Shown here: positions 1 to 64,000 of the stretch, piece by piece
Layout of the letters: every line of letters begins with the position of its first letter
Numbering within the stretch: position 1 is the first letter of the stretch
Assembly: GCF_000802235.1 (NCBI RefSeq)
Contig: NZ_JTDL01000089.1
Span: 1 to 64,000, forward strand
Origin: Sinomonas humi
GTDB taxonomy: Bacteria; Actinomycetota; Actinomycetes; Actinomycetales; Micrococcaceae
Length of the DNA stretch: 64,000 nucleotides
Direction: 5' to 3'
Made by a program: the position numbers and the translations under genes
The notes under the pieces: model-generated
The model's input: the letters and a program-made list of their open reading frames with translations, nothing else
The model's database searches: none
What the model was told of the DNA's origin: nothing

Positions 1-17
1 GGGGGGGGGGGGGGGGG
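1..17. repeat. Homopolymeric G run at the window edge
   Basis: Seventeen consecutive G residues open the window, followed by more G-rich sequence to about position 31. A run like this at a sequence edge usually marks a contig end or a poly-G read artefact rather than biology. No gene is affected. Confidence 0.7.
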
Positions 18-32
18 CGGGCGGGGCTGGGA

Positions 33-140
33 ACGCAGATACGCCGGTTGGCCGGTTAGGAGGGGGTGGCCACCCCCTCCTTTGCGGCGGATCCCCTTCC
101 CGGACGCAGATGCGCCGGTTGGCCGCTTAGGAGGGGGTGG
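33..140. repeat. Two near-identical 37-bp direct repeats
   Basis: Copies at 33-69 and 104-140 differ at two of 37 positions and are offset by 71 bp. Each starts ACGCAGAT and ends GGAGGGGGTGG. They lie downstream of the leftward permease gene, in sequence with no plausible gene. Either a local duplication or an assembly-end artefact. Confidence 0.7.
59..80. terminator. Perfect 22-bp palindrome, possible terminator
   Basis: The arms GGAGGGGGTGG and CCACCCCCTCC abut with no loop, so this is a perfect dyad. It overlaps the end of the first 37-bp repeat and lies about 90 bp past the permease stop codon. There is no clear T tract. An assembly fold-back at the contig end is an equally good explanation. 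Confidence 0.3.
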
Positions 141-168
141 GGAGTTGGCGTACCCGAAACGAGTGGGG

Positions 169-1611
169 TTAGGCGACGCGCGCCTTGTCTGCCTCTCGAA
201 GCGCATCCGCGTGGGCCGCAATGCGTGCCTGATGCACAGGCGAGCGCCGGAGGATGAACCACGCGACGAACAGGATGGCGAACCAGATCGGGGTCACGAG
301 GAGCGCGATGAGCGTATCGGGCTGGGTGGTGAGCGCCCACACGAGGAACACGAAGAACGCGTAGACGACCCACACCATCACAGGCCCGCCGGGCATCCTG
401 TAGCTCGAGGCAGCGTGCAGCTCGGGGCGGCGCCGGCGGAACACGAGATAGCTCGCGAGGATGATCGACCACACGAACATGAAGCACACGGCCGAGACTG
501 TGGTCACCATGTCGAACGCCGTTCCGATGTCCTTGCCCGCGTAGAGGAGCACGACGCCGGAGAGCAGCAGAATGCACGAAAGGAACAGTGCGTTCTGGGG
601 AACCTTGCGCGACGAGAGGCGTGCGAAGACCGACGGCGCGTCGCCCTCCTGCGCGAGGCCGAACACCATGCGCGAGGTCGAGTAGATGCCTGAGTTCGCA
701 CTGGACATGGCCGAGGTGAGGACAACGAGGTTCACGAGAGTTGCGGCGGCGCCGAGGCCCGCCAGCGAGAACATCCCGATGAACGGCGAGTGGCCGGCCC
801 GGAACTGGGTCCACGGCGTGACGGACATGAGGATGATGAGCGCCCCGACGTAGAACAGGCCCACGCGGACCGGAATGGCGTTGGTCGCCTTCGGGAGGTT
901 CTTCTCCGGGCTCTTGGTCTCCGCGGCTGCAGTGCCGACGAGCTCGATGCCGACGAATGCGAAGACTGCGATCTGGAACCCGGCCACGAAGCCCATGAAC
1001 TCCTTCGGGAACAGGCCGCCGTGCTGCCAGAGGTTCGTGAATGAAGCTGTGCCCGCCGATGACGTGAACCCTGAGAACACCATGACGAGCCCGGTCACGA
1101 TGAGCGCGAGGATGGCCAGGATCTTGATGAGCGCGAACCAGAACTCGACCTCACCGAATGCCTTGACGGTGGGCAGGTTGAGGGCGAGGAGGATGAGGAT
1201 CGTCGCAAGTCCGGGGATCCACATCGGGATTCCCGGCCAGAGCGTGTCCGCGTAGCCGGCAATTGCCACTACGTCCGCCACTCCCGTCACGACCCAGCAG
1301 AACCAGTAGGTCCAGCCCGTGAAGAAGCCCGCCCAAGGTCCGAGGAGATCCCCTGCGAAGTCGCTGAAGGTCTTGTAGTTGAGGTTGCTCAGGAGGAGTT
1401 CGCCCATGGCCCGCATGACGAAGAACAGCATGAAGCCGATGATCATGTAGACGAAGATCACCGACGGCCCCGCTACCGAGATGGTCTTGCCGGACCCCAT
1501 GAAGAGCCCTGTGCCGATGGCGCCACCGATGGCCAGGAGCTGGATGTGGCGATTAGAGAGGCCGCGGTTCAGCCCCTCCGAAACAGCTCTTTCAGGTGTG
1601 ATCTTACTCAT
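169..1611 (-). CDS. cycA: D-serine/D-alanine/glycine:H+ symporter, APC family
   Basis: A 480-residue permease with about 12 membrane helices. The N-terminal LAIGGAIGTGLFMGSGKTIS and the segment VFAFVGIELVGTAAAET are hallmark APC sequences and closely match E. coli CycA, including the downstream stretch LLSNLNYKTFSDFA. The expected role is proton-driven uptake of D-alanine, D-serine and glycine across the inner membrane. The ATG start gives the conserved N-terminus SNRHIQLLAIGG. It is transcribed alone and leftward, with a candidate promoter and operator just upstream. A related GABA or asparagine permease is possible but the match to CycA is better. Confidence 0.9.
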   Translation of the reverse strand: MSKITPERAVSEGLNRGLSNRHIQLLAIGGAIGTGLFMGSGKTISVAGPSVIFVYMIIGFMLFFVMRAMGELLLSNLNYKTFSDFAGDLLGPWAGFFTGWTYWFCWVVTGVADVVAIAGYADTLWPGIPMWIPGLATILILLALNLPTVKAFGEVEFWFALIKILAILALIVTGLVMVFSGFTSSAGTASFTNLWQHGGLFPKEFMGFVAGFQIAVFAFVGIELVGTAAAETKSPEKNLPKATNAIPVRVGLFYVGALIILMSVTPWTQFRAGHSPFIGMFSLAGLGAAATLVNLVVLTSAMSSANSGIYSTSRMVFGLAQEGDAPSVFARLSSRKVPQNALFLSCILLLSGVVLLYAGKDIGTAFDMVTTVSAVCFMFVWSIILASYLVFRRRRPELHAASSYRMPGGPVMVWVVYAFFVFLVWALTTQPDTLIALLVTPIWFAILFVAWFILRRSPVHQARIAAHADALREADKARVA

Positions 1612-1653
1612 ATTGCTGTGACCTTCTTGCGATAGCTGGAAATGTGATTCCTA

Positions 1654-1689
1654 TAACAGGTTTCTAGGTACATTACCGCTACCTGTCAG
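1654..1689 (-). promoter_or_regulatory. Candidate cycA promoter with inverted repeat in the spacer
   Basis: Read on the minus strand, CTGACA (complement of 1684-1689) and TAGAAA (complement of 1661-1666) are spaced by 17 bp. The inverted repeat AGGTA-N9-TACCT (1666-1684) fills the spacer, and an outer pair ACAGGT/ACCTGT overlaps it. This is where a repressor would sit. The promoter call is by eye. Confidence 0.45.
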
Positions 1690-1803
1690 GCGCAAAGACG
1701 ATGCAACCTGCCGAAGATGGTCTTACCACTTGCGGAGAGCCGGCCTCGTTACCCTAGACTGGACGATCTGAAACACAACTCTTGACTCGGAAGGAGCGTG
1801 CGC

Positions 1804-2022
1804 ATGACCCCCGATGTGCACCACCACCGCAGCCTGAGCGTCGTCGTCGACCATGCCCATGAGATCGACGCCGCGCTGGGCAGCGCAATTGAGACGCTTC
1901 AGCAGACGGCTGTAGCCAACCCCTGTTGCGGGATTCTCGTGACCCGCGAGGCCGCCGGCCAGTTCACCGTGGCCCACGACACGAGCGTCCCGTTCGGGAT
2001 GACGCACCAGCGCATCGCCTGA
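1804..2022 (+). CDS. Small hypothetical protein, 72 aa
   Basis: The protein starts MTPDVHHHRSLSVVVDHAHE and has no membrane segment or signal peptide. I do not recognise a family. ATG 1804 is preferred over the in-frame GTG 1798 because AAGGAG at 1791-1796 sits 7 nt before the ATG but only 1 nt before the GTG. A -10-like TAGACT lies at 1755-1760. The pair PCCGIL in the middle has adjacent cysteines that could bind metal, but this is only a possibility. A strong hairpin follows 45 bp after the stop, so it looks like a monocistronic gene. Confidence 0.7.
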   Translation: MTPDVHHHRSLSVVVDHAHEIDAALGSAIETLQQTAVANPCCGILVTREAAGQFTVAHDTSVPFGMTHQRIA

Positions 2023-2066
2023 GTCGAGGCGACCGGCCTCCCAGCGGCCGCTTCAGCTGCAGAACC

Positions 2067-2138
2067 ACGACGGCGCGCGGACCCTTCCAGCGGAAGGAGC
2101 CGCGCGCCGTCGTCGTCTGTTCGCCGTCGTCGTCTGTT
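2067..2138 (+). terminator. Strong hairpin plus 17-bp tandem repeat
   Basis: A 14-bp perfect stem (2067-2080 with 2100-2113) has a loop that itself contains CTTCC/GGAAG. It lies between the stop codons of convergent genes and could terminate both. Overlapping its right arm is a perfect tandem 17-mer, CGCCGTCGTCGTCTGTT, at 2105-2121 and 2122-2138. Confidence 0.65.
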
Positions 2139-2182
2139 GCTGGGAGCGACGCTAGGAGCGCCCGCCAGCGTGGCGCAGACGG

Positions 2183-3250
2183 TCAGCGCGAGCCCGTGAA
2201 GAGAAGGCCCTTCGCGTGGATCGCTGCGAGCTGGGGGATCGGTGTGAGCGAGCCGTCCGCCAGGTTGACGGCCGCGAGGTAGTCAGGGCCGGAGTCGGGT
2301 GTCACAGACGTGACCGCCTCCCCGGCACGGAAGTTCCCGCTCACCGCGTAGACCGCGTTGTGGTCGGGATCGGTGACCCAGAGGGTCTGTGCGGACTTGG
2401 TCGCGAACACGGTGTCGTCGACGGGCGCGGGGAGGTTCAGCACGTTCAGCCGCTGCTGGGGCGTACCGGCTTGCCGCGCCAAGATGAGCTGCTGATCGCC
2501 CTGGGAGTCGAGCAGGAAATCGTTCGCGAACCGCGGGCTGACGCCCGGTACGACAGTCGAGGAATCCGGATCCGTGAGCGCGAGGGTGGCAGTTGTACCG
2601 GCCTTCGGCCCGTTGGCAAGCACGGCCTTCGCGTCGTCGGCGAAAACCGGGGACAGCGCAGCGGTCGAACCCGAGAGCGTTGCCCGGTAGAGCGCCGGGC
2701 CCGTGCTGCCCGTGGGGTTGGAGGCCGTGATGAAGATCTTGCCCTCGTACACCTTGGCGGAATCGGTGCCACCGCCGTGTGTCAGCCCCTTGTAGACGTA
2801 GTCTTTGACGGCCTGAGGGCCAGCCATCGGTGTGACTGTGTGGAAGGACGAGTTGCCGTCCTCGTTCGTCGTGACGAGCAGGCGCTGCCCGGCTTCGTCG
2901 GAGCCCATCCCGTCGATCTTGCCGGTGATGCTCCAGGATGCCCCCGGAGTGCCGTCGAGGGAGTACTGCTGGATGGTGCTTGCGGTGGCCCCGCTCGCCG
3001 ACGGCTCGCCCATGGGTCCCACGCCGTTCTGATAGGCGACGTAGACGCTGTTGCCGAGGCGTGCGATGTCGTCTGGTCCGGATTCGCCGTTCTGGGCGGC
3101 GAAGGCCTTGACGGTGTAGTCCTGGTTGGGTGCCGCTGGCGTTGGACTGAGGGGGCCCGAGGTTGCGAGCGCGGGCCCCGCTGTGCAGGTGAGGGCGGCC
3201 GAGGCGGCGATCGCGACAGCCGGCAGCAAGGTCTTGAGGGAGATGGTCAT
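2183..3250 (-). CDS. Secreted beta-propeller-like protein of unknown function
   Basis: 355 residues with a Sec signal peptide (SLKTLLPAVAIAASAALTCT, probable cleavage after the alanine-rich stretch ending PALA). The mature part has repeated short strand-forming blocks such as NSVYVAYQNG, RLLVTTNEDG, GKIFITASN and QTLWVTDPDHNAVYAV, which resemble NHL or SMP-30-like propeller blades. No catalytic motif is evident. The ATG has GGAGG 8 nt upstream. It is a single leftward gene, likely exported to the envelope or medium. The fold is inferred from the repeat rhythm only. Confidence 0.7.
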   Translation of the reverse strand: MTISLKTLLPAVAIAASAALTCTAGPALATSGPLSPTPAAPNQDYTVKAFAAQNGESGPDDIARLGNSVYVAYQNGVGPMGEPSASGATASTIQQYSLDGTPGASWSITGKIDGMGSDEAGQRLLVTTNEDGNSSFHTVTPMAGPQAVKDYVYKGLTHGGGTDSAKVYEGKIFITASNPTGSTGPALYRATLSGSTAALSPVFADDAKAVLANGPKAGTTATLALTDPDSSTVVPGVSPRFANDFLLDSQGDQQLILARQAGTPQQRLNVLNLPAPVDDTVFATKSAQTLWVTDPDHNAVYAVSGNFRAGEAVTSVTPDSGPDYLAAVNLADGSLTPIPQLAAIHAKGLLFTGSR

Positions 3251-3384
3251 GACGTGGTCCTCCGTGATGGTCGCGTTCCGTCCCCCTCAGGGAACTCTTG
3301 GGCGCCACGGTTTCCCCGCCGTAGCGGCTGCATTAACGCGCGGTGGACCAGCGGTGGGAAGTTCCTGAGTGTACGGCCTTGGCC

Positions 3385-5049
3385 CTACGCTGTCGCGGGT
3401 TCCTTGAGCGCTTCCTTCGGGTCCCGGAGCTTGGCGTTGGGGAGGGCCAGCGTGATGAGGAACGCCAGGACCATGAGGGCCGCGGCCGTGAGCATCACGA
3501 TGTCCACTGACTGCGAGAAGCCGTCTTTGATCGGATGGGTGAGAACTGGGTTCGCTTTGGAGAGCCAACTCGTGTCGTTGAGGTTGTCGGCGCCGAGGCC
3601 ACCGCCGGACGTGCCGCCCTTCAGCAGGTCGAAGAGCGGCTTGTTGGTTGGGTCCGCCAAGACCGCGGGGTTGTGAAGTGTCTTGAGGAAATCGGGCTGC
3701 GTCACGGCCGTCTTCATTGCCGAGGTCACTCTGTCTGCCGCGAGGCTGAACAGCATCGAGATGAAGACGGCTGTTCCGAGGGCGCCGCCCATGGACCGGA
3801 AGAAAGCCGCGGTCGAGGTGCCCACGCCCATGTCCTTGAGCGGAACCGATGTCTGCATCGCGAGCACGAGGGGCTGCATGCAGCACCCCAGCCCCATGCC
3901 GAAGAACACGGCGATGGCGGCGGGCACCCACAGGGGCGAATCGGCCGTGAGCGCGAAGCCCATAGCGGTCGAGGAAGCGGCCAGCAGGAGCGTTCCGAGG
4001 ACTGGCCACATCTTGAATTTGGAGGTCCGGGAAATCGTGCGACCAGCCGTGATGGACGCGGTCATGATGCCGACCGTGAAAGTGATCATGAGCAGGCCGG
4101 CCTGGGTCGGGGTCAGTCCCTGCACGAGCTGGAGGTACAGCGGGAGCATGGCGATCGCGCCGAACATCCCAATGCCGATGATGAAGTTCAGGAGCGCCGA
4201 GAGGCTGAACTGCGGGTTCTTGAACAGCCGAAGCGGTATGAGGGCGTAGTCCCCGGCCCGTTTCTCGAACAGCACGAAGGCGGCAAGGCCGATCGCGCCG
4301 ACGATGTAGCACGCGAAGGAGTCCACGGAGGTCCAGCCCCAGCCCCGGCCCTGCTCTGCCACCAGGAGGAGCGGCACGAGGCCGATCGTGATCGCGGCGG
4401 CGCCGAGATAGTCGATCCGCTGGCGCGTGTGCCGCGACGGCAGGTGAAGGAAGAGGAAGACGGTGACGAGGGCAGCAATGCCGACGGGGATGTTGACGTA
4501 GAACACCCAGCGCCATCCGGTGATCCAGAGGATCTGGCTGGTGCCCGCGAAGGCCCCGCCGATGACGGGGCCCAGCACGGAGGAGATGCCGAACACGGAC
4601 ATGAAGTAGCCCTGGAACTTCGCGCGGTCCTCGAGGGGCACGATGTCGCCGATGATCGCGAGCGCGAGGGCCATGAGGCCCCCGGCGCCCAGGCCCTGGA
4701 TGCCGCGTGCGACGGCGAGCTCGCCCATCGAGTGCACCGAGCCCGAGAAGATCGATCCGCCGAGGAAGATTGCGATGGCGGCGATGTAGAGCGGGCGGCG
4801 GCCGAAGATGTCCGAGAGCTTGCCGTAGAGCGGGGTGCTGACGGTTGAGGTGATGAGGTAGGCCGTGGTCGCCCACGCTTGGAGGCTCAGGCCGTCCAGG
4901 TCGTTGGCGATCGTGTAGATGGAGGTTGCGACGATGGTCTGGTCGAGGGATGCGAGGAACATGCCCAGCATGAGCCCGACCATGACGCCGGTGATCTGGC
5001 GACGATTCAGTGCATTCGGAGTGGCGGCGGACGGCGCGGCGTGGGACAC
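3385..5049 (-). CDS. MFS drug efflux transporter, DHA2 (EmrB/QacA) type, 14 TM
   Basis: 554 residues with about 14 helices. DHA2 signatures are present: LDQTIVATSIYTIANDL in TM1, GKLSDIFGRRPLY in loop 2-3 and RGIQGLGAGGLMALA in TM4. The family exports lipophilic or cationic compounds in exchange for protons. The start is GTG with GGAG 6 nt upstream. The inverted repeat ATCGTT-N9-AACGAT lies 64-84 nt upstream and is the likely operator of a drug-responsive repressor; no regulator gene is adjacent. An extended, partly periplasmic loop near residues 440-500 precedes the last helix, as is usual in this subfamily. Confidence 0.88.
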   Translation of the reverse strand: MSHAAPSAATPNALNRRQITGVMVGLMLGMFLASLDQTIVATSIYTIANDLDGLSLQAWATTAYLITSTVSTPLYGKLSDIFGRRPLYIAAIAIFLGGSIFSGSVHSMGELAVARGIQGLGAGGLMALALAIIGDIVPLEDRAKFQGYFMSVFGISSVLGPVIGGAFAGTSQILWITGWRWVFYVNIPVGIAALVTVFLFLHLPSRHTRQRIDYLGAAAITIGLVPLLLVAEQGRGWGWTSVDSFACYIVGAIGLAAFVLFEKRAGDYALIPLRLFKNPQFSLSALLNFIIGIGMFGAIAMLPLYLQLVQGLTPTQAGLLMITFTVGIMTASITAGRTISRTSKFKMWPVLGTLLLAASSTAMGFALTADSPLWVPAAIAVFFGMGLGCCMQPLVLAMQTSVPLKDMGVGTSTAAFFRSMGGALGTAVFISMLFSLAADRVTSAMKTAVTQPDFLKTLHNPAVLADPTNKPLFDLLKGGTSGGGLGADNLNDTSWLSKANPVLTHPIKDGFSQSVDIVMLTAAALMVLAFLITLALPNAKLRDPKEALKEPATA

Positions 5050-5112
5050 GATGTGCTCCCGAAGTGGAGAAGGGAATCAGGAGGAGAAGAGAGGGGGAAG
5101 AAGCGCTTGAAC

Positions 5113-5133
5113 ATCGTTGCGAGCCGTAACGAT
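5113..5133. promoter_or_regulatory. Inverted repeat ATCGTT-N9-AACGAT, candidate repressor operator
   Basis: Perfect 6-bp arms at 5113-5118 and 5128-5133, partly extended by CG pairs inside. It lies in the 118-bp gap upstream of the leftward DHA2 pump gene, the usual place for a TetR- or MarR-type operator. Confidence 0.5.
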
Positions 5134-5167
5134 CGTACTGCTGTTTCTCTTCCCGATTCCCTGAAAG

Positions 5168-6661
5168 TCAGCGCGAACTGGCCTTCCCCGGCCGCACGAA
5201 GAGGGTCTCGGCCTGCTCGAGCGACATGCCGTTCGTCTCCGGGACCTTCGCGAGCACGAAGAAGAACGAGAGCGCGGCGAACAGGGCGTACATGCCGTAC
5301 GTAAGTGGAAGCGACCACGCGGCCATGGGCGGGAACGAGACCGTGATGAGGAAGTTCGCGATCCACTGGGCTGCCGCCGCGATGCCGAGACCCCGCGCGC
5401 GGATCGACGGCGGGAAGATCTCGCCGAGCAGCACCCACACGAGCGGGCCCCACGAGGCGCCGAAGCACACCACGAACACGTTGGCCGCTACAAGCGCGAT
5501 GGGCCCCCAGGCTCCTGAGAGGGTGGGCTCGCCGTTCACGAGGCTCGCGGTCGAGAACGCGAGGGCCATGGTGCCGAGCGAGATGGCCATCCCGATGGAC
5601 CCGACGAGCAGGATCGGGCGGCGGCCCACGCGGTCCACGAGTGCGATGGCGATGAGCGTGACGAGGATGTTCGTGATCGAGGTGACCACGGAGATGATGA
5701 GCGAATACTCCTCACGGAACCCAACCGACTTCCAGAGGGTCGTCGAGTAGTAGAAGATCACGTTGATTCCGACGAACTGCTGGAACACCGAGAGCGCGAT
5801 GCCCACCCACAGGACTGGCTTGAGGCCAAAGGCATGGCCGCGGAGGGCGCCGCGCCGCTCGGAGAGCCGATCCTCCTCGATTGCCTGCCGGATGTCCCGG
5901 ATCTCGCGATCGATGTCATCGTCAGGGGCGATCGAGCGGAAGACGTTGCGAGCGGCATCGTCGTTGCCGCGGAGTATGAGGAACCGCGGTGACTCGGGGA
6001 GGACGAACGCGATCCAACCGTAGACGACGGCGGGCACGGCGCCCGCGATGAACATCCAGCGCCAAGCGTCCATGCCGAACCACAGCATATGGGTGGCTCC
6101 GCCCGCCCCGTTGGCGAGCAGGGCGTCGCTCAGGAGAGCCGCGAAGATGCCGGTCGTGATGGCGAGCTGCTGGAGGGAGGCGAGGCGGCCGCGCATCTGT
6201 CGGGGCGAGATCTCCGAGATGTACGCCGGCGCGATGACCGACGCCAGGCCGATGCCGAGGCCGCCGATGAGACGCCAGATGATGAGATCCCACAGTGCGG
6301 TCGAGAAGCCGGTGCCGATGGCACTCGCGAGGAAGAGGAGCGCCCCGAGCTTCATTGCCGGGATGCGCCCGAAGCGGTCGCCGACGGCGCCGGCGAGCCA
6401 GGAGCCGACGGCGCACCCTAGCAGCGCGACTGCCACGGCAAAGCCGGTGACGGCGTGGGAGAGCGAGAAGCTCCCCTGAATGGCGTCGACGGCGCCGTTG
6501 ACGACCGAAGAATCGAAGCCGAAGAGGAATCCGCCCACGGCTCCGGCGACGGCCAAGCCGACGACTTTCCCGTGAGAGGCCTTCGGAGCCGACGGGGCGA
6601 CGGCGTGTTCTTTAGGTTCCTGCACCACAGTGGGCCCTGCCTTCGCATGTTCACCTTGCAC
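5168..6661 (-). CDS. MFS sugar porter (SP family, XylE/GalP-like)
   Basis: 497 residues, about 12 helices. Sugar-porter signatures occur in order: GGFLFGFDSSVVNGAV in TM1, DRFGRIPAMK, LPESPRFLI after TM6 (the PESPR motif), VDRVGRRPILLVGS and VPETNGMSLE at the C-terminus. The family imports hexoses or pentoses with protons. The start shown is GTG 6661 with only a weak ribosome site, so the true start could be one of the downstream GTG codons near 6630. It diverges from the double-Lrp regulator at 6859, which may control it. Confidence 0.87.
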   Translation of the reverse strand: MQGEHAKAGPTVVQEPKEHAVAPSAPKASHGKVVGLAVAGAVGGFLFGFDSSVVNGAVDAIQGSFSLSHAVTGFAVAVALLGCAVGSWLAGAVGDRFGRIPAMKLGALLFLASAIGTGFSTALWDLIIWRLIGGLGIGLASVIAPAYISEISPRQMRGRLASLQQLAITTGIFAALLSDALLANGAGGATHMLWFGMDAWRWMFIAGAVPAVVYGWIAFVLPESPRFLILRGNDDAARNVFRSIAPDDDIDREIRDIRQAIEEDRLSERRGALRGHAFGLKPVLWVGIALSVFQQFVGINVIFYYSTTLWKSVGFREEYSLIISVVTSITNILVTLIAIALVDRVGRRPILLVGSIGMAISLGTMALAFSTASLVNGEPTLSGAWGPIALVAANVFVVCFGASWGPLVWVLLGEIFPPSIRARGLGIAAAAQWIANFLITVSFPPMAAWSLPLTYGMYALFAALSFFFVLAKVPETNGMSLEQAETLFVRPGKASSR

Positions 6662-6681
6662 CTGCCTGGACGAACAGGTGC
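6658..6681. promoter_or_regulatory. Inverted repeat GCACCTG-N10-CAGGTGC at the sugar porter start
   Basis: Perfect 7-bp arms at 6658-6664 and 6675-6681 overlap the proposed GTG start of the leftward sugar porter. It could be an operator for the divergent Lrp-type regulator, or it could place the real start further downstream. Confidence 0.35.
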
Positions 6682-6845
6682 GCGCGCTGGACCCACCAGC
6701 GGGCGCGCAGAGCGCCGTGCCAGTCTGCCACTCCTCGTGTCACACCACCAATGCCCGGCGGCGAGACGTGTCCCTACCGTGATCGAGTCAGTCCTCGCCG
6801 GGGCACGCTAGGAAGGGGCTCCGGGGTGCCGCGCATCCCGGAAGG

Positions 6846-6858
6846 CATAATCGGGTGC
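6846..6858 (+). promoter_or_regulatory. -10 box CATAAT of a probable leaderless gene
   Basis: CATAAT at 6846-6851 ends 7 nt before the GTG at 6859. The usual distance from -10 box to transcription start is about 7 nt, so transcription probably begins at the start codon. No clear ribosome site is needed or seen. Confidence 0.5.
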
Positions 6859-7827
6859 GTGGAAAGTCGGGAGTTCGACGAGCTGGACCGGCGCATTGTC
6901 GCGGCGCTGCAGGTGAACGGGCGCGCGTCGTGGCGGCGGATCGCAGATGTGCTCGGCGAGCCGTTCCGGACCGTTACGCGGCGGGGCCTTGCGCTCCTCG
7001 AATCAGGCTCCGTACGGATCGCGGGGCTTGCAGCCCTGGGGCCCACCCACCTCATCGAGCTCGATTGCGAGCCGGGCCGCCTCGAAGACGTCGCCGAAAG
7101 GCTCGCCGAGAATCCGGACGTCATCTTCGTCTACGCCCTCTCGAGCCCCATGCGCCTCATCGTGGAGGTCCACGCCCGTCCCGGGCAGCTCGCCGAACTC
7201 GTGCTCGACGAATTGCCGCGGCTTGAGGGCGTGCTCCAGGTCGACGCTGCCCCAGTCCTGGAATACTTCCGCACCGTTGCCGACTGGCACCCCGGCCCCA
7301 TCACGGAGTCCGAGGCCGAGCTGCTGCGGGACGCCCCGCCCTCTCCCGCGCGGCCCGTCGCGCCGTCGGACGCCGACGGGATCGACAGCCAGATCGTCCG
7401 CCTCCTCGTTGCCGATGGACGCGTTCCCGTCGCAGACATCTGCACCGCCGTCGGCCTCACCCCTCCCGCTGTGCGCCGCCGCCTCACCGCGATGCTTGAA
7501 AGAGGCGCCCTGAGCGTCCGCGCGATCGTGGATCCCGCTGACATCGGGTTCCCGGTGGAAGCGGTCCTGTGGGCCCGTGTAGCGCCTTCGGAGGCGCGAG
7601 AGGTGGGGAGGCTGGTCGCAGAGGCCCCCGGGGTGCGGTACGCCGTCATGGCCGTCGGCGAGTTCCAGCTCATGGTCAACGTCACAGTGGCGGGGCTCGA
7701 GGAGCTCCGCTCGTTCCTCACCGAGAGCCCATGGACCGCTCGAGTGCAAGCGATCCGGACGTCCCTCGTCGTGCGCGCGTTCAAGCGCGGGGGTGTCACG
7801 ATGCATGCTTCAGCTGCGACGGGGTAG
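6859..7827 (+). CDS. Double-length Lrp/AsnC-family regulator
   Basis: 322 residues made of two AsnC-type halves. The first has a helix-turn-helix (FDELDRRIVAALQVNG to RTVTRRGLALLESGS) followed by a ligand-binding-like alpha/beta region. The second repeats this (IDSQIVRLLVADGRVPV, then PPAVRRRLTAMLERG, then a RAM-like region). Ordinary Lrp proteins are about 150 residues, so this is a covalent dimer of the kind known in actinobacteria. GTG 6859 is chosen because the -10 box CATAAT would put transcription there. It is divergent from the sugar porter, a likely target. Confidence 0.8.
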   Translation: MESREFDELDRRIVAALQVNGRASWRRIADVLGEPFRTVTRRGLALLESGSVRIAGLAALGPTHLIELDCEPGRLEDVAERLAENPDVIFVYALSSPMRLIVEVHARPGQLAELVLDELPRLEGVLQVDAAPVLEYFRTVADWHPGPITESEAELLRDAPPSPARPVAPSDADGIDSQIVRLLVADGRVPVADICTAVGLTPPAVRRRLTAMLERGALSVRAIVDPADIGFPVEAVLWARVAPSEAREVGRLVAEAPGVRYAVMAVGEFQLMVNVTVAGLEELRSFLTESPWTARVQAIRTSLVVRAFKRGGVTMHASAATG

Positions 7828-7862
7828 CTAGACCGCACGTTCACTAGCGGAAAGGCCCGAGA

Positions 7863-8963
7863 ATGCCGCAGCCCACACCGCCCATCGAGGCGCCCACTGC
7901 GTCGCGCCCGACCCTCGCAACCCTCTGGACCGACGGCCTGGGCCGGGCGAGCATCCGCTCAGTTCAGGCCCTCGCGGTTGCGGCGCTCGTCGTCGTCGTC
8001 CTCTGGGCCATCACCCGGGTGCCGCTCGTCCTCATTCCGGTGACCCTCGCGCTCATCCTCGCCTCGGCGATCTCGCCGCTCGTGCACCTTCTCACGCGCC
8101 GCCGCTGGCCGCAGGCGCTCGCCGTCGCTACATCCTTCCTCGCGATCCTCGTGGTCTTCGGCGGAGTTGTCACGGGCATCGCTTACCTCATCCGGGCTCA
8201 GGCGAAGGAGCTGGCGGTCCGGTTCACGAACGGGATCCAGCAGCTCCACGACTTCCTCAACAACGGGCCCGTCAAGGTGAGCGACGCCCAGCTCAACAGC
8301 GCCCGTGATTCCATCCAGCGGTTCTTCACGAGCGGCAGTATCGGCTCGGAGGCGCTGAGCGGGGCGAAGACGGTGGGGGAGCTCTTCGCTGGAGTCGTGC
8401 TCATGGTGGTCATCCTGTTCTTCTTCTTGAAGGACGGCCCCAAGATCCGCGGCTTCTTCATCGGCTTCATGCCGGCCCAGCACCAGTCCAAAGCACACAG
8501 GGCCCTCGAGCGCAGCGCCCACGTCCTCGGCGGATACGTGCGCGGAACCGCACTCGTCGCGCTCACGGACGCCGTGATCGTCGTCGTCGCGCTCCTCATC
8601 CTCCACGTCCCGCTCGCGGTGCCGCTCGCCGTCTTCGTCTTCATCGGCGGTTTCATCCCGATCATCGGCGCCACCGTCGCGGGCTTCCTCGCCGTCGTCG
8701 TCGCCCTCGTTTCCACCGGCCCCGTTTCGGCGCTCATCGTGCTCGCCGTGCTCATCGCCGTCAACCAGCTCGAACACCACGTCCTCCAGCCGGCCTTCAT
8801 GGGCAGGGTGCTCAGCATCCACGGCCTAGCCATCGTCCTCTCGCTCGCGGCTGGCACGATGCTGGCCGGAATAGTGGGAGCCCTGCTCGCCGTGCCCGTC
8901 ACAGCGGTCGGCTGGACGATCATCAAGACGTGGACCGGGCGGGACGAGGTGCAGGCCGCTTAG
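7863..8963 (+). CDS. AI-2E family (PerM/TqsA-like) membrane transporter
   Basis: 366 residues with about 8 helices. Family landmarks include the hydrophobic N-terminal pair, the long periplasmic or cytoplasmic segment around residues 115-170, LFFFLKDGPKIRGFF and the C-terminal LEHHVLQPAFMGRVLSIHGLA, which is the most conserved AI-2E_transport block. Members have been linked to autoinducer-2 export or sodium/proton antiport, and the substrate here is unknown. ATG follows GGAAAGG by 7 nt. Its stop codon overlaps the stop of the convergent malQ by 3 bases. Confidence 0.88.
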   Translation: MPQPTPPIEAPTASRPTLATLWTDGLGRASIRSVQALAVAALVVVVLWAITRVPLVLIPVTLALILASAISPLVHLLTRRRWPQALAVATSFLAILVVFGGVVTGIAYLIRAQAKELAVRFTNGIQQLHDFLNNGPVKVSDAQLNSARDSIQRFFTSGSIGSEALSGAKTVGELFAGVVLMVVILFFFLKDGPKIRGFFIGFMPAQHQSKAHRALERSAHVLGGYVRGTALVALTDAVIVVVALLILHVPLAVPLAVFVFIGGFIPIIGATVAGFLAVVVALVSTGPVSALIVLAVLIAVNQLEHHVLQPAFMGRVLSIHGLAIVLSLAAGTMLAGIVGALLAVPVTAVGWTIIKTWTGRDEVQAA

Positions 8964-11152
8964 CGGCCGCTGCCCTCCGCAAGGCCGTCGTCCCGAGCCC
9001 CGTCCTCCGCGAGCGCCTCCCGAACCGTCCTGAGCAGCGAACCGAACCGCGCGTTCCGCGGGAGATCATCGAGCAGGATCGCGCGCCCGTCCGGGCCCGC
9101 GAGGGGGATCCGCCAGTTCGGGTACTCGGTGTCGGTGCCCGGCTGATTCTGGGTGCGCCGTTCCCCCACGGCGTCGACGAGCGCGATGCCCAGGAGGGCA
9201 GACGGCGTGAGGGCCGTGAAGGCGTAGAGGGCTTCGACAGTGCGCTGTACGTCGACGTCGGAACCCACTGGCGGCAGGAGACCCCGCTCGCGGACGCGAG
9301 CGAGCACGGCCTCCTGCTCGGCTGCGTCCGCGGTGCGCTCTTCCTCGACTGGGCGGCGGAGGAGACCGAGCGACTCGCGCAGCTTCACGTGCTCGCCGGC
9401 GAGGTAACCGGCGGTCGGCGGCAGATCGTGGGTGTTGACGCTCGTGAGGCACGCCCGCCGGTACTTCTCCGGCTCAATCGGGCCGCCGTCGTCGTGCTCA
9501 AACCACAGGATGGAGGTGCCGAAGATGACCCGCTCGGAAAGGTAGTCCCGAACCCACGGCTCGAACACTCCGAGGTCCTCGCCGACCACGATCGCTCCGG
9601 CGCGCTGCGCTTCGAGCGCGAGGATCCCGATCAGTGCCTCGTGGTCGTAGTACACGTATGTGCCTTCATCAGGGCCCCCGCCCTCGGGGATCCACCACAG
9701 GCGGAACAGGCCAAGGATGTGGTCCACTCGGATCCCACCAGCGTGGCGGAGGATCGTGCGGAGCATGTCGCGGTACGGCGCGTAGCCGGCCGCCGCGAGC
9801 CGCGTCGGATGCCAAGGCGGCTGGTTCCAGTTCTGGCCCTGCTGGTTGAAGACGTCCGGCGGGGCGCCCACCGTCACGCCCTTAGCCAGGACCTCGGAGA
9901 GCATCCAGGCGTCGGCGCCGTCCAGCTTCACACCCACGGCGAGATCGTGGACGATCCCGATCTCCATGCCGGCCTGCTTCGCGCTGCGCTGCGCCCGCTC
10001 GAGCTGCTCGTCGCAGATCCACTGGAGCCACCGGTGGAATTCGATGCGCTCCGCGAGCTCTTCGCGTAGCTCCTGAGCGCGCGGCGAGGAGGGCGACGAC
10101 GCCGCGACCCACTCCGGGGACGACGGCGGCAGCGTCTCGGCGAGCGCGCACCACAATGCGAAATCGTCGAGGCCACAGCCCAGCTCGGCGCGGAAGCGCT
10201 CGTACTGCCGCTCGCGTGAGGGGCTGCGCGGGACGGCGAAGACGAGCCTGAGCGCGGCGAGCTTCGCGTCGAAGCTCGTGGCTCGGTCCAGCAGGTCGGC
10301 AATCTGGTTGGCGGGGCGGATGCGGTCCGCGAGGCGCTCGACCTCCTCGCGCGCGGTGGGTTCGAGGTAGCCGTATTCCGGAATGTCCTCGATCCGGACG
10401 TAGAGGGGATTGAAGAACCGGCGCGTGGCCGGGAGGTACGGCGAATCCTCTACGGGAGGCTTGGGCTCGGCTGCGTGCAGGGGGTTGACGAGGACGAAGC
10501 TCGCGCCCTCTGCCCCCGAGACCGCCGCCAGGTCGTCGAGGTCGGCGAAATCGCCTATTCCCCATGAGCGGGACGACCGCACGGAGTAGAGCTGCGCCAT
10601 CAGGCCCCAGCGGCGACGGTCCTGGAGCCGCTCGGTCGTCCCGAGCCGGGCGGGGGTCACGATGAGCGGGCATTCGGCGATCCGGCCCTCGTTCTCCGCA
10701 TACAAGGTGTGCCACCCGAGCGCGAGGCCCAGCGGGAGGCCGAATGTCGCCCGGCCGGTCAGGACGCCGTCGACCTCTCGTGGCGCTTCCCAGTCATCCG
10801 CCTGCGGGACGTCGAAGCGACGGCCGTCCTCCGTGGAGATCCACACGCGGACCGCACTGCCGTGGGGGACATGGAGCTTGACGCGGCTTTCGGCGCGCTC
10901 GCGCACGACGACGACGGGCGGCAGGAGCCGGCGCCACGGCTCGAGCGAGGCGTCGGCGAGGGCCGTCTCGACTTGTTGGGCCGTGTCTGCCGGGACCCCA
11001 AGCGCGGTGAGGACCTTGCGCAAGGTTGCGGAGGAGACCGCATGCTCTTGGCCGTCGAAGCCCCAGAAGGAGGTGGCAACGCGGTGGGCTGAGGCAAGTT
11101 CTCGAAGGAGGGTGTCGGTGCGGTCGTGCTGGATCTGCTCGGTTCCGGCCAT
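8960..11152 (-). CDS. malQ: 4-alpha-glucanotransferase (GH77, amylomaltase)
   Basis: 730 residues, the long actinobacterial form with an extra N-terminal beta-rich region (about 1-160). The catalytic part shows GH77 motifs: RSWGIGDFADLDDL, IGIVHDLAVGVKLDGADAW (the region of the nucleophile aspartate), GGIRVDHILGLFRLWWIPEG, VVGEDLG (acid/base glutamate) and TVNTHDLP-like SVNTHDLPPTAGY. It disproportionates maltodextrins by moving glucan chains in the cytoplasm. It is convergent with the AI-2E gene, and the two stop codons overlap. ATG 11152 lies about 100 bp from the divergent dienelactone hydrolase start. Confidence 0.93.
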   Translation of the reverse strand: MAGTEQIQHDRTDTLLRELASAHRVATSFWGFDGQEHAVSSATLRKVLTALGVPADTAQQVETALADASLEPWRRLLPPVVVVRERAESRVKLHVPHGSAVRVWISTEDGRRFDVPQADDWEAPREVDGVLTGRATFGLPLGLALGWHTLYAENEGRIAECPLIVTPARLGTTERLQDRRRWGLMAQLYSVRSSRSWGIGDFADLDDLAAVSGAEGASFVLVNPLHAAEPKPPVEDSPYLPATRRFFNPLYVRIEDIPEYGYLEPTAREEVERLADRIRPANQIADLLDRATSFDAKLAALRLVFAVPRSPSRERQYERFRAELGCGLDDFALWCALAETLPPSSPEWVAASSPSSPRAQELREELAERIEFHRWLQWICDEQLERAQRSAKQAGMEIGIVHDLAVGVKLDGADAWMLSEVLAKGVTVGAPPDVFNQQGQNWNQPPWHPTRLAAAGYAPYRDMLRTILRHAGGIRVDHILGLFRLWWIPEGGGPDEGTYVYYDHEALIGILALEAQRAGAIVVGEDLGVFEPWVRDYLSERVIFGTSILWFEHDDGGPIEPEKYRRACLTSVNTHDLPPTAGYLAGEHVKLRESLGLLRRPVEEERTADAAEQEAVLARVRERGLLPPVGSDVDVQRTVEALYAFTALTPSALLGIALVDAVGERRTQNQPGTDTEYPNWRIPLAGPDGRAILLDDLPRNARFGSLLRTVREALAEDGARDDGLAEGSGR

Positions 11153-11239
11153 GGCCCCACTCTAGGGGGCGGCGGGGCGTGCAACTAGGAAGGCCCGATT
11201 CGGAAGGGCGGCTCGGGAGCTCTCCCTAGGTAGAGGGAG

Positions 11240-11253
11240 TACCGTGTCGGTCT
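11240..11253 (+). promoter_or_regulatory. -10 box TACCGT of a probable leaderless gene
   Basis: TACCGT at 11240-11245 lies 8 nt before GTG 11254, matching the TANNNT pattern of leaderless actinobacterial transcripts. No purine-rich ribosome site precedes the GTG. Confidence 0.4.
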
Positions 11254-12018
11254 GTGACTTCCGTGAACAAGACCAAGGTAGAGATTCCTACCGCCGACGG
11301 CGTCGCAGACGCCTACTTCACCCATCCTGACGACGGCGCGGCGCACCCGGGCGTTCTCTTCTACATGGACGCGTTCGGCCTCCGTCCGCACCTCGAGGCG
11401 ATGGCTGATCGCCTTGCCGAGGCAGGCTATGCGGTCCTCGTGCCGAACGTCTTCTACCGCACTGGCCCGGCCCCCGTCTTCGACCTTCCCGAGTTCATCG
11501 ACACCTCGCAGCGGACGGGCATCTTCGACCAGATCGGCCCTGCCATGCAGGAACTGACGGCTGACCGGGCGGTGAGCGACGCCGAGGCTTATCTCGCCTG
11601 GCTCGCGGACCGTCCCGAGGTCGCCAACGGTCCCGTCGGGCTCACGGGCTACTGCATGGGTGCACGCCTCGCACTGCGCACCGCGGGCGCCTTCCCGGAG
11701 CGGGTGGCGGCTGCGGGGGGCTTCCACGGCGGAAACCTCGCGACCGACGACGCCGACAGCCCCCACCTGGTTGCCGACCGCGTCAGGGCCGAGCTCTACT
11801 TCGGGCACGCCGACCACGATCACTCCCTCCCGCCCGAGCAGATCGAGCGGCTCAACAAGGCGCTTACGGATGCCGGCGTGCGGTTCCGTGCCGAGGTGTA
11901 CGAGGGGGCCAACCACGGCTACACCCAGGCTGACACCGCCTCGTACAACCGCGACGCGGCGGAGCGCCACTGGAAGGAACTGTTCGCGCTCTTCGAGCGG
12001 GCACTTCCCCAGGGCTAG
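11254..12018 (+). CDS. Dienelactone hydrolase family protein
   Basis: 254-residue alpha/beta hydrolase. The cysteine nucleophile is Cys134 in GYCMGARLA, the acid is Asp187 (or Asp189) in FGHADHDHS, and the histidine is His221 in EGANHGY, giving the Cys-Asp-His triad of the family. Dienelactone hydrolases open dienelactone to maleylacetate in chloroaromatic breakdown, but many paralogues act on other esters and no aromatic genes are nearby. A rho-independent terminator follows 24 bp after the stop, so it is monocistronic. Confidence 0.87.
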   Translation: MTSVNKTKVEIPTADGVADAYFTHPDDGAAHPGVLFYMDAFGLRPHLEAMADRLAEAGYAVLVPNVFYRTGPAPVFDLPEFIDTSQRTGIFDQIGPAMQELTADRAVSDAEAYLAWLADRPEVANGPVGLTGYCMGARLALRTAGAFPERVAAAGGFHGGNLATDDADSPHLVADRVRAELYFGHADHDHSLPPEQIERLNKALTDAGVRFRAEVYEGANHGYTQADTASYNRDAAERHWKELFALFERALPQG

Positions 12019-12042
12019 TCAGCGACCTCGCGAACACCCCCA

Positions 12043-12085
12043 GGCGGGGCCGGCGGATTCCTCCGCCGGCCCCGCCTTTGCTTTG
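12043..12085 (+). terminator. Rho-independent terminator
   Basis: A perfect 15-bp GC-rich stem (12043-12057 with 12062-12076), a 4-nt loop TTCC, then TTTGCTTTG. It is the clearest intrinsic terminator in the window and ends the dienelactone hydrolase transcript. Confidence 0.9.
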
Positions 12086-12138
12086 ACGTCTTCCAGAGGA
12101 GTTCTTTCCGCGCCAACCGCCAGTGCCCTCTAGCCAAA

Positions 12139-12154
12139 TGTGATCGAGCGCACT
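12139..12154 (+). promoter_or_regulatory. CRP/GlxR-like half-conserved site upstream of the amidase operon
   Basis: TGTGA-N6-GCACT keeps the left half of the CRP-type consensus TGTGA-N6-TCACA exactly and three of five bases of the right half. It is 77 bp before the amidase start. Catabolite control would suit a catabolic operon. This is a motif match by eye. Confidence 0.35.
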
Positions 12155-12230
12155 ACCTTGGTCCATTGTACCTATTGAGTCGCCACGAGATGGCTCGAAC
12201 AGAAAGCAGCTAGAAAAGAAATGGCACGTA

Positions 12231-13667
12231 GTGAATGAACTAGTAACCCGAGATGCCGTGGAGCTCGCGGCCCTGATCCGCTCGCGGGAGATCTCTGCGA
12301 GCGAGCTCCTCGAGGCGCACCTCGACCAGATCGCCGAGCTCAACCCGAGGACCAACGCCGTTGTGACCCTCGACGAAGAGGGAGCCCGGCGCTCCGCCGC
12401 CGAGGCGGACCGCACCCTCGCATCAGGGGATGCCGTCGGGCCCCTGCACGGCCTGCCCATCGCGTTCAAGGACACCGCCCGCACGAAGGGCCTGCGCACC
12501 ACGTTCGGCCACCCCCGATTCGCGGACCACGTTCCGGGCGGCGACGACCCCCACGTCCGCTCGATCCTCGCCGCGGGCGCGATCCGCCTGGGCAAGACGA
12601 ACGTGCCGGAGCATGCGGCCGGCTCGCACACCGTCAACCGCGTCTTCGGAGCGACCCGCAACCCCTACGACCCCACCCGCTCGGCTGGCGGCAGCAGCGG
12701 GGGAGCGGCGGCGTCGCTCGCCTCGGGCTTCCAGCCCATCGCAGACGGCAGCGACATGGGCGGCTCGCTCCGCAACCCGGCGTCGTTCTGCAACGTCGTC
12801 GGGCTCCGGCCCACGCCCGGCCTCGTCCCCGACAACGCCCCGAACGGCCTGTGCCCTCTCGGCGTCGTCGGGCCGATGGGGCGCACCGCGCGGGACACGG
12901 CCCTCCTGCTCGCAGTGATGTCGGCCAATGAGGCGCACGACGCCGATGCGCTCACCGCGCGTGCGGAGGCCATCGTCGCCGAGGTGGAATCGGCTGCGCA
13001 CGACGGCGGAGACTTCCGAGGTCTGCGCGTCGCCTTCGCGCCCACGCTGGGCGGGAGAGTCCCCGTCGAGCGCGAGGTGCTCGACGTCGTCGAACGCCAG
13101 GCCCGCAGGCTCGAGGAGCTGGGTGCGAGCGTAGAGCTTGACTGCCCAGACCTCGACGGCTCGGATGAGGCGTTTCGCACTCTGCGCGCAGCCGCGTTCG
13201 ACTCGCTGTGGGGCGACGAGCTGCGCGCGGACCCTCACGCCTTCAACTACTACCTCGCGGGCAACATCCGGGACGGCGGAGAGCTGTCCGGCCGCGACGT
13301 CGTCCGGGCGCAGGAGTCGCTGACCCGGCTCGTGCGCAGGGCCGAGGAGTTCTTCGGCCGGTACGACCTCGTCATCGCGCCTGCGGCGCAGGTCGCCCCG
13401 TTCCCCGTCGAGCTCGACTTCCCGACCGCCGTGGACGGCCAGCAGCTTGAGAACTACCTCGACTGGATGCGGGCCGCCTACCTCTTCACGCCCCTAGGGG
13501 TCCCTGCTCTGTCCGTCCCCGCGGGGTTTACGCCATCAGGCTTGCCCGTCGGTCTCCAGATGCTCACGCGTCGCGGCGCCGACGTGCGCCTCCTGCGCCT
13601 CGCGGCAGCCATCGAAAACGTCAACCCGGCCCTGCGCCGTCGTCCTGAAGGAGCTGCAGTCCTGTGA
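12231..13667 (+). CDS. Amidase, amidase-signature family
   Basis: 478 residues. The Ser-cisSer-Lys triad is visible: Lys80 in AFKDTAR, cis-Ser155 in GGSSGGAAASLASG and nucleophile Ser179 in GSDMGGSLRNPASF. These enzymes hydrolyse carboxamides to acid plus ammonia, and the substrate is not readable from sequence. The GTG start is chosen because the nearby ATG 12221 is closed by TGA after five codons. It is the first gene of a five-gene coupled operon; its TGA overlaps the GTG of the next gene. The context suggests it releases an acid that is then activated to a CoA ester. Confidence 0.88.
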   Translation: MNELVTRDAVELAALIRSREISASELLEAHLDQIAELNPRTNAVVTLDEEGARRSAAEADRTLASGDAVGPLHGLPIAFKDTARTKGLRTTFGHPRFADHVPGGDDPHVRSILAAGAIRLGKTNVPEHAAGSHTVNRVFGATRNPYDPTRSAGGSSGGAAASLASGFQPIADGSDMGGSLRNPASFCNVVGLRPTPGLVPDNAPNGLCPLGVVGPMGRTARDTALLLAVMSANEAHDADALTARAEAIVAEVESAAHDGGDFRGLRVAFAPTLGGRVPVEREVLDVVERQARRLEELGASVELDCPDLDGSDEAFRTLRAAAFDSLWGDELRADPHAFNYYLAGNIRDGGELSGRDVVRAQESLTRLVRRAEEFFGRYDLVIAPAAQVAPFPVELDFPTAVDGQQLENYLDWMRAAYLFTPLGVPALSVPAGFTPSGLPVGLQMLTRRGADVRLLRLAAAIENVNPALRRRPEGAAVL

Positions 13668-14017
13668 ACACCGTCGTTCCGAAGAACCCTGCAAGAGGTG
13701 CCGTCCTGGCAAGCCCAGGACGAATGGCTCTCCCGGCCATACCGTCCGTCGGCATGCTCATCACGCCCTTCCTGCCCTTCGCCTCCCACCCCACGATCTG
13801 GGCTGGGATTCCCGCTCCGCTCGTGTGGGTCGGCCTCATGATCGTCCTGACCGTCGTGGCTCTGCGGCTCGTCGAGCGCTCGTATCTCCGAGCCGGCGGC
13901 GCAGAGCGCGACCGCGCTGAGCTGGCCGGCGCTGAGCTGGCCGGGGCTGGACTGGCCGGCGCTGAGCTCAGCCAAGCGGATGCCGCGAGCCCCACCACGG
14001 GAGAGGCGGCCCACTGA
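13664..14017 (+). CDS. Small membrane protein, probable partner of the downstream symporter
   Basis: 117 residues. Two hydrophobic segments (SVGMLITPFLPFAS and PAPLVWVGLMIVLTVVALRL) flank a short loop, as in DUF3311-type proteins that accompany sodium/solute symporters. The family call rests on this layout and on position, not on a strong motif. The charged tail contains four pentapeptide-like copies of A-E-L-A-G encoded by a 15-bp tandem repeat. GTG overlaps the amidase stop, and its own TGA overlaps the symporter ATG, so all three should be translated together. Confidence 0.7.
   Translation: MNTVVPKNPARGAVLASPGRMALPAIPSVGMLITPFLPFASHPTIWAGIPAPLVWVGLMIVLTVVALRLVERSYLRAGGAERDRAELAGAELAGAGLAGAELSQADAASPTTGEAAH
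13914..13973 (+). repeat. Four 15-bp tandem repeats inside the small membrane gene
   Basis: Units at 13914, 13929, 13944 and 13959, consensus GCGCTGAGCTGGCCG. The first two are identical and the last two have diverged. They keep the reading frame and encode AELAG-like pentapeptides in the soluble tail. Confidence 0.85.
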
Positions 14018-15459
14018 TGCTCACGACAGTCATCATCATCGGAATCCTCTTCATCGGCGCCCTCGGCATCCTGGGCCGCGCCCGCCAGCGCGAGATGTCG
14101 CACTGGACCGTCGGCGGCCGTGACTTCCCGAGATGGACCTCGTGGTTCCTCCAGGCCGGCGAGTCGCTCACCACCTTCAGCTTCCTCGGGCTCGCTGGGG
14201 TCGCATACGGCGGAGGCGTGAGTGCGCTGTTCGCACTCGTCTACCTGACCATCTGCTCCGCGATCCTCTACTTCGTGGCCCCCAGGATCCGCGCGCTCGG
14301 CGCAAACCGCGGCTATCTCACAATGGCCGACTTCTTCGGCGACCGCTTCAAGAGCCGCTCGCTCTCGATCGTCGTCGCGCTCGTCGGTGCGGTGTTCCTC
14401 ATCCCGTACCTTGAACTCCAGATCACCGGCCTCGGCCTCATCGTGCAGCTCGCGACGGGAAGCACCTCTGCGAGCGGGCTGAGCATGGTCGTCGCGTCGG
14501 CACTCGTGGTGGTCTTCGTGATCTGGGCCGGCATTCGTGGCATCGCACGCGTTTCCGTCTTCAAGGACTTGGCGATGCTCGTGGCGCTGCTCATTGTGCT
14601 GGCCGGCGTGATCGGCAGCGTGGGAGGGGTTCCGGACGTCTTCGCGAAGGTCGGCGAGGCTGCCCCGCGCCTCCTCACCATTACGACGCCGGGCCTCGGC
14701 ACGACATTCTTCGTCACCTCCGCGCTCGTGACGAGCATCGGCGCTGGCTTCAGCACCTTCCCGCACCTGTGGCCGCCCGTCCTCGCGGCGAAGAGCGGGT
14801 CCGTGCTGCGGAGCAACTACACGTGGCTCCCGCTCTACCAGCTGCTCCTCTTCGTCCCGATCCTCGCGGGCATGGCCGGGTTCCTCGTCCTCAAGCCCAA
14901 GACGCCCAGCAACAACGTGCTTCTCACCGTGGCCCAGCACACGCTGCCGGACTGGCTCGTCGCCGTCATCGCGGTCGCCGGCGCCGCCGCCGCGATGGTG
15001 CCGGCTGCCGCAATCGCGATGGGGATCTCCTCGCTCGTCTCCAACAACCTCATCCGGTTGAAGAACCAGGCGCTGCGCTTCCGGCTCAACCACGCCGTCG
15101 TCGTTGTGGCGGTCGGCCTCGCGCTCCTCTTCGGCCTCGCGAAGTCAGACATCGCTTCGCTCCTCCTGCTCACGTACGGCGGCCTCACGCAGCTCGCACC
15201 CGCCGTCGTCCTCGCTCTGCCGCAGCGCGTCCGAGCCGGGGCCATCCCCGTCCTGCTCGGGATCCTCGTCGGGACGGTGTCCGTCGCGGTGCTCGCCTTC
15301 GGCAAGGTGCCGCTCGGAGGCTGGGACTCGGGCCTCGTCTCGCTCGCCCCCAACCTCCTCGTGCTCGCCGTCGCCGAGGGAGTGCGGCGGAGCCGGACGC
15401 GCGGCGGCCGGGCCACCGGCGAAACGGACGCCGTGCTCGCCGCGGAGGGCGCCGCATGA
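14017..15459 (+). CDS. Sodium:solute symporter (SSS family)
   Basis: 480 residues, about 13 helices. The N-terminus (DFPRWTSWFLQAGESLTTFS) and the stretch GAGFSTFPHLWPPVLAAKS fit the SSS fold. A pantothenate- or monocarboxylate-type substrate is plausible for this subfamily but cannot be assigned. The ATG overlaps the upstream TGA as TGATG, and its own TGA overlaps the next ATG. As the transporter of the operon it should bring in the acid or amide that the amidase and CoA-transferase handle. Confidence 0.85.
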   Translation: MLTTVIIIGILFIGALGILGRARQREMSHWTVGGRDFPRWTSWFLQAGESLTTFSFLGLAGVAYGGGVSALFALVYLTICSAILYFVAPRIRALGANRGYLTMADFFGDRFKSRSLSIVVALVGAVFLIPYLELQITGLGLIVQLATGSTSASGLSMVVASALVVVFVIWAGIRGIARVSVFKDLAMLVALLIVLAGVIGSVGGVPDVFAKVGEAAPRLLTITTPGLGTTFFVTSALVTSIGAGFSTFPHLWPPVLAAKSGSVLRSNYTWLPLYQLLLFVPILAGMAGFLVLKPKTPSNNVLLTVAQHTLPDWLVAVIAVAGAAAAMVPAAAIAMGISSLVSNNLIRLKNQALRFRLNHAVVVVAVGLALLFGLAKSDIASLLLLTYGGLTQLAPAVVLALPQRVRAGAIPVLLGILVGTVSVAVLAFGKVPLGGWDSGLVSLAPNLLVLAVAEGVRRSRTRGGRATGETDAVLAAEGAA

Positions 15460-16652
15460 GCCGGCCCGCCGAGGGGCCCCTTGCGGGAACGCTCGTCGTC
15501 GACCTCAGCCGCGCGCTCGCCGGGCCGCACGCGAGCATGATGCTAGGAGACCTCGGTGCGCGGGTCATCAAGGTCGAAAGGCCCGACGGCGGCGACGACA
15601 CCAGGGGCTGGGGGCCGCCGTTCGTTGACACCCCCGAGGGGCGCGAATCGACGTACTTCCTCTCGTGCAACCGCAACAAGGAGTCGTTCCGGCTCGACCT
15701 CAAGAACGAGGAGGGGCGGAATGCGCTGAGGGAACTCGTCCGCCGGGCGGACGTGCTCGTCGAAAACTTCCGGCCCGGCACGCTTGACCGGCTGGGATTC
15801 GACCCCGAGGCGCTCGAGCGGCTCAACCCGGGGCTCGTCGTCCTCTCAATCAGCGGCTTCGGCCACGACGGGCCCGAGGGCCAGCGTGCGGGGTACGACC
15901 AGATCGCCCAGGGCGAGGCCGGCCTCATGTCCCTCACAGGCTCAGGGCCCGACGACCCCCAGCGAGTCGGCGTCCCGATCGGCGACCTGCTCGCCGGAAT
16001 CCATGGCGCCTACGGCGTGCTCGCGGCTCTACTCGAGCGGGAGCGCACGGGCAGGGGCGGGGTGGTGCGGACGTCCCTCCTGTCTTCGATCGTGAGCGTG
16101 CTCGCGTTCCAGGGCACCCGCTGGACTGTCGGCGGGGAAGTCCCGGCCGCGCAGGGGAACCACCACCCTTCCATCGCGCCGTACGGCTTGTTCCGCTGCC
16201 TTGACGGCGCCGTGCAGATCGCCGTCGGGTCGGAGGGGTTGTGGGCGCGCTTCGCGGAGGCCTTCGGGCTCGACGCTGAGGATCCCCGCTGGCGGGGCAA
16301 TGCAACGCGCGTCTCGCACCGGGCAGAGCTGACGGAGGCGGTCGAGGCAGCGTTCGCCGGATGGGAAACGGATGCGCTGCTCGAGCGGCTCTCCGATGCC
16401 GGGATTCCTGCAGGGCGAGTGCGGAGCGTCGACGAAGTGTTCGCGTGGGAGCAGACGAAGAGCCAGGGGCTCGCCCTCGGCCTCGACCACCCCACTCTCG
16501 GCCGCATCGAGGTCCCAGGGCCGCCGCTGCGGTTCTTCCGCCCGGATGGCAGTGAGACGACTCCGGGTGCCCATTCGACGCCGCCCCGCCTCGGGGAGCA
16601 CGACGACGAGATCCTCGCCTGGCTTGGCGCGTTCGAGGGGGTGGCGAGGTGA
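15456..16652 (+). CDS. Class III CoA-transferase (CaiB/BaiF family)
   Basis: 398 residues. Family features include LVVDLSRALAGPHASMMLGD near the N-terminus, IKVERPDGGDDTRGWGPPF, LVENFRPGTLDRLGFD and the catalytic aspartate Asp148 in AGYDQIAQGEAG. Members move CoA between carboxylic acids through an enzyme-bound anhydride. The longer upstream reading frame belongs to the overlapping symporter region; ATG 15456 with a 4-base overlap is the sensible start. In this operon it probably activates the acid made by the amidase for the carboxyltransferase gene that follows. Confidence 0.92.
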   Translation: MSRPAEGPLAGTLVVDLSRALAGPHASMMLGDLGARVIKVERPDGGDDTRGWGPPFVDTPEGRESTYFLSCNRNKESFRLDLKNEEGRNALRELVRRADVLVENFRPGTLDRLGFDPEALERLNPGLVVLSISGFGHDGPEGQRAGYDQIAQGEAGLMSLTGSGPDDPQRVGVPIGDLLAGIHGAYGVLAALLERERTGRGGVVRTSLLSSIVSVLAFQGTRWTVGGEVPAAQGNHHPSIAPYGLFRCLDGAVQIAVGSEGLWARFAEAFGLDAEDPRWRGNATRVSHRAELTEAVEAAFAGWETDALLERLSDAGIPAGRVRSVDEVFAWEQTKSQGLALGLDHPTLGRIEVPGPPLRFFRPDGSETTPGAHSTPPRLGEHDDEILAWLGAFEGVAR

Positions 16653-18181
16653 CGGTGGCGACGAGTGCGGTCACGCCCCGGGCGGGTGTGCACGCGTTCC
16701 TCGGACAATTGCTCGACGCCGGCACGTTCACCGCGTGGGATACCGCGCCCGGGGTCGATCCCGAGGCGGATGCGGACTACCGGGCCGCCCTCGCCCGTGC
16801 GATGGAACGGAGCGGAGTCGACGAGGCCGTCGTGACGGGGGAGGGGCTCGTCGACGGGCATCAAGTTGCTGTGATCGTGAGCGAGTTCGGCTTCCTCGGC
16901 GGATCGATCGGACGGGCGGCCGCGGACCGCATCGTCGCGGCTGTCGACGAGGCGCAAAGGCGCGGCATGCCGCTTGTCGCAGCAACGGCGTCGGGCGGCA
17001 CCAGGATGCAGGAGGGGACTCCCGCGTTCCTGCAGATGCTCCGGATTACCGCCGCGATCGAGCGGTTCAAGGCGCACCGCCTGCCCTACCTCGCGTATCT
17101 TCGGCACCCGACGACCGGGGGCGTCTTCGCGTCATGGGCGTCTCGGGCGCACTTCACGGCGGGGGAGCCCGGGGCGCTCATCGGGTTCCTCGGGCCGAAG
17201 GTGTACGAGGGGCTGACCGGGCACGAGTTCCCGCGCGGGATCCAGACGGCCGAGCACCTCTTCACCTGCGGAACCCTGGACGCCGTCGTCGACCTTGCCG
17301 GATTCCGCCGGCTCGTCAGCGACTTTCTCGGGATCCTCCGGGACGAGGGCGGGGAGCGCGGCGTCGGCCCTGACGCGCCGAGCCGCGAAACGCACTCGCC
17401 CGCGATGCCCGGCTCGGCCGTGCCCTCGGCGCCGCCTGAGGGGCAAGAGCCTGCAGCGGACGACGACGCGATCGCCTTTGGCGAGGCCCGCCACCTTGGC
17501 GCCTGGCAGGCGGTTCTTGAGTCGCGGTCCCCGGACCGTCCGGGGCTCACGGAGTTCCTCGCGGAGGGTTTCGACCGCTTGGTACCCCTCCACGGAACGG
17601 GGCGCGGTCAGGCCTCGGCCGCGATCGCCGTCGTCCTCGCCTCGCTCGCGGGGCGACCCGTCGTCGTCATCGGCCAGGACCGCGCCGCGCAACGCGCCGG
17701 GCACCCGCTTGACGCCGCCGCGCTCGCGCAGGCCCGGCGCGGGATGCGGCTGGCTGCCGGGTTGGACCTGCCGGTCGTCACTGTCATCGACACCCCCGGA
17801 GCCGAACTGTCCCAGCGGGCCGAGGAACACGCGATCGCGGGCGGGATTGCGGACTGCATCGCTGAGATGCTCCAGTTGCCTGTCCCCACGGTTGCCGTGC
17901 TCCTGGGCGAGGGGACGGGAGGCGGCGCGCTTGCGCTCGCGGCCGGACGGCGGATGGTTGCCGCCCAACACGCGTGGCTTGCGCCCCTCCCTCCGGAGGG
18001 GGCGAGCGTGATCGTGCACGGCGGCCCCTCTCGCGCCGCTGACGTCGCGGAGCGGCAGCGGATCACGGCCTGGGAGCTCGCGGTTTCCGGCGCCGTGGAC
18101 GAGATCGTCGAGGAGGCGCCGGATGCCCGCGGATTCTGTCGGCGTCTGGCGGAGGCGGTGGTGCGACAGCTCGATCGGTGA
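16649..18181 (+). CDS. Acyl-CoA carboxyltransferase, fused AccD-AccA type
   Basis: 510 residues. Residues about 40-235 are AccD-like (FLGGSIGRAAADRI, ATASGGTRMQEGTP, RHPTTGGVFASW, GEPGALIGFLGPKVYE). After a Pro/Ala linker (about 240-280), residues 290-505 are AccA-like (RPVVVIGQDRAAQRAGHP, VTVIDTPGAELS, LLGEGTGGGALAL). The zinc finger at the N-terminus of ordinary AccD is missing. Such proteins transfer CO2 between biotin and an acyl-CoA, but no biotin carboxylase or BCCP gene is nearby, so partners must be encoded elsewhere or it acts as a decarboxylase subunit. GTG overlaps the upstream TGA. Confidence 0.85.
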   Translation: MTVATSAVTPRAGVHAFLGQLLDAGTFTAWDTAPGVDPEADADYRAALARAMERSGVDEAVVTGEGLVDGHQVAVIVSEFGFLGGSIGRAAADRIVAAVDEAQRRGMPLVAATASGGTRMQEGTPAFLQMLRITAAIERFKAHRLPYLAYLRHPTTGGVFASWASRAHFTAGEPGALIGFLGPKVYEGLTGHEFPRGIQTAEHLFTCGTLDAVVDLAGFRRLVSDFLGILRDEGGERGVGPDAPSRETHSPAMPGSAVPSAPPEGQEPAADDDAIAFGEARHLGAWQAVLESRSPDRPGLTEFLAEGFDRLVPLHGTGRGQASAAIAVVLASLAGRPVVVIGQDRAAQRAGHPLDAAALAQARRGMRLAAGLDLPVVTVIDTPGAELSQRAEEHAIAGGIADCIAEMLQLPVPTVAVLLGEGTGGGALALAAGRRMVAAQHAWLAPLPPEGASVIVHGGPSRAADVAERQRITAWELAVSGAVDEIVEEAPDARGFCRRLAEAVVRQLDR

Positions 18182-18200
18182 GCCTTGCGCTCAGTCGAAT

Positions 18201-18243
18201 GCGGCCGCGAACCACCCCGTTGCGGGGGCTGGTTTGCGGCCGC
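18201..18243 (+). terminator. Hairpin at the end of the amidase operon
   Basis: The arms GCGGCCGC (18201-18208 and 18236-18243) continue inward with AACCA/TGGTT and CCCC/GGGG, with one mismatch and a bulge. It begins 20 bp after the carboxyltransferase stop. No T tract follows, so termination would be imperfect. Confidence 0.55.
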
Positions 18244-18266
18244 TGCCGTGGGCTGCGGACAATACC

Positions 18267-18282
18267 TATCGGATATCCGATA
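18267..18282. promoter_or_regulatory. Perfect 16-bp palindrome, candidate operator
   Basis: TATCGGATATCCGATA is fully self-complementary and sits in unusually AT-rich sequence 78 bp before the hydroxyacid dehydrogenase start. A -10-like TATAGG overlaps its right edge. A GntR- or IclR-type regulator is a reasonable guess; none is encoded next to it. Confidence 0.6.
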
Positions 18283-18359
18283 TAGGATTTAGAGGTTTGT
18301 TTGGGATCTCGTGCGCCACTGCCGCGGGTAAGACCAGCACCTGAGGGAAGGAGTGCGCC

Positions 18360-19334
18360 GTGGTTCGGAAGCCCCGGGTCGTCGTGACCGACTTGGACCA
18401 GCCGTCGCTGGCGGAGGAGGAAGCGGTCAGCGCCGCCGAGGGGTTCGAACTCGTGCGGGCCGAGTGTCGCACTGAGGACGATGTCATCCGGGCCGGCGAG
18501 GGAGCCGACGCCCTGATCGTGCAGTACGCGCCGATCACTCGCGAGGTCTTCAAAGCCCTCCCGCATCTGAAGGTCGTGGCGCGGTACGGCGTCGGCGTCG
18601 ACACTGTCGACCTCGAGGCCGCCACGGACTCCGGCGTCGCGGTCTGCAATGTGCCGGATTACGGTACCGAGGATGTGAGCGATCACGCGATCGCCCTCGC
18701 GCTTAGCCTCGCCCGCGGCGTCGTCGGTCTTGACCGCGAAATGCGCAGCGGCAACTACTCCCTCGCTCCCGTCCAGCCGCTGCACCGTGTTGCCGGACGC
18801 ATCTTCGGCGTCGTCGGGCTCGGCCTCATCGGCGCCGCCACCGCGCGCAAGGCGCGCGGCGTCGGCTACGAGACCATTGGCTTCGACCCCGTCTTCGAGC
18901 CGGGGACGACGACGCCGGGGGGCACCGCCGTCGTGAGCTTCGACGACCTGATCCGCCGCGCCGATGTGATCTCGCTCCACGTGCCGCTCAATGCGCACAC
19001 GCGTCACCTCATCAATGCCGACGTCCTCGCGGCCATGAAGCCGGGGGCCATCCTCGTCAACACGTGCAGGGGCGGCGTCGTCGACACGGAGGCGTTGGTT
19101 GAGGCACTGCGCTCGGGAGGCATCCGTGCCGCCGGGCTCGACGTCTTCGAGCAGGAGCCGCTACCGAAGGACAGCCCGCTCTTCGCGTTGCCCAACACCG
19201 TGCTCACGCCGCACGCGGCCTGGTACAGCGAGGAGTCGCAGGTTGAGCTCAAGCGGCGCACCGCGCAGAATGTCGCGGACGTGCTCGCGGGAAGAAAGCT
19301 CAGGAACATCGTGAACCCGGAGGTATTGGCATGA
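18360..19334 (+). CDS. D-2-hydroxyacid dehydrogenase family protein (CtBP-like)
   Basis: 324 residues. Catalytic-domain residues come first (VVARYGVGVDTVDL), then the NAD-binding Rossmann motif GVVGLGLIGAATARKA, the arginine in LVNTCRGGVVDTEAL, the glutamate in GLDVFEQEPL and the histidine in LTPHAAWYSE. The last three form the Arg-Glu-His active site of the family. It reversibly oxidises a D-2-hydroxyacid with NAD. GTG 18360 has GGAAGGAG about 8 nt upstream. It is coupled to the following lldD by an ATGA overlap, so the pair probably handles related hydroxy acids. Confidence 0.88.
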   Translation: MVRKPRVVVTDLDQPSLAEEEAVSAAEGFELVRAECRTEDDVIRAGEGADALIVQYAPITREVFKALPHLKVVARYGVGVDTVDLEAATDSGVAVCNVPDYGTEDVSDHAIALALSLARGVVGLDREMRSGNYSLAPVQPLHRVAGRIFGVVGLGLIGAATARKARGVGYETIGFDPVFEPGTTTPGGTAVVSFDDLIRRADVISLHVPLNAHTRHLINADVLAAMKPGAILVNTCRGGVVDTEALVEALRSGGIRAAGLDVFEQEPLPKDSPLFALPNTVLTPHAAWYSEESQVELKRRTAQNVADVLAGRKLRNIVNPEVLA

Positions 19335-20653
19335 CGACGACGAACGCAATGTCGAATACGCCAGAGGCCAAGGCGGCCCCACAGCTCGAGGCGAGCCGCA
19401 AGCCGGGCAGCGCGCCCGCAGTGTCGGCACCCGATGCGCGCGTCCCCGTGCGGCGCCAGCTGCCCAAGATCTCCGAGGTGCGCGAACTCCTACAGTTCCG
19501 TGCCCCCGTCCTTGACCCTGTCCGGCGTCGCCTCGAGGGCGCGCTCACGATCGATGATCTGCGCAAGATCAGCCGCCGGACCACGCCGCGCGCGGTCTTC
19601 GACTACGTCGACGGCGCCGCCGAATCCGAGGTCACGGCTCAGCGCAACCTAGCGGCGTTCCGGGACGTCAAGTTCGTGCCGGAGACCCTGAACTCGGTGG
19701 CCGAGCCCGACCTTTCGACGGAGCTTTTCGGCGAGCGCATCGCGTTCCCGCTCGTCTTCGCACCCACCGGCTACACGCGGATGATGCACCACGAGGGCGA
19801 GGCCGCCGTGGCCCGCGTCGCGGAGCGCAACGGCCTCCCTTACTCGCTCTCGACCGTCGGCACCACGACGATCGAAGAGGTGCGGGACGCCGCCCCGAAC
19901 GGGCAGAACTGGTTCCAGCTCTACCTCACGAATGACGAGGCCCTCAACGAGGAGATGGTGGGCCGCGCGCTCGACGCGGGCTGCAAGACCGTGATTCTCA
20001 CTGTCGACACCGCCGTGGCGGGCGGACGGCACAAGGACACGCGCAACGGCCTGACGATCCCGCCGTCGCTCACGGTGAAGACGTTCCTCGACATGTCGCG
20101 CTTCCCGTACTGGTGGTTCAACAAGCTCACGACGCCGCCGATCAACTTCGCGTTGCTCCGCGACTACCCGGGGACCTCGGCAGATGTCGCCGCGATGCTC
20201 TTCGATCCGGGGCTCAACTACGAGGATCTCGAGTGGCTGCGCAAGGCGTGGCCGCACAACCTCCTCGTCAAGGGCATTACCAATCCCCAGGATGCGGCGC
20301 GCGTCGTCGAACTCGGCGCTGACGGCGTCGTCGTCTCGAACCACGGCGGCCGGCAGCTCGACCGGACGCCAGCGACGCTCGATGTCCTTCCCGCGGTCCG
20401 CGACGCGGTCGGAAGCGAGGCGACCCTGCTGCTCGACAGCGGCGTACGGAACGGCCAGGACATCGTTGCGGCGATTGCCCGTGGGGCGGACGCTGTGATG
20501 ATTGGGCGTGCATACCTGTACGGCCTCATGGCTGGCGGGGAGCGCGGGGTGGAGCGGGCCGTCGAGATCCTGCGGACCGAGTACCGCCGCGCGCTGCAGC
20601 TGCTCGGACTCAAGGAGACTCAGCAGATCTCGTCGCGCCACGTACGAGCGTAA
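19331..20653 (+). CDS. lldD: FMN-dependent alpha-hydroxy acid dehydrogenase (L-lactate dehydrogenase type)
   Basis: 440 residues. After a 70-residue extension, the FMN TIM barrel begins at FDYVDGAAESEVTAQRNL. The substrate and FMN motifs follow: FAPTGYTRMMHHEGE, LSTVGTTTIEEV, LLVKGITNPQDA, the catalytic His338 in VVSNHGGRQLDR and LLDSGVRNGQDI. The family oxidises L-lactate or similar 2-hydroxyacids to 2-oxoacids, feeding electrons to the respiratory chain. ATG overlaps the TGA of the dehydrogenase gene. L-lactate is the most likely substrate, but mandelate or glycolate cannot be excluded. Confidence 0.9.
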   Translation: MTTTNAMSNTPEAKAAPQLEASRKPGSAPAVSAPDARVPVRRQLPKISEVRELLQFRAPVLDPVRRRLEGALTIDDLRKISRRTTPRAVFDYVDGAAESEVTAQRNLAAFRDVKFVPETLNSVAEPDLSTELFGERIAFPLVFAPTGYTRMMHHEGEAAVARVAERNGLPYSLSTVGTTTIEEVRDAAPNGQNWFQLYLTNDEALNEEMVGRALDAGCKTVILTVDTAVAGGRHKDTRNGLTIPPSLTVKTFLDMSRFPYWWFNKLTTPPINFALLRDYPGTSADVAAMLFDPGLNYEDLEWLRKAWPHNLLVKGITNPQDAARVVELGADGVVVSNHGGRQLDRTPATLDVLPAVRDAVGSEATLLLDSGVRNGQDIVAAIARGADAVMIGRAYLYGLMAGGERGVERAVEILRTEYRRALQLLGLKETQQISSRHVRA

Positions 20654-20748
20654 GTTCGCGAAACCCGGCTTACCGCCGAAACCCCGGCTTACCGCCGAAA
20701 CCCCGCGATAGCGGCAGGGGTTTCGGCGGCCGGCGGGGGTTTCGGCGC
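20654..20748. repeat. 19-bp-period repeat block (3 direct + 2 inverted units)
   Basis: Five consecutive 19-bp windows fill 95 bp. Units at 20673 and 20692 begin CCGCCGAAACCCC, the one at 20654 is a degraded copy, and those at 20711 and 20730 carry the reverse complement GGGGTTTCGGCG(G). The inner pair forms a 13-bp perfect stem with a 12-nt loop between the convergent lldD and nuclease genes, so it could also terminate both. The same architecture with other words recurs in other gaps. Confidence 0.85.
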
Positions 20749-20756
20749 AGCGACGG

Positions 20757-21677
20757 TCAGGCACCAGCCTTGAGGACCGCGGCGATGCGTCGGCGCAGGC
20801 CGGCCTCGTCGAAGAGATCGCGCCACTCGATCCTGAGCAGGATCCAACCGCCTTCCATGAGCGCTCGTTCGCGCTTTCGCTCCCGTAGGAGTGCCTCGCC
20901 GGTCGGCTCGTACGCAAAGTACTTGATGTCGCCGTCGAACTCGATCCCGACCTTGAGTTTCACCCAGGCGAAGTCGAGGCGGTATCTTCCGAGCCGGGTG
21001 GAGACCTCGACCTGTTGATCGGGCATCTCGAAAGGCATGAGGGTGAGGAGATACCGGAGGAGGCTTTCCCCCGGGGATTCGCTCAGCTCCGAGGCCAGGC
21101 CCCAAGCGGCTCGTGCAGTTCGGATGCCTCTCTTGCCCTCCGCCGAGGCCAACAGGGCGTCGACCGCCTCACGGTCCGCTCCGAGCCTGAGCCCGTGGTC
21201 AAGCAGGATCTGTGCCTGGCCGCGCCGCATGATGCGAGCGGAATCGACGAGGGTTCGTTCGAGGGTGGTCGCCGGCAAGCCACGCAGGACGCACAGCTCG
21301 GAAGGGAGCAGCGTCCCGCTGTGGATCCTCACATCCTCTGCGCGGCCGCTCCGCCCGGGGCACCTTGGTGTTGTGACGTGGATGCTGCTGTCCACGTTCC
21401 AGAGGTGGAGGCCGTGGAGCCGGGCTGCGCTCACGTGGCTGTAGGCGTACGCCGCCTCCCTGCGCCGGGCGGCCTCCTCGTGATGAGCGGCCAAGACCAT
21501 GAGGTGGCGCTCCTCCTCTGAGAGGCCGGTCCACGCAGCTGCTTCGTAGTAAGCACCTCGCCTGATTCTTGCTACAGCCCTTGCCTGTAGCAGCCGGTCG
21601 GCGGCCTTCGAGGAGCCAAAGCGATCGTTCAGCTGAGAGGTCAGCCACGGGCCAGGGTGGGGCAGCACGAGTTCCAT
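20757..21677 (-). CDS. AbiEi-like HTH protein with C-terminal DUF559/Vsr-type nuclease domain
   Basis: 306 residues. The N-terminal 70 residues look like the winged-helix region of AbiEi-type proteins (LLQARAVARIRRGAYYEAAA). The C-terminus has a PD-(D/E)XK-like pattern, RYRLDFAWVKLKVGIEFDGD, with Asp and Glu-x-Asp in the order seen in DUF559/Vsr nucleases. Function is unproven; genes of this kind are common and scattered in actinobacteria. A full-length paralogue lies at 50828-51751. This copy is bracketed by repeat blocks on both sides and shares the upstream element TTATCCACATAG with the paralogue. Confidence 0.75.
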   Translation of the reverse strand: MELVLPHPGPWLTSQLNDRFGSSKAADRLLQARAVARIRRGAYYEAAAWTGLSEEERHLMVLAAHHEEAARRREAAYAYSHVSAARLHGLHLWNVDSSIHVTTPRCPGRSGRAEDVRIHSGTLLPSELCVLRGLPATTLERTLVDSARIMRRGQAQILLDHGLRLGADREAVDALLASAEGKRGIRTARAAWGLASELSESPGESLLRYLLTLMPFEMPDQQVEVSTRLGRYRLDFAWVKLKVGIEFDGDIKYFAYEPTGEALLRERKRERALMEGGWILLRIEWRDLFDEAGLRRRIAAVLKAGA

Positions 21678-21725
21678 GTGTTGAATCTGTCAGGGGCGGA
21701 GGGGGCAGCGCCGCACGGTCCGGCT

Positions 21726-21737
21726 CTATGTGGATAA
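21726..21737 (-). promoter_or_regulatory. Element TTATCCACATAG shared with the paralogue gene
   Basis: On the minus strand this 12-mer ends 48 nt before the nuclease-gene ATG. The same 12-mer precedes the paralogue at 50769-50780 by 47 nt. It may contain a -10 box (TATCCA), or be a protein-binding site; its first 9 bases equal the E. coli DnaA-box consensus. Confidence 0.6.
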
Positions 21738-21751
21738 CTGCCGAGGCGATG

Positions 21752-21907
21752 GATGTCACGAGGCCTATGGGCGCCGCGATGTCACGAGGCCTATGGTCGC
21801 CGCGATGTCACGAGTCCCACGGGCGCCGCGATGTCACGAGGCCTATGGTCGCCGCGATGTCACGAGTCCCACGGGCGCCGCGATGTCACGAGGCCCACGA
21901 CGACCGC
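21752..21907. repeat. Six 26-bp tandem repeats
   Basis: Units start at 21752, 21778, 21804, 21830, 21856 and 21882, each beginning GATGTCACGAG and ending with CGCCGC or a variant. The middles alternate between GCCTATGG and TCCCACGG types, so units 2+3 and 4+5 are copies of one 52-bp block. The array is upstream of the leftward nuclease gene and is noncoding in any convincing frame. It has no spacers and is not a CRISPR. Confidence 0.9.
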
Positions 21908-22049
21908 CGAAACCCCTCGTTGTCGGCGGGGGTTTCGGCGGCTGACAGGGGTTTCGGCGGGAGAGAGGTGGGGCTGCCGGGGGTTTCGGCGGGTGGCGGG
22001 GGTTTCGGCGGGGGAGAGGTGGATCTGGCGGGGGTTTCGGTCGGGGAGT
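21904..22049. repeat. GGGGTTTCGGCGG array with 19- and 32-bp steps
   Basis: One inverted copy (21904-21916) is followed by direct copies at 21929, 21948, 21980 and 21999 and a variant at 22031. Steps are 19, 32, 19, 32, so two 51-bp blocks (19 + 19 + 13) stand in tandem. The word is the same as in the block at 20654-20748, so this word flanks the nuclease gene on both sides. Confidence 0.85.
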
Positions 22050-22128
22050 CTGCCACAGAGAGGCCGAACCATGCCCGCGTCGGTTAGGGTCGATGCAACC
22101 GACTCGTTCTCCGAAAGCAGGGGGAGCT

Positions 22129-23025
22129 ATGCGCGCAGAATCGACCGTCGAGGGTCTCATGGGACCGCTCGAGCTTCTTTTCACGGGCACGATCTGGGCT
22201 GAAGGTCCAGTATGGGTCCCGTCGTCGCAGACCGTCCGATGGAGCGACATCCCCAACAACCGAATCCTCGAGTTCGAGCCATCGACCGGGCAGACACGCG
22301 AGTACGCCACAGGGGTGGAGTTCACGAACGGCCGCACGCTCGACGCCGATGGGAGCGTGGTGCAGTGCAGTCACGGCCGGCGCAGGGTCGAGCGGGACCG
22401 CGATGGCGTGGTGACCGCCGTCGTCGATTCCTTCGAAGGCAGGCGGCTCAACTCGCCGAACGACGTCGTCGTTGCGCGCGACGGCACGGTCTGGTTCACG
22501 GACCCGCCCTACGGCATCCTCCCAGGCACAAACGAGGGCCACGAGGGGGAGCAGGAGTACGGTGCTTGCTACGTCTTCCGGTGCGGGCCCGGAGGAGAGG
22601 ACCTCACGCCGGTCGTGACCGACATGGTGCATCCGAACGGGCTCGCGTTCTCGCCGGACGAGTCCCTCCTTTACGTCGCCGACACCGCCGGTCTGCGTCA
22701 CGACGTGCCGTTCCGCATCGCCGTCTATGACGTCGTCGGGGGCAGCTGCCGCAACGGCCGCACCTTCGTGGAGCTCGACGACGCTCACCCTTCCGACGGA
22801 TTCCGAGTCGATGTCGAGGGCCGGGTTTGGACCTCGGCCGGACCCTCGGTGCGCGTCTACGCGCCCGACGGGGCGCTCCTCGCCGAAACTGAGTTGCCCG
22901 AGACGGTTTCCAACGTGTGCTTCGGCGGCCCGGACGGGCACGAGCTCTACATCACGGCCACGACGAGCCTCTACCGCCTGCGCACCACCACCCGCGACGC
23001 AGCCCAAGCCAGCCGCGTCGGATGA
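22129..23025 (+). CDS. SMP-30/gluconolactonase-like protein
   Basis: 298 residues, a six-bladed propeller. Metal and catalytic landmarks are visible: Glu in WAEGPVWVP, Asn in RRLNSPNDVVVARDG, Asn in MVHPNGLAFSPDESLLYVAD and the Asp in VADTAGLRHD. These proteins hydrolyse sugar lactones with a divalent metal. ATG 22129 is preferred over 22093 because the -10-like TAGGGT (22085-22090) would start transcription after 22093, and GGGGGAG lies close before 22129. The next gene overlaps by ATGA. The sugar substrate is unknown. Confidence 0.82.
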   Translation: MRAESTVEGLMGPLELLFTGTIWAEGPVWVPSSQTVRWSDIPNNRILEFEPSTGQTREYATGVEFTNGRTLDADGSVVQCSHGRRRVERDRDGVVTAVVDSFEGRRLNSPNDVVVARDGTVWFTDPPYGILPGTNEGHEGEQEYGACYVFRCGPGGEDLTPVVTDMVHPNGLAFSPDESLLYVADTAGLRHDVPFRIAVYDVVGGSCRNGRTFVELDDAHPSDGFRVDVEGRVWTSAGPSVRVYAPDGALLAETELPETVSNVCFGGPDGHELYITATTSLYRLRTTTRDAAQASRVG

Positions 23026-23429
23026 GGCGCCTGCTCGCGCTCCTCGTGCTGCCTCTGGTGCTGGGGCTCCTTGGCATGCACGCCGTGGCAGCGCATGCGA
23101 TCGAGCCCGTCGAGGCCGCCGGTCAGACAGCTGCCGGCCAGACAGCTGCGGGCCAGACAGCTGCAGGCCACACAGCCGCGGGCCAGATCGCGAGCACAGG
23201 GACGGACGACGACGCGTGCCACCCCGGCTGCCCACCTTCCGGAGCAGAGCACCCCTCTGACTGCATCCCCGCCCCGGGAGCTCAAGCGCCCTCGGTGCCA
23301 GCCGTCGTCGTTCTCCTCCGCTCCGACGCCGTCCAGCCCGGACCCGTGGGCACTGCCCCCGTACACCCCGGCGCTCTGCGTGCCTCTGGCGCGCCCGAGC
23401 TCCACGACCTGTCGATCAGCCGGACGTAG
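23022..23429 (+). CDS. Small secreted/membrane protein, DUF6153-like
   Basis: 135 residues. An N-terminal hydrophobic segment (LLALLVLPLVLGLLGMHAVA) acts as signal or anchor. The mid part has a Cys-containing ACHPGC cluster and the C-terminus APELHDLSISRT resembles the ending of DUF6153 proteins, which often neighbour DUF305 lipoproteins. Between them lie five AAGQT pentapeptides encoded by 15-bp repeats. ATG overlaps the TGA of the gluconolactonase gene. The function is unknown; the cysteine/histidine content and the DUF305 neighbour suggest metal handling. Confidence 0.65.
   Translation: MRRLLALLVLPLVLGLLGMHAVAAHAIEPVEAAGQTAAGQTAAGQTAAGHTAAGQIASTGTDDDACHPGCPPSGAEHPSDCIPAPGAQAPSVPAVVVLLRSDAVQPGPVGTAPVHPGALRASGAPELHDLSISRT
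23115..23189 (+). repeat. Five 15-bp tandem repeats encoding AAGQT
   Basis: Units at 23115, 23130, 23145, 23160 and 23175 each encode A-A-G-(Q/H)-(T/I). Units differ mostly at third codon positions, which suggests selection for the peptide or an old duplication. Confidence 0.85.
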
Positions 23430-23508
23430 GCCGAGGCCGCTCCCCGCCATCGATCCCCTGGACGCTGGCGCGCCCGCGTCCCTCCCATATCTCATCGACA
23501 GGAAGACC

Positions 23509-24138
23509 ATGACCACTCTCCAGCACACCCATGCCCGCCGCCGTTCGCTCGGCCTGGCACTCCTCGCGGCGAGCTCCCTCGCGCTCGCAGGCTGCGGGGC
23601 GCCCGCCGCCGCACCGCCGTCGTCGTCCGCCCCTGCCGAGGCTCACGGCGCGCACTCGATGCCAAGCCCGTCAGCCTCTTTCAACAGCGCGGACGCGATG
23701 TTCGCGCAGATGATGGTCCCGCACCATGAGCAAGCGGTGGAGATGAGCGAGATCGTCCTCGCCAAGCCGGGGCTCGATCCACGCGTCGCCGCCCTCGCGC
23801 AGCAGATCAAGGCCGCGCAGGCTCCCGAGATTGCCACGCTCAAGAACTGGCTCGCCGCGTGGGGTCAGCCGGTGAGCATGGCGGACCATGATTCGGGCGG
23901 AGTCATGAGCGGGATGATGAGGGACGAGGATCTCGGTCAACTCCGCGCGGCGGATTCGGCGGTGGCCGCGAAGCTGTTCCTCACGCAGATGATCGCCCAC
24001 CACGAGGGTGCCGTCCAGATGGCGCGGACGGAGACCGAGGCGGGCCAACACGGTGACGCGGTCGCGATGGCATCCGCGATCGTGACGTCGCAGAGCAAGG
24101 AGATCGACGAGATGAAGGCGATCCTCGCTCAGCCGTAG
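23509..24138 (+). CDS. DUF305 lipoprotein
   Basis: 209 residues. A lipoprotein signal ends at the lipobox LAGC with Cys29, so the protein is anchored outside the membrane. Two copies of the DUF305 signature, MMVPHHEQAVEMS and MIAHHEGAVQMA, give paired histidines plus methionines in helical hairpins, a metal-binding layout usually linked with copper. The long upstream reading frame is an artefact of overlap with the preceding gene; ATG 23509 has AGGAAG before it and yields a clean signal peptide. It follows the DUF6153-like gene and ends 2 bp before the convergent MFS gene. Confidence 0.88.
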   Translation: MTTLQHTHARRRSLGLALLAASSLALAGCGAPAAAPPSSSAPAEAHGAHSMPSPSASFNSADAMFAQMMVPHHEQAVEMSEIVLAKPGLDPRVAALAQQIKAAQAPEIATLKNWLAAWGQPVSMADHDSGGVMSGMMRDEDLGQLRAADSAVAAKLFLTQMIAHHEGAVQMARTETEAGQHGDAVAMASAIVTSQSKEIDEMKAILAQP

Positions 24139-24140
24139 CC

Positions 24141-25337
24141 CTACTCCGCGTGGACGTCCCGCGGGGGAACGAGCGGGATCGCCGCGAGCGGCGCGGCGGC
24201 GACGAGGCAGAAGGCGAGCGGGTAGCCGAGCGAGGCCACGAGCGCGCCCACCGCGGGCCCCACGCCCGACGCCGCCATGAACTGCCCGGTGTTCTGCGCC
24301 CCGAGCGCCTTGCCCGACCACCGCGGTCCCGCAGCCTCTGCCACGGATGTGAACGCGAGGCCGTTGTCCGCAACGCTGACAATGGTGGCGATCACGAACG
24401 CCGCGACAGCGGCAACCCGTAGGGACGCCACATCCGTCGCGGCCGCCAGGCCCATGGTCATGGCGGCCGCGACAGCGACCCAGCGGAGGAGCCGCACCCG
24501 GCTGCCGAGCCGGTCGCTCCACACGCCAACCGCGATCCGGCCGAACGCGCCCACGACCTGAGCCGCGCTCACGACCGCGCCGGCCGAGACGCTGTCGAGA
24601 CCGACGTCGGCGATGAGCCACACGAGGCCGAACGTCGAGAGTGTGAACTGGGGGACGACGAGCAGTACTGAGACCGCATGGATCCGCCACAGGAACGAGC
24701 CCGCGCGGTACGGGTTCGGCGTGCTCGCGGCCGCGCTGCGGGCCGGGGGCCGGGGCGGGTTCACGAGCCCGACCGCGCAGAGGATCGCGAGCACGGCGTT
24801 GAACACGAGCGGGAGGACCAGCGCCGCGCTCGTCCCGTGCCCCGCGGCGATCCACGGGACCGTGAGCGCCGCGACCGTCACGCCGAGCGGTTGGGCCATC
24901 TGCCGGATCCCCATGGCCAGCCCGCGCTGGCTCCGCGGGAACCAGCCGACGACGACGCGCCCGCTCGCCGCGTTGCTGCTCGCCGCGGCCGCGCCCCCGA
25001 GCAGACCGAAAGCGCCGAGCGCCGCGTAGCCCGGGACGAGGACGGCGCCGAGCGCGGCGAGTGCGGTCAGTCCGAGGCCCGCGGAGATCACCCAACGCTC
25101 GCCAACGCGGTCGGCGAGGGCGCCCCAGGCGATGAGGGTCAGGACCATGCCGACTGTCGGGGCCGCAGCGAGGAGGCCCGCCTGCGCGAGCGGAAGGCCA
25201 CGTTCAGTGCTCAGCACGGGGATGAGGAAGGCCGGAGCGCTCACGAAGGCGGTTCCGGCAGTCTGCGCTCCGACGCCGAGCGCGAGCATGCGCCACGCCG
25301 TCCCGTTCGTAGTCTCCAGATTCGTCCCGTTGGCCAT
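24141..25337 (-). CDS. MFS transporter, 12 TM, substrate unknown
   Basis: 398 residues from ATG 25337, which has AAGGGG 6 nt upstream; the longer frame from 25382 lacks such a site. Helix pairs and loop motifs such as GALADRVGERWVISAG and RSQRGLAMGIRQMAQPLG are typical of the major facilitator superfamily. The RGLAMGIRQ motif is common in CynX/NarK-like anion or organic acid carriers. It is the last gene of a leftward GntR-UbiB-MFS series, 79 bp after the kinase-like gene, so it may share its transcript. The substrate is unknown. Confidence 0.8.
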   Translation of the reverse strand: MANGTNLETTNGTAWRMLALGVGAQTAGTAFVSAPAFLIPVLSTERGLPLAQAGLLAAAPTVGMVLTLIAWGALADRVGERWVISAGLGLTALAALGAVLVPGYAALGAFGLLGGAAAASSNAASGRVVVGWFPRSQRGLAMGIRQMAQPLGVTVAALTVPWIAAGHGTSAALVLPLVFNAVLAILCAVGLVNPPRPPARSAAASTPNPYRAGSFLWRIHAVSVLLVVPQFTLSTFGLVWLIADVGLDSVSAGAVVSAAQVVGAFGRIAVGVWSDRLGSRVRLLRWVAVAAAMTMGLAAATDVASLRVAAVAAFVIATIVSVADNGLAFTSVAEAAGPRWSGKALGAQNTGQFMAASGVGPAVGALVASLGYPLAFCLVAAAPLAAIPLVPPRDVHAE

Positions 25338-25416
25338 GCTGCGCCCCTTCCGCCACGGCCATCGTGCTCCTACGTCCACCAAGTGAGCATTTTCGTCTCA
25401 CTATTCGGAAGGCAGA

Positions 25417-27099
25417 TCAGCGGTGCGGCAGGTTTCGCCCTCGCCGCCGTCGCTTCGCCGCACTCCACGCGAGGTAGCCACCAAGGCCTCCGAGTGCGGT
25501 GAGGCCGGTCCGCATGAACGGCACGCGCCACCCCGTCCACCGCTCGCGGTCCAGTGAGACAAGATCCCCGATGCCGCGGATGAACGCAGCCGTGATCACC
25601 CCGGCCACAACGCGGTCGCCGATCTTCTCGGCGCGGATGAGGAGCGGTTCGAGTTCGGCGGCGCGCAGCCGCACCTCGAAGCCACCTGAATCGACGATCC
25701 GCACGAGCCCGTCCACGAGGTGCGGGAGATCTTCGACGAGGTCCATCGCCCCTAGCCCGGCATCCTTCAGCCCGTTGAGGAGCGCCTGCGGGGAGTGCCT
25801 CTCTATGAACAGCTCGACGACGTACGGCTGGAGCGCCTGGCTGAGCCGGAAGCCTGGGTCGAGGACGCGGCCCAGGCCCTCGGCCATGACCAACATCTTG
25901 GAGATCACGGCGATCTCCTCCGGCAGCTGCAGCCGGTGCGTCCGCACCACCGCGAGCAGCCGCTGCACAAGTCGCGCCGTGTCGAGATCCTGCAGATCCA
26001 CTCGGTCGTAGAGCGAGATGAAGTCAGCGACGTCATCGGCCAGATCCGGGAGATCGGCTTCGTGGCTCCCGGCCGACATGTCGAGGAGCGTGCGCGCGAG
26101 CCGCCGGGCGTCCTTGCGGGCGACGGCGAGGAGCAGGCGGCTCAGCTGGTCGTGCAGCTGAGCGTCGATCTCCCCGACCATGCCGAAGTCGATGACCGCG
26201 ATCGCCCCATCGGACTGCACGAACATGTTGCCGGGGTGCGGATCCGCGTGGAAGAAAGCGTCGTGGAAGATCATTTGGGCGAGCGCGCTGGCCGCGTTGA
26301 GCGCGAGCGCAGAACGGTCGAAGCCGGCTGCGTCCAAGGCCTCGACGTCGTTGATCTTGAGGCCCTCGACCCGCTCGAGCGTGAGCATGCGGGACGTCGT
26401 CGTCCCCCAGAAGACGCGGGGGATCCGGATGTCAGGGCTCTCCGCGAAGTTCGCGGCGAAGCGCTCGGCGTTGCGGGCCTCTTGGAGGTAGTCGAGTTCC
26501 GCGAGGATCGTGCGGCCGAACTGCTCGACGAGGCCCACGAGGTTGTAGTCGGCCGCAGCGGACCACTGGCGGCTCGCCGACGATGCGAGGTTTCGCAGGA
26601 TCTCGAGGTCTTCGCGGATCCGGTCCACGGCGCCCGGCTTCCTGACCTTCACGACCACGCGCGTCCCGTCCGCGAGGCGGGCGCCGTGGACCTGGCCGAT
26701 GGACGCGCTCGCTATCGCTTCGTCGTCGAACGTCGCGAACGCCTCCTCGGCGTCGACGCCCAGTTCCTCGCGGACGACGGCGCGGATTTCCTCCGCGGGG
26801 ATCGGCGGCACCGCGTCCTGCAGCTTGGCGAGCTCTGCCTGATACGCCTCGGGCACGAGGTCTGGCCGGGTGGAAAGGATCTGCCCGAGCTTCATGAACG
26901 TGGGCCCGAGTTCCTCGAGCGCGAGGCGAAGATGCTCGGGCCCCCCGGCCGTGGCGTCGACGGCGTCGCCGAGGAGGTTCGTGGGCGACCAGCGGCCGAG
27001 GCCGGTCGCGTGGAGGAGGTGCCCGAGCCCGTGGCGGGTCAGGACCTCGCCGATCTGGGCGTAGCGTGCGGCGCGAGAGCCGGAGATTCCGAAGGCCAT
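25417..27099 (-). CDS. ABC1/UbiB (AarF) family kinase-like protein
   Basis: 560 residues. UbiB hallmarks are present: the KxGQ motif in FMKLGQILSTRPDLVP, the Ala-rich nucleotide loop in ASASIGQVHGA (replacing the Gly-rich loop), the catalytic HADPHPGN and the metal-binding VIDFGM. C-terminal hydrophobic stretches could anchor it to the membrane. The family supports isoprenoid-quinone or lipid metabolism through an unusual ATPase activity. The ATG follows the GntR stop by 3 bp, with GGAG inside the end of the GntR gene, so the two are translationally coupled. Confidence 0.92.
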   Translation of the reverse strand: MAFGISGSRAARYAQIGEVLTRHGLGHLLHATGLGRWSPTNLLGDAVDATAGGPEHLRLALEELGPTFMKLGQILSTRPDLVPEAYQAELAKLQDAVPPIPAEEIRAVVREELGVDAEEAFATFDDEAIASASIGQVHGARLADGTRVVVKVRKPGAVDRIREDLEILRNLASSASRQWSAAADYNLVGLVEQFGRTILAELDYLQEARNAERFAANFAESPDIRIPRVFWGTTTSRMLTLERVEGLKINDVEALDAAGFDRSALALNAASALAQMIFHDAFFHADPHPGNMFVQSDGAIAVIDFGMVGEIDAQLHDQLSRLLLAVARKDARRLARTLLDMSAGSHEADLPDLADDVADFISLYDRVDLQDLDTARLVQRLLAVVRTHRLQLPEEIAVISKMLVMAEGLGRVLDPGFRLSQALQPYVVELFIERHSPQALLNGLKDAGLGAMDLVEDLPHLVDGLVRIVDSGGFEVRLRAAELEPLLIRAEKIGDRVVAGVITAAFIRGIGDLVSLDRERWTGWRVPFMRTGLTALGGLGGYLAWSAAKRRRRGRNLPHR

Positions 27100-27102
27100 G
27101 GT

Positions 27103-27774
27103 CTACTCCGGGAGTCTTCCGGCGAGGCCGTCGAGGACGGGTTGGCGGCCCAGCTCGACGTGGGACGCGGCGAGCGATTCAGCGAGCTGCGTTCGGCCGG
27201 CGAGGATGGCTTCCCGCAGTTCGTCGTGCTCGATCGTGTTGAGCTCGACAGGCCGGCTCACGCCCAAGCCGAAGATCCAGCGGGTCAGGCCTTGGAGGGG
27301 GCGGAGGGATCGAGCCAGGAGTCGGTGGCCCGCGACATTGACGATCTCGGCGTGGAACTCCGTGTTGAGGTCCGAGGCCAGCTCGTCGTCGCCCGCCGCC
27401 GTGGCCTCCTTGGCGAGCTTGAGCAGCTCGCTCAACCGACCGCCGTCGGCCCCTGCTGCGACGCGCTCTGCGGCGCGCCGGGCCGCGAAGGATTCGAGGA
27501 TCACTCGGAGGTCGAAGAGCTCCTCGACGTCGGTGAGGGTCAGTTGCCGGACGACGGCGCCCCGCCGCGGCGCGGTGACGATGAACCCGTCCTGCTCGAG
27601 CCGGTGCAGGGCCTCCCGCACGGGAATCCGCGAGACGCGGTGCTGTTCAGATAGTTCCCGCTCGCGCAGGCGCTGTCCCGGGGCGAGCCTTCCGGCGACG
27701 ATGTCCTCGAGGATGAGCTGGTAGACGTGGCTCGCAAACGCCTCCTCGGGGGCGGCCTGCTCAGGGGTCTCCAT
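27103..27774 (-). CDS. GntR-family regulator, FCD (FadR) subfamily
   Basis: 223 residues. The winged helix occupies residues 10-75 ([26 protein letters not shown] is the recognition region, followed by the wing TAPRRGAVV). The all-helical FCD ligand domain follows, with the metal-binding Asp/His pattern ([16 protein letters not shown]). The start METPEQAAP is chosen because the -10 box TATTGT lies 7 nt upstream, giving a leaderless transcript. It is the first gene of the UbiB-MFS series and probably regulates it. Confidence 0.87.
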
Positions 27775-27787
27775 GAGGGAGACAATA
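27775..27787 (-). promoter_or_regulatory. -10 box TATTGT of the probable leaderless GntR gene
   Basis: On the minus strand TATTGT (complement of 27782-27787) ends 7 nt before ATG 27774. No ribosome site is visible between them. Confidence 0.5.
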
Positions 27788-27821
27788 CCGGGGCTGCGGT
27801 CGAGGGTCGCTGATGCGAGAG

Positions 27822-27916
27822 CGGACGTTTGACGCGAAGGCGCAGGTTTAGCCCCAGAGAGCACGTTTGACGGTGCTGAAACGTGCGCCCTCGGAGGAAA
27901 CGTGCGCCTTCGCCTT
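27822..27916. repeat. 19-bp-period repeat block (3 direct + 2 inverted units)
   Basis: Five 19-bp windows fill exactly 95 bp. The word (C/G)GTTT sits at the same column of units 27822, 27841 and 27860, and its complement AAAC(G) opens units 27879 and 27898. The inverted repeats GCACGTTT/AAACGTGC (27861-27868, 27879-27886) and GCGAAGGCGCA/TGCGCCTTCGC (27834-27844, 27903-27913) nest inside. It lies directly after the stop of the leftward small membrane gene and may act as its terminator. Confidence 0.8.
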
Positions 27917-28154
27917 ACGGCTTCTTGGGAGGCGCTCCGGGACGAAACCAGTAGCGCTGAGGCATGAAAAACCAGAAGAGGAACACGATGGCCAAGAGCA
28001 TCAGGCTGAATAGGTCGGGTTGCGGAGTGGTTTCCCTGGTGAGAAACCAAAGCAGCCATTGAGCTGACCAAACGCCTCCGACACAGGCCAGATATGTACA
28101 TGCTCTGCCCCCGATGGTTCCGGGTGTCTTCGCGTCGCGGAGGCGGAACGTCAT
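27915..28154 (-). CDS. Small membrane protein, 79 aa
   Basis: Two hydrophobic helices, about residues 17-38 ([16 protein letters not shown]) and 48-66 ([13 protein letters not shown]), with a basic, proline-rich C-terminus (PGAPPKKP). The start MTFRLRDAK at 28154 is preferred over longer frames because GGAG lies 6 nt upstream. I recognise no family. The 19-bp-period repeat block begins at its stop codon, and no other gene is on the same transcript. Confidence 0.6.
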
Positions 28155-28565
28155 CACGTGCTCCTTCATCTGCAGGCGTCGTCCCAGTTGATCCTCATTC
28201 CGGCGGACCAAGCTACCGCCCCACAGGCGGCACCCACGATACCGAAGCTCATGGCTCCCAACGAGTTCCGCCCTGGTTCTGCGTGGCAGGGCCCGGGGAA
28301 TCTAGGGGCCCACGGATAGCGAGATAGGTGGCGGAGTTTGCGGCGTCTAGGGGGCGGGAGGCCTACGCCCGACGTTCCGCGACTCCCCGTCAAGGCGGCC
28401 GGCTGGCCAGCCAGGGCGCTCCGCTTCTCGGATCGTCCAGGTGCGGCGGTAGGCGACGCCGGAAGTTAGGGCGTAGTCGCGAAAACGAAACCCTTCGTTC
28501 AGATTCCGATGGTCTCATTCACCCTGCACCCTCCATCCATCCACCCTCGTGAGAAAGAACTGAAT
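28155..28565. other. Intergenic stretch without a supported gene
   Basis: About 410 bp between the leftward small membrane gene and the rightward nuclease/nucleotidase gene. It must hold two divergent promoters, but I see no convincing -35/-10 pair. Reading frames here lack ribosome sites and family features. Confidence 0.5.
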
Positions 28566-31500
28566 ATGGGGAACTCCAAGTGGAGAGCGTCGATTGCGCT
28601 CTTCGCGGTGGCCGTCGTGTCACCGCTTCTGCCGACGCTGCCGGCATCTGCCGCCGAGCAGCCGCCCGGCGTCGTCATCAATGAGGCCTACGTCAACGGC
28701 GGAAGCGCCGGCGCAGCCTACAAGAACAAGTTCGTCGAGCTCTACAACAGTTCGCCCCAAGACGTGAGTCTGGACGGCTGGTCGCTCCAGTACAGGCCCG
28801 CCACGGGGACCGGCGCAGCCTCTGGAGTCGCAAGCCTGACAGGGAAAATCATCAAGCCGCACGGCTATCTGCTCGTCCAAGGCGGCTCGAACGGCGCCGC
28901 GGGGGCGGAACTGCCGTCGGCGGATGTCAACGCTCCCAGCTTCAATCCTGCCGCCGGCGGCGGCACGATCGTCCTGGCCCGAAGTGCGAACGCCCTAACG
29001 CTGCCGATCGGGAGCGTGACGGGCAATGCGAGCGTCGTAGATCTTCTCGGCTACGGCAGTTCGAACACCTTCGAGACGGCGCCGGCCAGCGCCCCCTCCG
29101 GAACGGGCGATCCCCGCGGCCTGAGCCGAACGGGTGGCCGCGACACCGACAACAACCAGGGCGATTTCTCGCTCAGCACTGCGGTCACACCCCAAAACAT
29201 GACCTCGGACGGCGGGACGGACCCAGACCCGGACTCGGGCGGCACGGCCCCGGGCGCCAACCCTGCCGTCAAGGTCATCTCCGACATCCAGGGACCCGGA
29301 ACCCAGAGCCCGTTTGTCGGCCAGACCATGACGACGCGCGGCAAGGTCACCGCGGTCTTCCCCACGGGTGGTTTCAACGGCTACTACATCCAGACGCCCG
29401 GCTCCGGGGGAATCCCGGCGGCTGAGCGAACCGCTTCCGATGCGATCTTCGTCTACTCTCCGGCCACGGTCGGCTCAGTGCACCGAGGGGACTATGTCGA
29501 AATCACCGGCAACGTGAGCGAGTACTTCGACCTCACGCAGGTGAGTGTCAGCGCGGGCGGCCTGAAGATCCTGTCCGAACCGGTGCCAGAGGTGAAGCCG
29601 ACCGCTTTTAACCTCCCCCTAGCCGAAGCCGCGAAGGAAGCACTCGAAGGCATGCTCGTAACACCCGAGGGCGCCTACACGGTCACGGACAACTATTCGC
29701 TCAACAACTATGGAGAGGTCGGCCTCGCCGCGGGGACAAGCCCTCTCGTGACGCCGACCGCCGTTGCGCCCTATGGCTCGCCCGAGTACACAGCCACGAC
29801 GCAGGCCAACGCAGCCAAGAAGATCGTGCTCGATGACGGGGCGTCGACGAACTTCCTCAAGGACGCGGCGACGAAGGCCCAGCCGCTCCCGTACCTCACC
29901 GCCACGGATCCGGTCCGGGTGGGATCGCCCGTGACCTTCACGTCGGACGTGGTGCTCGACTGGCGCAACAGCGCGTGGAAGTTCGAGCCGCTCGAGCAGC
30001 TCACGCCGTCGAACGCGGCGACGGTCCAGCCCGCACACTTCGGGAACACGCGTCCCTCAGCGCCGGCCTCCGTGGGCGGCAACGTCAAGCTCGCAACGTT
30101 CAACGTGCTCAACTACTTCCCGACGACGGGCGATCAGCTCACGGGCTGCACGTACTACACAGACCGGGCCGGCCAGCCGGTCACGGTTCGTGACGGCTGC
30201 GACGCGCGCGGCGCGGCGAATCAGGAGAACTTCCTCCGTCAGCAGGCCAAGATCGTGGCGGCGATCAACGCATCCGGTGCTGACGTCGTCTCGCTCGAGG
30301 AGATCGAGAACTCCGCGAAGTTCGGGAAGCCGCGCGACGCCGCCCTCTCGAATCTGGTCGACGCTCTCAACGCGGCGGCACCCGGAACGTGGGCGTTCGT
30401 GCCCAGCCCCGCCAACGTCCCCGCGTCAGAGGACTTCATCCGGACGGCGTTCATCTACCGTCCGGGCGCCGTCGAGCCGGCGGGCTCCTCGGCGATCCTT
30501 GACGACGCCGCGTTCACGGGTATCGCACGCCAGCCCCTTGCCCAGGCATTCAGGGCGGCCGGCGCGGGTGATGGGACGAAGTTCCTCGCGATCGTGAACC
30601 ACTTCAAGTCGAAGGGCTCTGCGGCGACGCCGGACGACACGGACCAAGGCCAGGGTGCGTCGAACCTAGCGCGTACGGCGCAGGCGAAGGCCCTCGTGAG
30701 CTTCGCGGACTCGATGAAGAAGGAGGCAGGTACCGACCGGGTATTCCTCGTCGGCGACTTCAACGCCTACGCGTTCGAGGATCCGATGAACGTCCTCAAG
30801 GGCGCGGGCTACGTGGACCAGTCATCGCGCACGGGCGACAAGCAGTCGTACGCGTTCGGCGGCATGGTCGGCTCGCTCGACCATGTGCTCGCGTCGCCTG
30901 CCGCGGATGCGCTCGTCACCGGGGCCGACATCTGGAACATCAACTCAGTGGAATCCGTGGCCTTCGAGTACAGCCGCTACAGCTACAACGCCACGAGCTA
31001 CTACGCGCCGGACCAGTTCCGCGCGTCCGACCATGATCCGTTCGTCGTGGGGCTCAATCTCACGGAGGCGCCGACCGAGGCAGACGTTCGGTTCGTCAAT
31101 CTGAACGACTTCCACGGACGGATCGACGGGAACACCGTGAAGTTCGCAGGGACGGTCGAGCAGCTCAAGGCAGATGCTCCGGGAGGGAACGCTGTGTTCC
31201 TCTCCGCCGGTGACAACATCGGGGCCTCGCTCTTCGCTTCTGCGAGCCAGGACGACCAGCCGACGATCGACGTCCTCAACGCCCTCGGGCTCTCGGCGAG
31301 CGCGGTGGGCAACCACGAGTTCGACCGCAGCTTCTCGGACCTTACTGGGCGCGTGGTCAACGGCGGTGCGAACTCGAAGTTCCCCTATCTCGGAGCGAAC
31401 GTCTACGAGAAGGGGACGACGACGCCGGCTCTCCCCGAATACTCGATCGTCACCTCCGGGGGGCTCAAGATCGGGGTCGTCGGGGTCGTGACGCAGGAGA

Positions 31501-33044
31501 CGCCCGCGCTCGTCTCGCACGGCGGGATAGCGGACCTCGACTTCGGCGACCCGACCGACGCAGTCAACCGCGTCGCTGCGAAGCTCAAGGCCGAGGGGCT
31601 TGCTGACGTGATCGTCGCCGAGTACCACGACGGCGCCGGTGCGGGCACGCCCGAAGGGGCGAGCCTCGAGCAGGAGGTCGCTGCCGGCGGCCCATTCGCC
31701 AAGCTCGTCACGCAGACGACGGCAGACGTCGCGGCAATCTTCACGGGCCACACCCACAAGCAATACGCGTGGGACGCACCCGTTCCCGGCCAGCCGGGCA
31801 AGACCCGGCCCGTACTGCAGACGGGAAGTTATGGAGAGAACGTCGGCCTGGTCGATCTCAAGGTGGACCGGGGGACCAAGCAGGTCGTGAGCTACTCGCA
31901 GTCGAACGTGAAGCGCGCGACGACCGCGGATGCCGAGCTCGTGGCAAAGTACCCACGGGTCGCAGAGGTCAAGGCGATCGCGGACCGTGCTCTCGCCAAG
32001 GCCGCGGAGATCGGCAACCAGCCGATCGGCAAGGTCACCGCGGACATCACGACCGCGTTCTCCGGAGGCAACCGCGACGATCGCGCCAACGCCTCGACGC
32101 TCGGCGGCCTCGTTGCCGATGCGCTCCTTGCCTCGCTCGAGGATCCCGCGCTGGGCGGCGCGGAAATCGGGGTCGTGAATCCGGGCGGCCTCCGCGGCGA
32201 GCTCTACTACGCGCCCGACGGCACGATCACGTACGCCGAGGCGAACGCGGTCCTGCCGTTCGTCAACAATCTCTGGACCACCTCGCTCACGGGCGCTCAG
32301 GTCAAGACGATGCTCGAACAGCAGTGGCAGCGCCAAGCTGACGGGTCAGTCCCGAGCCGGCCATATCTCCAGCTCAGCCTCTCGAAGAACCTCGTGTACA
32401 CGTTCGACTCGACGCGGCCGGAAGGCGATCGGGTCACTTCGGTCCGGGTCAACGGGCAGCCGATTGATCCGCAGCGTTCGTATCGTGTGGGGACGTTCAG
32501 CTTCCTCGCACAGGGAGGCGACAACTTCCATGTCTTCAAGCAGGGCTCCGGGACGCGTGACTCGGGGCTCATCGACCGTGACGCATGGATCGCCTACCTC
32601 AAGGCCTCCTCGCCGGTCTCGCCGGACTTCGCCAAGCGCAGCGCGGAGGTTCAGGGAGCGCCGTCAAGCGTCGCGGCCGGGCAGCGGATCTCGATCGCCG
32701 TAGGCAGTCTCGACCTGACATCCTTGGGCAGCCCGACGAACACGCAGGTCTCGCTGACGTACTACCCTGCAACCGGAAGCCCGCAGTTCGTCGGTACGTT
32801 CCAAGCAACGGGCGGAAAGGCCCAGCTGGACTTCGCGGTCGGCCGGTACCCGCAGGGCGGGAAGTACGTCGTTTCCGCCCTTGAGTCTGGGACAACCGCG
32901 ACGCTGCCCATCTCGGTGCCTGTGGTCGATCTTCCGCCGCAGTGCCGGGCGCTCGAGGACCAGATCGCCACGGAGGGGATGAGCCCGCACAGCCCCAAGG
33001 CCTATGAAGCACTGAAGCGCAACTATGCGCGGCTCTGCAGCTAG
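28566..33044 (+). CDS. Giant secreted ExeM/NucH-type nuclease fused to a 5'-nucleotidase
   Basis: 1492 residues with a Sec signal peptide ending PASA. Domains in order: lamin-tail-like (about 35-190, VVINEAYVNGGSAG), an OB/beta region (about 235-490), an endonuclease/exonuclease/phosphatase domain (about 505-835; ATFNVLNYF, SLEEIEN, VGDFNAYAFEDP, SLDHVL, DHDPF) and a UshA-like 5'-nucleotidase (about 840-1380; NLNDFHGRID, GDNIG, GNHEFDRS at 916, TGHTHKQY). It probably cleaves extracellular nucleic acid and dephosphorylates the nucleotides, scavenging phosphate and nucleosides. ATG 28566 gives the clean signal peptide. There is no sortase motif. Confidence 0.9.
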   Translation: MGNSKWRASIALFAVAVVSPLLPTLPASAAEQPPGVVINEAYVNGGSAGAAYKNKFVELYNSSPQDVSLDGWSLQYRPATGTGAASGVASLTGKIIKPHGYLLVQGGSNGAAGAELPSADVNAPSFNPAAGGGTIVLARSANALTLPIGSVTGNASVVDLLGYGSSNTFETAPASAPSGTGDPRGLSRTGGRDTDNNQGDFSLSTAVTPQNMTSDGGTDPDPDSGGTAPGANPAVKVISDIQGPGTQSPFVGQTMTTRGKVTAVFPTGGFNGYYIQTPGSGGIPAAERTASDAIFVYSPATVGSVHRGDYVEITGNVSEYFDLTQVSVSAGGLKILSEPVPEVKPTAFNLPLAEAAKEALEGMLVTPEGAYTVTDNYSLNNYGEVGLAAGTSPLVTPTAVAPYGSPEYTATTQANAAKKIVLDDGASTNFLKDAATKAQPLPYLTATDPVRVGSPVTFTSDVVLDWRNSAWKFEPLEQLTPSNAATVQPAHFGNTRPSAPASVGGNVKLATFNVLNYFPTTGDQLTGCTYYTDRAGQPVTVRDGCDARGAANQENFLRQQAKIVAAINASGADVVSLEEIENSAKFGKPRDAALSNLVDALNAAAPGTWAFVPSPANVPASEDFIRTAFIYRPGAVEPAGSSAILDDAAFTGIARQPLAQAFRAAGAGDGTKFLAIVNHFKSKGSAATPDDTDQGQGASNLARTAQAKALVSFADSMKKEAGTDRVFLVGDFNAYAFEDPMNVLKGAGYVDQSSRTGDKQSYAFGGMVGSLDHVLASPAADALVTGADIWNINSVESVAFEYSRYSYNATSYYAPDQFRASDHDPFVVGLNLTEAPTEADVRFVNLNDFHGRIDGNTVKFAGTVEQLKADAPGGNAVFLSAGDNIGASLFASASQDDQPTIDVLNALGLSASAVGNHEFDRSFSDLTGRVVNGGANSKFPYLGANVYEKGTTTPALPEYSIVTSGGLKIGVVGVVTQETPALVSHGGIADLDFGDPTDAVNRVAAKLKAEGLADVIVAEYHDGAGAGTPEGASLEQEVAAGGPFAKLVTQTTADVAAIFTGHTHKQYAWDAPVPGQPGKTRPVLQTGSYGENVGLVDLKVDRGTKQVVSYSQSNVKRATTADAELVAKYPRVAEVKAIADRALAKAAEIGNQPIGKVTADITTAFSGGNRDDRANASTLGGLVADALLASLEDPALGGAEIGVVNPGGLRGELYYAPDGTITYAEANAVLPFVNNLWTTSLTGAQVKTMLEQQWQRQADGSVPSRPYLQLSLSKNLVYTFDSTRPEGDRVTSVRVNGQPIDPQRSYRVGTFSFLAQGGDNFHVFKQGSGTRDSGLIDRDAWIAYLKASSPVSPDFAKRSAEVQGAPSSVAAGQRISIAVGSLDLTSLGSPTNTQVSLTYYPATGSPQFVGTFQATGGKAQLDFAVGRYPQGGKYVVSALESGTTATLPISVPVVDLPPQCRALEDQIATEGMSPHSPKAYEALKRNYARLCS

Positions 33045-33068
33045 AAGCGCTTCCTAACGCAGGCCCCG

Positions 33069-33118
33069 TTGCCCCGTCAGCTCCTGCCGATTTGAATCTG
33101 CAGGAGCCGGCGGGGCAA
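33069..33118 (+). terminator. Two-tier hairpin after the nuclease/nucleotidase gene
   Basis: Outer arms TTGCCCCG (33069-33076) and CGGGGCAA (33111-33118), inner arms GCTCCTGC (33080-33087) and GCAGGAGC (33100-33107). It starts 25 bp after the stop. No long T tract follows. Confidence 0.65.
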
Positions 33119-33212
33119 TTGCATCTGCACGAGCGGGGAGGGCGCCAATTGTGACCCCCGTCATATCCTGACTGGGACGAGTAAGCGATCCGTCTAAGCG
33201 AAAGGCCATCCC

Positions 33213-35684
33213 ATGACCGATCTCCTCGACGAGCAAGAGTCCCGGAACCAGCCGAGTGAGGCGTCCCTCCGCGAGCGGATCGCTCGCCTGATCCTCGAGG
33301 AGAAGGTCCGCCTCCTCACCGGCAGCTCGTTCTGGTCCATCGAGGCCGAACCCAAGGCCGGGTTCCGCCGCTTCGTCGTCTCGGACGGACCGGTCGGGGT
33401 CCGCGGCGAGACCTGGGACGATCGCGACTGGTCCGCCAACGGCCCCTCGCCCACGGCCATCGCAGCGACGTGGGATCCCGAGCTCGTCGAGCGGATCGGC
33501 CACGCGATGGGTGCCGAGGCGCGACGCAAGGGCGTCGACGTCATTCTTGCCCCGACCGTGAACCTGCACCGCACGCCTGTCGGCGGCCGCCACTTCGAGT
33601 GCTACTCCGAGGACCCGCTGCTCACAGGTGCGATCGGCGCCGCCTGGGTGCGCGGCGTGCAGGGCCAGGGCGTGGGCACGTGCGTCAAGCACTTCGTCGC
33701 GAACGATCAGGAGACCGAGCGCATGGGCGTCGACAACATTGTCGACGAGCGCACCCTCCGCGAGCTGTATCTCGCGCCATTCGAGCGGATCGAGCGCGAG
33801 GCGCAGCCGTGGTCCTACATGGCCGCGTACAACAAGGTCAACGGAACGTCGATGACCGAGTCCCCCCTCCTCGACGATGTCCTCAAGGGAGAGTGGGCTT
33901 CCGACGCACTCGTCATGTCCGATTGGTTCGCGACCCGTTCCACAGAAGAGTCGGCCAATGCGGGCCTCGACCTCGTGATGCCGGGCCCCGACTCGCCCTG
34001 GGGCCAGGCGCTCGTCGACGCGGTCCGCGCGGGCAGGGTCGACGAGGCGAAGATCGACGAGAAGCTGCTCCGCCTGTTCCGACTCGCCGCACGCACTGGC
34101 AAACTCGAGGGCTTCGATGGCACCGAGGCCCAGCCCGTCTCCGAGGAGCAGATGGACGGTCTCCTCCGCGAAGCCGCCGCTGCCGGGTTCGTGCTGGTCA
34201 AGAACGACGACGACGTCCTCCCGCTTCGGGACGTGACCTCGCTCGCGGTAGTCGGCCCCAACGCCGTGCGGGGCCGCATTGCGGGCGGCGGCTCGGCGTC
34301 CGTCATGCCGAAGCACGTGGTGCATCCGGCCGAGGCCCTGACCGCAGCGCTCCCAGACGCCACCGTCCGCACGGCGCTCGGCGCGCGGTCCACCGAGCGC
34401 GTCGGCATCCTCGAGGGCTCCGCCGCCCAACTGCCCGACGGCTCGGGGAGCGGCATGCTCGTCGAATTCCCCGACGCGGACGGCGCCGTCCTCGCGAGCG
34501 AGCAGCGGCGCATCGGGCAGTTCGTGTGGATGGGCGACTTCGCGCCGGGCATTCCCGCAGATCGCGTCGCCACTGTACGGACGACGACGCGCGTCACCGC
34601 CCGGGACTCCGGCACCCACCGCTTGGGGGCGTCCGGGGTCGGCCACATCACCGTTGCGCTCGACGGCGAGGTCGTGGCGGACGAGAATGTCCGGCTCCGC
34701 GAGGGCGCCGACATCGTCGAGGGCCTCATGCTGCCGCCTCAGCTCCTCGTCGAGCGCGAGCTGGGGGAGGGCGAGTCAGTGCTCCTCACGACGACGTTCT
34801 CCGCCGTCGCGGACCCGGTCACCGGCGCCCATTTCTGGGCGACGCTCGTCAACGGGGAAGGTCCGCACGGCACTGACGACGAGGAGATCGCAGCCGCCGT
34901 CGAACTCGCACGCTCCTCGGACGCCGCCGTCGTGGTCGTTGGCACGACTGAAGAGGTCGAGTCGGAAGGCTACGACCGAGAGTCCCTCGCCCTCCCGGGG
35001 CGGCAGGACGAGCTTGTCGAAGCAGTGATCGAAGCGAACCCGAACACGGTCGTCGTCGTCAATGCGGGCGCACCCGTCCTCATGCCGTGGCTCGAGAAGG
35101 CGAAGGCCGTGCTCCTCGTGTGGTTCCCCGGCCAGCAGATGGGCGCGGCGCTCGCGGACGTCCTGACGGGAGCCGTGGAGCCCGGGGGCCATATGCCGAC
35201 AACGTGGCCGGCGGAGGGGGCCATCGTCCAACCCCAGAACATTCCTGCGGACGGCACGGTGCGCTACGACGAGGGTCTCGATATCGGGTACAAGGCGTAT
35301 CTGCGGCGTGGAATCGAGCCAGCGGTCCCCTTCGGCCATGGCCTCGGCTACACGACGTGGCGTCTCTCGGAAGCCGAGGTCCGGGGTGAGACGGTGAGCG
35401 TGAGCGTCACGAACAGCGGTGACCGGGCTGGCGCCCAGGTCGTCCAGGTCTACGTCTCGCGGCCGGACTCCGCCGTCGAACGCCCGGCGGCGTGGCTCGC
35501 AGCGTTCGCGAAAGTGGCGCTCGGGCCGGGGGAGACCCGCCGCATCGAGATCCCGATCCCGGACAGGGCCTTCGAGCATTGGGACTCCGACGCCCACGCG
35601 TGGGCCGTCGAGCCGGGCGAATTCACCGTCGAGGTGGGGGCATCGGTCGCTGACCGCACACGAGCGGGTTTCGTGCGGCGTTGA
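33213..35684 (+). CDS. Beta-glucosidase, glycoside hydrolase family 3
   Basis: 823 residues. The GH3 N-terminal barrel contains VSDGPVGVRGE, APTVNLHRTPVGGRHFE and the nucleophile Asp237 in ALVMSDWFATRS. A PA14-like insert (about 395-540) lies inside the C-terminal sandwich domain, and a fibronectin-III-like domain ends the protein (VSVTNSGDRAGAQVVQVYV). There is no signal peptide, so it acts in the cytoplasm on imported beta-glucosides. ATG follows AAAGG by 8 nt. The sugar MFS gene 230 bp downstream is the likely importer, and the TetR gene after it the likely regulator. Confidence 0.93.
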   Translation: MTDLLDEQESRNQPSEASLRERIARLILEEKVRLLTGSSFWSIEAEPKAGFRRFVVSDGPVGVRGETWDDRDWSANGPSPTAIAATWDPELVERIGHAMGAEARRKGVDVILAPTVNLHRTPVGGRHFECYSEDPLLTGAIGAAWVRGVQGQGVGTCVKHFVANDQETERMGVDNIVDERTLRELYLAPFERIEREAQPWSYMAAYNKVNGTSMTESPLLDDVLKGEWASDALVMSDWFATRSTEESANAGLDLVMPGPDSPWGQALVDAVRAGRVDEAKIDEKLLRLFRLAARTGKLEGFDGTEAQPVSEEQMDGLLREAAAAGFVLVKNDDDVLPLRDVTSLAVVGPNAVRGRIAGGGSASVMPKHVVHPAEALTAALPDATVRTALGARSTERVGILEGSAAQLPDGSGSGMLVEFPDADGAVLASEQRRIGQFVWMGDFAPGIPADRVATVRTTTRVTARDSGTHRLGASGVGHITVALDGEVVADENVRLREGADIVEGLMLPPQLLVERELGEGESVLLTTTFSAVADPVTGAHFWATLVNGEGPHGTDDEEIAAAVELARSSDAAVVVVGTTEEVESEGYDRESLALPGRQDELVEAVIEANPNTVVVVNAGAPVLMPWLEKAKAVLLVWFPGQQMGAALADVLTGAVEPGGHMPTTWPAEGAIVQPQNIPADGTVRYDEGLDIGYKAYLRRGIEPAVPFGHGLGYTTWRLSEAEVRGETVSVSVTNSGDRAGAQVVQVYVSRPDSAVERPAAWLAAFAKVALGPGETRRIEIPIPDRAFEHWDSDAHAWAVEPGEFTVEVGASVADRTRAGFVRR

Positions 35685-35687
35685 CCG

Positions 35688-35864
35688 GTAGGGTTCGCGC
35701 AGCTCGTCACGGACGCGACGTTCCGGTTGCCGATGGTGTCCTGGGCATCGTCGCGTCCTGCGCCCACCTGGCTGTACGACTATCGGTACGCCGCTCCCGG
35801 CATTGGGCTGGCACTCCACTACGCGGAGCTGCCCTTCGTATGGGACCACCTCGGATTACTCTGA
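35688..35864 (+). pseudogene. Relic of a type B carboxylesterase (C-terminal fragment)
   Basis: 58 open codons read QLVTDATFRLPMVSWASS, then PTWLYDYRY, then LHYAELPFVWDHLGLL and stop. This aligns with the region of para-nitrobenzyl esterases with the pattern LxTDxxFxxPxVxxAS, APxWxY and HxxELPFV, which carries the catalytic histidine. Both the front of the gene and the normal 60-100 residue tail are missing and no start codon or ribosome site is present. It begins in frame one codon after the beta-glucosidase stop. A deletion probably removed the rest. Confidence 0.75.
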
Positions 35865-35915
35865 GTCCGGGCGCCACCTCTGCACCGAGGTGGCCATGAC
35901 AGCCGGGAGCCACTC

Positions 35916-37193
35916 ATGAGCGCAGACGCCTCGCCGCAGCCCGTTCCCCAGTCTGCGCTCGCCGAGCCAGTCGAGCGTGCCGGGCCATTGTGGATCACGG
36001 GTCTCGTGCTCGTGAACGTGGGCATCAATGCCGCGTTCTTCGGCCCGATCCAGGTCCTCCTCGGCCTCCAGGCGCAGGCATTCGACCCGGGCCAGAAGGA
36101 AGCGATCCTTGCGCTCATCACGGGTGCGGGTGCAGGCGTGTCCCTCGTGGCCAATCCGCTCTTCGGCGCGTTCTCGGACCGCACGTGGAGCCGGTTCGGC
36201 CGCCGTCGTCCGTGGGTGCTGATCGGGGCACTGCTCGGCACGGTCGCGCTCGTCGCGCTTGCCGGTGCGCCCAATGTCGCCGCGGCGACCGCCCTGTGGT
36301 GCCTCGTCCAGCTGGGGGCCAATGGCGCCTACGCGGCCATTACGGCCGCTGTTCCCGACCGGGCACCCGTCGAGCAGCGCGGGACCGTCGGCGGCCTCGC
36401 AGCCATGGGCCAGACCGCCGGGATCCTCCTCGGGGCGGTGATCGCCGCCGTCGTCTCCGGAAATTTCGCCCTCGGCTACGTGATCTGCGGGGTGGCCCTC
36501 ATGGTCGGCGTCGTGCTCTATCTCACGACGGCGGCTGACGATCCCCTTCCGCGGACAGCTGTTCCGCCCTTCTCGCTCGGCCGGTTCCTCGCCGGGTTCT
36601 GGGTCAATCCGGCCCGGTACCCGGATTTCGCCTGGGCGTGGATCACGCGCCTGCTCGTCAACGTAGGCAACCACATGGTCACGCTCTATCTGCTGTTCTT
36701 CCTCACAGACGCCGTGCGGCTCAAGCAGACCGAGGGCATCGACCCGGCAACCGGCGTGCTCATCCTCACCGGCCTCTACGCCGTGTTCGTCATCATCACG
36801 AGCGTGATCGGCGGGAAGCTCTCGGATCGAATGGGACGGCGGAAGCCCCTTGTCATCGGCTCGTCGGTCATCATCGCGATCGCATCCCTCACGATCGGGT
36901 TCTTTCCGATGTGGCCCGGTGCGATTGTCGGCGCGTGCATCCTGGGCATCGGCTTCGGCACGTATCTCGCCGTCGACTTCGCGCTCATCACCCAGGTCCT
37001 CCCGAAAGCCAGCGATCGCGGCAGGGATCTCGGCGTCATCAACATCGCGAACTCACTCCCGCAGGTCATCGCCCCGCTCATCGCCTACCCGTTCGTCGCG
37101 TACTGGGGCGGCTACATCTCGCTCTACGTAGCCGCGGCCGTGATCGGCCTGCTCGGGGCGGTCTTCGTGACCCGCATCCGCTCCGTGGAGTGA
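35916..37193 (+). CDS. MFS sugar transporter (SLC45/GPH-like)
   Basis: 425 residues, about 12 helices. The loop 2-3 motif FSDRTWSRFGRRRPWVLIG is characteristic of sucrose/beta-glycoside symporters of the SLC45 and GPH groups, and GGKLSDRMGRRKPLVIG is the second-half repeat. ATG has GGGAG 7 nt upstream. Lying just after the GH3 beta-glucosidase and before a TetR gene, it probably imports the beta-glucosides hydrolysed by that enzyme. The substrate is inferred from context. Confidence 0.87.
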   Translation: MSADASPQPVPQSALAEPVERAGPLWITGLVLVNVGINAAFFGPIQVLLGLQAQAFDPGQKEAILALITGAGAGVSLVANPLFGAFSDRTWSRFGRRRPWVLIGALLGTVALVALAGAPNVAAATALWCLVQLGANGAYAAITAAVPDRAPVEQRGTVGGLAAMGQTAGILLGAVIAAVVSGNFALGYVICGVALMVGVVLYLTTAADDPLPRTAVPPFSLGRFLAGFWVNPARYPDFAWAWITRLLVNVGNHMVTLYLLFFLTDAVRLKQTEGIDPATGVLILTGLYAVFVIITSVIGGKLSDRMGRRKPLVIGSSVIIAIASLTIGFFPMWPGAIVGACILGIGFGTYLAVDFALITQVLPKASDRGRDLGVINIANSLPQVIAPLIAYPFVAYWGGYISLYVAAAVIGLLGAVFVTRIRSVE

Positions 37194-37223
37194 ACCCAGC
37201 ACGGTGCCTTCAGGCTCTGGCGC

Positions 37224-37229
37224 TATAGT
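37224..37229 (+). promoter_or_regulatory. -10 box TATAGT before the TetR gene
   Basis: TATAGT matches the -10 consensus at five of six positions and is 86 nt before the chosen GTG. No good -35 hexamer is visible at 16-18 bp. It places the transcript start near 37236, after the first possible start codon of the frame. Confidence 0.5.
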
Positions 37230-37314
37230 TGGGGGGACCCATTGCGCCATGAGCCGGGGCGCAGCCATGGGTCCGAACCGTTGCCGGACGACCGCCGGAA
37301 AGAGGTTGCTGCGA

Positions 37315-37932
37315 GTGCTCGAACTGCCCAAGGACCTGGTGTCGATGGAGGCTCCACCGACCACACCTCGCCTGGCCGAGCGTTACCGCAGACTGCTCGA
37401 TGCCGCCGCAGAGTTCGCCCGGCTCGAATACCCACAGGTTGAGGTCTCAGCCGTTGCCACCCGTGCCGGCGTCTCCCTCAGCACGGCCTACCGGTACTTT
37501 CCCTCCACCGCCCATCTCCTGCTCGCGCTGCACCGTCGGCAGCTTCTCGAACTCCGCGAACGGGTGGAGAGCCGCGCGCGCAACGCGAGGGGCCGCGGGA
37601 TCGAGGAGCGCTCGCGGCAATTGGCCGGCGCCGCAATCGAGCTGCTGCAGATGCGACTTTCGCAGCCCGCCGTCAACAGCTGCCTCGACGAGCTCGTCGT
37701 CCCCGCGGACCACGAGCTCGCGCGCATGATCGGCGAAGTCGATGAGCTCTCATGGTCCGTGCTCGGCCGCCTCGGCGGGGGTGCCCCGCGGGGCAAGAGC
37801 ATCGTCCTCATGGTCTCCGGACTCGTCTCGGCGATCCGTACCGGACGCCTCCTGCCCTACGAGGCGGAGCAGCAGCTCAAGGAAGCGTGCGCGCTCCTCG
37901 AGTCGAGGCCTTCCGCCGCACGGCTCGCCTGA
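37315..37932 (+). CDS. TetR-family regulator
   Basis: 205 residues. The helix-turn-helix is clear: RYRRLLDAAAEFARLEYP, then VSAVATRAGVSLSTAYRYF, the recognition helix ending with the usual YRYF. The rest is the helical ligand domain. The frame opens at 37204, but the -10 box at 37224 rules that start out; GTG 37315 has AGAGG 9 nt upstream, while ATG 37249 and 37267 have none. It follows the sugar MFS gene by about 120 bp and probably regulates the beta-glucoside genes. Confidence 0.83.
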   Translation: MLELPKDLVSMEAPPTTPRLAERYRRLLDAAAEFARLEYPQVEVSAVATRAGVSLSTAYRYFPSTAHLLLALHRRQLLELRERVESRARNARGRGIEERSRQLAGAAIELLQMRLSQPAVNSCLDELVVPADHELARMIGEVDELSWSVLGRLGGGAPRGKSIVLMVSGLVSAIRTGRLLPYEAEQQLKEACALLESRPSAARLA

Positions 37933-38003
37933 CCGGCCGGGTGCGAGGGCCGCGCGAGGCGTTCGCGCGAGACCGCGCAACCCTTGACTTCCGGTGCGTG
38001 GAA

Positions 38004-38255
38004 ATTCGCATTGCGGAATCTTCCTGCTGGCCTCGTATGATGGGGTTACCTCCTTCCCCGAGGCCCGCCGCGCGGACATCCCCGCGTCGCCGAGTCTCCC
38101 GGAAGCGCCTCATCCGGCGCATTACCCCCGGAACCACTTCCTTGCCACGCGTGTGACGCGAAAGCGTGCCTGCCCGACGACGTACAGGACGCTCCCGCGG
38201 CAGCCGAGTGGCGCCGTCGGCCGCCCGTGCCGGCGATGATCCAGGAGACAGCGCT
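38004..38255 (+). promoter_or_regulatory. Malic enzyme promoter region with a long leader
   Basis: TATGAT (38036-38041) is a near-perfect -10 box; a possible -35 TTGCGG lies 19 bp upstream and overlaps the imperfect inverted repeat TTCGC-ATT-GCGGAA, which resembles IclR-type operators. Transcription from here would leave a leader of about 208 nt before the GTG, containing a GNRA-type hairpin ACGC-GAAA-GCGT near 38158. No known riboswitch is recognised. Confidence 0.4.
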
Positions 38256-39521
38256 GTGTCTAGTTCTTCCGCACCTACTTCGTCCGCATCTATTTCTTCC
38301 GCCTCCACTTCTTCCGCCTCCGCCGGGATCACCCCGTCCGCCCGGCCGCACGAAGGGCGCGTCGAGGGCACCGAGCCGATCACGGGCCAGGAGATCTTCG
38401 CCGCGCACGAGGGTGGGAAGCTCTCGGTCGCCGTCGATCGCTCGCTTGCGAGCAAGCGCGACCTCTCGATTGCGTACACCCCCGGGGTCGCGCAGGTCAG
38501 CCGGGCGATCGCCGCGGACCCTGCCGTGGCCCGGACCCATACGTGGGCCTCGCGGCTCGTCGCGGTCGTCTCGGACGGGACCGCGGTGCTGGGCCTCGGG
38601 AACATCGGCCCGTCGGCCTCGCTGCCTGTGATGGAGGGCAAGAGTGCCCTGTTCAAGACCTTCGGGGGCCTCGACTCCATCCCGATCGTGCTCAACACCA
38701 CGGACGTGGACGAGATCATCGAGACCCTCGTCCGGATCTCCCCGAGCTTCGGCGCGGTGAACCTCGAAGACATCTCGGCCCCGCGCTGCTTCGAGCTCGA
38801 GCGGCGCCTCATCGAGGCCCTCGACATGCCGGTGATGCACGACGACCAGCACGGGACCGCGGTCGTGGCCCTCGCTGCCCTGACGAACGCCGCCAAGGTC
38901 GTGGGCAAGGACCTCGCCTCGCTGCGAGCGGTGATCGCCGGGGCCGGCGCAGCGGGGATCGCGGTGGCCGAGATCCTGCTCACGGCGGGCGTGCGCGACG
39001 TCGTGCTGCTGGATTCCAAGGGCACCCTGCACGCCGGCCGGGGCGACCTGACGGGGATGAAGGCCGAGTTCGCGGCCCGCACTAACCCGCGTGGCGTCAC
39101 GGGCGGCACGGCGGAGGCCCTTGCGGGGGCGAACGTGTTCATCGGGGTCTCGTCCTCGACAGTGCCGGAGGGGCACATCGCGGCGATGGCTGAGGGCTCC
39201 ATCGTCTTCGCCCTGTCCAACCCCGACCCCGAGGTCGCGCCCGAGGTCGCCCGCCGGCACGCGGCCGTCGTCGCCACGGGCCGCAGCGACTTCCCGAACC
39301 AGATCAACAACGTCCTCGCGTTCCCGGGCATCTTCCGCGGCGCCCTGGACGCCGGCGCCCGCCGGATCACCCCCGCGATGAAGCTCGCCGCAGCCCGAGC
39401 GATCGCCGCGCTCGCCGAGGACAAGCTCTCAGCCGACTACATCGTCCCGAGCCCCCTCGACCCGCGCGTCGCCCCCGCCGTCACCGCAGCCGTGGCCGCC
39501 GCCGTCGTCGTCGGCGAGTAG
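38256..39521 (+). CDS. NAD(P)-dependent malic enzyme
   Basis: 421 residues. Motifs are in order: LSIAYTPGVAQVSRAI, VLGLGNIGPSASLPVMEGK, the metal/active-site NLEDISAPRCFELERRL, HDDQHGTAVV and the Rossmann segment VIAGAGAAGIAVAEILL, then FALSNPDPEV. It decarboxylates malate to pyruvate. GTG 38256 has AGGAG 9 nt upstream. The first 25 residues are almost all Ser, Ala and Thr (for example SSASISSASTSSASAG) and use TCT, AGT and ACT codons that are rare elsewhere in this GC-rich window, so they look like a low-complexity addition. Confidence 0.92.
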   Translation: MSSSSAPTSSASISSASTSSASAGITPSARPHEGRVEGTEPITGQEIFAAHEGGKLSVAVDRSLASKRDLSIAYTPGVAQVSRAIAADPAVARTHTWASRLVAVVSDGTAVLGLGNIGPSASLPVMEGKSALFKTFGGLDSIPIVLNTTDVDEIIETLVRISPSFGAVNLEDISAPRCFELERRLIEALDMPVMHDDQHGTAVVALAALTNAAKVVGKDLASLRAVIAGAGAAGIAVAEILLTAGVRDVVLLDSKGTLHAGRGDLTGMKAEFAARTNPRGVTGGTAEALAGANVFIGVSSSTVPEGHIAAMAEGSIVFALSNPDPEVAPEVARRHAAVVATGRSDFPNQINNVLAFPGIFRGALDAGARRITPAMKLAAARAIAALAEDKLSADYIVPSPLDPRVAPAVTAAVAAAVVVGE

Positions 39522-39531
39522 GCCCGGCGCC

Positions 39532-39607
39532 GAGACCGCACTTCCCGGACGAGACCGCAGCTCGTTACCTGCGGTCTCGTCCGGCAAGTGGGGGTTCGCT
39601 AGGCGAA
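39532..39607. repeat. 19-bp-period repeat block and 22-bp inverted repeat
   Basis: GAGACCGCA opens the 19-bp units at 39532 and 39551. Its complement TGCGGTCTC opens the unit at 39570, and a 6-of-9 match opens 39589. Arms 39539-39560 and 39569-39590 pair with one mismatch over 22 bp and an 8-nt loop, a very strong hairpin 17 bp after the malic enzyme stop, so it probably terminates that gene. No T tract follows. Confidence 0.8.
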
Positions 39608-39620
39608 CAGGCCGCTGGGC

Positions 39621-39634
39621 TAGGCTGGGGTCCC
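39621..39634 (+). promoter_or_regulatory. -10 box TAGGCT of a probable leaderless gene
   Basis: TAGGCT at 39621-39626 lies 8 nt before GTG 39635, and no ribosome site is present between. Confidence 0.45.
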
Positions 39635-40138
39635 GTGGATGGACCCGCTCTCGCTGCTCTACTGACCGGCTTGGCCCTCGCTGTCGCTGTGGTCGGCACG
39701 ATCGTGCCGGTCCTGCCGGGGAGCCTGCTGGGAATCCTTGCGCTCCTCGAATGGGCCCTCTTCGGCCGCTCGGGGTCCGGCGGGTGGATCGTCTTCGCCG
39801 TCGGCACCGTTCTGTTCGCCGCTGGGATGGCGGCCGCGTACGTGCTGACCGGGCGGAGGCTCGCCGCGCGGAATATCCCGAACAGCTCGATCCTCGCCGC
39901 GACCGTCGTCGGCGTCGTCGGGATGTTCGTCGTGCCGGTGCTCGGCCTGTTCATCGGCTTCGCCCTCGGGCTTCTCGGGAGCGAATGGTTGCGCACGCGA
40001 GACTTCAGATCTGCGACGTCGTCGTCGCTCGTTGCCCTCAAAGCCATCGGGATCGGCCACATCGTCGAGTTCGCGTGCGCCGCCGCCGCAGTCACGCTGT
40101 GGGTCATTGCCGCCTGGATCTACTTCTCTACCCGGTGA
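39635..40138 (+). CDS. DUF456 family membrane protein
   Basis: 167 residues with about five hydrophobic helices. The glycine-rich opening (VAVVGTIVPVLPGSLLGILA) and the later stretch MFVVPVLGLFIGFALGLLGSEW fit the DUF456 pattern of Gly-zipper membrane proteins. The function is unknown. The gene is probably leaderless and precedes a second leaderless gene by 23 bp, so the two may be independently transcribed although adjacent. Confidence 0.75.
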   Translation: MDGPALAALLTGLALAVAVVGTIVPVLPGSLLGILALLEWALFGRSGSGGWIVFAVGTVLFAAGMAAAYVLTGRRLAARNIPNSSILAATVVGVVGMFVVPVLGLFIGFALGLLGSEWLRTRDFRSATSSSLVALKAIGIGHIVEFACAAAAVTLWVIAAWIYFSTR

Positions 40139-40148
40139 GCGCCTTCGT

Positions 40149-40161
40149 TAGCATGGAAGCC
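40149..40161 (+). promoter_or_regulatory. -10 box TAGCAT of a probable leaderless gene
   Basis: TAGCAT at 40149-40154 lies 7 nt before ATG 40162. It would make the in-frame ATG 40153 untranscribed, which decides the start of the next gene. Confidence 0.45.
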
Positions 40162-41082
40162 ATGGCTTCCAGCGATGTGGACCGCCAGCACACGTTTCAC
40201 GACCCCCGCGACCTCACGCCCTTCCGCGGCGTGCGGGTATCCACGCCTGTCCATGGCGTCCTCGACCGCTTCGGGCGGCGGGGGAGGAGCCCGCGGCTAC
40301 GAAGGTTCCCGGCGAAGGTCGAGCGGGCTGTCTTCGACGCCGTCTTCCGTTCCCAAGAGCCCGAGCGCCTGGTCGGGCTCTCCAGATCCCACCCCGGCTG
40401 GTCGGGGCTCTGCTACGTCCTCGCCGGCCTGCTCGCGTACCGCAGCCACCAGCACGCCCAAGCCGCCGAGCTCCTCCAGCGTGGCCTCGCGGGCGAGAAC
40501 GAGCAGGCCGCGGCACAGTTCGCCGCCGACTACCTCGGCGCTTGGTCCCAGTGGATCGAGCTCTCCGAGGGCGTGAGCGTCGAGGTGCTCTTCAGCGAGG
40601 AGGCGGTGTGCCTGGCCCTCGCCCACAGCCTCCGCGAGATCGGCCACCCGGGCGAGGCCCTCGCGGCCCTCGCCCCACTCCCGCCTTCGCTGCCGACCAC
40701 GCTCGCAGGCGCTCGGCTCGCCGAGATCCTGGGCCGCCCGGTCGACGTCGTCTCGTGGACGGAGGGACTCACCAACCGCGACGATCTCGCAGCTGCCCTC
40801 CTCCTGCTGCGGGCACGGGTGCTTCGCTCCTTGGGCCACCGCGCCGACGCCCAGAACGCCGTGCGCGAGGTCATGCGCCGTCGTCGTACCTCGCTCGTGC
40901 TGCGCCACGCGGCAATGACGGAGCGCGCGCTCCTGCTCGTCGGCGTCGGCCGCCGGCGTTCCCTTCGGAGGGCGAACGACGGCGGGGTGCGCCAGGGCGC
41001 GAAGCGAACCAAGGACGCCGAGGTGCGCGAGCTGTGGCTCCGGGACTTCGAGCGGCTCACAGGCGAGCGCCCCGAGCAGTAG
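40162..41082 (+). CDS. Hypothetical helical-repeat (TPR-like) protein
   Basis: 306 residues from ATG 40162, set by the -10 box. No signal peptide or membrane helix. The middle (HPGWSGLCYVLAGLLAYRSH, HAQAAELLQRGL, EEAVCLALAHSLREIGHPGEA, NRDDLAAALLLLRARVLRSL) has the alternating small/large residues of TPR-type helical pairs, so it may be a scaffold. The C-terminal 50 residues are very basic. No specific family is recognised. A strong hairpin follows 13 bp after the stop. Confidence 0.65.
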   Translation: MASSDVDRQHTFHDPRDLTPFRGVRVSTPVHGVLDRFGRRGRSPRLRRFPAKVERAVFDAVFRSQEPERLVGLSRSHPGWSGLCYVLAGLLAYRSHQHAQAAELLQRGLAGENEQAAAQFAADYLGAWSQWIELSEGVSVEVLFSEEAVCLALAHSLREIGHPGEALAALAPLPPSLPTTLAGARLAEILGRPVDVVSWTEGLTNRDDLAAALLLLRARVLRSLGHRADAQNAVREVMRRRRTSLVLRHAAMTERALLLVGVGRRRSLRRANDGGVRQGAKRTKDAEVRELWLRDFERLTGERPEQ

Positions 41083-41095
41083 GCAGCCGCACGCC

Positions 41096-41142
41096 GAGGG
41101 CCCCTGATCCGACCGCATCGTGCGGTCAGGTCAGGGGCCCTC
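41096..41142 (+). terminator. Terminator-like hairpin
   Basis: Arms GAGGGCCCCTGA (41096-41107) and TCAGGGGCCCTC (41131-41142) with inner arms GACCGCA (41111-41117) and TGCGGTC (41121-41127). There is no T tract. Confidence 0.7.
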
Positions 41143-41359
41143 AGCTGTGTGAACAAGAAGCTGCGAATGCGGCCGGGCCGGTGGCTGCCCGTTGTCCGGC
41201 TCCCTGCGGTGGTGTGCGCAGGGGCCGTAGCCTAGCTCAACGGTCTCGTGAACCATTGAGCGGATTGCCAGTATTCCAACAGTGAGGACGCAGTTCGTGC
41301 AAGAGTCTGGGGCTAGAGTGGTCGATCTGACCAACTGCAGCCTCCCCCTTCCGAGAGAA

Positions 41360-41830
41360 GTGATCAGATTGCCTCAGCTTGACGCGACGGACCGCAGGAT
41401 CCTTCTCGCGCTCGATTCCGATCCGCGCATGCCGATCATGGTGCTGGCCCAACGCCTCGGACTGGCCCGCGGGACCGTCCAGGCCCGGCTTGAGCGAATG
41501 ACGGCGAGTGGTGCGCTCCGCCTCCACAGCACGAGGGTCGACGCGACGGCGCTCGGCCGCGGGGTCTCCGCCGAGGTGGCCGCGGAGCTCGACCAGAGCC
41601 ACCTCAACGAGGCGATTGTGGCCCTGCGCGAGATCCCCGAGGTCCTCGAGTGCCTCGCGCCCGCTGGCGACACGGACCTCCTGATCCGTGTCGTCGCGAC
41701 GAGCCCCGACGATCTCTATCGGGTCTCCGAGGAGATCCGGTTGTGCCCGGGAATCACGAGGACTTCGACCCGGATGATCCTGCGGACCGTGATCCCATAC
41801 CGGACGACGGCGCTCCTCGCCGAGGCCTGA
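41360..41830 (+). CDS. Lrp/AsnC-family regulator
   Basis: 156 residues. The helix-turn-helix is LDATDRRILLALDSDPRMPI through GLARGTVQARLERMTASGAL, followed by the RAM ligand-binding domain (EVLECLAPAGDTDLLIRVVAT). The frame is open from GTG 41282, but a -10 box TAGAGT at 41313-41318 would start transcription after that codon, so I choose GTG 41360. TTG 41369, 8 nt after AGAGAAG, is an alternative. It is a single gene ending in a strong terminator. Ordinary single-unit Lrp length, unlike the double-length one at 6859. The target is unknown. Confidence 0.8.
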   Translation: MIRLPQLDATDRRILLALDSDPRMPIMVLAQRLGLARGTVQARLERMTASGALRLHSTRVDATALGRGVSAEVAAELDQSHLNEAIVALREIPEVLECLAPAGDTDLLIRVVATSPDDLYRVSEEIRLCPGITRTSTRMILRTVIPYRTTALLAEA

Positions 41831-41859
41831 ACGCGCCGCGACAAGGGCGCTGCAAAGCG

Positions 41860-41895
41860 AAGGACGGGACCCCGCGGCTGCGGGGTCCCGTCCTT
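41860..41895. terminator. Bidirectional terminator hairpin
   Basis: A perfect 16-bp stem (41860-41875 with 41880-41895) with a GGCT loop, between the convergent Lrp gene and the leftward membrane gene. The right arm ends CTT and the left begins AAG, which gives short U tracts in both directions. Confidence 0.85.
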
Positions 41896-41926
41896 CCGAC
41901 GGATCGATCCGAAGTATCGAGTAGTG

Positions 41927-42412
41927 TCAGCCAGCCTTGACGAGCGGCTGGGTTCCCGTGAAGGGCCCGGTGCGTTCCGGGAAGGCGAGCGTGCGGGCTG
42001 CCTTCTCCGCGACTGCAGTCGCACGGGCGGCCGGGGCCTTCTCGGCCTCCGTCTTGGCTGCCCGGCGGATCCGCTCGGCCTCGGCGGCCGCGGCCTCCTC
42101 AGTCTTGGCCACTGCCGCCGATTCCTCGGCCTGCACCCGCGAGGCCGCGAGGATCGCGTCCGCCTTGGCGAGCACCGCGTTCCGCACGTGAGCCGGCGCC
42201 GCCTCCTCGGCCGGCGTCGTCCGCTCGGGCCGGTACACGAAGAGCCGCGAGCCGAGCTTGACGAGGGAGATGAGCGTCTGCGTGAAGCCGGCAATAAGCA
42301 TCGTGCCGACGAGCGAGACGAAGATGATCAACAGCATGACACCGCCGATAATGAGCGTGCCGCCATACACGAGGTTTGCCACAACGGTTGCGTCGTCCAC
42401 GCTGTCTCCCAT
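41927..42412 (-). CDS. Membrane protein with a long Ala/Glu-rich coiled tail
   Basis: 161 residues from ATG 42412 (the frame extends to 42463 without a ribosome site). One or two N-terminal helices (residues 9-45, NLVYGGTLIIGGVMLLIIFV) are followed by a charged tail, about 60-145, rich in Ala, Glu, Lys and Arg that should form a coiled coil. No family recognised. The tail resembles those of F0F1 b-subunit-like or stomatin-neighbour proteins only in composition. It shares a 222-bp AT-richer gap with the divergent LLM oxidoreductase gene. Confidence 0.6.
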   Translation of the reverse strand: MGDSVDDATVVANLVYGGTLIIGGVMLLIIFVSLVGTMLIAGFTQTLISLVKLGSRLFVYRPERTTPAEEAAPAHVRNAVLAKADAILAASRVQAEESAAVAKTEEAAAAEAERIRRAAKTEAEKAPAARATAVAEKAARTLAFPERTGPFTGTQPLVKAG

Positions 42413-42634
42413 CCCCAGAGAAGTGTGTGAAGGAAGTCCTGAGAGCCGCCTGCACCCGGACAAGATCCATTGTTGCCTACCCCGTCAGGTGCTTTTCAAT
42501 GGCGTGACAGTGATGTTGTGGAAAAGCAATGGAGACGTTATCGAACGTGACAAATCTCTCCCTGACTTTGTGAAGAGGGCCACACTCGCAGTTGGGCCGG
42601 GAACAAGACCAGCGGTCTCGGGGTTGCCCAGTGC
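42413..42634. promoter_or_regulatory. Divergent intergenic region with inverted repeat
   Basis: Less GC-rich than its surroundings. GCTTTTC (42491-42497) and GAAAAGC (42521-42527) form a 7-bp inverted repeat, and GTGACA occurs twice (42504 and 42547). It should contain the promoters of both flanking genes, but I cannot place them reliably. Confidence 0.35.
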
Positions 42635-43660
42635 GTGACTGCGCTCTCCGTTCTCGACCTCGCTCCCATTGTCCAGGGCTCCACTGTCGCCGACGCGCTC
42701 GCGAGCGCGACGCGCTTCGCCCAGGTCGTCGAGGAGGCGGGCTACGAGAGGCTCTGGTATGCGGAGCACCACAACACCGCGGCGCTGGCCTCGAATGCGA
42801 CCGCACTCCTCATCGGGAATGCGGCAGCGAACACGAAAACCCTGCGAGTCGGTTCGGGCGGGATCATGCTCCCCAACCATTCGCCCCTCGCCGTTGCGGA
42901 GGCGTTCGGCACGCTCGCAAACCTCTACGGGCCCCGCATCGATCTGGGCCTCGGACGAGCCCCCGGCACCGACCCCCGAACGGCGGCGATCCTGCGGCGA
43001 GGTGCGAGGGACGACGACGAACAGCACTTCGCCCGGAGCATCCAGCTGCTCGCGTGGTACTTCGGGGAGCAGGAGGATGACGCCGAGAGCGTCCAGCTCT
43101 CGTTCGGCGTGCACGCCGAGGTGGCTCGGAACACGCACGTTCCGCTGTGGGTCCTCGGAAGCTCGACCGCGGGCGCGGCCATCGCCGGCCAGCTTGGCCT
43201 CCCGTACGCCGCGGCGAGCCACTTCGCGCCGTTCCAGCTGAGCGAGGCGATCTGGACGTACCGCCAGATGTTCAACCCGTCGGCCCCCACGGCGCAGATC
43301 CAGGAGCCGTACGTCATGGCGGGTGCAAACCTCATGGTCGCGCCCACTCATGAGGAGGCCGAGTACCTGTTCACGTCGCACCAGCAGATGTTCCTTGGCA
43401 TCCGGCGCGGTGAGCGCGGCCCCATCAAGCCTCCCGTTGCCCAGATGGACTGGGCACCGCACGAGCAGCAGATGGCCGAGTCTGCTCTGCGCGTCTCAGC
43501 GGTTGGAGCGCCTGCGGAGGCGGCCGAGTTCCTCCGGACGTTCGCGGCCTCCTATGGTGTGGACGAGATCATCCTCACCGGCTACTCCCACGATCCCGCT
43601 CTGCGCGAGCGCAGCTTCCGCCTGCTTGCCGAGGAATGGGGGAAGGTCCCCGCCGCCTGA
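42635..43660 (+). CDS. LLM-class flavin-dependent oxidoreductase (luciferase-like)
   Basis: 341 residues. The luciferase-like barrel is evident from [20 protein letters not shown] (the conserved WxAEHH), [21 protein letters not shown] and [15 protein letters not shown]. These enzymes use reduced FMN or F420 and oxygen on varied substrates. The subgroup with the [12 protein letters not shown] start is widespread in actinobacteria without a defined substrate. GTG 42635 has no clear ribosome site. It stands alone between two leftward gene groups. Confidence 0.88.
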
Positions 43661-43697
43661 GCACCGTTCGGCGCAGCGTCAGCGCCCGCGGTGGCCC

Positions 43698-44327
43698 TCA
43701 GCGCCTCCGGACGAGTCCGATTGTCATCGTGAAGCCGAACTCGCGCCAGATCTGCCCGTCGTCCCACTCCTCGGGCACGGATTCCGCGCGCAGTTCGAGC
43801 ACCGAACCGATGCGCAGGAGGGTCAGCACCGTGCGCTGGCCCTGGGCGAGCGAACCGGCGATCGCCGCAGTCGCGCCGTCGAACGTCTGTACCGTGAGCG
43901 CCCCCGCGCCGGCGATGAAGAGGGCCCGCCGGAGCTCGCGCACGTGCCGCAGCACGACGACGGCGTCCCGGTTCACATAGCCGACGAGAGGGCGCCCGCC
44001 AGCGGTCTGGAGAGTTGTCCCGATCTGCTCCCGATGCACGCTCTGCGCGCCGGTGACACGCGCGTTGTCCTCCCACGCGGTGCCCCGGGAGCCCGTGACG
44101 AAGAGCGAGCCGATGGCCGACTGCCGGGCGTTCAGGCGGACGACGGCGTCCCTCGCCGTGAGCTCGGGCCGGACCCCGAAGGCGGGGGCCGGGTAGAGGC
44201 GTGGCTCGGGAGGGGCGGACGCGAAATCCGCGCCGCCAGTCCGGGGGAGGGTGAGGCCGTCGTCGTGATGGCCGGGCGCGATTCTGCGAGTGAGGTAAGG
44301 GAAGTCGAGCGGGTGCTGTTCGGGCAT
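43698..44327 (-). CDS. Hypothetical protein of the TerD cluster
   Basis: 209 residues from ATG 44327, which overlaps the TGA of the TerD gene (TGATG); the longer frame lies inside that gene. It is all soluble and beta-rich in appearance (RDAVVRLNARQSAIGSLFVT, LVGYVNRDAVVVLRHV, ALFIAGAGALTVQTFDGA). No family is recognised. Its coupling to TerD suggests a role in the same stress response. Confidence 0.7.
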   Translation of the reverse strand: MPEQHPLDFPYLTRRIAPGHHDDGLTLPRTGGADFASAPPEPRLYPAPAFGVRPELTARDAVVRLNARQSAIGSLFVTGSRGTAWEDNARVTGAQSVHREQIGTTLQTAGGRPLVGYVNRDAVVVLRHVRELRRALFIAGAGALTVQTFDGATAAIAGSLAQGQRTVLTLLRIGSVLELRAESVPEEWDDGQIWREFGFTMTIGLVRRR

Positions 44328-44914
44328 CACACATCCAGCCCAAACTCTGCGCCGACGCCCGCGAGGCCGTTCTCGTACGCCCGACCGAGGGCTCGGAAGG
44401 CCCATCCATCCTCGTAGCGGTACAGCTCGCCGCACAGCACGGCCTGGGCCTCCTCGGGGCTGTCCGGCGAGGCATCGAACCGGACGAGTTCCGAGCCGTC
44501 CGGGCGCACCACGCGCAGGTGCAGCCCGCCGACCTGGGCGAAGGAGCCAGCGCCGCGGACTTCGGGATCGATGTATGTCACGAAGGCGATGCGGGCCACC
44601 TCGGGGGGCACCTGGGAGAAGTCGACGTCCACTTGTTCGGCATCGGCCGGCGCCTCATCCCCGTAAGCCGCGCCGTTCGTGCCCTGGGAGGCGAAGGCCA
44701 CGCCGGGGGACGCCGTCGTGAGCTGATTGAAGAACACGAGGTGCTCGGGTGTGAGTGCTCGCCCGTCGTCGCCGCACACGATCGCGAGGGGCACCGGTTC
44801 GGGCTGGGCCCCGGGGGCGGGGTCGATTCTCCAGCCCATGGCAACCATCACGCCGGTGAGGCCCGGGTCCTGCCCCGTGAGGCCGACGCTCTCCCCGGCC
44901 GTAAGCGTGCCCAT
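44327..44914 (-). CDS. TerD-family stress protein
   Basis: 195 residues. TerD features include DPGLTGVMVAMGWRID, the calcium-binding-type acidic stretch CGDDGRALTPEHLVFFNQ and IAFVTYIDPEV, then SELVRFD and YRYEDGWAFRALGRAYENGL. Members bind calcium and protect against tellurite, phage and membrane or DNA stress. The ATG overlaps the TGA of the gene upstream and its TGA overlaps the next ATG, so the three leftward genes form one coupled unit. A TelA gene lies 4.4 kb away. Confidence 0.87.
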   Translation of the reverse strand: MGTLTAGESVGLTGQDPGLTGVMVAMGWRIDPAPGAQPEPVPLAIVCGDDGRALTPEHLVFFNQLTTASPGVAFASQGTNGAAYGDEAPADAEQVDVDFSQVPPEVARIAFVTYIDPEVRGAGSFAQVGGLHLRVVRPDGSELVRFDASPDSPEEAQAVLCGELYRYEDGWAFRALGRAYENGLAGVGAEFGLDV

Positions 44915-45432
44915 CAGCGTGACTCCTTCGTGCCGGGGTGGATGCGGACGCCGTCGACGTCGAACCTGTCGCGCAGAAAGCGTCCGTGGGTGCTCAGCTC
45001 GGCGATGGCGCCAGTGCGCACTTGGTGGTCGAGGTCGAGGGCGGTCGCGTAGAGGATGTCGAGTTGCTCGAGCAGCTTCTCCGTCTCGGCACTCGAATCC
45101 GTCTGGGTCTCGGGTGGGAGGGCGCGGTACACGCGGAGCGAGGTGGGCAGGTAGTCCGAGGCGATCGCATGGAGCAGAACCCGCTGCTCCGTTGAGGCGC
45201 CATGCTCCGCGACGTAGTCGAGCAGCAGGCGCAGGACGTCGTCGATCTGGCGCATGTGCGAGGACGCGAGCGGTGGCAGGAGCGAGCCGGCCCGCCGGAT
45301 CGAGCTGCGCAGCTCAGCGAGCGCCTCGCGCGTCTGCTCGAGCTCTTGGGCCTGCGTCGCGGGGAGGTCGTCATCGAGGATGCGCTCTGGTTCCCGTCCG
45401 CCGCCGAAAAGCGAGCCGAAGAACTTCGCCAT
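44914..45432 (-). CDS. Hypothetical coiled-coil protein, first gene of the TerD unit
   Basis: 172 residues starting MAKFFGSLFGGGREPERI. The short amphipathic N-terminus could touch the membrane and the rest is helical with heptad-like leucines (QELEQTREALAELRSSIRRA, TEKLLEQLDILYATALDLD). I recognise no named family. It is divergent from the MarR gene with 94 bp between starts, and its TGA overlaps the TerD ATG. Confidence 0.68.
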   Translation of the reverse strand: MAKFFGSLFGGGREPERILDDDLPATQAQELEQTREALAELRSSIRRAGSLLPPLASSHMRQIDDVLRLLLDYVAEHGASTEQRVLLHAIASDYLPTSLRVYRALPPETQTDSSAETEKLLEQLDILYATALDLDHQVRTGAIAELSTHGRFLRDRFDVDGVRIHPGTKESR

Positions 45433-45526
45433 GGACTCACGATAGCCGCTCGGCCTGAGTAGCGGCCGTGCCCAGAGATCTGAAGGCAAACTGCAAAGAT
45501 TCCTTCAAGTGTGCTTGGATGGAGGG

Positions 45527-45994
45527 GTGGAAGATTCTGTGCCCACGGCGGGCGTAGCGCTCGCGCGTGCGACATCAGCGCAAGTGGCGGCGGAACTGCG
45601 GGGGGTGCTGGGCCGCCTCAATCGGCGGCTGCGGCAGCAGGCCGACGTCGGCGACCTCACCCGTTCACAGCTCAACGTCATCTCGCGCATAGAGCGCGAA
45701 GGGCCTGCGACGGTGAGCGACCTTGCCCGGGCCGAAGGCGTACGCCCCCAGTCGATGGGTGCGACTGTCAGCGCGCTTGAGGAGGCGGGATACCTCCGCC
45801 GGGACCCCGATCCCGCAGACCGCCGCAAGAGCGCCATCTCGCTCACCGAGACCGCCCGAGAGCAAATCACCGCGAGCCGCCTGATCCGCCAGGACTGGCT
45901 CCAGCGGGCACTGAACCGGGAGCTCACGGGCGAGGAACTCGAGCAGGTGCACCAGGCCGTCGCGCTGCTGACGCGGATCGTGGGCAACCCCTGA
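45527..45994 (+). CDS. MarR-family regulator
   Basis: 155 residues. The winged helix is typical: LTRSQLNVISRIEREGPATV, DLARAEGVRPQSMGATVSALEEAGYL, then the wing RRDPDPADRRKSAISLT. GTG 45527 is chosen because TTGGAT (45515-45520) 6 nt upstream could be a -10 box of a leaderless transcript; GTG 45539 is possible. The isochorismatase-like hydrolase and MFS genes follow in the same direction, and MarR proteins often control such exporters. Confidence 0.83.
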   Translation: MEDSVPTAGVALARATSAQVAAELRGVLGRLNRRLRQQADVGDLTRSQLNVISRIEREGPATVSDLARAEGVRPQSMGATVSALEEAGYLRRDPDPADRRKSAISLTETAREQITASRLIRQDWLQRALNRELTGEELEQVHQAVALLTRIVGNP

Positions 45995-46041
45995 CTAGGC
46001 CAGCTTCCGCCGTTTCCAACCGTGCAATCGAAGGAGTCCGC

Positions 46042-46626
46042 GTGACCATCCCTGCCCTCGACCAGAAGACCGCCCTCGTAGTCATCGACCTGCAGAACGG
46101 GATCGTGAACCGCCCGCAGCCTCCCGCTGACGGCTCGAGCGCCCCCTCGATCCCGGAGGTCGTCTCGAACTCGAAGGCCCTTGCCGACGCGTTCCGGGCG
46201 AACAGCCTGCCTGTCGTCCTCGTGAACGTTGCGGGTGCACCCGCGGGTCGCAACGAGACGCCGCGCCGGATGCCGGCGGACATTCCGGCCGACTACTTCA
46301 ACCTCATCGACGGCCTCAACACCTCTTCGGAGGACATCCTCGTGACCAAACGGAGCATCGGCGCGTTCGCGACGACCGATCTTGACGCCCGCCTTCGTGA
46401 GCGCGGAGTGACGCAGCTCGTCTTCACGGGCATTGCGACGAGCATAGGGGTCGAGTCGACGGCCCGCTACGCGTACGACCTCGGCTACAACCTGGCGTTC
46501 GCCCGGGACGCGATGACGGACCTCACGGCGGCCGCTCACGAGTATGCGGTCGGCACCGTCTTTCCGCGGATCGGCGAGTCCGGAACGACCGAGGAGATCC
46601 TCGGCCTCCTCGCCGAGCGGTCTTGA
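46042..46626 (+). CDS. Isochorismatase-like hydrolase lacking the usual cysteine
   Basis: 194 residues. The catalytic aspartate (ALVVIDLQNGIV) and lysine (LVTKRSIGAFATTDL) are present. At the place of the nucleophilic cysteine (normally T-x-x-C-V-x-x-T-A) the sequence reads GIATSIGVESTAR, with glycine. True isochorismatases such as EntB and PhzD also lack the cysteine and use the aspartate, while cysteine hydrolases need it. So it may be an isochorismatase-type hydrolase of unknown substrate. GTG has AAGGAG 6 nt upstream. Its stop overlaps the TTG start of the MFS gene. Confidence 0.82.
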   Translation: MTIPALDQKTALVVIDLQNGIVNRPQPPADGSSAPSIPEVVSNSKALADAFRANSLPVVLVNVAGAPAGRNETPRRMPADIPADYFNLIDGLNTSSEDILVTKRSIGAFATTDLDARLRERGVTQLVFTGIATSIGVESTARYAYDLGYNLAFARDAMTDLTAAAHEYAVGTVFPRIGESGTTEEILGLLAERS

Positions 46627-48053
46627 CGGACCGCGAGGACAAGACGCCGCAGGCGACGACGACGGGGGGCGAGGCCTCGGGGGGCAAGGCGCCGGAGGCC
46701 AAGGCCTTCGGCGTCCGCTACCTCGGGCCCCTCCTTCTCGGTTCGACGCTGAATCCCATCAACAGCTCGATGATCGCCACGGGCCTCATCGGGATCGGAA
46801 GCGAGTTCCACCTCGGGCCCGGCCAGACGGCTTCGCTCATCTCGGTGCTGTACCTGTTCAGCTCCGTCATGCAGCCCACGATGGGCAAGCTCGCTACGCT
46901 GCTGGGCCCTCGGCGCGTGTTCGTTACGGGAATCGTCATCCTGCTCGTCGCGGGCCTCGTGGGCGCGCTCGCGCCGTCGTTCGCATTCCTGCTCGTCTCA
47001 CGCGCACTCATCGGCATCGGAACGTCCGCGGCGTATCCCACGGCGATGGCGCTCGTACGGGCCCGCGCCGATGCACGCGGCGTCGGCGTCCCGAGCCGGG
47101 TGCTCGGCGCCTTCTCGATCGCGGCCCAGGTGACGATCGTCGTCGGCCTCCCGCTCGGCGGGATCCTCGTGAGCACGCTCGGATGGCGCGCGCTGTTCAG
47201 CGTCAACATCCCGCTCGCGCTCGTGACGCTCGTGGCGACCCTCACTGGCGTCGAACGCGACGCCAAGCGGAACCAGGCGTCCTGGAAGGCGCTCGTCCAC
47301 GCGCTCGACCTGCCGGGAATCGCACTGTTCGGCGGCGCCGTCGTCGCCCTGCTCGTGTTCCTCTCGGGCCTCGCCGAGCCGCAGTGGTGGCTCGCCGCCG
47401 TCGCCCTCGTGCTCGCGGCTGCGTTCATCTGGCGCGAGCGGCGCGCGTCGAGCCCGCTCATCGACGTCCGCGCGCTCGCGAGCAACGGCCCCCTCCAGCG
47501 GACCTACTCACGGCAGCTCTTGGTGGGCCTCGGGATCTATGCGTGCATGTACGGGATGAGCCAGTGGATGGAGGAGGGGCGGGGCCTCGATGCGGCTGCG
47601 GTCGGGGTGATCATGATTCCGCTCTCGCTCGTGAGCATTGTGGTCGCCAGGCTCGTGTCGCTGCGCGGCTGGGTGCGGGTGCCGCTCATCCTGGCCGGTG
47701 CCGCGCTCGTGGGGACTGCCGCCATGATGGGGATGACGAACGCAGGGACCTCTGTGGTGCTGCTCGTCGTCATGACGAGCCTGCTCGGCCTCACGAACGG
47801 CTTCGCAGGGTTCGCGAACCAGACTGCGCTCTACGTGCAGGCGCCCGGGGACGGCATCGCCGTTGCGGCCGGCCTCTACCGGACGTTCAACTACATGGGC
47901 GCCATCTTCTCCTCCAGCCTTATCGGCCTCGTCTTCGGTGCGCGCGCGACGGACCCTGGATTCCACTCGCTCGCGTGGGTTCTCGTGGGGATCGGCGCCG
48001 CCGTGCTCGTCATGACGATCGTGGACCGGAGGATTCCGCGAGTCGCGAGGTGA
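46623..48053 (+). CDS. MFS drug-type transporter
   Basis: 476 residues, about 14 helices. TM1 reads GSTLNPINSSMIATGLIGIG and loop 2-3 GKLATLLGPRRVFVTG, with RALIGIGTSAAYPTAMALV in TM4, all consistent with the EmrB/QacA-like group. The start is TTG, overlapping the upstream TGA (TTGA), so translation depends on the hydrolase gene. With the MarR gene upstream the set looks like a regulator-enzyme-exporter module. A 17-bp tandem triplication runs over its last codons and stop. Confidence 0.83.
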   Translation: MTDREDKTPQATTTGGEASGGKAPEAKAFGVRYLGPLLLGSTLNPINSSMIATGLIGIGSEFHLGPGQTASLISVLYLFSSVMQPTMGKLATLLGPRRVFVTGIVILLVAGLVGALAPSFAFLLVSRALIGIGTSAAYPTAMALVRARADARGVGVPSRVLGAFSIAAQVTIVVGLPLGGILVSTLGWRALFSVNIPLALVTLVATLTGVERDAKRNQASWKALVHALDLPGIALFGGAVVALLVFLSGLAEPQWWLAAVALVLAAAFIWRERRASSPLIDVRALASNGPLQRTYSRQLLVGLGIYACMYGMSQWMEEGRGLDAAAVGVIMIPLSLVSIVVARLVSLRGWVRVPLILAGAALVGTAAMMGMTNAGTSVVLLVVMTSLLGLTNGFAGFANQTALYVQAPGDGIAVAAGLYRTFNYMGAIFSSSLIGLVFGARATDPGFHSLAWVLVGIGAAVLVMTIVDRRIPRVAR

Positions 48054-48089
48054 GACGAGTCGCGAGGTGAGACGAGTCGCGAGGTGAGG
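48040..48089 (+). repeat. 17-bp tandem triplication across the MFS stop codon
   Basis: GAGTCGCGAGGTGAGAC begins at 48040, 48057 and 48074; the third copy ends GG instead of AC. The first copy holds the last codons and the TGA of the MFS gene, so the extra copies are untranslated. Such arrays are prone to change in copy number. Confidence 0.9.
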
Positions 48090-48123
48090 AGCGATCGTTG
48101 GCGCCTCCGGGCTGAAGCTGGCG

Positions 48124-48135
48124 TACTCTCTTGGC
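48124..48135 (+). promoter_or_regulatory. -10 box TACTCT of a probable leaderless gene
   Basis: TACTCT at 48124-48129 lies 6 nt before ATG 48136, with no ribosome site between. Confidence 0.4.
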
Positions 48136-49317
48136 ATGCCCAAGAGCCGCACCCGCAAGCCCAAGAGCCGTTCGACGAGCCCCGGGGACCGGCGGCAGCG
48201 CCGCGTCGACGCGTTCATCGACGGTCTCGCTGACGACTACGCAGCCTGGGCCGCCAACACGCCCGAGGCAGACGGCATCGACGAGGACGGGCGCAGCGAC
48301 TTCATCGCGTTCGCGCGGGGACAGCTCGACACCGTCAAGCTCCTGTACGGGTTGCTAGGCGCTGGCGAGCGCTTGGTCCCCAACCTGAGGATCGATCCGC
48401 TCGCGCTGCCCGATGCGCTCGACGCGCTGCTCGACACCGACGACGTCGATGACCTCCGCTACTACATCGGGACCCTCGTCGACTGGGTCTCCTTCCTCGA
48501 GGAGACCCGGCGCTGGGAGGGCACGGCCGAGGACCTCGAGGCGGTGACCGAGCTTCTCGACGAGGAGGCCGAGGCGGTGGGCGGCATCGTGGACATTGGC
48601 TCCGGCGAGGACGAGGAGTTTGTGCCGCGGCGCGAGCCCACCGAGGAGGAGGCGCTCGCGTTCGCGACGTCGTCGCCGCTCGTCCGCCATGCGCGAGCCC
48701 TGCTCGACTGGGTCGGCGAGGGGCGGGCCGTCGCGTCCGACGGCGCGCTGCCGCCGGCCGAGGCAGCCGAGGCGGCCGCGCTCATCGGCGACGGCGCCGC
48801 GGACTCGGACCGACGTCTCGCACGGCTCTGGGCAGCGCTCCGGCACGCCGAGCTCATCGAGGTCGACGACACGCGGGCGGCCGACGACAGCGGGAGCACC
48901 GTGCGCCTCGGGGAGGATGCCGCGCGCCTCGGGTCCGGGGACGCCCTCGGTCGGCTCGAAGCCCAGTTCCTCGCGACCGAATTCATCATCACGACGTGCT
49001 CGCGCGCCCTGTATACCCCCGAGGGAGACGCAGTCGAGGCTGCCCTCGCGACCCTCCTGACGCGCGCCGTCCTCGAGGACCCCCTGCCCCTCACCGTGGT
49101 CCAGGACCTCGCGGTCGACGCGCCCGACGACGCGGACCCGGCCGAGCTGCAGACCGTCTCGGTGGTCCTGCTCGACGAGCTTCGGGAACTCGCGGCCCTC
49201 GGCCTCGTCGACCTCCGCGCGGGTCTCGTCGACGTGCCAGCCGCGGCGCTCGACGCCGTGTACGACGCCTTCGAGTCGCCCGAGGGCGACGAGGACTGGG
49301 AGGACGACGCCGACTGA
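48136..49317 (+). CDS. Hypothetical acidic protein, 393 aa
   Basis: A basic N-terminal 25 residues (PKSRTRKPKSRS) is followed by a very acidic body ending EGDEDWEDDAD. Predicted helices such as LPDALDALLDTDDVDDLRYY and DRRLARLWAALRHAELIEVD look like winged-helix or helical-bundle repeats. No family, signal peptide or membrane helix is seen. It converges on telA and ends 22 bp from its stop. It resembles other actinobacterial hypothetical proteins only in composition. Confidence 0.68.
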   Translation: MPKSRTRKPKSRSTSPGDRRQRRVDAFIDGLADDYAAWAANTPEADGIDEDGRSDFIAFARGQLDTVKLLYGLLGAGERLVPNLRIDPLALPDALDALLDTDDVDDLRYYIGTLVDWVSFLEETRRWEGTAEDLEAVTELLDEEAEAVGGIVDIGSGEDEEFVPRREPTEEEALAFATSSPLVRHARALLDWVGEGRAVASDGALPPAEAAEAAALIGDGAADSDRRLARLWAALRHAELIEVDDTRAADDSGSTVRLGEDAARLGSGDALGRLEAQFLATEFIITTCSRALYTPEGDAVEAALATLLTRAVLEDPLPLTVVQDLAVDAPDDADPAELQTVSVVLLDELRELAALGLVDLRAGLVDVPAAALDAVYDAFESPEGDEDWEDDAD

Positions 49318-49339
49318 CCCAGCCGCCGTCGTCGCCCGC

Positions 49340-50539
49340 TCAGCCCGCGTTGCCCTCCTGCCGGCGTACGCGCTCGATGTGCGGGCGGGCCTTCTCGAGC
49401 CCCTGTTCGAGCGCCTCGACTGTGCTCTCCATGCTCTTGGCCGCCTGGGAGCGGAAAGTGTCGATCGCGTCCATGGTCTGGTAGAGGTTCGAGAAGGCGC
49501 GCTCGAGGGTCTCGACTGAGACACCTGAGCTTGTGGCCTGCTGGTGGATCCGGCCCGTCTGCTCCTTGAGCATCTCCGACGTGCGCAGGATCATCGCGTT
49601 TGTCGTCGTGTTGATCGCGTCGATCTGGTCGAGGACGAGCTTCTGATTTGAGAGGGCCTGAGCCGTGATCACTGCCGTCCGGAGTGCGGAGACCGTCGTG
49701 GCGCGGGCCCTGTCGACGCCCTTGATGAGCTCGTTGTTGTTCTTCCGGATGACGTCGATTGCGAGGTAGCCCTGCACGGACACGGCGAGCTGCGTGAGGA
49801 TGTCCTGACGGCGCTGCCGCACCGGGAAGAGGACGTCGGCCTCGAGCTGTTGAGCGTGTTCGGCCTGGCCCTGGGCCCGGACCTCACCGATCTTCGTGAC
49901 CGTTGCCCTGTCGAGCTGCTCCGCGAACACGGCGTACTCGGAGAGCTGCTGCATGACCTCCCACAGGTTCTGCTTCTCCTGCGCGAGCGCTGCGTTGTCG
50001 CGCAGGAGCTCATCCTGGCCGGACATGAGGGCCTTGATGATCTTGTCGAGCTGCGTCTGCGCCGACTCGTAGCGCTGGAAGTACTTGGCGACCTTCTTGC
50101 TTCCCGGCACGAATCCGAGGATCTTGCGCCCGGTGCCGAGGTCCGCCCGGTTCGGGGTGAGGCTCTCCACCGTGCTGCGGAGGTCTCCGAGGGTCGTTGC
50201 GACGTAGGTCTGGGCGCTGTCGCCGGACTTCTTCGCGCCGCGCACGGACGTCGAGGCGCGGTCGAGGAGGCGGCCGGACGCGTCCGAGGAAGCGATCATC
50301 TCGCGGCCAGCGACCTTGTTGATGCCCTCGACCTTCCGCGCGAACTCGGGGCTGCGCGAGTCCATCGCCGCGACCTCGGCCACCCATGCCTTCGCCTGCT
50401 CAGCGATCTGGGCCTGCCGGTCAGGCGCGACAGGCACCATACCGGGCGCGTCTTCTTCGCGGACCACGGGGGCCGCGTCAGAAGCCTGCAGCACGAGGGC
50501 GTCTTCGCTGGGGTCTGGAGGGGTCAGAGGGGTGCTCAT
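49340..50539 (-). CDS. telA: Toxic anion resistance protein, TelA family
   Basis: 399 residues, almost entirely helical. The TelA/KlaA signature is clear: LGFVPGSKKVAKYFQRYESAQ, LDKIIKALMSGQDELLRDNA, EQLDRATVTKIGEV and FPVRQRRQDILTQLAVSVQG, with the NNNELIKGVDRARATTVSAL segment. The family is linked to tellurite and other toxic-anion or antimicrobial stress and commonly goes with TerD proteins; a TerD unit lies at 43.7-45.4 kb. ATG has GGAG 6 nt upstream. Confidence 0.9.
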   Translation of the reverse strand: MSTPLTPPDPSEDALVLQASDAAPVVREEDAPGMVPVAPDRQAQIAEQAKAWVAEVAAMDSRSPEFARKVEGINKVAGREMIASSDASGRLLDRASTSVRGAKKSGDSAQTYVATTLGDLRSTVESLTPNRADLGTGRKILGFVPGSKKVAKYFQRYESAQTQLDKIIKALMSGQDELLRDNAALAQEKQNLWEVMQQLSEYAVFAEQLDRATVTKIGEVRAQGQAEHAQQLEADVLFPVRQRRQDILTQLAVSVQGYLAIDVIRKNNNELIKGVDRARATTVSALRTAVITAQALSNQKLVLDQIDAINTTTNAMILRTSEMLKEQTGRIHQQATSSGVSVETLERAFSNLYQTMDAIDTFRSQAAKSMESTVEALEQGLEKARPHIERVRRQEGNAG

Positions 50540-50768
50540 CGGGTTCTCCTTGTCACTGCCCGGACGAAGTCAGGCTATCTCGCCAAACGGGGAAGCATCA
50601 GGGGAGGTTCCCGGAGGGTTCCCTGAGCGACCCCTGAGCTCGAGCCGCGGTGGGGCCAGCGACGAGCCTCCTGGCCTGACAGCGACGCCCCACGAAACGG
50701 ACGACGCCGCACCGCATTACCTCTGGTTTCGTCACTTTGCTCCGCGTTCGGTGTGCGAACGCCCTCCA

Positions 50769-50780
50769 TTATCCACATAG
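50769..50780 (+). promoter_or_regulatory. Element TTATCCACATAG shared with the paralogue gene
   Basis: Identical to the 12-mer at 21726-21737 (minus strand) and located 47 nt before ATG 50828, against 48 nt there. The surrounding leader also shares AGATTC just before the start codon, but is otherwise different. Confidence 0.6.
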
Positions 50781-50827
50781 GCGCTGTGATCGACCCTCTG
50801 CCGGGCGGAAACTGGGAGATTCGAGAG

Positions 50828-51751
50828 ATGCACCTCGACTTTCCACACCCAGGGCCTTGGCTGGCCGCAGACCTCGCAGACCGGCTCGGGTCGCCCAAAG
50901 CGGCAGAACGCCTTGTCCAGGCCGGCGTCCTCACGCGGATCCGCCGTGGCTCCTACTATCTGGCCGAGGAATGGAAGAGTCTCCCACCCGAGGACCAGCA
51001 CCTGGCCGTACTGTCGGCCCACTACGACAACGCGTCGCGCCGGCGCGAGATCGGCTTCGACTACAGCCACCTGAGCGCGGCCAGACTCCACGGCATCCAC
51101 CTCTGGAATCCAGACCCCCACGTGCACCTGACGATGCCGCGGTGCCCGAGCACCAAGGGGCGGGCGGATGACGTCAGGATCCACTCGGCGATCCTGGCTG
51201 ACGACGATCGCAGCACCATCCGGGGGCTGCCGGCGACCTCGCTCGATCGAACCCTGGTTGACTGTGCGCGGATTCTGCGGCGCGGCCAAGCACAGATTGT
51301 CATGGATCACGGTGTCCGTCTCGGGGCCGATCCTTCTCGGATCACGGATCTCCTGGCCGAAGCCCAAGGGAAGAGGGGCGTGCGCATAGCCCGTGCTGCA
51401 TGGGAAATGGCCTCCGGCCTTTGCGAATCGCCCGGCGAAAGTCTCCTGCGCTACCTGCTCAGTCGGATGCCATTCGAGCTGCCGGCTCAGCAGGTAGGGG
51501 TCCCGACGCGCCTTGGGACCTACAGGCTCGACTTTGCATGGGTGAGGATCAAGGTGGGGCTCGAGTTCGACGGTGACATCAAGTACTTCGCCTACGGTCC
51601 CACTGCCGAGGTGCTGCTCCGAGAGCGGAAGCGTGAGCGTGCCCTCATCGAGGAAGGATGGATCCTGTTGAGAGTCGAGTGGAAGGACCTCTTCGACGAG
51701 ATCGGGCTTCGTCGGCGGATCGGCACAGCTCTGGCGGCGGCGGGACGGTGA
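50828..51751 (+). CDS. AbiEi-like HTH protein with C-terminal DUF559/Vsr-type nuclease domain (paralogue)
   Basis: 307 residues, colinear over its whole length with the protein encoded at 20757-21677; segments such as IRRGSYY, YSHLSAARLHGIHLWN, SPGESLLRYLL and EFDGDIKYFAY are shared. Start MHLDFPHPGPWL corresponds to MELVLPHPGPWL of the paralogue, so ATG 50828 is used rather than the longer frame. Nuclease-like residues (YRLDFAWVRIKVGLEFDGD) are intact. It lies 143 bp upstream of the JetABC operon in the same direction, so a link is possible but unproven. Confidence 0.75.
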   Translation: MHLDFPHPGPWLAADLADRLGSPKAAERLVQAGVLTRIRRGSYYLAEEWKSLPPEDQHLAVLSAHYDNASRRREIGFDYSHLSAARLHGIHLWNPDPHVHLTMPRCPSTKGRADDVRIHSAILADDDRSTIRGLPATSLDRTLVDCARILRRGQAQIVMDHGVRLGADPSRITDLLAEAQGKRGVRIARAAWEMASGLCESPGESLLRYLLSRMPFELPAQQVGVPTRLGTYRLDFAWVRIKVGLEFDGDIKYFAYGPTAEVLLRERKRERALIEEGWILLRVEWKDLFDEIGLRRRIGTALAAAGR

Positions 51752-51762
51752 TCGGCGTTCCC

Positions 51763-51820
51763 GACACTGCAGGTGACGACACCGCAGGTAACGGACGGCG
51801 GCGCAGGTAAGGGACTGCGG
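51763..51820. repeat. GCAGGT(A/G)A triple repeat, partly 19-bp spaced
   Basis: Copies of GCAGGT at 51769, 51784 and 51803; the last two are 19 bp apart and sit at the same column of 19-bp units. The word CCGCAGGTAACG (51782-51793 region) also occurs, inverted, in the loop of the block at 39532-39607. Confidence 0.6.
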
Positions 51821-51880
51821 TTTGGTCCGTTTGCTCGGGTTTCGCGCAGAACGTCGGACGAGCGCGGGGCGCGGCGCCGG

Positions 51881-51894
51881 TAGACTGGGCTGCC
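51881..51894 (+). promoter_or_regulatory. -10 box TAGACT of the probable leaderless jetA
   Basis: TAGACT at 51881-51886 lies 8 nt before GTG 51895. No ribosome site is present. It suggests one transcript for jetABC starting at the jetA codon. Confidence 0.5.
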
Positions 51895-53496
51895 GTGCCA
51901 GAACCCGCCGCGAGTCGACCCCGCCCTGCTTCCGGGGCGCCGTCGTCGGCCGCGATGCTCGGGCGCCTCGCGGAACTCGAGGTGCTCACCAAGGGCCCCG
52001 CGTGGGCCCTCACCCGCTCGGCGCCGTGGGTCATCGCAGCCCTCCAGACTGCGTTCACGCGCAACCGGCCCCATGTCGAGCTCGAGGCCTTCCACGACGA
52101 GATCGACGAGTTCCTCGCAGAACTCCGGGCGCGGGATGCCGCGATCGGGGCCCCCAGCACGGCGGGAGCGCTCACTGGCCGCCTCGTCGCCGACGACTGG
52201 ACCCGCCGCCGCTTCCTCGCACGCCGGGCACAGGGCGGCCGCATCGTCTATGAGCTCACCGAGCCTGCTGCTCGCGTTCTCGCCTTCTTGGACTCGCTCT
52301 CCTCCGACCGCTCCACGCTGACCGGCTCGCGCCTCGGCACCCTGCTCGCGGACGTCGAGAAGCTCGCCCAGGAGACCAACCCGGATACGAGCGCGCGCGT
52401 CGAGGCGCTCGAGACCGAGATCGGGGAGCGACGCGAGATGATCCGCGGGCTCGAGACCGGGGAGATCGACGCGGCCCTCGAGGCCGACGACGCCGTCGAG
52501 GCCGCCGAGAACATCCTCGACCTCGCGGCCGGGCTGCCGGCCGACTTCAAACGCATGCGCGACCGGATCGAGGAATCCGTCGGCCAGCTGCGCAACCAGA
52601 TCATCGAGGAGTCGCTCAGCAAGGGCGCCACGATGGCGCAGGTCCTCGAGGCCGACCGGCGGCTGCGCGAGTCGAGCGAGGGCCGCACGTTCCGCTCGTT
52701 CACCGCGTTCCTCGAGAATCCCGAGCAGCAGCTCCGCTTCCGGTCCGCCATCGCTGAGGTCCTCTCGCGCGATTTCGCCGACCGCCTGGGTGCTGAGGAA
52801 CGCCAAACCCTTCGGCACCTCGTCGCCGAGCTCCGCGACCAGCACTCCGAGATCCAGGGCATCTACGGAAAGCTCTCGGAGAGCCTCAACACGTACGTTC
52901 AGAGCGACGACTACCGCCAGTCCGTGCGCCTCCGCGACGCCATCCGGCGCGCCGAGCAGGCCGTGCGGCGGCTTCCGTACCAACGCGAGCAGGCCGCGTT
53001 TGCGCCCGCGCCTGAGCTGTTCGGGGCCGAATTCGATTCGCTCTCGATGGTGAAGCTCTTCGATCCCGACGAGTACGTCGCCCCTCCGCGCTTGGCCGAG
53101 CCGATCGCGTTCGCGGAGGAGGACCGCGTCCGCTCGGCGCGCACGGGCAAGGCGAGGGCCGCGGCGCTGCGGCAGGCGTTCGACGTCGCGCTCGCCGGCG
53201 GAGGCGGCCGGGCCACCGCCGCGAGCGTCTGGCGGGAGCTGCCGCCCGAGGAGCAGCACATCAACTCGATCCGCGCGCTGCTCGGCGAGCTTCTGCATCG
53301 AGGCGCGCTGTTCGCCGGAACCGATGACGACGGCGCGGCGGCCGAGTGGGAGGCCCTCGACTTTGAGCAGGTGGACGGCTCGACGCGCCGCGCGTATGTG
53401 CCGGCCGTGGAGGTCCACGGGGCGCCGACGAGGGGCGGGCAGATGAAGGGCGGCGAGATGAGGGTCGGCGAGATCCAAGAGAGGGGCACGGCATGA
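51895..53496 (+). CDS. jetA: JetA/MksF-like kleisin subunit (DUF3375)
   Basis: 533 residues. The N-terminal winged-helix part ([50 protein letters not shown]) is followed by helices (about 140-330) with [20 protein letters not shown] and a C-terminal winged helix ([20 protein letters not shown]). This layout and order match DUF3375, the kleisin of Wadjet/MksBEF SMC complexes, which bridges the heads of the ATPase. The last 30 residues are Gly/Met-rich. It heads a three-gene coupled operon; its TGA overlaps the jetB ATG. Confidence 0.88.
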
Positions 53497-54284
53497 TCGA
53501 GGACATCGAGCCGGACGTGAGCGAGGCCGAGTCCTCCTCTGGCCGGCTCGCCAACGCGGCGGCCCTGTACGACGGCGACACGGGTCTCCTACCGCTGCGC
53601 GTGCGGCAGGTCCTCGTGCGCCTTCTCAAGGGTCCCTATCTGGACGGCGGCCGCGACGAGCGCCTGTGGACGACCCTGCTCGACAGCCAGGACGTGCTGC
53701 GTTCACGCCTGTCGGAGCTCTTCCTGAGCCTGCACGTCGACCACGCGCGGAAGATCGCCGTCGTCCGCCCCGTCGACCCCGAGCTGCTCGGTACGGCTTC
53801 GCGGTCGACGATCCTGCGCCAGCAGCGCGCCTTGAGCCGAGTCGAGACGATCCTGCTCCTGCGCCTCCGGCTGCTCCTCGACCGCCACACGACAGCCCAG
53901 ACCGAGCCGACGGTCACGCTCGAGGAACTCTCCGACGTCGTCGCCCACTACCAGCCCTCCGATCAGCGCGACGCCCTCCGCGACGCCGACACCATCTCGC
54001 GCGCCGTCCAGAAGCTGCAGGCGCGCCGGCTCCTCCTGCCCACACCGCTCGACGACGTCTACCTCATCTCGAACGCGCTCCCGCTCGCGCTCCCGTTCGA
54101 GAACATCGGGGACGTCGCGCGGCATCTCGAGGCGCTCGCAGAGGCCCCGGACGCCGGCACCCTGGACGGTGCGGACGCCGGCGGAGAGGACGACGACGGA
54201 GCGCACCCCACGCTTGACCTCGACGGCGTTGTGCCGGGTCAGGAAGGCGACGAGGATCCGGCTGACGAGGAGGGGATCGAATGA
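53493..54284 (+). CDS. jetB: JetB/MksE-like KITE subunit (DUF4194)
   Basis: 263 residues. Winged-helix features of DUF4194 are seen ([74 protein letters not shown]). The final 45 residues are an acidic linker-like tail. It is expected to sit on the kleisin as in MukE/MksE. ATG overlaps the jetA TGA and its own TGA overlaps the jetC ATG. Confidence 0.86.
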
Positions 54285-57200
54285 GCATCGCGACCATGCT
54301 CCCGCTCGACGACCAGATCAACCCGGGACAGTTCAGGCTGACCCAGGTCCAGATCGTCAATTGGGGCACGTTCCACGGTGCGCACAGGATGCACGTGGAC
54401 CGCGCGGGCACCCTCCTGACGGGCAACTCGGGGGTCGGCAAGTCGACGCTCTTCGATGCGATCGCCCGGGTGTTCGACGCCCGGCCGCGCTCGAACGAGG
54501 CGGCAGCGGCGCGGACCGGCCAGAGCGAGGACCGGCGTACGACCTTCACGTACATGCGCGGGAAGGTCGGCGATGTGGCCGTCGGCGAGAGCCAGGCCAG
54601 TGCGTTCCAGCGCCCCGGCGCGACGTGGAGCGCGATCGCCCTCACGTTCGACAACGCCGCCGGCACCCGCCACACGCTCACGGCCCTGTTCGACCTGCCG
54701 AAGAACGGCACCGAATCGAGCCTCGGGCGCTTCTACCTCATCGACCAGGCCCCGCTCGACGTCCACGCCATCGAGGGCATCGCCGACCGGCGGTTCACGC
54801 GCGGGGCGCTCGAAGCGCTGTTCCCCGGCGCCCAGGTGTTCGACGTCCACAAGAATTTCGCCGAGCGCTTCCGCCGCCTCCTCGGCATCTCGTCGGACCA
54901 GGCCCTTCCGCTCCTGCGGGTCATCCAGGCTGGGAAGGGGCTCGGCGGAAGCGTCAACAGCTTCTTCCGCGACCAGGTCCTCGACCCGCCGGAGACGCTC
55001 GCGGCCGCGGATCAGGTGGTCGAGGAATTCAGCAACCTCATGTCCATACGGCAGCGCCTCGAGGACGTGCGCGAGCAGCGCGACCAGCTCGCGCCCGTGC
55101 CTGCGCTCAACCAGCAGTACGCGCAGGCCCTCCTCGACGCCAACCGCCTCCGCGATCTCTCGGGCGAGGCGTTCGAGCGGGTGCGGCAGCAGCTCACCGT
55201 GGGCGTGCAGGAGCGGATTACGGCACGGGCCGCCGAGGCCGCCCAGTCGAAGGCGGCCGAGCTCGCCGCCGAACGCAAGGTCCGCGACGCGCTCGCGAAG
55301 GAGCTCCGCGCCCTCGAGGCCGAGTACAACAACGCGGGCGGGAACCAGATCAGCGCCCTCGAGCAGCAGACCGAGAACGCTCGTGTGGGCCTGCGGCTTC
55401 GTCGGGAGGTGGAGGCTGCCGCACGCCAGGGCCTGGACGACGCCGGGTTGCAGCTTCCATGGTCCGCCGAGGGCTGGGCGGCGGCCCACGAGGAGGCCGC
55501 GGCCGCGACCGAGTCGCTCGAGGGCGATTCCGCAGCTCTGCGAGAGGCGCGCTTCGAGGCCTTCGACGCTCATGCTTCCGCCAAACGCGACCTCGCCGAA
55601 GCCCACCGCGAGCTCGAGTCGATGGCCGTGCGCAAGAGCCTGCTGCCGCCGTCGTCCGTCGAGAACCGCGCCGCGATCGCCGCGGCCACCGGCGTCCCCG
55701 AGGAAGCAATGCCGTTCGCGGGGGAGCTCATCGACCTCGCGGACGGCCAGGAGAGGTGGCGGCCCGCCGCCGAGCGGGCCCTCCGCTCGCTCGCGACGAC
55801 GCTGCTCGTCCCCGGCGAGCACTTCGCCGCCGTCACCCGCTACCTCGACGCCCATACCGTCCGTGGTGCGCTGCGCGCCGTCGACCTCTCGGTGCCCGTG
55901 TCCGGCTCTGCCCAGGCGCTCGCCGACGTGCGCGGCGACGACCTCCTCACGAAGCTCCAGATCCTCGACGGGGAGGCTGGAGACTACGTGCGCGGCCGCA
56001 TCGCAACGGAGTTTGCCTACCCCTGCTTGGAGAACCCGGACGAGCTCGCGCTGCTGGACCGGGGGCTGAGCCTCGGCGGCGTCGTGAAGCGGCACCGGGG
56101 CACCGTCGAGAAGGACGACCGGTTCGCTTCGCGCCAGGACTGGGTCCTCGGCTTCGACAATGCGGTGAAGGTCGCCGACCTCACGGCCCGCATCGCGGAG
56201 CTTGAGGCCGCTCTCGCCCGCGCTGCGGAAGCCGCGCAGGCGAGCGAGGACTCGCATCAGGGCATGGCACGCCGTCTCGAGGCTCTTCGCCGCGTGGCGG
56301 CCGACCCGCGGCCTTGGGAAGAAGTCTCTGCCGCCGTCGCCGAGGAGGAACTCCGGCGCGCCGAGAAGCGCCTGGAAGACGCCCGCGCCGGGCAGGCGGA
56401 CCTCGAGCCGCTGCGCGCGAAGGTCGAGCGAGCGCGGGCCGACCATCAGGCGTCCACCGAGACAGCGGCCGTCTTCCAGAGTGAGCATCGGCATCTCGAC
56501 GCCGCCGCGTCCTCGGCGGCGCGTCTGCTCGAGGCGGCGCGGGACAAGTTGGCCGAGATGCGGCCCGGGGCGGAGTCCTCCTCGGGAGACGAGGCCCTCG
56601 TGCCGTACTTCGAAGGTGCCGCCGAGCTCACCGAGCTCCACGCGCTCGACACCCTCGCAGCAGACGTCAGGGCCCGCCTGCTCGAGGAACTGCACGCGGC
56701 CGAGAGCCGTGGCCAGTCGGCGGCGGAACGGCTCACCCGCATCTTCGAGGCATTCGAGCGGGACTGGGGCCCGGGCGTCTCCGCGGACCACGGCGTCTCG
56801 GTGGCGGCGGCGAGCGCGTTCGAGGCGCGTTACCACGAGATCGTCTCCGAAGGGCTGCCCACGCAGGAGGCCGAGTTCCGCCGGTTCTTCCAGCAGCGCA
56901 CGCACGAATCGTTCAGCACGCTCCTGCATCTGCTCGACGAGGAGCGGCGGGCGATCTCGGCGAGGATCCTGCCGCTCAACAGCATCCTCGGCGGGGTCGG
57001 CTTCCACGAGGGGAGCTACCTCGAGCTCGACATCAAGCAGACCGTTCCAGCCTCGGCGCGGCAGTTCAAGGAGGCCATCGTGTCGGCGCTCAAGGCGCGG
57101 CATGCCGTCGAGACTGCCGAACCCGCCCGAGAGGATGCCCTAGCCGCTCGCTACAAGACGCTCGAGACGCTCGTGAAGCGCCTCGCCTCGTCGGCTCCCG

Positions 57201-57712
57201 AGGATCGGCGCTGGCGGGCTGAGGTCCTGGACGTCCGGACTCACGTGTTCATCTCGTGCAAGGAGCACCGTGCCGTCAGCCTTCCGGGCGGCCAGACGCG
57301 GGACGAAGTGTTCGTCCACTCCGACACCGGCAGCATGTCCGGCGGCGAGCGGCAGCGCTTCACGGCGTTCATCATGGCCGCGGCGCTCAGCTACCAGCTC
57401 GGCATCGCCGAGCAGGGCTTCACGACGTACGGCACCGTGATGATGGACGAGGCCTTTGTGCTGGCATCCGAGGAGTTCGCAGGGGCGGGGATCTCGGCGC
57501 TGCACGAATTCGGGTTCCAGCTCCTGCTCGCCGCACCCGAGAACGTCATCGACCTCTCACGGCACCTCGGTTCCGTGACGGAGATCCTCCGCGACCGCCG
57601 GACCAACCGTTCGGGGCTCCTCGAGGGCCTCGGAAAGGCTCGCGAGGAGGGCGAGGGAAGCCCGCTTTCGCAGGCCAACCCCGTGGACATCGTGCTCCGC
57701 ACGCCCGTGTAG
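54281..57712 (+). CDS. jetC: JetC/MksB-like SMC ATPase
   Basis: 1143 residues. Walker A is GNSGVGKST (residues 48-56) after [11 protein letters not shown], which is typical of MukB/MksB/JetC proteins. Long coiled coils run from about 240 to 430 and 620 to 820 around a hinge-like middle. The ABC signature SMSGGERQR starts at 1018 and Walker B VMMDEAF at 1053. The protein should form a dimeric DNA-loop-extruding motor with JetA and JetB. All ATPase motifs are intact. The jetD position downstream is occupied, after 32 bp, by an MFS gene. Confidence 0.92.
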
Positions 57713-57744
57713 CCTCAGCGGTCCGCGGGTAGCGTGAGGATGTC

Positions 57745-59184
57745 ATGGCTACGGAAGAGCGCTCGGCGGAGGGAGGCCACGGCTGGCGAGCCGTCGCCGT
57801 CGTCCTCGTGGGAGCCTTCATGGCTCTCCTCGACACCACGATCGTCAATGTCGCGCTGCCGTCGATCCGCACAGGCCTGCATGCCTCGCCGGCCAGCCTC
57901 GAATGGATCGTCTCCGGCTACGCGCTGGCCTACGGACTCGTGCTGGTTCCTGCTGGCCGCATCGGCGATCGGATCGGACACAAGTGGCAGTTCATTGCAG
58001 GCCTCGCACTGTTCACCCTCGCGAGCGTGGCCTGCGGCCTGTCCGCGACACAAGGCCAGATCATTGCCGCGCGCATCGTGCAGGGCGTTGGCGCGGGAGT
58101 GTTCTATCCGGCCATCTCCGCGACGATCCAGCTTTCGTTCACCGGTCACCAGCGGTCCAAGGCCTTCGGGACGATGGGCGCCGTCATCGGCGTCGCAACA
58201 GCGCTTGGGCCCGTCCTGGGCGGTCTCATCATCCAGGCAGCGGGCCCGGTCGACGGCTGGAGGTGGGTGTTCCTCGTCAACCTCTTCGTCGGAGTGGTCG
58301 CGCTGCCGGTGGCCGCCTGGCTCCTGCCGCGGCCGACGGCGCGCACCCGGCGAAGCATTGACCCCGTAGGTTTGGGGCTGCTCACCTCGGGCCTCCTGCT
58401 CGTGCTGATACCGCTCGTCGAGGGACAGCCGAGCGGGTGGCCCCTCTGGACGTACCTTGCCTTCGGGGCGTCGGTTCCTGTGCTGGTCCTGCTCGCGCTG
58501 TGGGAAGTGCGCACCGAGCGGCGGGGCGGTGACGCCCTGCTGAAGCCGAGCCTGCTCTCGCGCTCGTCGTTCTCAGCAGGGGCGGTGTTCGCGATCGTCT
58601 ATTTCGCGGGGTTCACGAGCGTCCTGTTCACGCTCTCGATCCTGTGGCAGGTCGGTCTCCAACGGAGTGCTCTGGCGAGCGGGCTGGTCTTCACGCCGTT
58701 CGCGCTGGGCAGCCTGATCGGGGCTTCCAGCAGTGCAAAGCTCTCGGCCCGCCTGGGCCGCATGGTGCTGGTCACGGGGTGCCTTCTGGTCGCGGCAGGC
58801 CTTGCCGGGGTCACGGCGGTGCTCTACCTGACCGCGCCGAGCCCAGGCGGGTGGGAACTGGCGGGCCCACTGATCGTGGCGGGGTTCGGGAGCGGGATCG
58901 TGATCGCGCCGAACCAGGATTTCGTCATGGCCTTCGTCCCGCCGCCTGAAGCCGGGACGGCGAGCGGTACCCTCACGACCGCCCAGCGCGTCGGCAATGC
59001 GGTTGGCATCGCCGTGGTCGGCACCGTGCTCTTCGGCACGGTGAGCGTGCGCCCCGGGCCGGACGGCGTAGCGCGCGCGTTCGCTTCAAGCGCTCAGCTC
59101 GCCATGCTCGTCAGTGTGGCCTTCGTCCTCGTTTCCCTCTTTCTCGTGATCGCTCTCCCGCGGCAGGTTCCGTCCCGCAAGTAG
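57745..59184 (+). CDS. MFS drug efflux transporter, DHA2 type, 14 TM
   Basis: 479 residues. TM1 contains FMALLDTTIVNVALPSI, the classical DHA2 motif, with GRIGDRIGHKWQFIAG in loop 2-3 and RIVQGVGAGVFYPAISATI in TM4. It is 32 bp downstream of jetC and may be read from the same transcript, but its function (proton-driven export of drugs) has no evident link to the SMC complex. ATG has GAGGAT 4 nt upstream. It ends before the LCP gene with a 203-bp gap. Confidence 0.87.
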   Translation: MATEERSAEGGHGWRAVAVVLVGAFMALLDTTIVNVALPSIRTGLHASPASLEWIVSGYALAYGLVLVPAGRIGDRIGHKWQFIAGLALFTLASVACGLSATQGQIIAARIVQGVGAGVFYPAISATIQLSFTGHQRSKAFGTMGAVIGVATALGPVLGGLIIQAAGPVDGWRWVFLVNLFVGVVALPVAAWLLPRPTARTRRSIDPVGLGLLTSGLLLVLIPLVEGQPSGWPLWTYLAFGASVPVLVLLALWEVRTERRGGDALLKPSLLSRSSFSAGAVFAIVYFAGFTSVLFTLSILWQVGLQRSALASGLVFTPFALGSLIGASSSAKLSARLGRMVLVTGCLLVAAGLAGVTAVLYLTAPSPGGWELAGPLIVAGFGSGIVIAPNQDFVMAFVPPPEAGTASGTLTTAQRVGNAVGIAVVGTVLFGTVSVRPGPDGVARAFASSAQLAMLVSVAFVLVSLFLVIALPRQVPSRK

Positions 59185-59387
59185 GCCGGGGAAGACATCG
59201 GCAGGCCCCGGCAGCGCGCCGGTGAGCCGCCGCGCGCTGTCTCCTCGCGCCGTCGTCCGCCTGCGAAAAGACCGCGAGTTGTCTGGAGAAGCGGCGAGCC
59301 TCTCAGCTTTCACAGAGTTTGCATCGCTAGTGTGGGCCAGCGCGCTTCAGCGGGCGCGCCGTCCTGAAGCCGACCTTAGGGAGCCGC

Positions 59388-60779
59388 ATGCGGCGCAAGC
59401 CTGACACCCAGAGGGACAGCAGCCAGACCAGCGAGCCATGGCATAACCTCTATGGGCAGCTCATCGACCGCGACCGGCGCCGGAAGTTCCGGCGGCGCAG
59501 AACGGTTGTGCTCTCGATGGCCCTCGTAATCGCCCTCGTGGTGGCCGGCGGGGTCTTCGCGCTCACCACCTACATCAGCTTCGAGAACGGAGTCCGCCGT
59601 TCGGAGGCCCTCACGGGCGGCGCGGGGCTCGACCAGGACGTCAACATCCTCGTCATGGGGCTCGACAGCCGCCTGGACGAGAACGGCAACCCGCTCAGCC
59701 AAGAGGAGTACGACGCGCTCCACTCGGGCGATTCGTCCGACGGCGGCTACAACAGCAACGTCCTCATGGTCCTGCACGTCCCGAAGGACGGAAGCCAGGC
59801 GACTGTCATCTCGATTCCCCGTGACGACTACGTGGACCTCGCGGGCTCGCCGGACGGCATCTCGCAGGGCAAGATCAAGCAGGCCTACGGCTACGCGATG
59901 GATGACGCCATGAAGAAGCTCAAGGCGGATCCCCAGGGCAAGAGCGATTCGCAGATCTACCAGGAAGCGCGCGACGACGGCCGCAAGGCCGAAATCCAGA
60001 CCGTTCAGAACTTCCTCAACATCAAGATCGACCACTTTGTCGAGGTCACGATGGGCGCCTTCCTCGACGTCGCGAAGGCGCTTGCGCCGATCACGGTGTG
60101 CCTCCAGGAGGCGACGCAGGACACTTACTCGGGGGCGAACTTCAAAGCCGGCGTGCAGCAGCTCAACGCGCAGCAGGCCGTCGCGTTCGTCCGGCAGCGC
60201 CGCGATACCTCGGGCTCGGGCGTGGCGCTGAGCGATCTCGACCGCGAGCGCCGGCAGCAGGCGTTCATCTCCTCCCTCCTGACGCAGCTCAAGCAGAAGA
60301 GCACGTTCACGGACATCAACAAGATTGAGGGAATCCTCAACGCGGTCAAGGACAAGATGGCCGTGGACCAGTCGCTGAACCTCATCGACTTCGGCCTCAA
60401 GGCGAAGCAGCTCACGGCGGGCCACCTCCGGTTCGTGACGCTCCCGATCGTGCAGTTCGGCACGTCGGACACCGGCGAATCGGTGAATATCGTGGACAAG
60501 GGAGCCATCCAGGCCGAGGTCTCGCAGCTGCTCTCGCCGCAGCCCACCGCGACCCCGACGCCGAGTCCTGCCCAAGGCTCCGGATCGCAGAATTCGGGTG
60601 CCGCGCCAGCCCAGCAGGATTCGTCGGCCCAGCAGGCCCCGGCGCAGCAGGCGCCTGCCCAGCAGGCGCCAGCTGCGCAACCGGCACCCACGCCCTCACC
60701 GTCGTCGTCGAACGGTACCTTCGACGCCGGTGACTGGTCGAGCGTGCTCCAAGGTGGCGGGATACCGTGTGTCAAGTAG
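59388..60779 (+). CDS. LytR-CpsA-Psr (LCP) family glycopolymer transferase
   Basis: 463 residues. A basic cytoplasmic tail, one membrane helix (VVLSMALVIALVVAGGVFAL, about 40-60) and an extracellular LCP domain with VNILVMGLDSR, the conserved ISIPRDDYVDL, VNFLNIKIDHFVEV-like NFLNIKIDHFVEV and FVRQRRDTSGS. LCP enzymes attach teichoic-acid-like or arabinogalactan polymers to peptidoglycan. The C-terminal tail has a Pro/Gln-rich region with three QQAPA units and ends GGGIPCVK with one cysteine. ATG has GGGAG 5 nt upstream. Confidence 0.92.
   Translation: MRRKPDTQRDSSQTSEPWHNLYGQLIDRDRRRKFRRRRTVVLSMALVIALVVAGGVFALTTYISFENGVRRSEALTGGAGLDQDVNILVMGLDSRLDENGNPLSQEEYDALHSGDSSDGGYNSNVLMVLHVPKDGSQATVISIPRDDYVDLAGSPDGISQGKIKQAYGYAMDDAMKKLKADPQGKSDSQIYQEARDDGRKAEIQTVQNFLNIKIDHFVEVTMGAFLDVAKALAPITVCLQEATQDTYSGANFKAGVQQLNAQQAVAFVRQRRDTSGSGVALSDLDRERRQQAFISSLLTQLKQKSTFTDINKIEGILNAVKDKMAVDQSLNLIDFGLKAKQLTAGHLRFVTLPIVQFGTSDTGESVNIVDKGAIQAEVSQLLSPQPTATPTPSPAQGSGSQNSGAAPAQQDSSAQQAPAQQAPAQQAPAAQPAPTPSPSSSNGTFDAGDWSSVLQGGGIPCVK
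60630..60674 (+). repeat. Three 15-bp tandem repeats encoding QQAPA
   Basis: Units at 60630, 60645 and 60660 each encode Q-Q-A-P-A in the LCP tail. They differ at third codon positions. Confidence 0.8.
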
Positions 60780-60832
60780 CGGCGTTCACCTGATCGTCGC
60801 CGGGGCGTTGCCTTAGCTTGGCCATCCCTGCC

Positions 60833-60844
60833 TAGAGTTCCCGC
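60833..60844 (+). promoter_or_regulatory. -10 box TAGAGT of a probable leaderless gene
   Basis: TAGAGT at 60833-60838 lies 6 nt before GTG 60845, with no ribosome site between. Confidence 0.4.
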
Positions 60845-61684
60845 GTGGGCGGTAGCGTTCGACGGCGGTATGTCGCCCTCGGGGATTCCTTCACCGAGGG
60901 CGTGGGCGATCGAAACCCAAACCTGCCCAACGGCGTCCGGGGCTGGGCCGACAGGGTCGCCGAGAAGCTTGCAAAGCACGAGAAGGGCTGGGAGTACGCC
61001 AACCTCGCCATCCGTTCCAAACGCCTCCGGCAGATCATCGACGAGCAGCTAGAACCCGCCGTCGCCCTCAAGCCGACCCTCGTGACGCTCTACGCCGGCG
61101 GAAACGACATCCTCGACCTCGGCACGGACATGGACAGGCTTCTTGAGGAGTACTCCGGCCTCGTGGGGCGGCTCGCGGAGACAGGAGCCACGCTCGTCCT
61201 CTTCACGGGCTACGACGTCAAGGTCAACCCTCTTCTCGAGCCCCTCCGGAGGCGCAACTGGCAGTACAACGCGCGCGTACGGGAGCTCGCGCGTGAACAC
61301 CAGGCGGTGCTCGTGGACTACTGGTGCTTCGACGAGTACAACGACAAGCGCATGTGGGACACGGATCGGCTTCACATGTCGACTGCGGGCCACAAGTTCC
61401 TCGCGCGCCAAGTCCTCGCCCACCTCGGCGTGCCCACGACGTTCAAGCCGAGGGACTGGGAGCCTATCGCTCCCCGGAACACGCGGGAGTGGGTTGCAGC
61501 TCAGCGGGAGTGGATGAACGACTGGGTCGTTCCGCTCATCGGCCGCAAGCTGCGCGGTGTGACGCTCGGGGACTACCTCCTCCCGCGCTGGCCCGAACCC
61601 GTGAAGGTTCCACGCAAGGGCGGACTGCGGCGTTACGCCCTCGAGCACCCCGAGGTCCTCGAGGGGCGCGCCCTTCTGGGCTGA
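60845..61684 (+). CDS. SGNH/GDSL-family hydrolase
   Basis: 279 residues. The four SGNH blocks are present: Ser15 in YVALGDSFTEGVG (block I), a Gly in NLAIRSKRLRQI (II), Asn in TLYAGGNDILDLG (III) and Asp-x-x-His in DTDRLHMSTAGHKF (V). The enzyme is probably an esterase or acyltransferase of broad type, without a signal peptide. A C-terminal extension of about 60 residues (NDWVVPLIGRKLRGVTLGDY) is common in actinobacterial members. GTG 60845 is probably leaderless. Confidence 0.88.
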   Translation: MGGSVRRRYVALGDSFTEGVGDRNPNLPNGVRGWADRVAEKLAKHEKGWEYANLAIRSKRLRQIIDEQLEPAVALKPTLVTLYAGGNDILDLGTDMDRLLEEYSGLVGRLAETGATLVLFTGYDVKVNPLLEPLRRRNWQYNARVRELAREHQAVLVDYWCFDEYNDKRMWDTDRLHMSTAGHKFLARQVLAHLGVPTTFKPRDWEPIAPRNTREWVAAQREWMNDWVVPLIGRKLRGVTLGDYLLPRWPEPVKVPRKGGLRRYALEHPEVLEGRALLG

Positions 61685-61821
61685 TCTTGATTCCTGACCC
61701 TGCCGAGGACCGGCAAACTGAGGCCAGTTCTGGATGCTGGACCGATTGCAGCTCGGGCGCCGGGGGGAAACTAGTCTGGCAAGGCATCCCCGAAAGACCT
61801 GAGAGGACTCGAGAACCCGAT

Positions 61822-63042
61822 ATGCCGCTGCCTGCCCTGAACCGCGCCGGGAACCTCAGCAGGGCGTGGCTTCTGGTCCTAGCGTTCCTGGCCATGACTG
61901 CGCCGCTCTCGACCGACCTGTACCTGCCCGGGTTCCCCAGAGTCCAGCAGGATTTCGGCGCGAGCGCCTCGGGCGTCCAGCTCACGCTCACGGGGTTCCT
62001 CGTGGGGATGGCATTCGGGCAGCTCGGCTTCGGGGCGATCTCGGACAGACGGGGGCGCCTCGTCCCGCTCCTGTGCGGCAACGTCCTCGCCCTCGGCTCC
62101 TCGGTGCTTGCAGCCCTCGCACCGTCGATCGAGGTGCTCATCGCGGCCCGGCTGCTTCAGGGCCTCGGCGGGGCGGCTGGCGTCGTGATTGCCCGCGCGA
62201 TCATCGTGGACTTGACCCACGGCTCCGAGTCCGCGCGCACGATGAGCCTCATGATGACCGTCGGCGGCATCGCGCCGATCGTCGCGCCCTCGCTCGGCGC
62301 CGTCCTGCAGGGGCCTGTGGGCTGGCGCGGCGTCATGTGGACCCTCGCGGGGCTGTTCGCCCTCATGATGTGCGCCGTCTCCCTCGTGTTCCGCGAGACG
62401 CGCCCTCCCGAAGCACGGCACGGCGCGAGCCTCCTTGGCGGTCTGCGCGCCGTGGTCCGCGAACCCCGCTACCTCCTGTTCGCCGCCCTGTTCGCCACGA
62501 CGTTCGCCGTCATGATGACGTACATCTCCGCATCGTCGTTTGTCTATCAGGACGTGATGGGGTTCAGTGCCGTCGGGTACGGCATCGCGTTCGGGATCAA
62601 CGCCGTCGGGCTCATCAGCTCGGGCTACATCTCATCGCGCCTCGCGCGGACCGTCGGTCCGCTCGCCACTGTCCGCGTCGCGGTGCCGCTGCTCCTCGCG
62701 TTCAGCGTCCTCACCCTCGTGGTTGCCGTCATGCCCGCCCCCCGATGGCTCCTCGCCGTGCCGATCTGGCTCTCGGTCACGACCGTGGGCTTCATCATGG
62801 GTAACTCGTCCGCGCTCGCGCTCGACGCCGTGCGGCACGTCTCCGGAAGCGGCTCGGCCGGGCTCGGCTTCGCGCAGTTCGTGTTCGGCGCGGTCGTGTC
62901 GCCGCTCTCGGGCATCGGCGGCGCTGGGACGGCCCTGCCGATGGCGATCATCATGACCATTGCGGCCGCGCTCGCAGCGCTGCTCCTGGCCGCGGCCGCG
63001 CTGCGGGCCAGAAGGCGGGCGACGGCGGGGGCCACCCCGTGA
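61822..63042 (+). CDS. MFS drug transporter, Bcr/CflA (DHA1) type
   Basis: 406 residues, 12 helices. FLAMTAPLSTDLYLPGFPRV is the classical Bcr/CflA start, followed by GAISDRRGRLVPLLCGN and RLLQGLGGAAGVVIARAIIV. The family exports bicyclomycin, florfenicol-like drugs or cysteine-like solutes. The frame is open far upstream, but ATG 61822 gives the family N-terminus, and a -10 box TAGTCT at 61772-61777 fits a short leader of about 38 nt. Confidence 0.87.
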   Translation: MPLPALNRAGNLSRAWLLVLAFLAMTAPLSTDLYLPGFPRVQQDFGASASGVQLTLTGFLVGMAFGQLGFGAISDRRGRLVPLLCGNVLALGSSVLAALAPSIEVLIAARLLQGLGGAAGVVIARAIIVDLTHGSESARTMSLMMTVGGIAPIVAPSLGAVLQGPVGWRGVMWTLAGLFALMMCAVSLVFRETRPPEARHGASLLGGLRAVVREPRYLLFAALFATTFAVMMTYISASSFVYQDVMGFSAVGYGIAFGINAVGLISSGYISSRLARTVGPLATVRVAVPLLLAFSVLTLVVAVMPAPRWLLAVPIWLSVTTVGFIMGNSSALALDAVRHVSGSGSAGLGFAQFVFGAVVSPLSGIGGAGTALPMAIIMTIAAALAALLLAAAALRARRRATAGATP

Positions 63043-63111
63043 ACGACGCCGTCGCCTTCCGCGGTGGCTGGGCGGACGACGACGGCGGGGCGGCGACCCG
63101 GAGCGTGAGGG

Positions 63112-63510
63112 CTACTGCCCGAGATCGGCGATATTGAAGCTCCACAGTTCTGCAGAGACGCCGACGGGTCGCTGGCGTTCCTGGGCTCCGCCTTCTGCGG
63201 CCGCCGCGGTCTCGGCACCGGCCGCTGCGCCACCGCCGGCGGCACCCCCTCCGGAGCCACCCTCGCCGCCGCCCGGCCGGCCGTGGCCGTGCCCGAACGA
63301 TGCCGAGTTCCGCCACGCCTCGTAGCTCTCCTCGTCGGCCCACCGGGTCACGACGAGCCACACGTTCCGGCCGTCGCTCGGCTGGAGGAGCTCGAAGCCC
63401 TCGAACCCGGGTTGGCCGTCCACGGCGTTCGCGCGGCCGGCGAAGCGGCGGGCGAGTTCGTCGCCGGAGTCGGCGGGCACGGTGATGGCGTTGATCTTGA
63501 CGATGCTCAT
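63112..63510 (-). CDS. MhuD-like heme-degrading monooxygenase with Gly/Ala-rich insert
   Basis: 132 residues. The first 77 residues match M. tuberculosis MhuD closely (IVKINAITVPADSGDELARR, then NAVDGQPGFEGFELLQP, VVTRWADEESYEAW). The MhuD active-site Asn7 is Asn7 here, the tryptophan is Trp66, and His74/His76 in FGHGHGR stand near the heme-ligand histidine. Between this histidine and the last strand (AELWSFNIADL) is an insert of about 35 Gly, Ala and Glu residues absent from MhuD. It should break heme and release iron. ATG 63510 gives the family N-terminus. Confidence 0.88.
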   Translation of the reverse strand: MSIVKINAITVPADSGDELARRFAGRANAVDGQPGFEGFELLQPSDGRNVWLVVTRWADEESYEAWRNSASFGHGHGRPGGGEGGSGGGAAGGGAAAGAETAAAAEGGAQERQRPVGVSAELWSFNIADLGQ

Positions 63511-63540
63511 GCTGACCATTCTGGCAGCCGTGCAGCGCAG

Positions 63541-63600
63541 GAAGTCACCCTCTCGCGGAGAAGTCACCCGCGAGCGAACTTCTCTGCGAGAACGTAACTT
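63541..63600. repeat. 19-bp-period repeat block (2 direct + 2 inverted words)
   Basis: GAAGTCACCC at 63541 and 63560 are 19 bp apart. The inverted word (A)ACTT at 63577-63581 and 63596-63600 is also 19 bp apart. CTCGCG/CGCGAG and GAGAAGT/ACTTCTC form hairpins inside. It lies in the divergent gap between the heme monooxygenase and GNAT genes. Confidence 0.7.
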
Positions 63601-63687
63601 GAAGGTCGGGCGCGCCGCCACTACGGCGCCAGCGCGCCGCCGCTACGCCCGCTACGCGCCCGCAACCCCTCGGCCGCGCGCCGCGGC

Positions 63688-63718
63688 TACACTCGGCACC
63701 AGTCGCAGCGCAAAGGAG
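63688..63718 (+). promoter_or_regulatory. -10 box and ribosome site of the GNAT gene
   Basis: TACACT (63688-63693) is a -10-like hexamer and AAAGGAG (63712-63718) is a strong ribosome site 7 nt before ATG 63726. Confidence 0.5.
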
Positions 63719-63725
63719 CACCCGC

Positions 63726-64000
63726 ATGACCACGTGGCGGATCCGGGACTTCCACCCCTCGGACCTTGACGGCATCCTCCATCTCTGGAGCGCCATGACG
63801 GAATCGGGCATCGAGCCCGTGTACTCGCTCTCGGAGGTCCTCGCGAGCTGCCAGGCAGACTTCGCCGTCGTCGCCGTCCATGGCGAGGACATCGTCGGAG
63901 CGGCCGTCGGGCGGGCGGCGCATGAGCAGGGGTGGATCGTCTTCCTCGCGACCCTGCCCGAGTGGCGGGGGAGGGGTATCGGCACCGGCCTTCTCGCGGC
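63726..64000 (+). CDS. GNAT-family N-acetyltransferase, cut by the window end
   Basis: The first 91 codons are present and open to the edge. The protein starts MTTWRIRDFHPSDLDGIL, and the acetyl-CoA-binding motif A appears as PEWRGRGIGTGLLA. A strong ribosome site fixes the start. About the first half to two-thirds of a typical domain is visible; the substrate is unknown. Because there is no stop codon, frame-based listings can miss it. Confidence 0.85.
   Translation, partial: MTTWRIRDFHPSDLDGILHLWSAMTESGIEPVYSLSEVLASCQADFAVVAVHGEDIVGAAVGRAAHEQGWIVFLATLPEWRGRGIGTGLLA

Follow-up and report, generated by a model that had tools for sequence, protein, structure and literature searches.

A 19-bp repeat block of Sinomonas humi as the probable end of a nuclease gene cassette with cognate word arrays

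The block of five 19-bp units at positions 20654–20748 of the Sinomonas humi DNA analysed here (a stretch of 64,000 nucleotides, the window) is probably one end of a selfish cassette, in which a nuclease gene is coupled to arrays of a cognate repeat word and which would work like a RAYT/REP system built from unrelated parts. Comparison of sequences revealed matching arrays on the two sides of such genes, co-variation of word and protein, a period that goes with the protein clade, an upstream motif, dispersal of some words, one insertion and one swap. Since gene-less copies of some words are scattered about, the cassette has the appearance of self-spreading DNA of a kind not yet described. No earlier description of nuclease-linked word arrays was found in open-licence PMC full text, and one may exist elsewhere in print; a first-pass annotation of the window had likewise known of no named repeat family of this kind, and none was found in the same body of text.

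The block at 20654–20748 and the cassettes of the window

The block takes up the space that separates an FMN-dependent dehydrogenase gene (19331–20653) from a nuclease gene (20757–21677), starting right past the dehydrogenase stop codon and ending 8 bp short of the stop codon of the minus-strand gene. The five-unit structure described in the first-pass annotation was confirmed: CGAAACC stands at the same column at 20654, 20673 and 20692 and GGTTTCG at 20711 and 20730, and the block score was reached in 0 of 2000 shuffles (23 lag-19 7-mer matches, maximum of 6 in 2000 dinucleotide shuffles). Five further blocks that it had listed each exceeded all 2000 of their own shuffles. The features of the window are as follows, with G numbers denoting genomes compared.

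20654–20748, plus strand: downstream word block of cassette 1; 19-bp units of CGAAACC(CC), the first three direct and the last two inverted (+++--), between two convergent stop codons
20757–21677, minus strand: nuclease gene 1, 306 aa; AbiEi-like at about residues 27–192, Vsr-like MTES_1575 nuclease domain at 222–290
21729–21737, minus strand: DnaA-box-type motif TTATCCACA of cassette 1, about 50–60 bp upstream of nuclease gene 1
21752–21895, no strand assigned: 26-bp tandem repeat GATGTCACGAGGCCTATGGGCGCCGC, 5.5 copies, with the TTATCCACA motif on one side and the upstream array on the other; cassette membership uncertain
21906–22040, no strand assigned: upstream word array of cassette 1; the word of 20654–20748 at spacings of 19 and 32
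27822–27916, plus strand: gene-less block, ACGTTT/GCGCACGTTT word; divergent genes on either side; no cognate nuclease identified in the genome
39532–39607, plus strand: gene-less block, GAGACCGCA word, akin to that of cassette 2; arrays of other words at the orthologous site in G007 and G001
50693–50731, plus strand: upstream word block of cassette 2, CGAAACGGACGACG...CTGGTTTCG; boundaries by eye
50769–50777, plus strand: DnaA-box-type motif TTATCCACA of cassette 2, 17 bp before the called start at 50786; homology begins at 50828
50786–51751, plus strand: nuclease gene 2, AbiEi plus MTES_1575 (weak, E 0.0021); 67% identity to gene 1
51767–51846, plus strand: downstream word block of cassette 2; CCGCAGGTAACGGAC units at 19 bp, then inverted CGGTTTGG/GGGTTTCG; boundaries by eye
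63541–63600, plus strand: gene-less block, GAAGTCACC/CTCGCGGAGAAGT word; divergent genes on either side; by eye like the flanks of paralogue L096

Folded as a single strand, 20654–20748 forms nested hairpins (z −4.5), and five blocks treated in this way were each more stable than all of 200 shuffles (z −3.05 to −8.95). The fold of 39532–39607 is one hairpin with 16 consecutive pairs across word and spacer; as the pairing runs through the spacer, this block is not merely a set of spaced words. A scan for hairpins followed by a T-run, which may miss actinobacterial terminator types, gave 0 sites in 20500–22300, and no Rfam family reached its gathering score in the window. Some hairpins, at 2023–2182 and at other sampled intergenic sites, in relatives as well, have the stem word CGACGACGGC/GCCGTCGTCG (by eye), perhaps a separate, shared terminator-like word. 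A 17-bp repeat, CGAGTCGCGAGGTGAGA, spans the 3' end of the gene at 46623–48053 in 2.9 copies (48039–48088).

Periodicity was assessed in 815,555 bp (18% of the genome, window included) with 454 intergenic regions of at least 40 bp; the contigs were a non-random sample, every one having a GCCGAAACCCC match, and genes were called by our own script. A direct 8-mer match at lag 19 was found in 21 of the 454 regions compared with 2.8 expected, and at lag 32 in 16 compared with 2.2 (means of five shuffled sets). The 19-bp observation therefore withstands the comparison with shuffled intergenic DNA that had been proposed as its check. The idea of one common period held only in part: 19 bp is in excess, but other periods occur too, namely 31/32 bp here and 21/22 bp in relatives. 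Similarly, many words do exist, as had been noted, but they are not particular to single blocks, several recurring as families in the genome. The sampled arrays, with their many words and two main periods (19 and 31/32), are often direct-then-inverted and favour the 3' ends of genes, a bias for which selection alone could be a sufficient cause. An intergenic region of 1.4 kb (L064:1684-3116, G000:C69) consists mostly of CGAAACCCC units at mixed 19/32-bp spacing and contains larger internal duplications.

The protein of nuclease gene 1 matched the PADLOC AbiEi model (E 1.2e-13) and, weakly, PF18741 (MTES_1575; E 3.9e-6, 27.3 bits, below the Pfam cut-off of 38.2); the MTES_1575 family is termed a novel Vsr-REase by its authors (PMC3710099). 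In Foldseek searches with an AlphaFold model (pLDDT 91.7), the N-terminal part matched the AbiEi antitoxins 6y8q (E 2.9e-4) and 1zel (E 2.1e-3), and the C-terminal part matched the catalytic domain of I-Bth0305I (3r3p; E 0.029, TM on target 0.81, 2.3 Å). Residues D235, E246, D248 and K252 were invariant across 46 homologous proteins. A sequence search of the PDB returned nothing up to E 1, and NCBIfam gave one weak match, far under its cut-off.

Nuclease gene 2 has its own word, related to that of cassette 1, on both sides, which accounts for the block noted earlier at 51782. Immediately downstream of cassette 2 lie Wadjet-type jetA, jetB and jetC (51955–57712), and the next gene, in the place of jetD (57745–59184), had no PADLOC model match at 1e-5. 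The G013 counterpart of the interval 21752–21895 is short and, by eye, may contain one or two diverged copies of the 26-bp repeat. The genome has about a dozen AbiEi-nuclease paralogues, and no AbiEii (DUF1814) toxin partner was found among the flanking genes scanned for six of them.

Arrays, words and periods around the nuclease genes

Two-sided arrays were scored as the inverted match between a gene's own upstream and own downstream flank. In the source genome, 12 AbiEi-nuclease genes, retained from 14 loci, were set against 483 control genes; 5 of the 12 scored above all 483 controls, and the other 7 fell among the controls, with L094 and L095 at mid-range. The two loci not retained were L099 (score 23.5), discounted on account of both flanks reading as coding sequence of aldo-keto-reductase-like neighbours, and L078, a 172-aa Vsr-like gene without an AbiEi part.

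The same score was compared with that of swapped flank pairs in further sets of loci. Those from 15 comparison genomes (the source genome and 14 relatives of its genus) belong to clade A (EFDGxxKY) or clade B (EYEGxHH). The named set consists of the best 80 of 503 loci found, mostly from Arthrobacter and its kin, with at least three (L100–L102) from genomes also in the Sinomonas set. The wider-class set consists of 20 shorter ORFs from 12 families, picked by length and by family or genus, 30 loci with open frames of 575–2355 aa (L332–L361) being left out. Own pairs scored 22.5 against 10.3 for swapped pairs in Sinomonas clade A (23/33 above the 95th percentile of swaps), 32.7 against 11.9 in clade B (17/29), 20.5 against 11.6 in the named set (29/80) and 23.4 against 10.3 in the wider class (13/20; the seven that did not stand apart were L362, L363, L367, L373, L374, L379 and L381). 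From these sequence matches, arrays on both sides appear to be a trait of most such genes, not of all. Of 148 genomes taken from the whole breadth of the class, 101 had PF18741 matches, the best-scoring being large proteins of other architecture.

Co-variation of word and protein was measured across loci, by inverted matching of the upstream flank of each with the downstream flanks of the others, a score that does not result from simply aligning orthologous flanks. It correlated with protein identity (Spearman 0.60 for the 80 named loci, 0.30 for clade A and 0.61 for clade B), and 0 of 500 permutations reached any of these values, counts that overstate independence since the loci in each set share descent. 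In the named set a word was common to at most about 1% of pairs per bin below 55% identity and to about 70% at 70–80%; in Sinomonas, sharing was 5–8% at 45–55% identity and, above 75%, 60% (A) or 100% (B). The word thus appears to follow the protein, homologues below 55% identity rarely sharing one and those above 70–75% usually doing so.

A comparison was made of 12 elements that share one conserved site, next to a common neighbour gene (which we take from its sequence to be asd). The left and right blocks matched in 10 of the 12 (score 14–38) and were unmatched in L208 and L179, while 111 of the 132 between-element comparisons scored below 15. Given the match within elements and the mismatch between them, a change of the gene tends to be accompanied by a change of both its flanks.

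The period varied with the clade. In clade A, to which the named loci are assigned here, lag 19 was found in 29/80 downstream and 35/80 upstream flanks of the named loci compared with 0/160 in-gene windows, and in 24/33 downstream and 21/33 upstream flanks of Sinomonas clade A compared with 0/33. In the 29 downstream flanks of clade B the lags were 22 (in 9), 44 (in 8), 21, 42 and 18 (in 6 each), 19 (in 5), 32 (in 4) and 31 (in 3), so the period is more varied in B than in A. These lags indicate that the period is largely set by the protein clade, at 19 bp in A and mostly at 21/22 or 31/32 bp in B, which fits reader monomers packing at a clade-specific spacing. The AbiEi-type protein Rv2827c is described as binding four tandem 23-bp repeats at once (PMC7319586). 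The suggestion in the first-pass annotation of a protein that reads spacing thereby finds good, if indirect, support: the arrays accompany an AbiEi-nuclease gene, their period tracks the clade and their word tracks the individual protein. Reading of the word by the predicted AbiEi part is strongly implied.

A motif, TTNTCCACA, which we take to be the DnaA-box consensus, was searched for from −200 to +30 of the homology start. It was present at 30/33 clade A and 28/29 clade B genes (58 of the 62 Sinomonas genes) and at 53 of the 80 named loci, compared with 0/198 (A), 0/173 (B) and 0/473 (named) control windows. Its orientation was forward in 30/30 of clade A and reverse in 28/28 of clade B; among the named loci it was forward in 49 and reverse in 4. 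In the own-genome sample each of the four perfect TTATCCACA sites immediately precedes an AbiEi-like gene (L042 judged by eye), and several of the 11 TTNTCCACA sites in all do not precede such genes.

Dispersed words and signs of movement

Copies of the cognate words were counted in the noncoding DNA of the own-genome sample with hand-picked longer words, each compared with its reversed control; a count based on 9-mers was dropped as too noisy in GC-rich DNA. Words of L090 (18 against 0), L087 (24 against 0), L077 (26 against 2), L092 (19 against 2), L094 (7 against 1) and, for L091, GAGACCGCAG (5 against 1) were in excess. No clear excess was found in this sample for L093 (2 against 1), L096 (2 against 2), L075 (4 against 2), L080 (0 against 2), L095 (0 against 0), L098 (4 against 5) or the second word of L091 (2 against 2). 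Two words of relatives were not widely dispersed: GCGAGAAGTGCCC had 6 copies in G014, 5 of them at its nuclease, and 0–2 elsewhere, and CCGCTTCTCCTTG, the word of an allele in G011, had 4 copies in G011, 3 in G010 and at most 5 in others except G008, which had 9, spread over four places. Dispersal is thus uneven and concerns some words only. The 33 gene-less word regions comprised 13 convergent, 16 co-directional and 4 divergent gaps; convergent gaps made up 13/33 of them compared with 70/454 in the sample (P 4e-4 by region, 0.017 by bases). Words like GCGCACGTTT of the 27822 block were present in G013 and G014, in the interval orthologous to it, and in G001 at a different site.

One word, GGGACCCCGCAAC, had 132 copies in G001 (taken as Sinomonas albida LC13), 9 of those listed being beside its own nuclease, a clade-B enzyme that it flanks. 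Five other genomes had 8–17 copies, one had 2 and eight had 0–1; the reversed control was absent from all 15. In 20 fetched regions of G001 its spacings were nearly all 22, and 10 of 21 clusters lay between convergent genes. Copies are also present in G004 and G006, where the clade-B nucleases that were read go with variant words; the relation of word to enzyme is therefore not one-to-one.

Several orthologous sites bear on movement. Between window genes 45 and 46 there are 65 bp in two of G000, G013 and G014 and 66 bp in the third, compared with 320 bp in G001; the G001 array consists of 22-bp GGGACCCCGCAAC units in both orientations, begins shortly past the stop codon and is a clean insertion, with no obvious target duplication by eye in this one insertion looked at. 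A further comparison, in which a single G001 array had an orthologous site in the sample, showed the array to be absent there, with boundaries that were not clean. At the dehydrogenase-adjacent site the full cassette is found in G000 and G013 and a gene-less ++-- block in G007; in G014, where the next gene comes immediately after the dehydrogenase, only a single GGGTTTCG remnant is left.

G010 and G011 share 97.8% identity across 179 kb and have one site where gene and flanks are replaced. Surrounding DNA is 99.4% and 98.0% identical over 1000 columns on the two sides, and the 100 columns just before and the 100 just after the swap are 100% identical, compared with 66.8% for the gene; the alleles have differing downstream words, and G010 lacks a clear upstream block. 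This cassette swap could be ordinary homologous recombination. Between contigs C1 of the two genomes (L382–L401) there are 11 indels of at least 15 bp, of which at least 5 are 19-, 21-, 22- or 37-bp changes in intergenic repeat-rich DNA, suggesting rapid turnover of units.

A shared layout without a shared sequence had been taken to argue against a mobile element. This claim is unsupported, since the genomes contained copies without the gene and showed an insertion, an unoccupied site and an exchanged cassette; differing words are what a family of cassettes with protein-specific ends would be expected to have.

Mechanism, alternative explanations and related systems

The putative cassette is built as a word array, a DnaA-box-like motif, a gene for an AbiEi DNA-binding/Vsr-homing-endonuclease-like nuclease, and a second word array. 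Its AbiEi part would read the words with one monomer per unit, the period being set by the packing of neighbouring monomers on DNA. The nuclease part would nick or cut DNA at the arrays, whose palindromic blocks can form hairpins, and repair would place copies of array units, of whole gene-less blocks and sometimes of the entire cassette in intergenic DNA, frequently on the 3' side of genes. Co-evolution of protein and word would give each paralogue a private word, and the gene-less blocks would be non-autonomous offspring. From comparative sequence data we infer that the protein binds and cuts, that repair makes the copies, that DnaA couples the cassette to replication and that cassettes move.

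The chances are about even that this extends to a mobile family across the class Actinomycetes, in which an AbiEi-Vsr protein spreads its own word, the clade determines the period, the protein the word, and the DnaA box a replication-tied expression. Were this so, a class of actinobacterial intergenic repeats would be explained, much of the so far unexplained intergenic repeat DNA of these bacteria being footprints of the element; AbiEi-Vsr nucleases would lengthen the short list of known routes for the multiplication of short palindromes in bacteria; a testable role could be assigned to a common gene family (PF18741); and the homologues with differing words and spacings would form a natural series of data for learning how DNA-binding targets change.

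It is unlikely that the AbiEi-nuclease is only an autorepressor or regulator, the arrays being no more than its binding sites and the dispersed ones a regulon. AbiEi-type proteins do autoregulate through inverted repeats, Rv2827c binding four that are 23 bp long and lie in tandem (PMC7319586), and the arrays here flank a gene with a DnaA-box-like motif upstream. However, operators would not account for arrays downstream of the gene as well, for a clean gene-less insertion or for differing array words at one orthologous site, and only 4 of the 33 gene-less word regions lie between divergent genes, compared with 13 convergent and 16 co-directional.

Bidirectional terminators or boundary hairpins of use to the host, expanding by replication slippage and only secondarily associated with the nuclease, are an improbable explanation. 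The stability of the five blocks relative to all 200 shuffles, the enrichment in convergent gaps (13/33 against 70/454) and the unit-length indels between G010 and G011 would all fit, but slippage leaves unexplained the co-variation of protein and word, the clade-specific period and the presence of one word at many loci. Furthermore, two blocks of the window have divergent genes on either side, and the scan of 20500–22300, from which actinobacterial types may escape, gave no hairpin with a T-run.

There is similarly little likelihood of a defence or genetic-conflict system in which the nuclease attacks incoming DNA and the arrays serve as marks, baits or immunity signals. The matches of the AbiEi part to defence-system models, the position of cassette 2 beside Wadjet jetA/B/C and the exchange of a cassette between near-identical genomes, in the manner of defence alleles, are what this would predict; against it, none of the scanned neighbours of six paralogues was an AbiEii partner, there is no sign that the arrays protect, and 132 genomic copies of a word are not obviously needed.

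Among known systems, the closest are REPtrons, RAYT-REP and REPINs, in which, according to PMC3733652 (see also PMC3116915), a gene for a DNA-processing enzyme lies between palindromic, hairpin-forming repeats that also have gene-less intergenic copies, here seen for some words only. Unlike the HUH tyrosine transposase of REP elements, the enzyme here is of AbiEi-Vsr type by Pfam, PADLOC and Foldseek; the cassette words differ by locus and share no GTAG head (by eye); and the cassettes have periodic arrays (19, 21/22 and 31/32 bp), TTNTCCACA upstream and a private word for each paralogue. Type IV toxin-antitoxin AbiEi proteins (S. agalactiae AbiEi and Rv2827c) have a fold similar to the N-terminal two thirds, and such antitoxins are described as binding multiple inverted repeats (PMC7319586), comparable to the cassette arrays. 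They differ from the present proteins, which have a fused C-terminal nuclease domain and no AbiEii in six neighbourhoods scanned, and whose arrays stand to the left and right of the gene and, in the case of some words, at other genomic sites too. In the structural model the C-terminal domain resembles the catalytic domain of the Vsr-like homing endonuclease I-Bth0305I. Unlike that enzyme, the nuclease is chromosomal, fused to AbiEi and placed between repeated word arrays; the persistence of words on both sides of the gene argues against classical homing, in which the enzyme cuts the empty allele and its own gene destroys the site.

Transposons such as Tn402/Tn5053, Tn7 and IS21 have several short binding sites per end, in opposite orientation between the ends, and Tn402-type ends carry 19-bp repeats. 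The multiple, oppositely oriented short sites at each end of the cassettes are alike in this, but it is very improbable that they are the ends of an ordinary DDE transposon with the nuclease as cargo: in the own-genome loci read, the arrays enclose the gene of the AbiEi-nuclease, with its Vsr/I-Bth0305I-like nuclease fold, and no DDE transposase, the one clean insertion had no obvious target duplication by eye, and gene-less arrays of some words outnumber the gene-bearing units. At L049:6447-7270 an apparent insertion-sequence end (GTGATGTCTCAGG...) abuts a GGGTACAGCTACTCC array (by eye), as if the arrays were targets of other elements.
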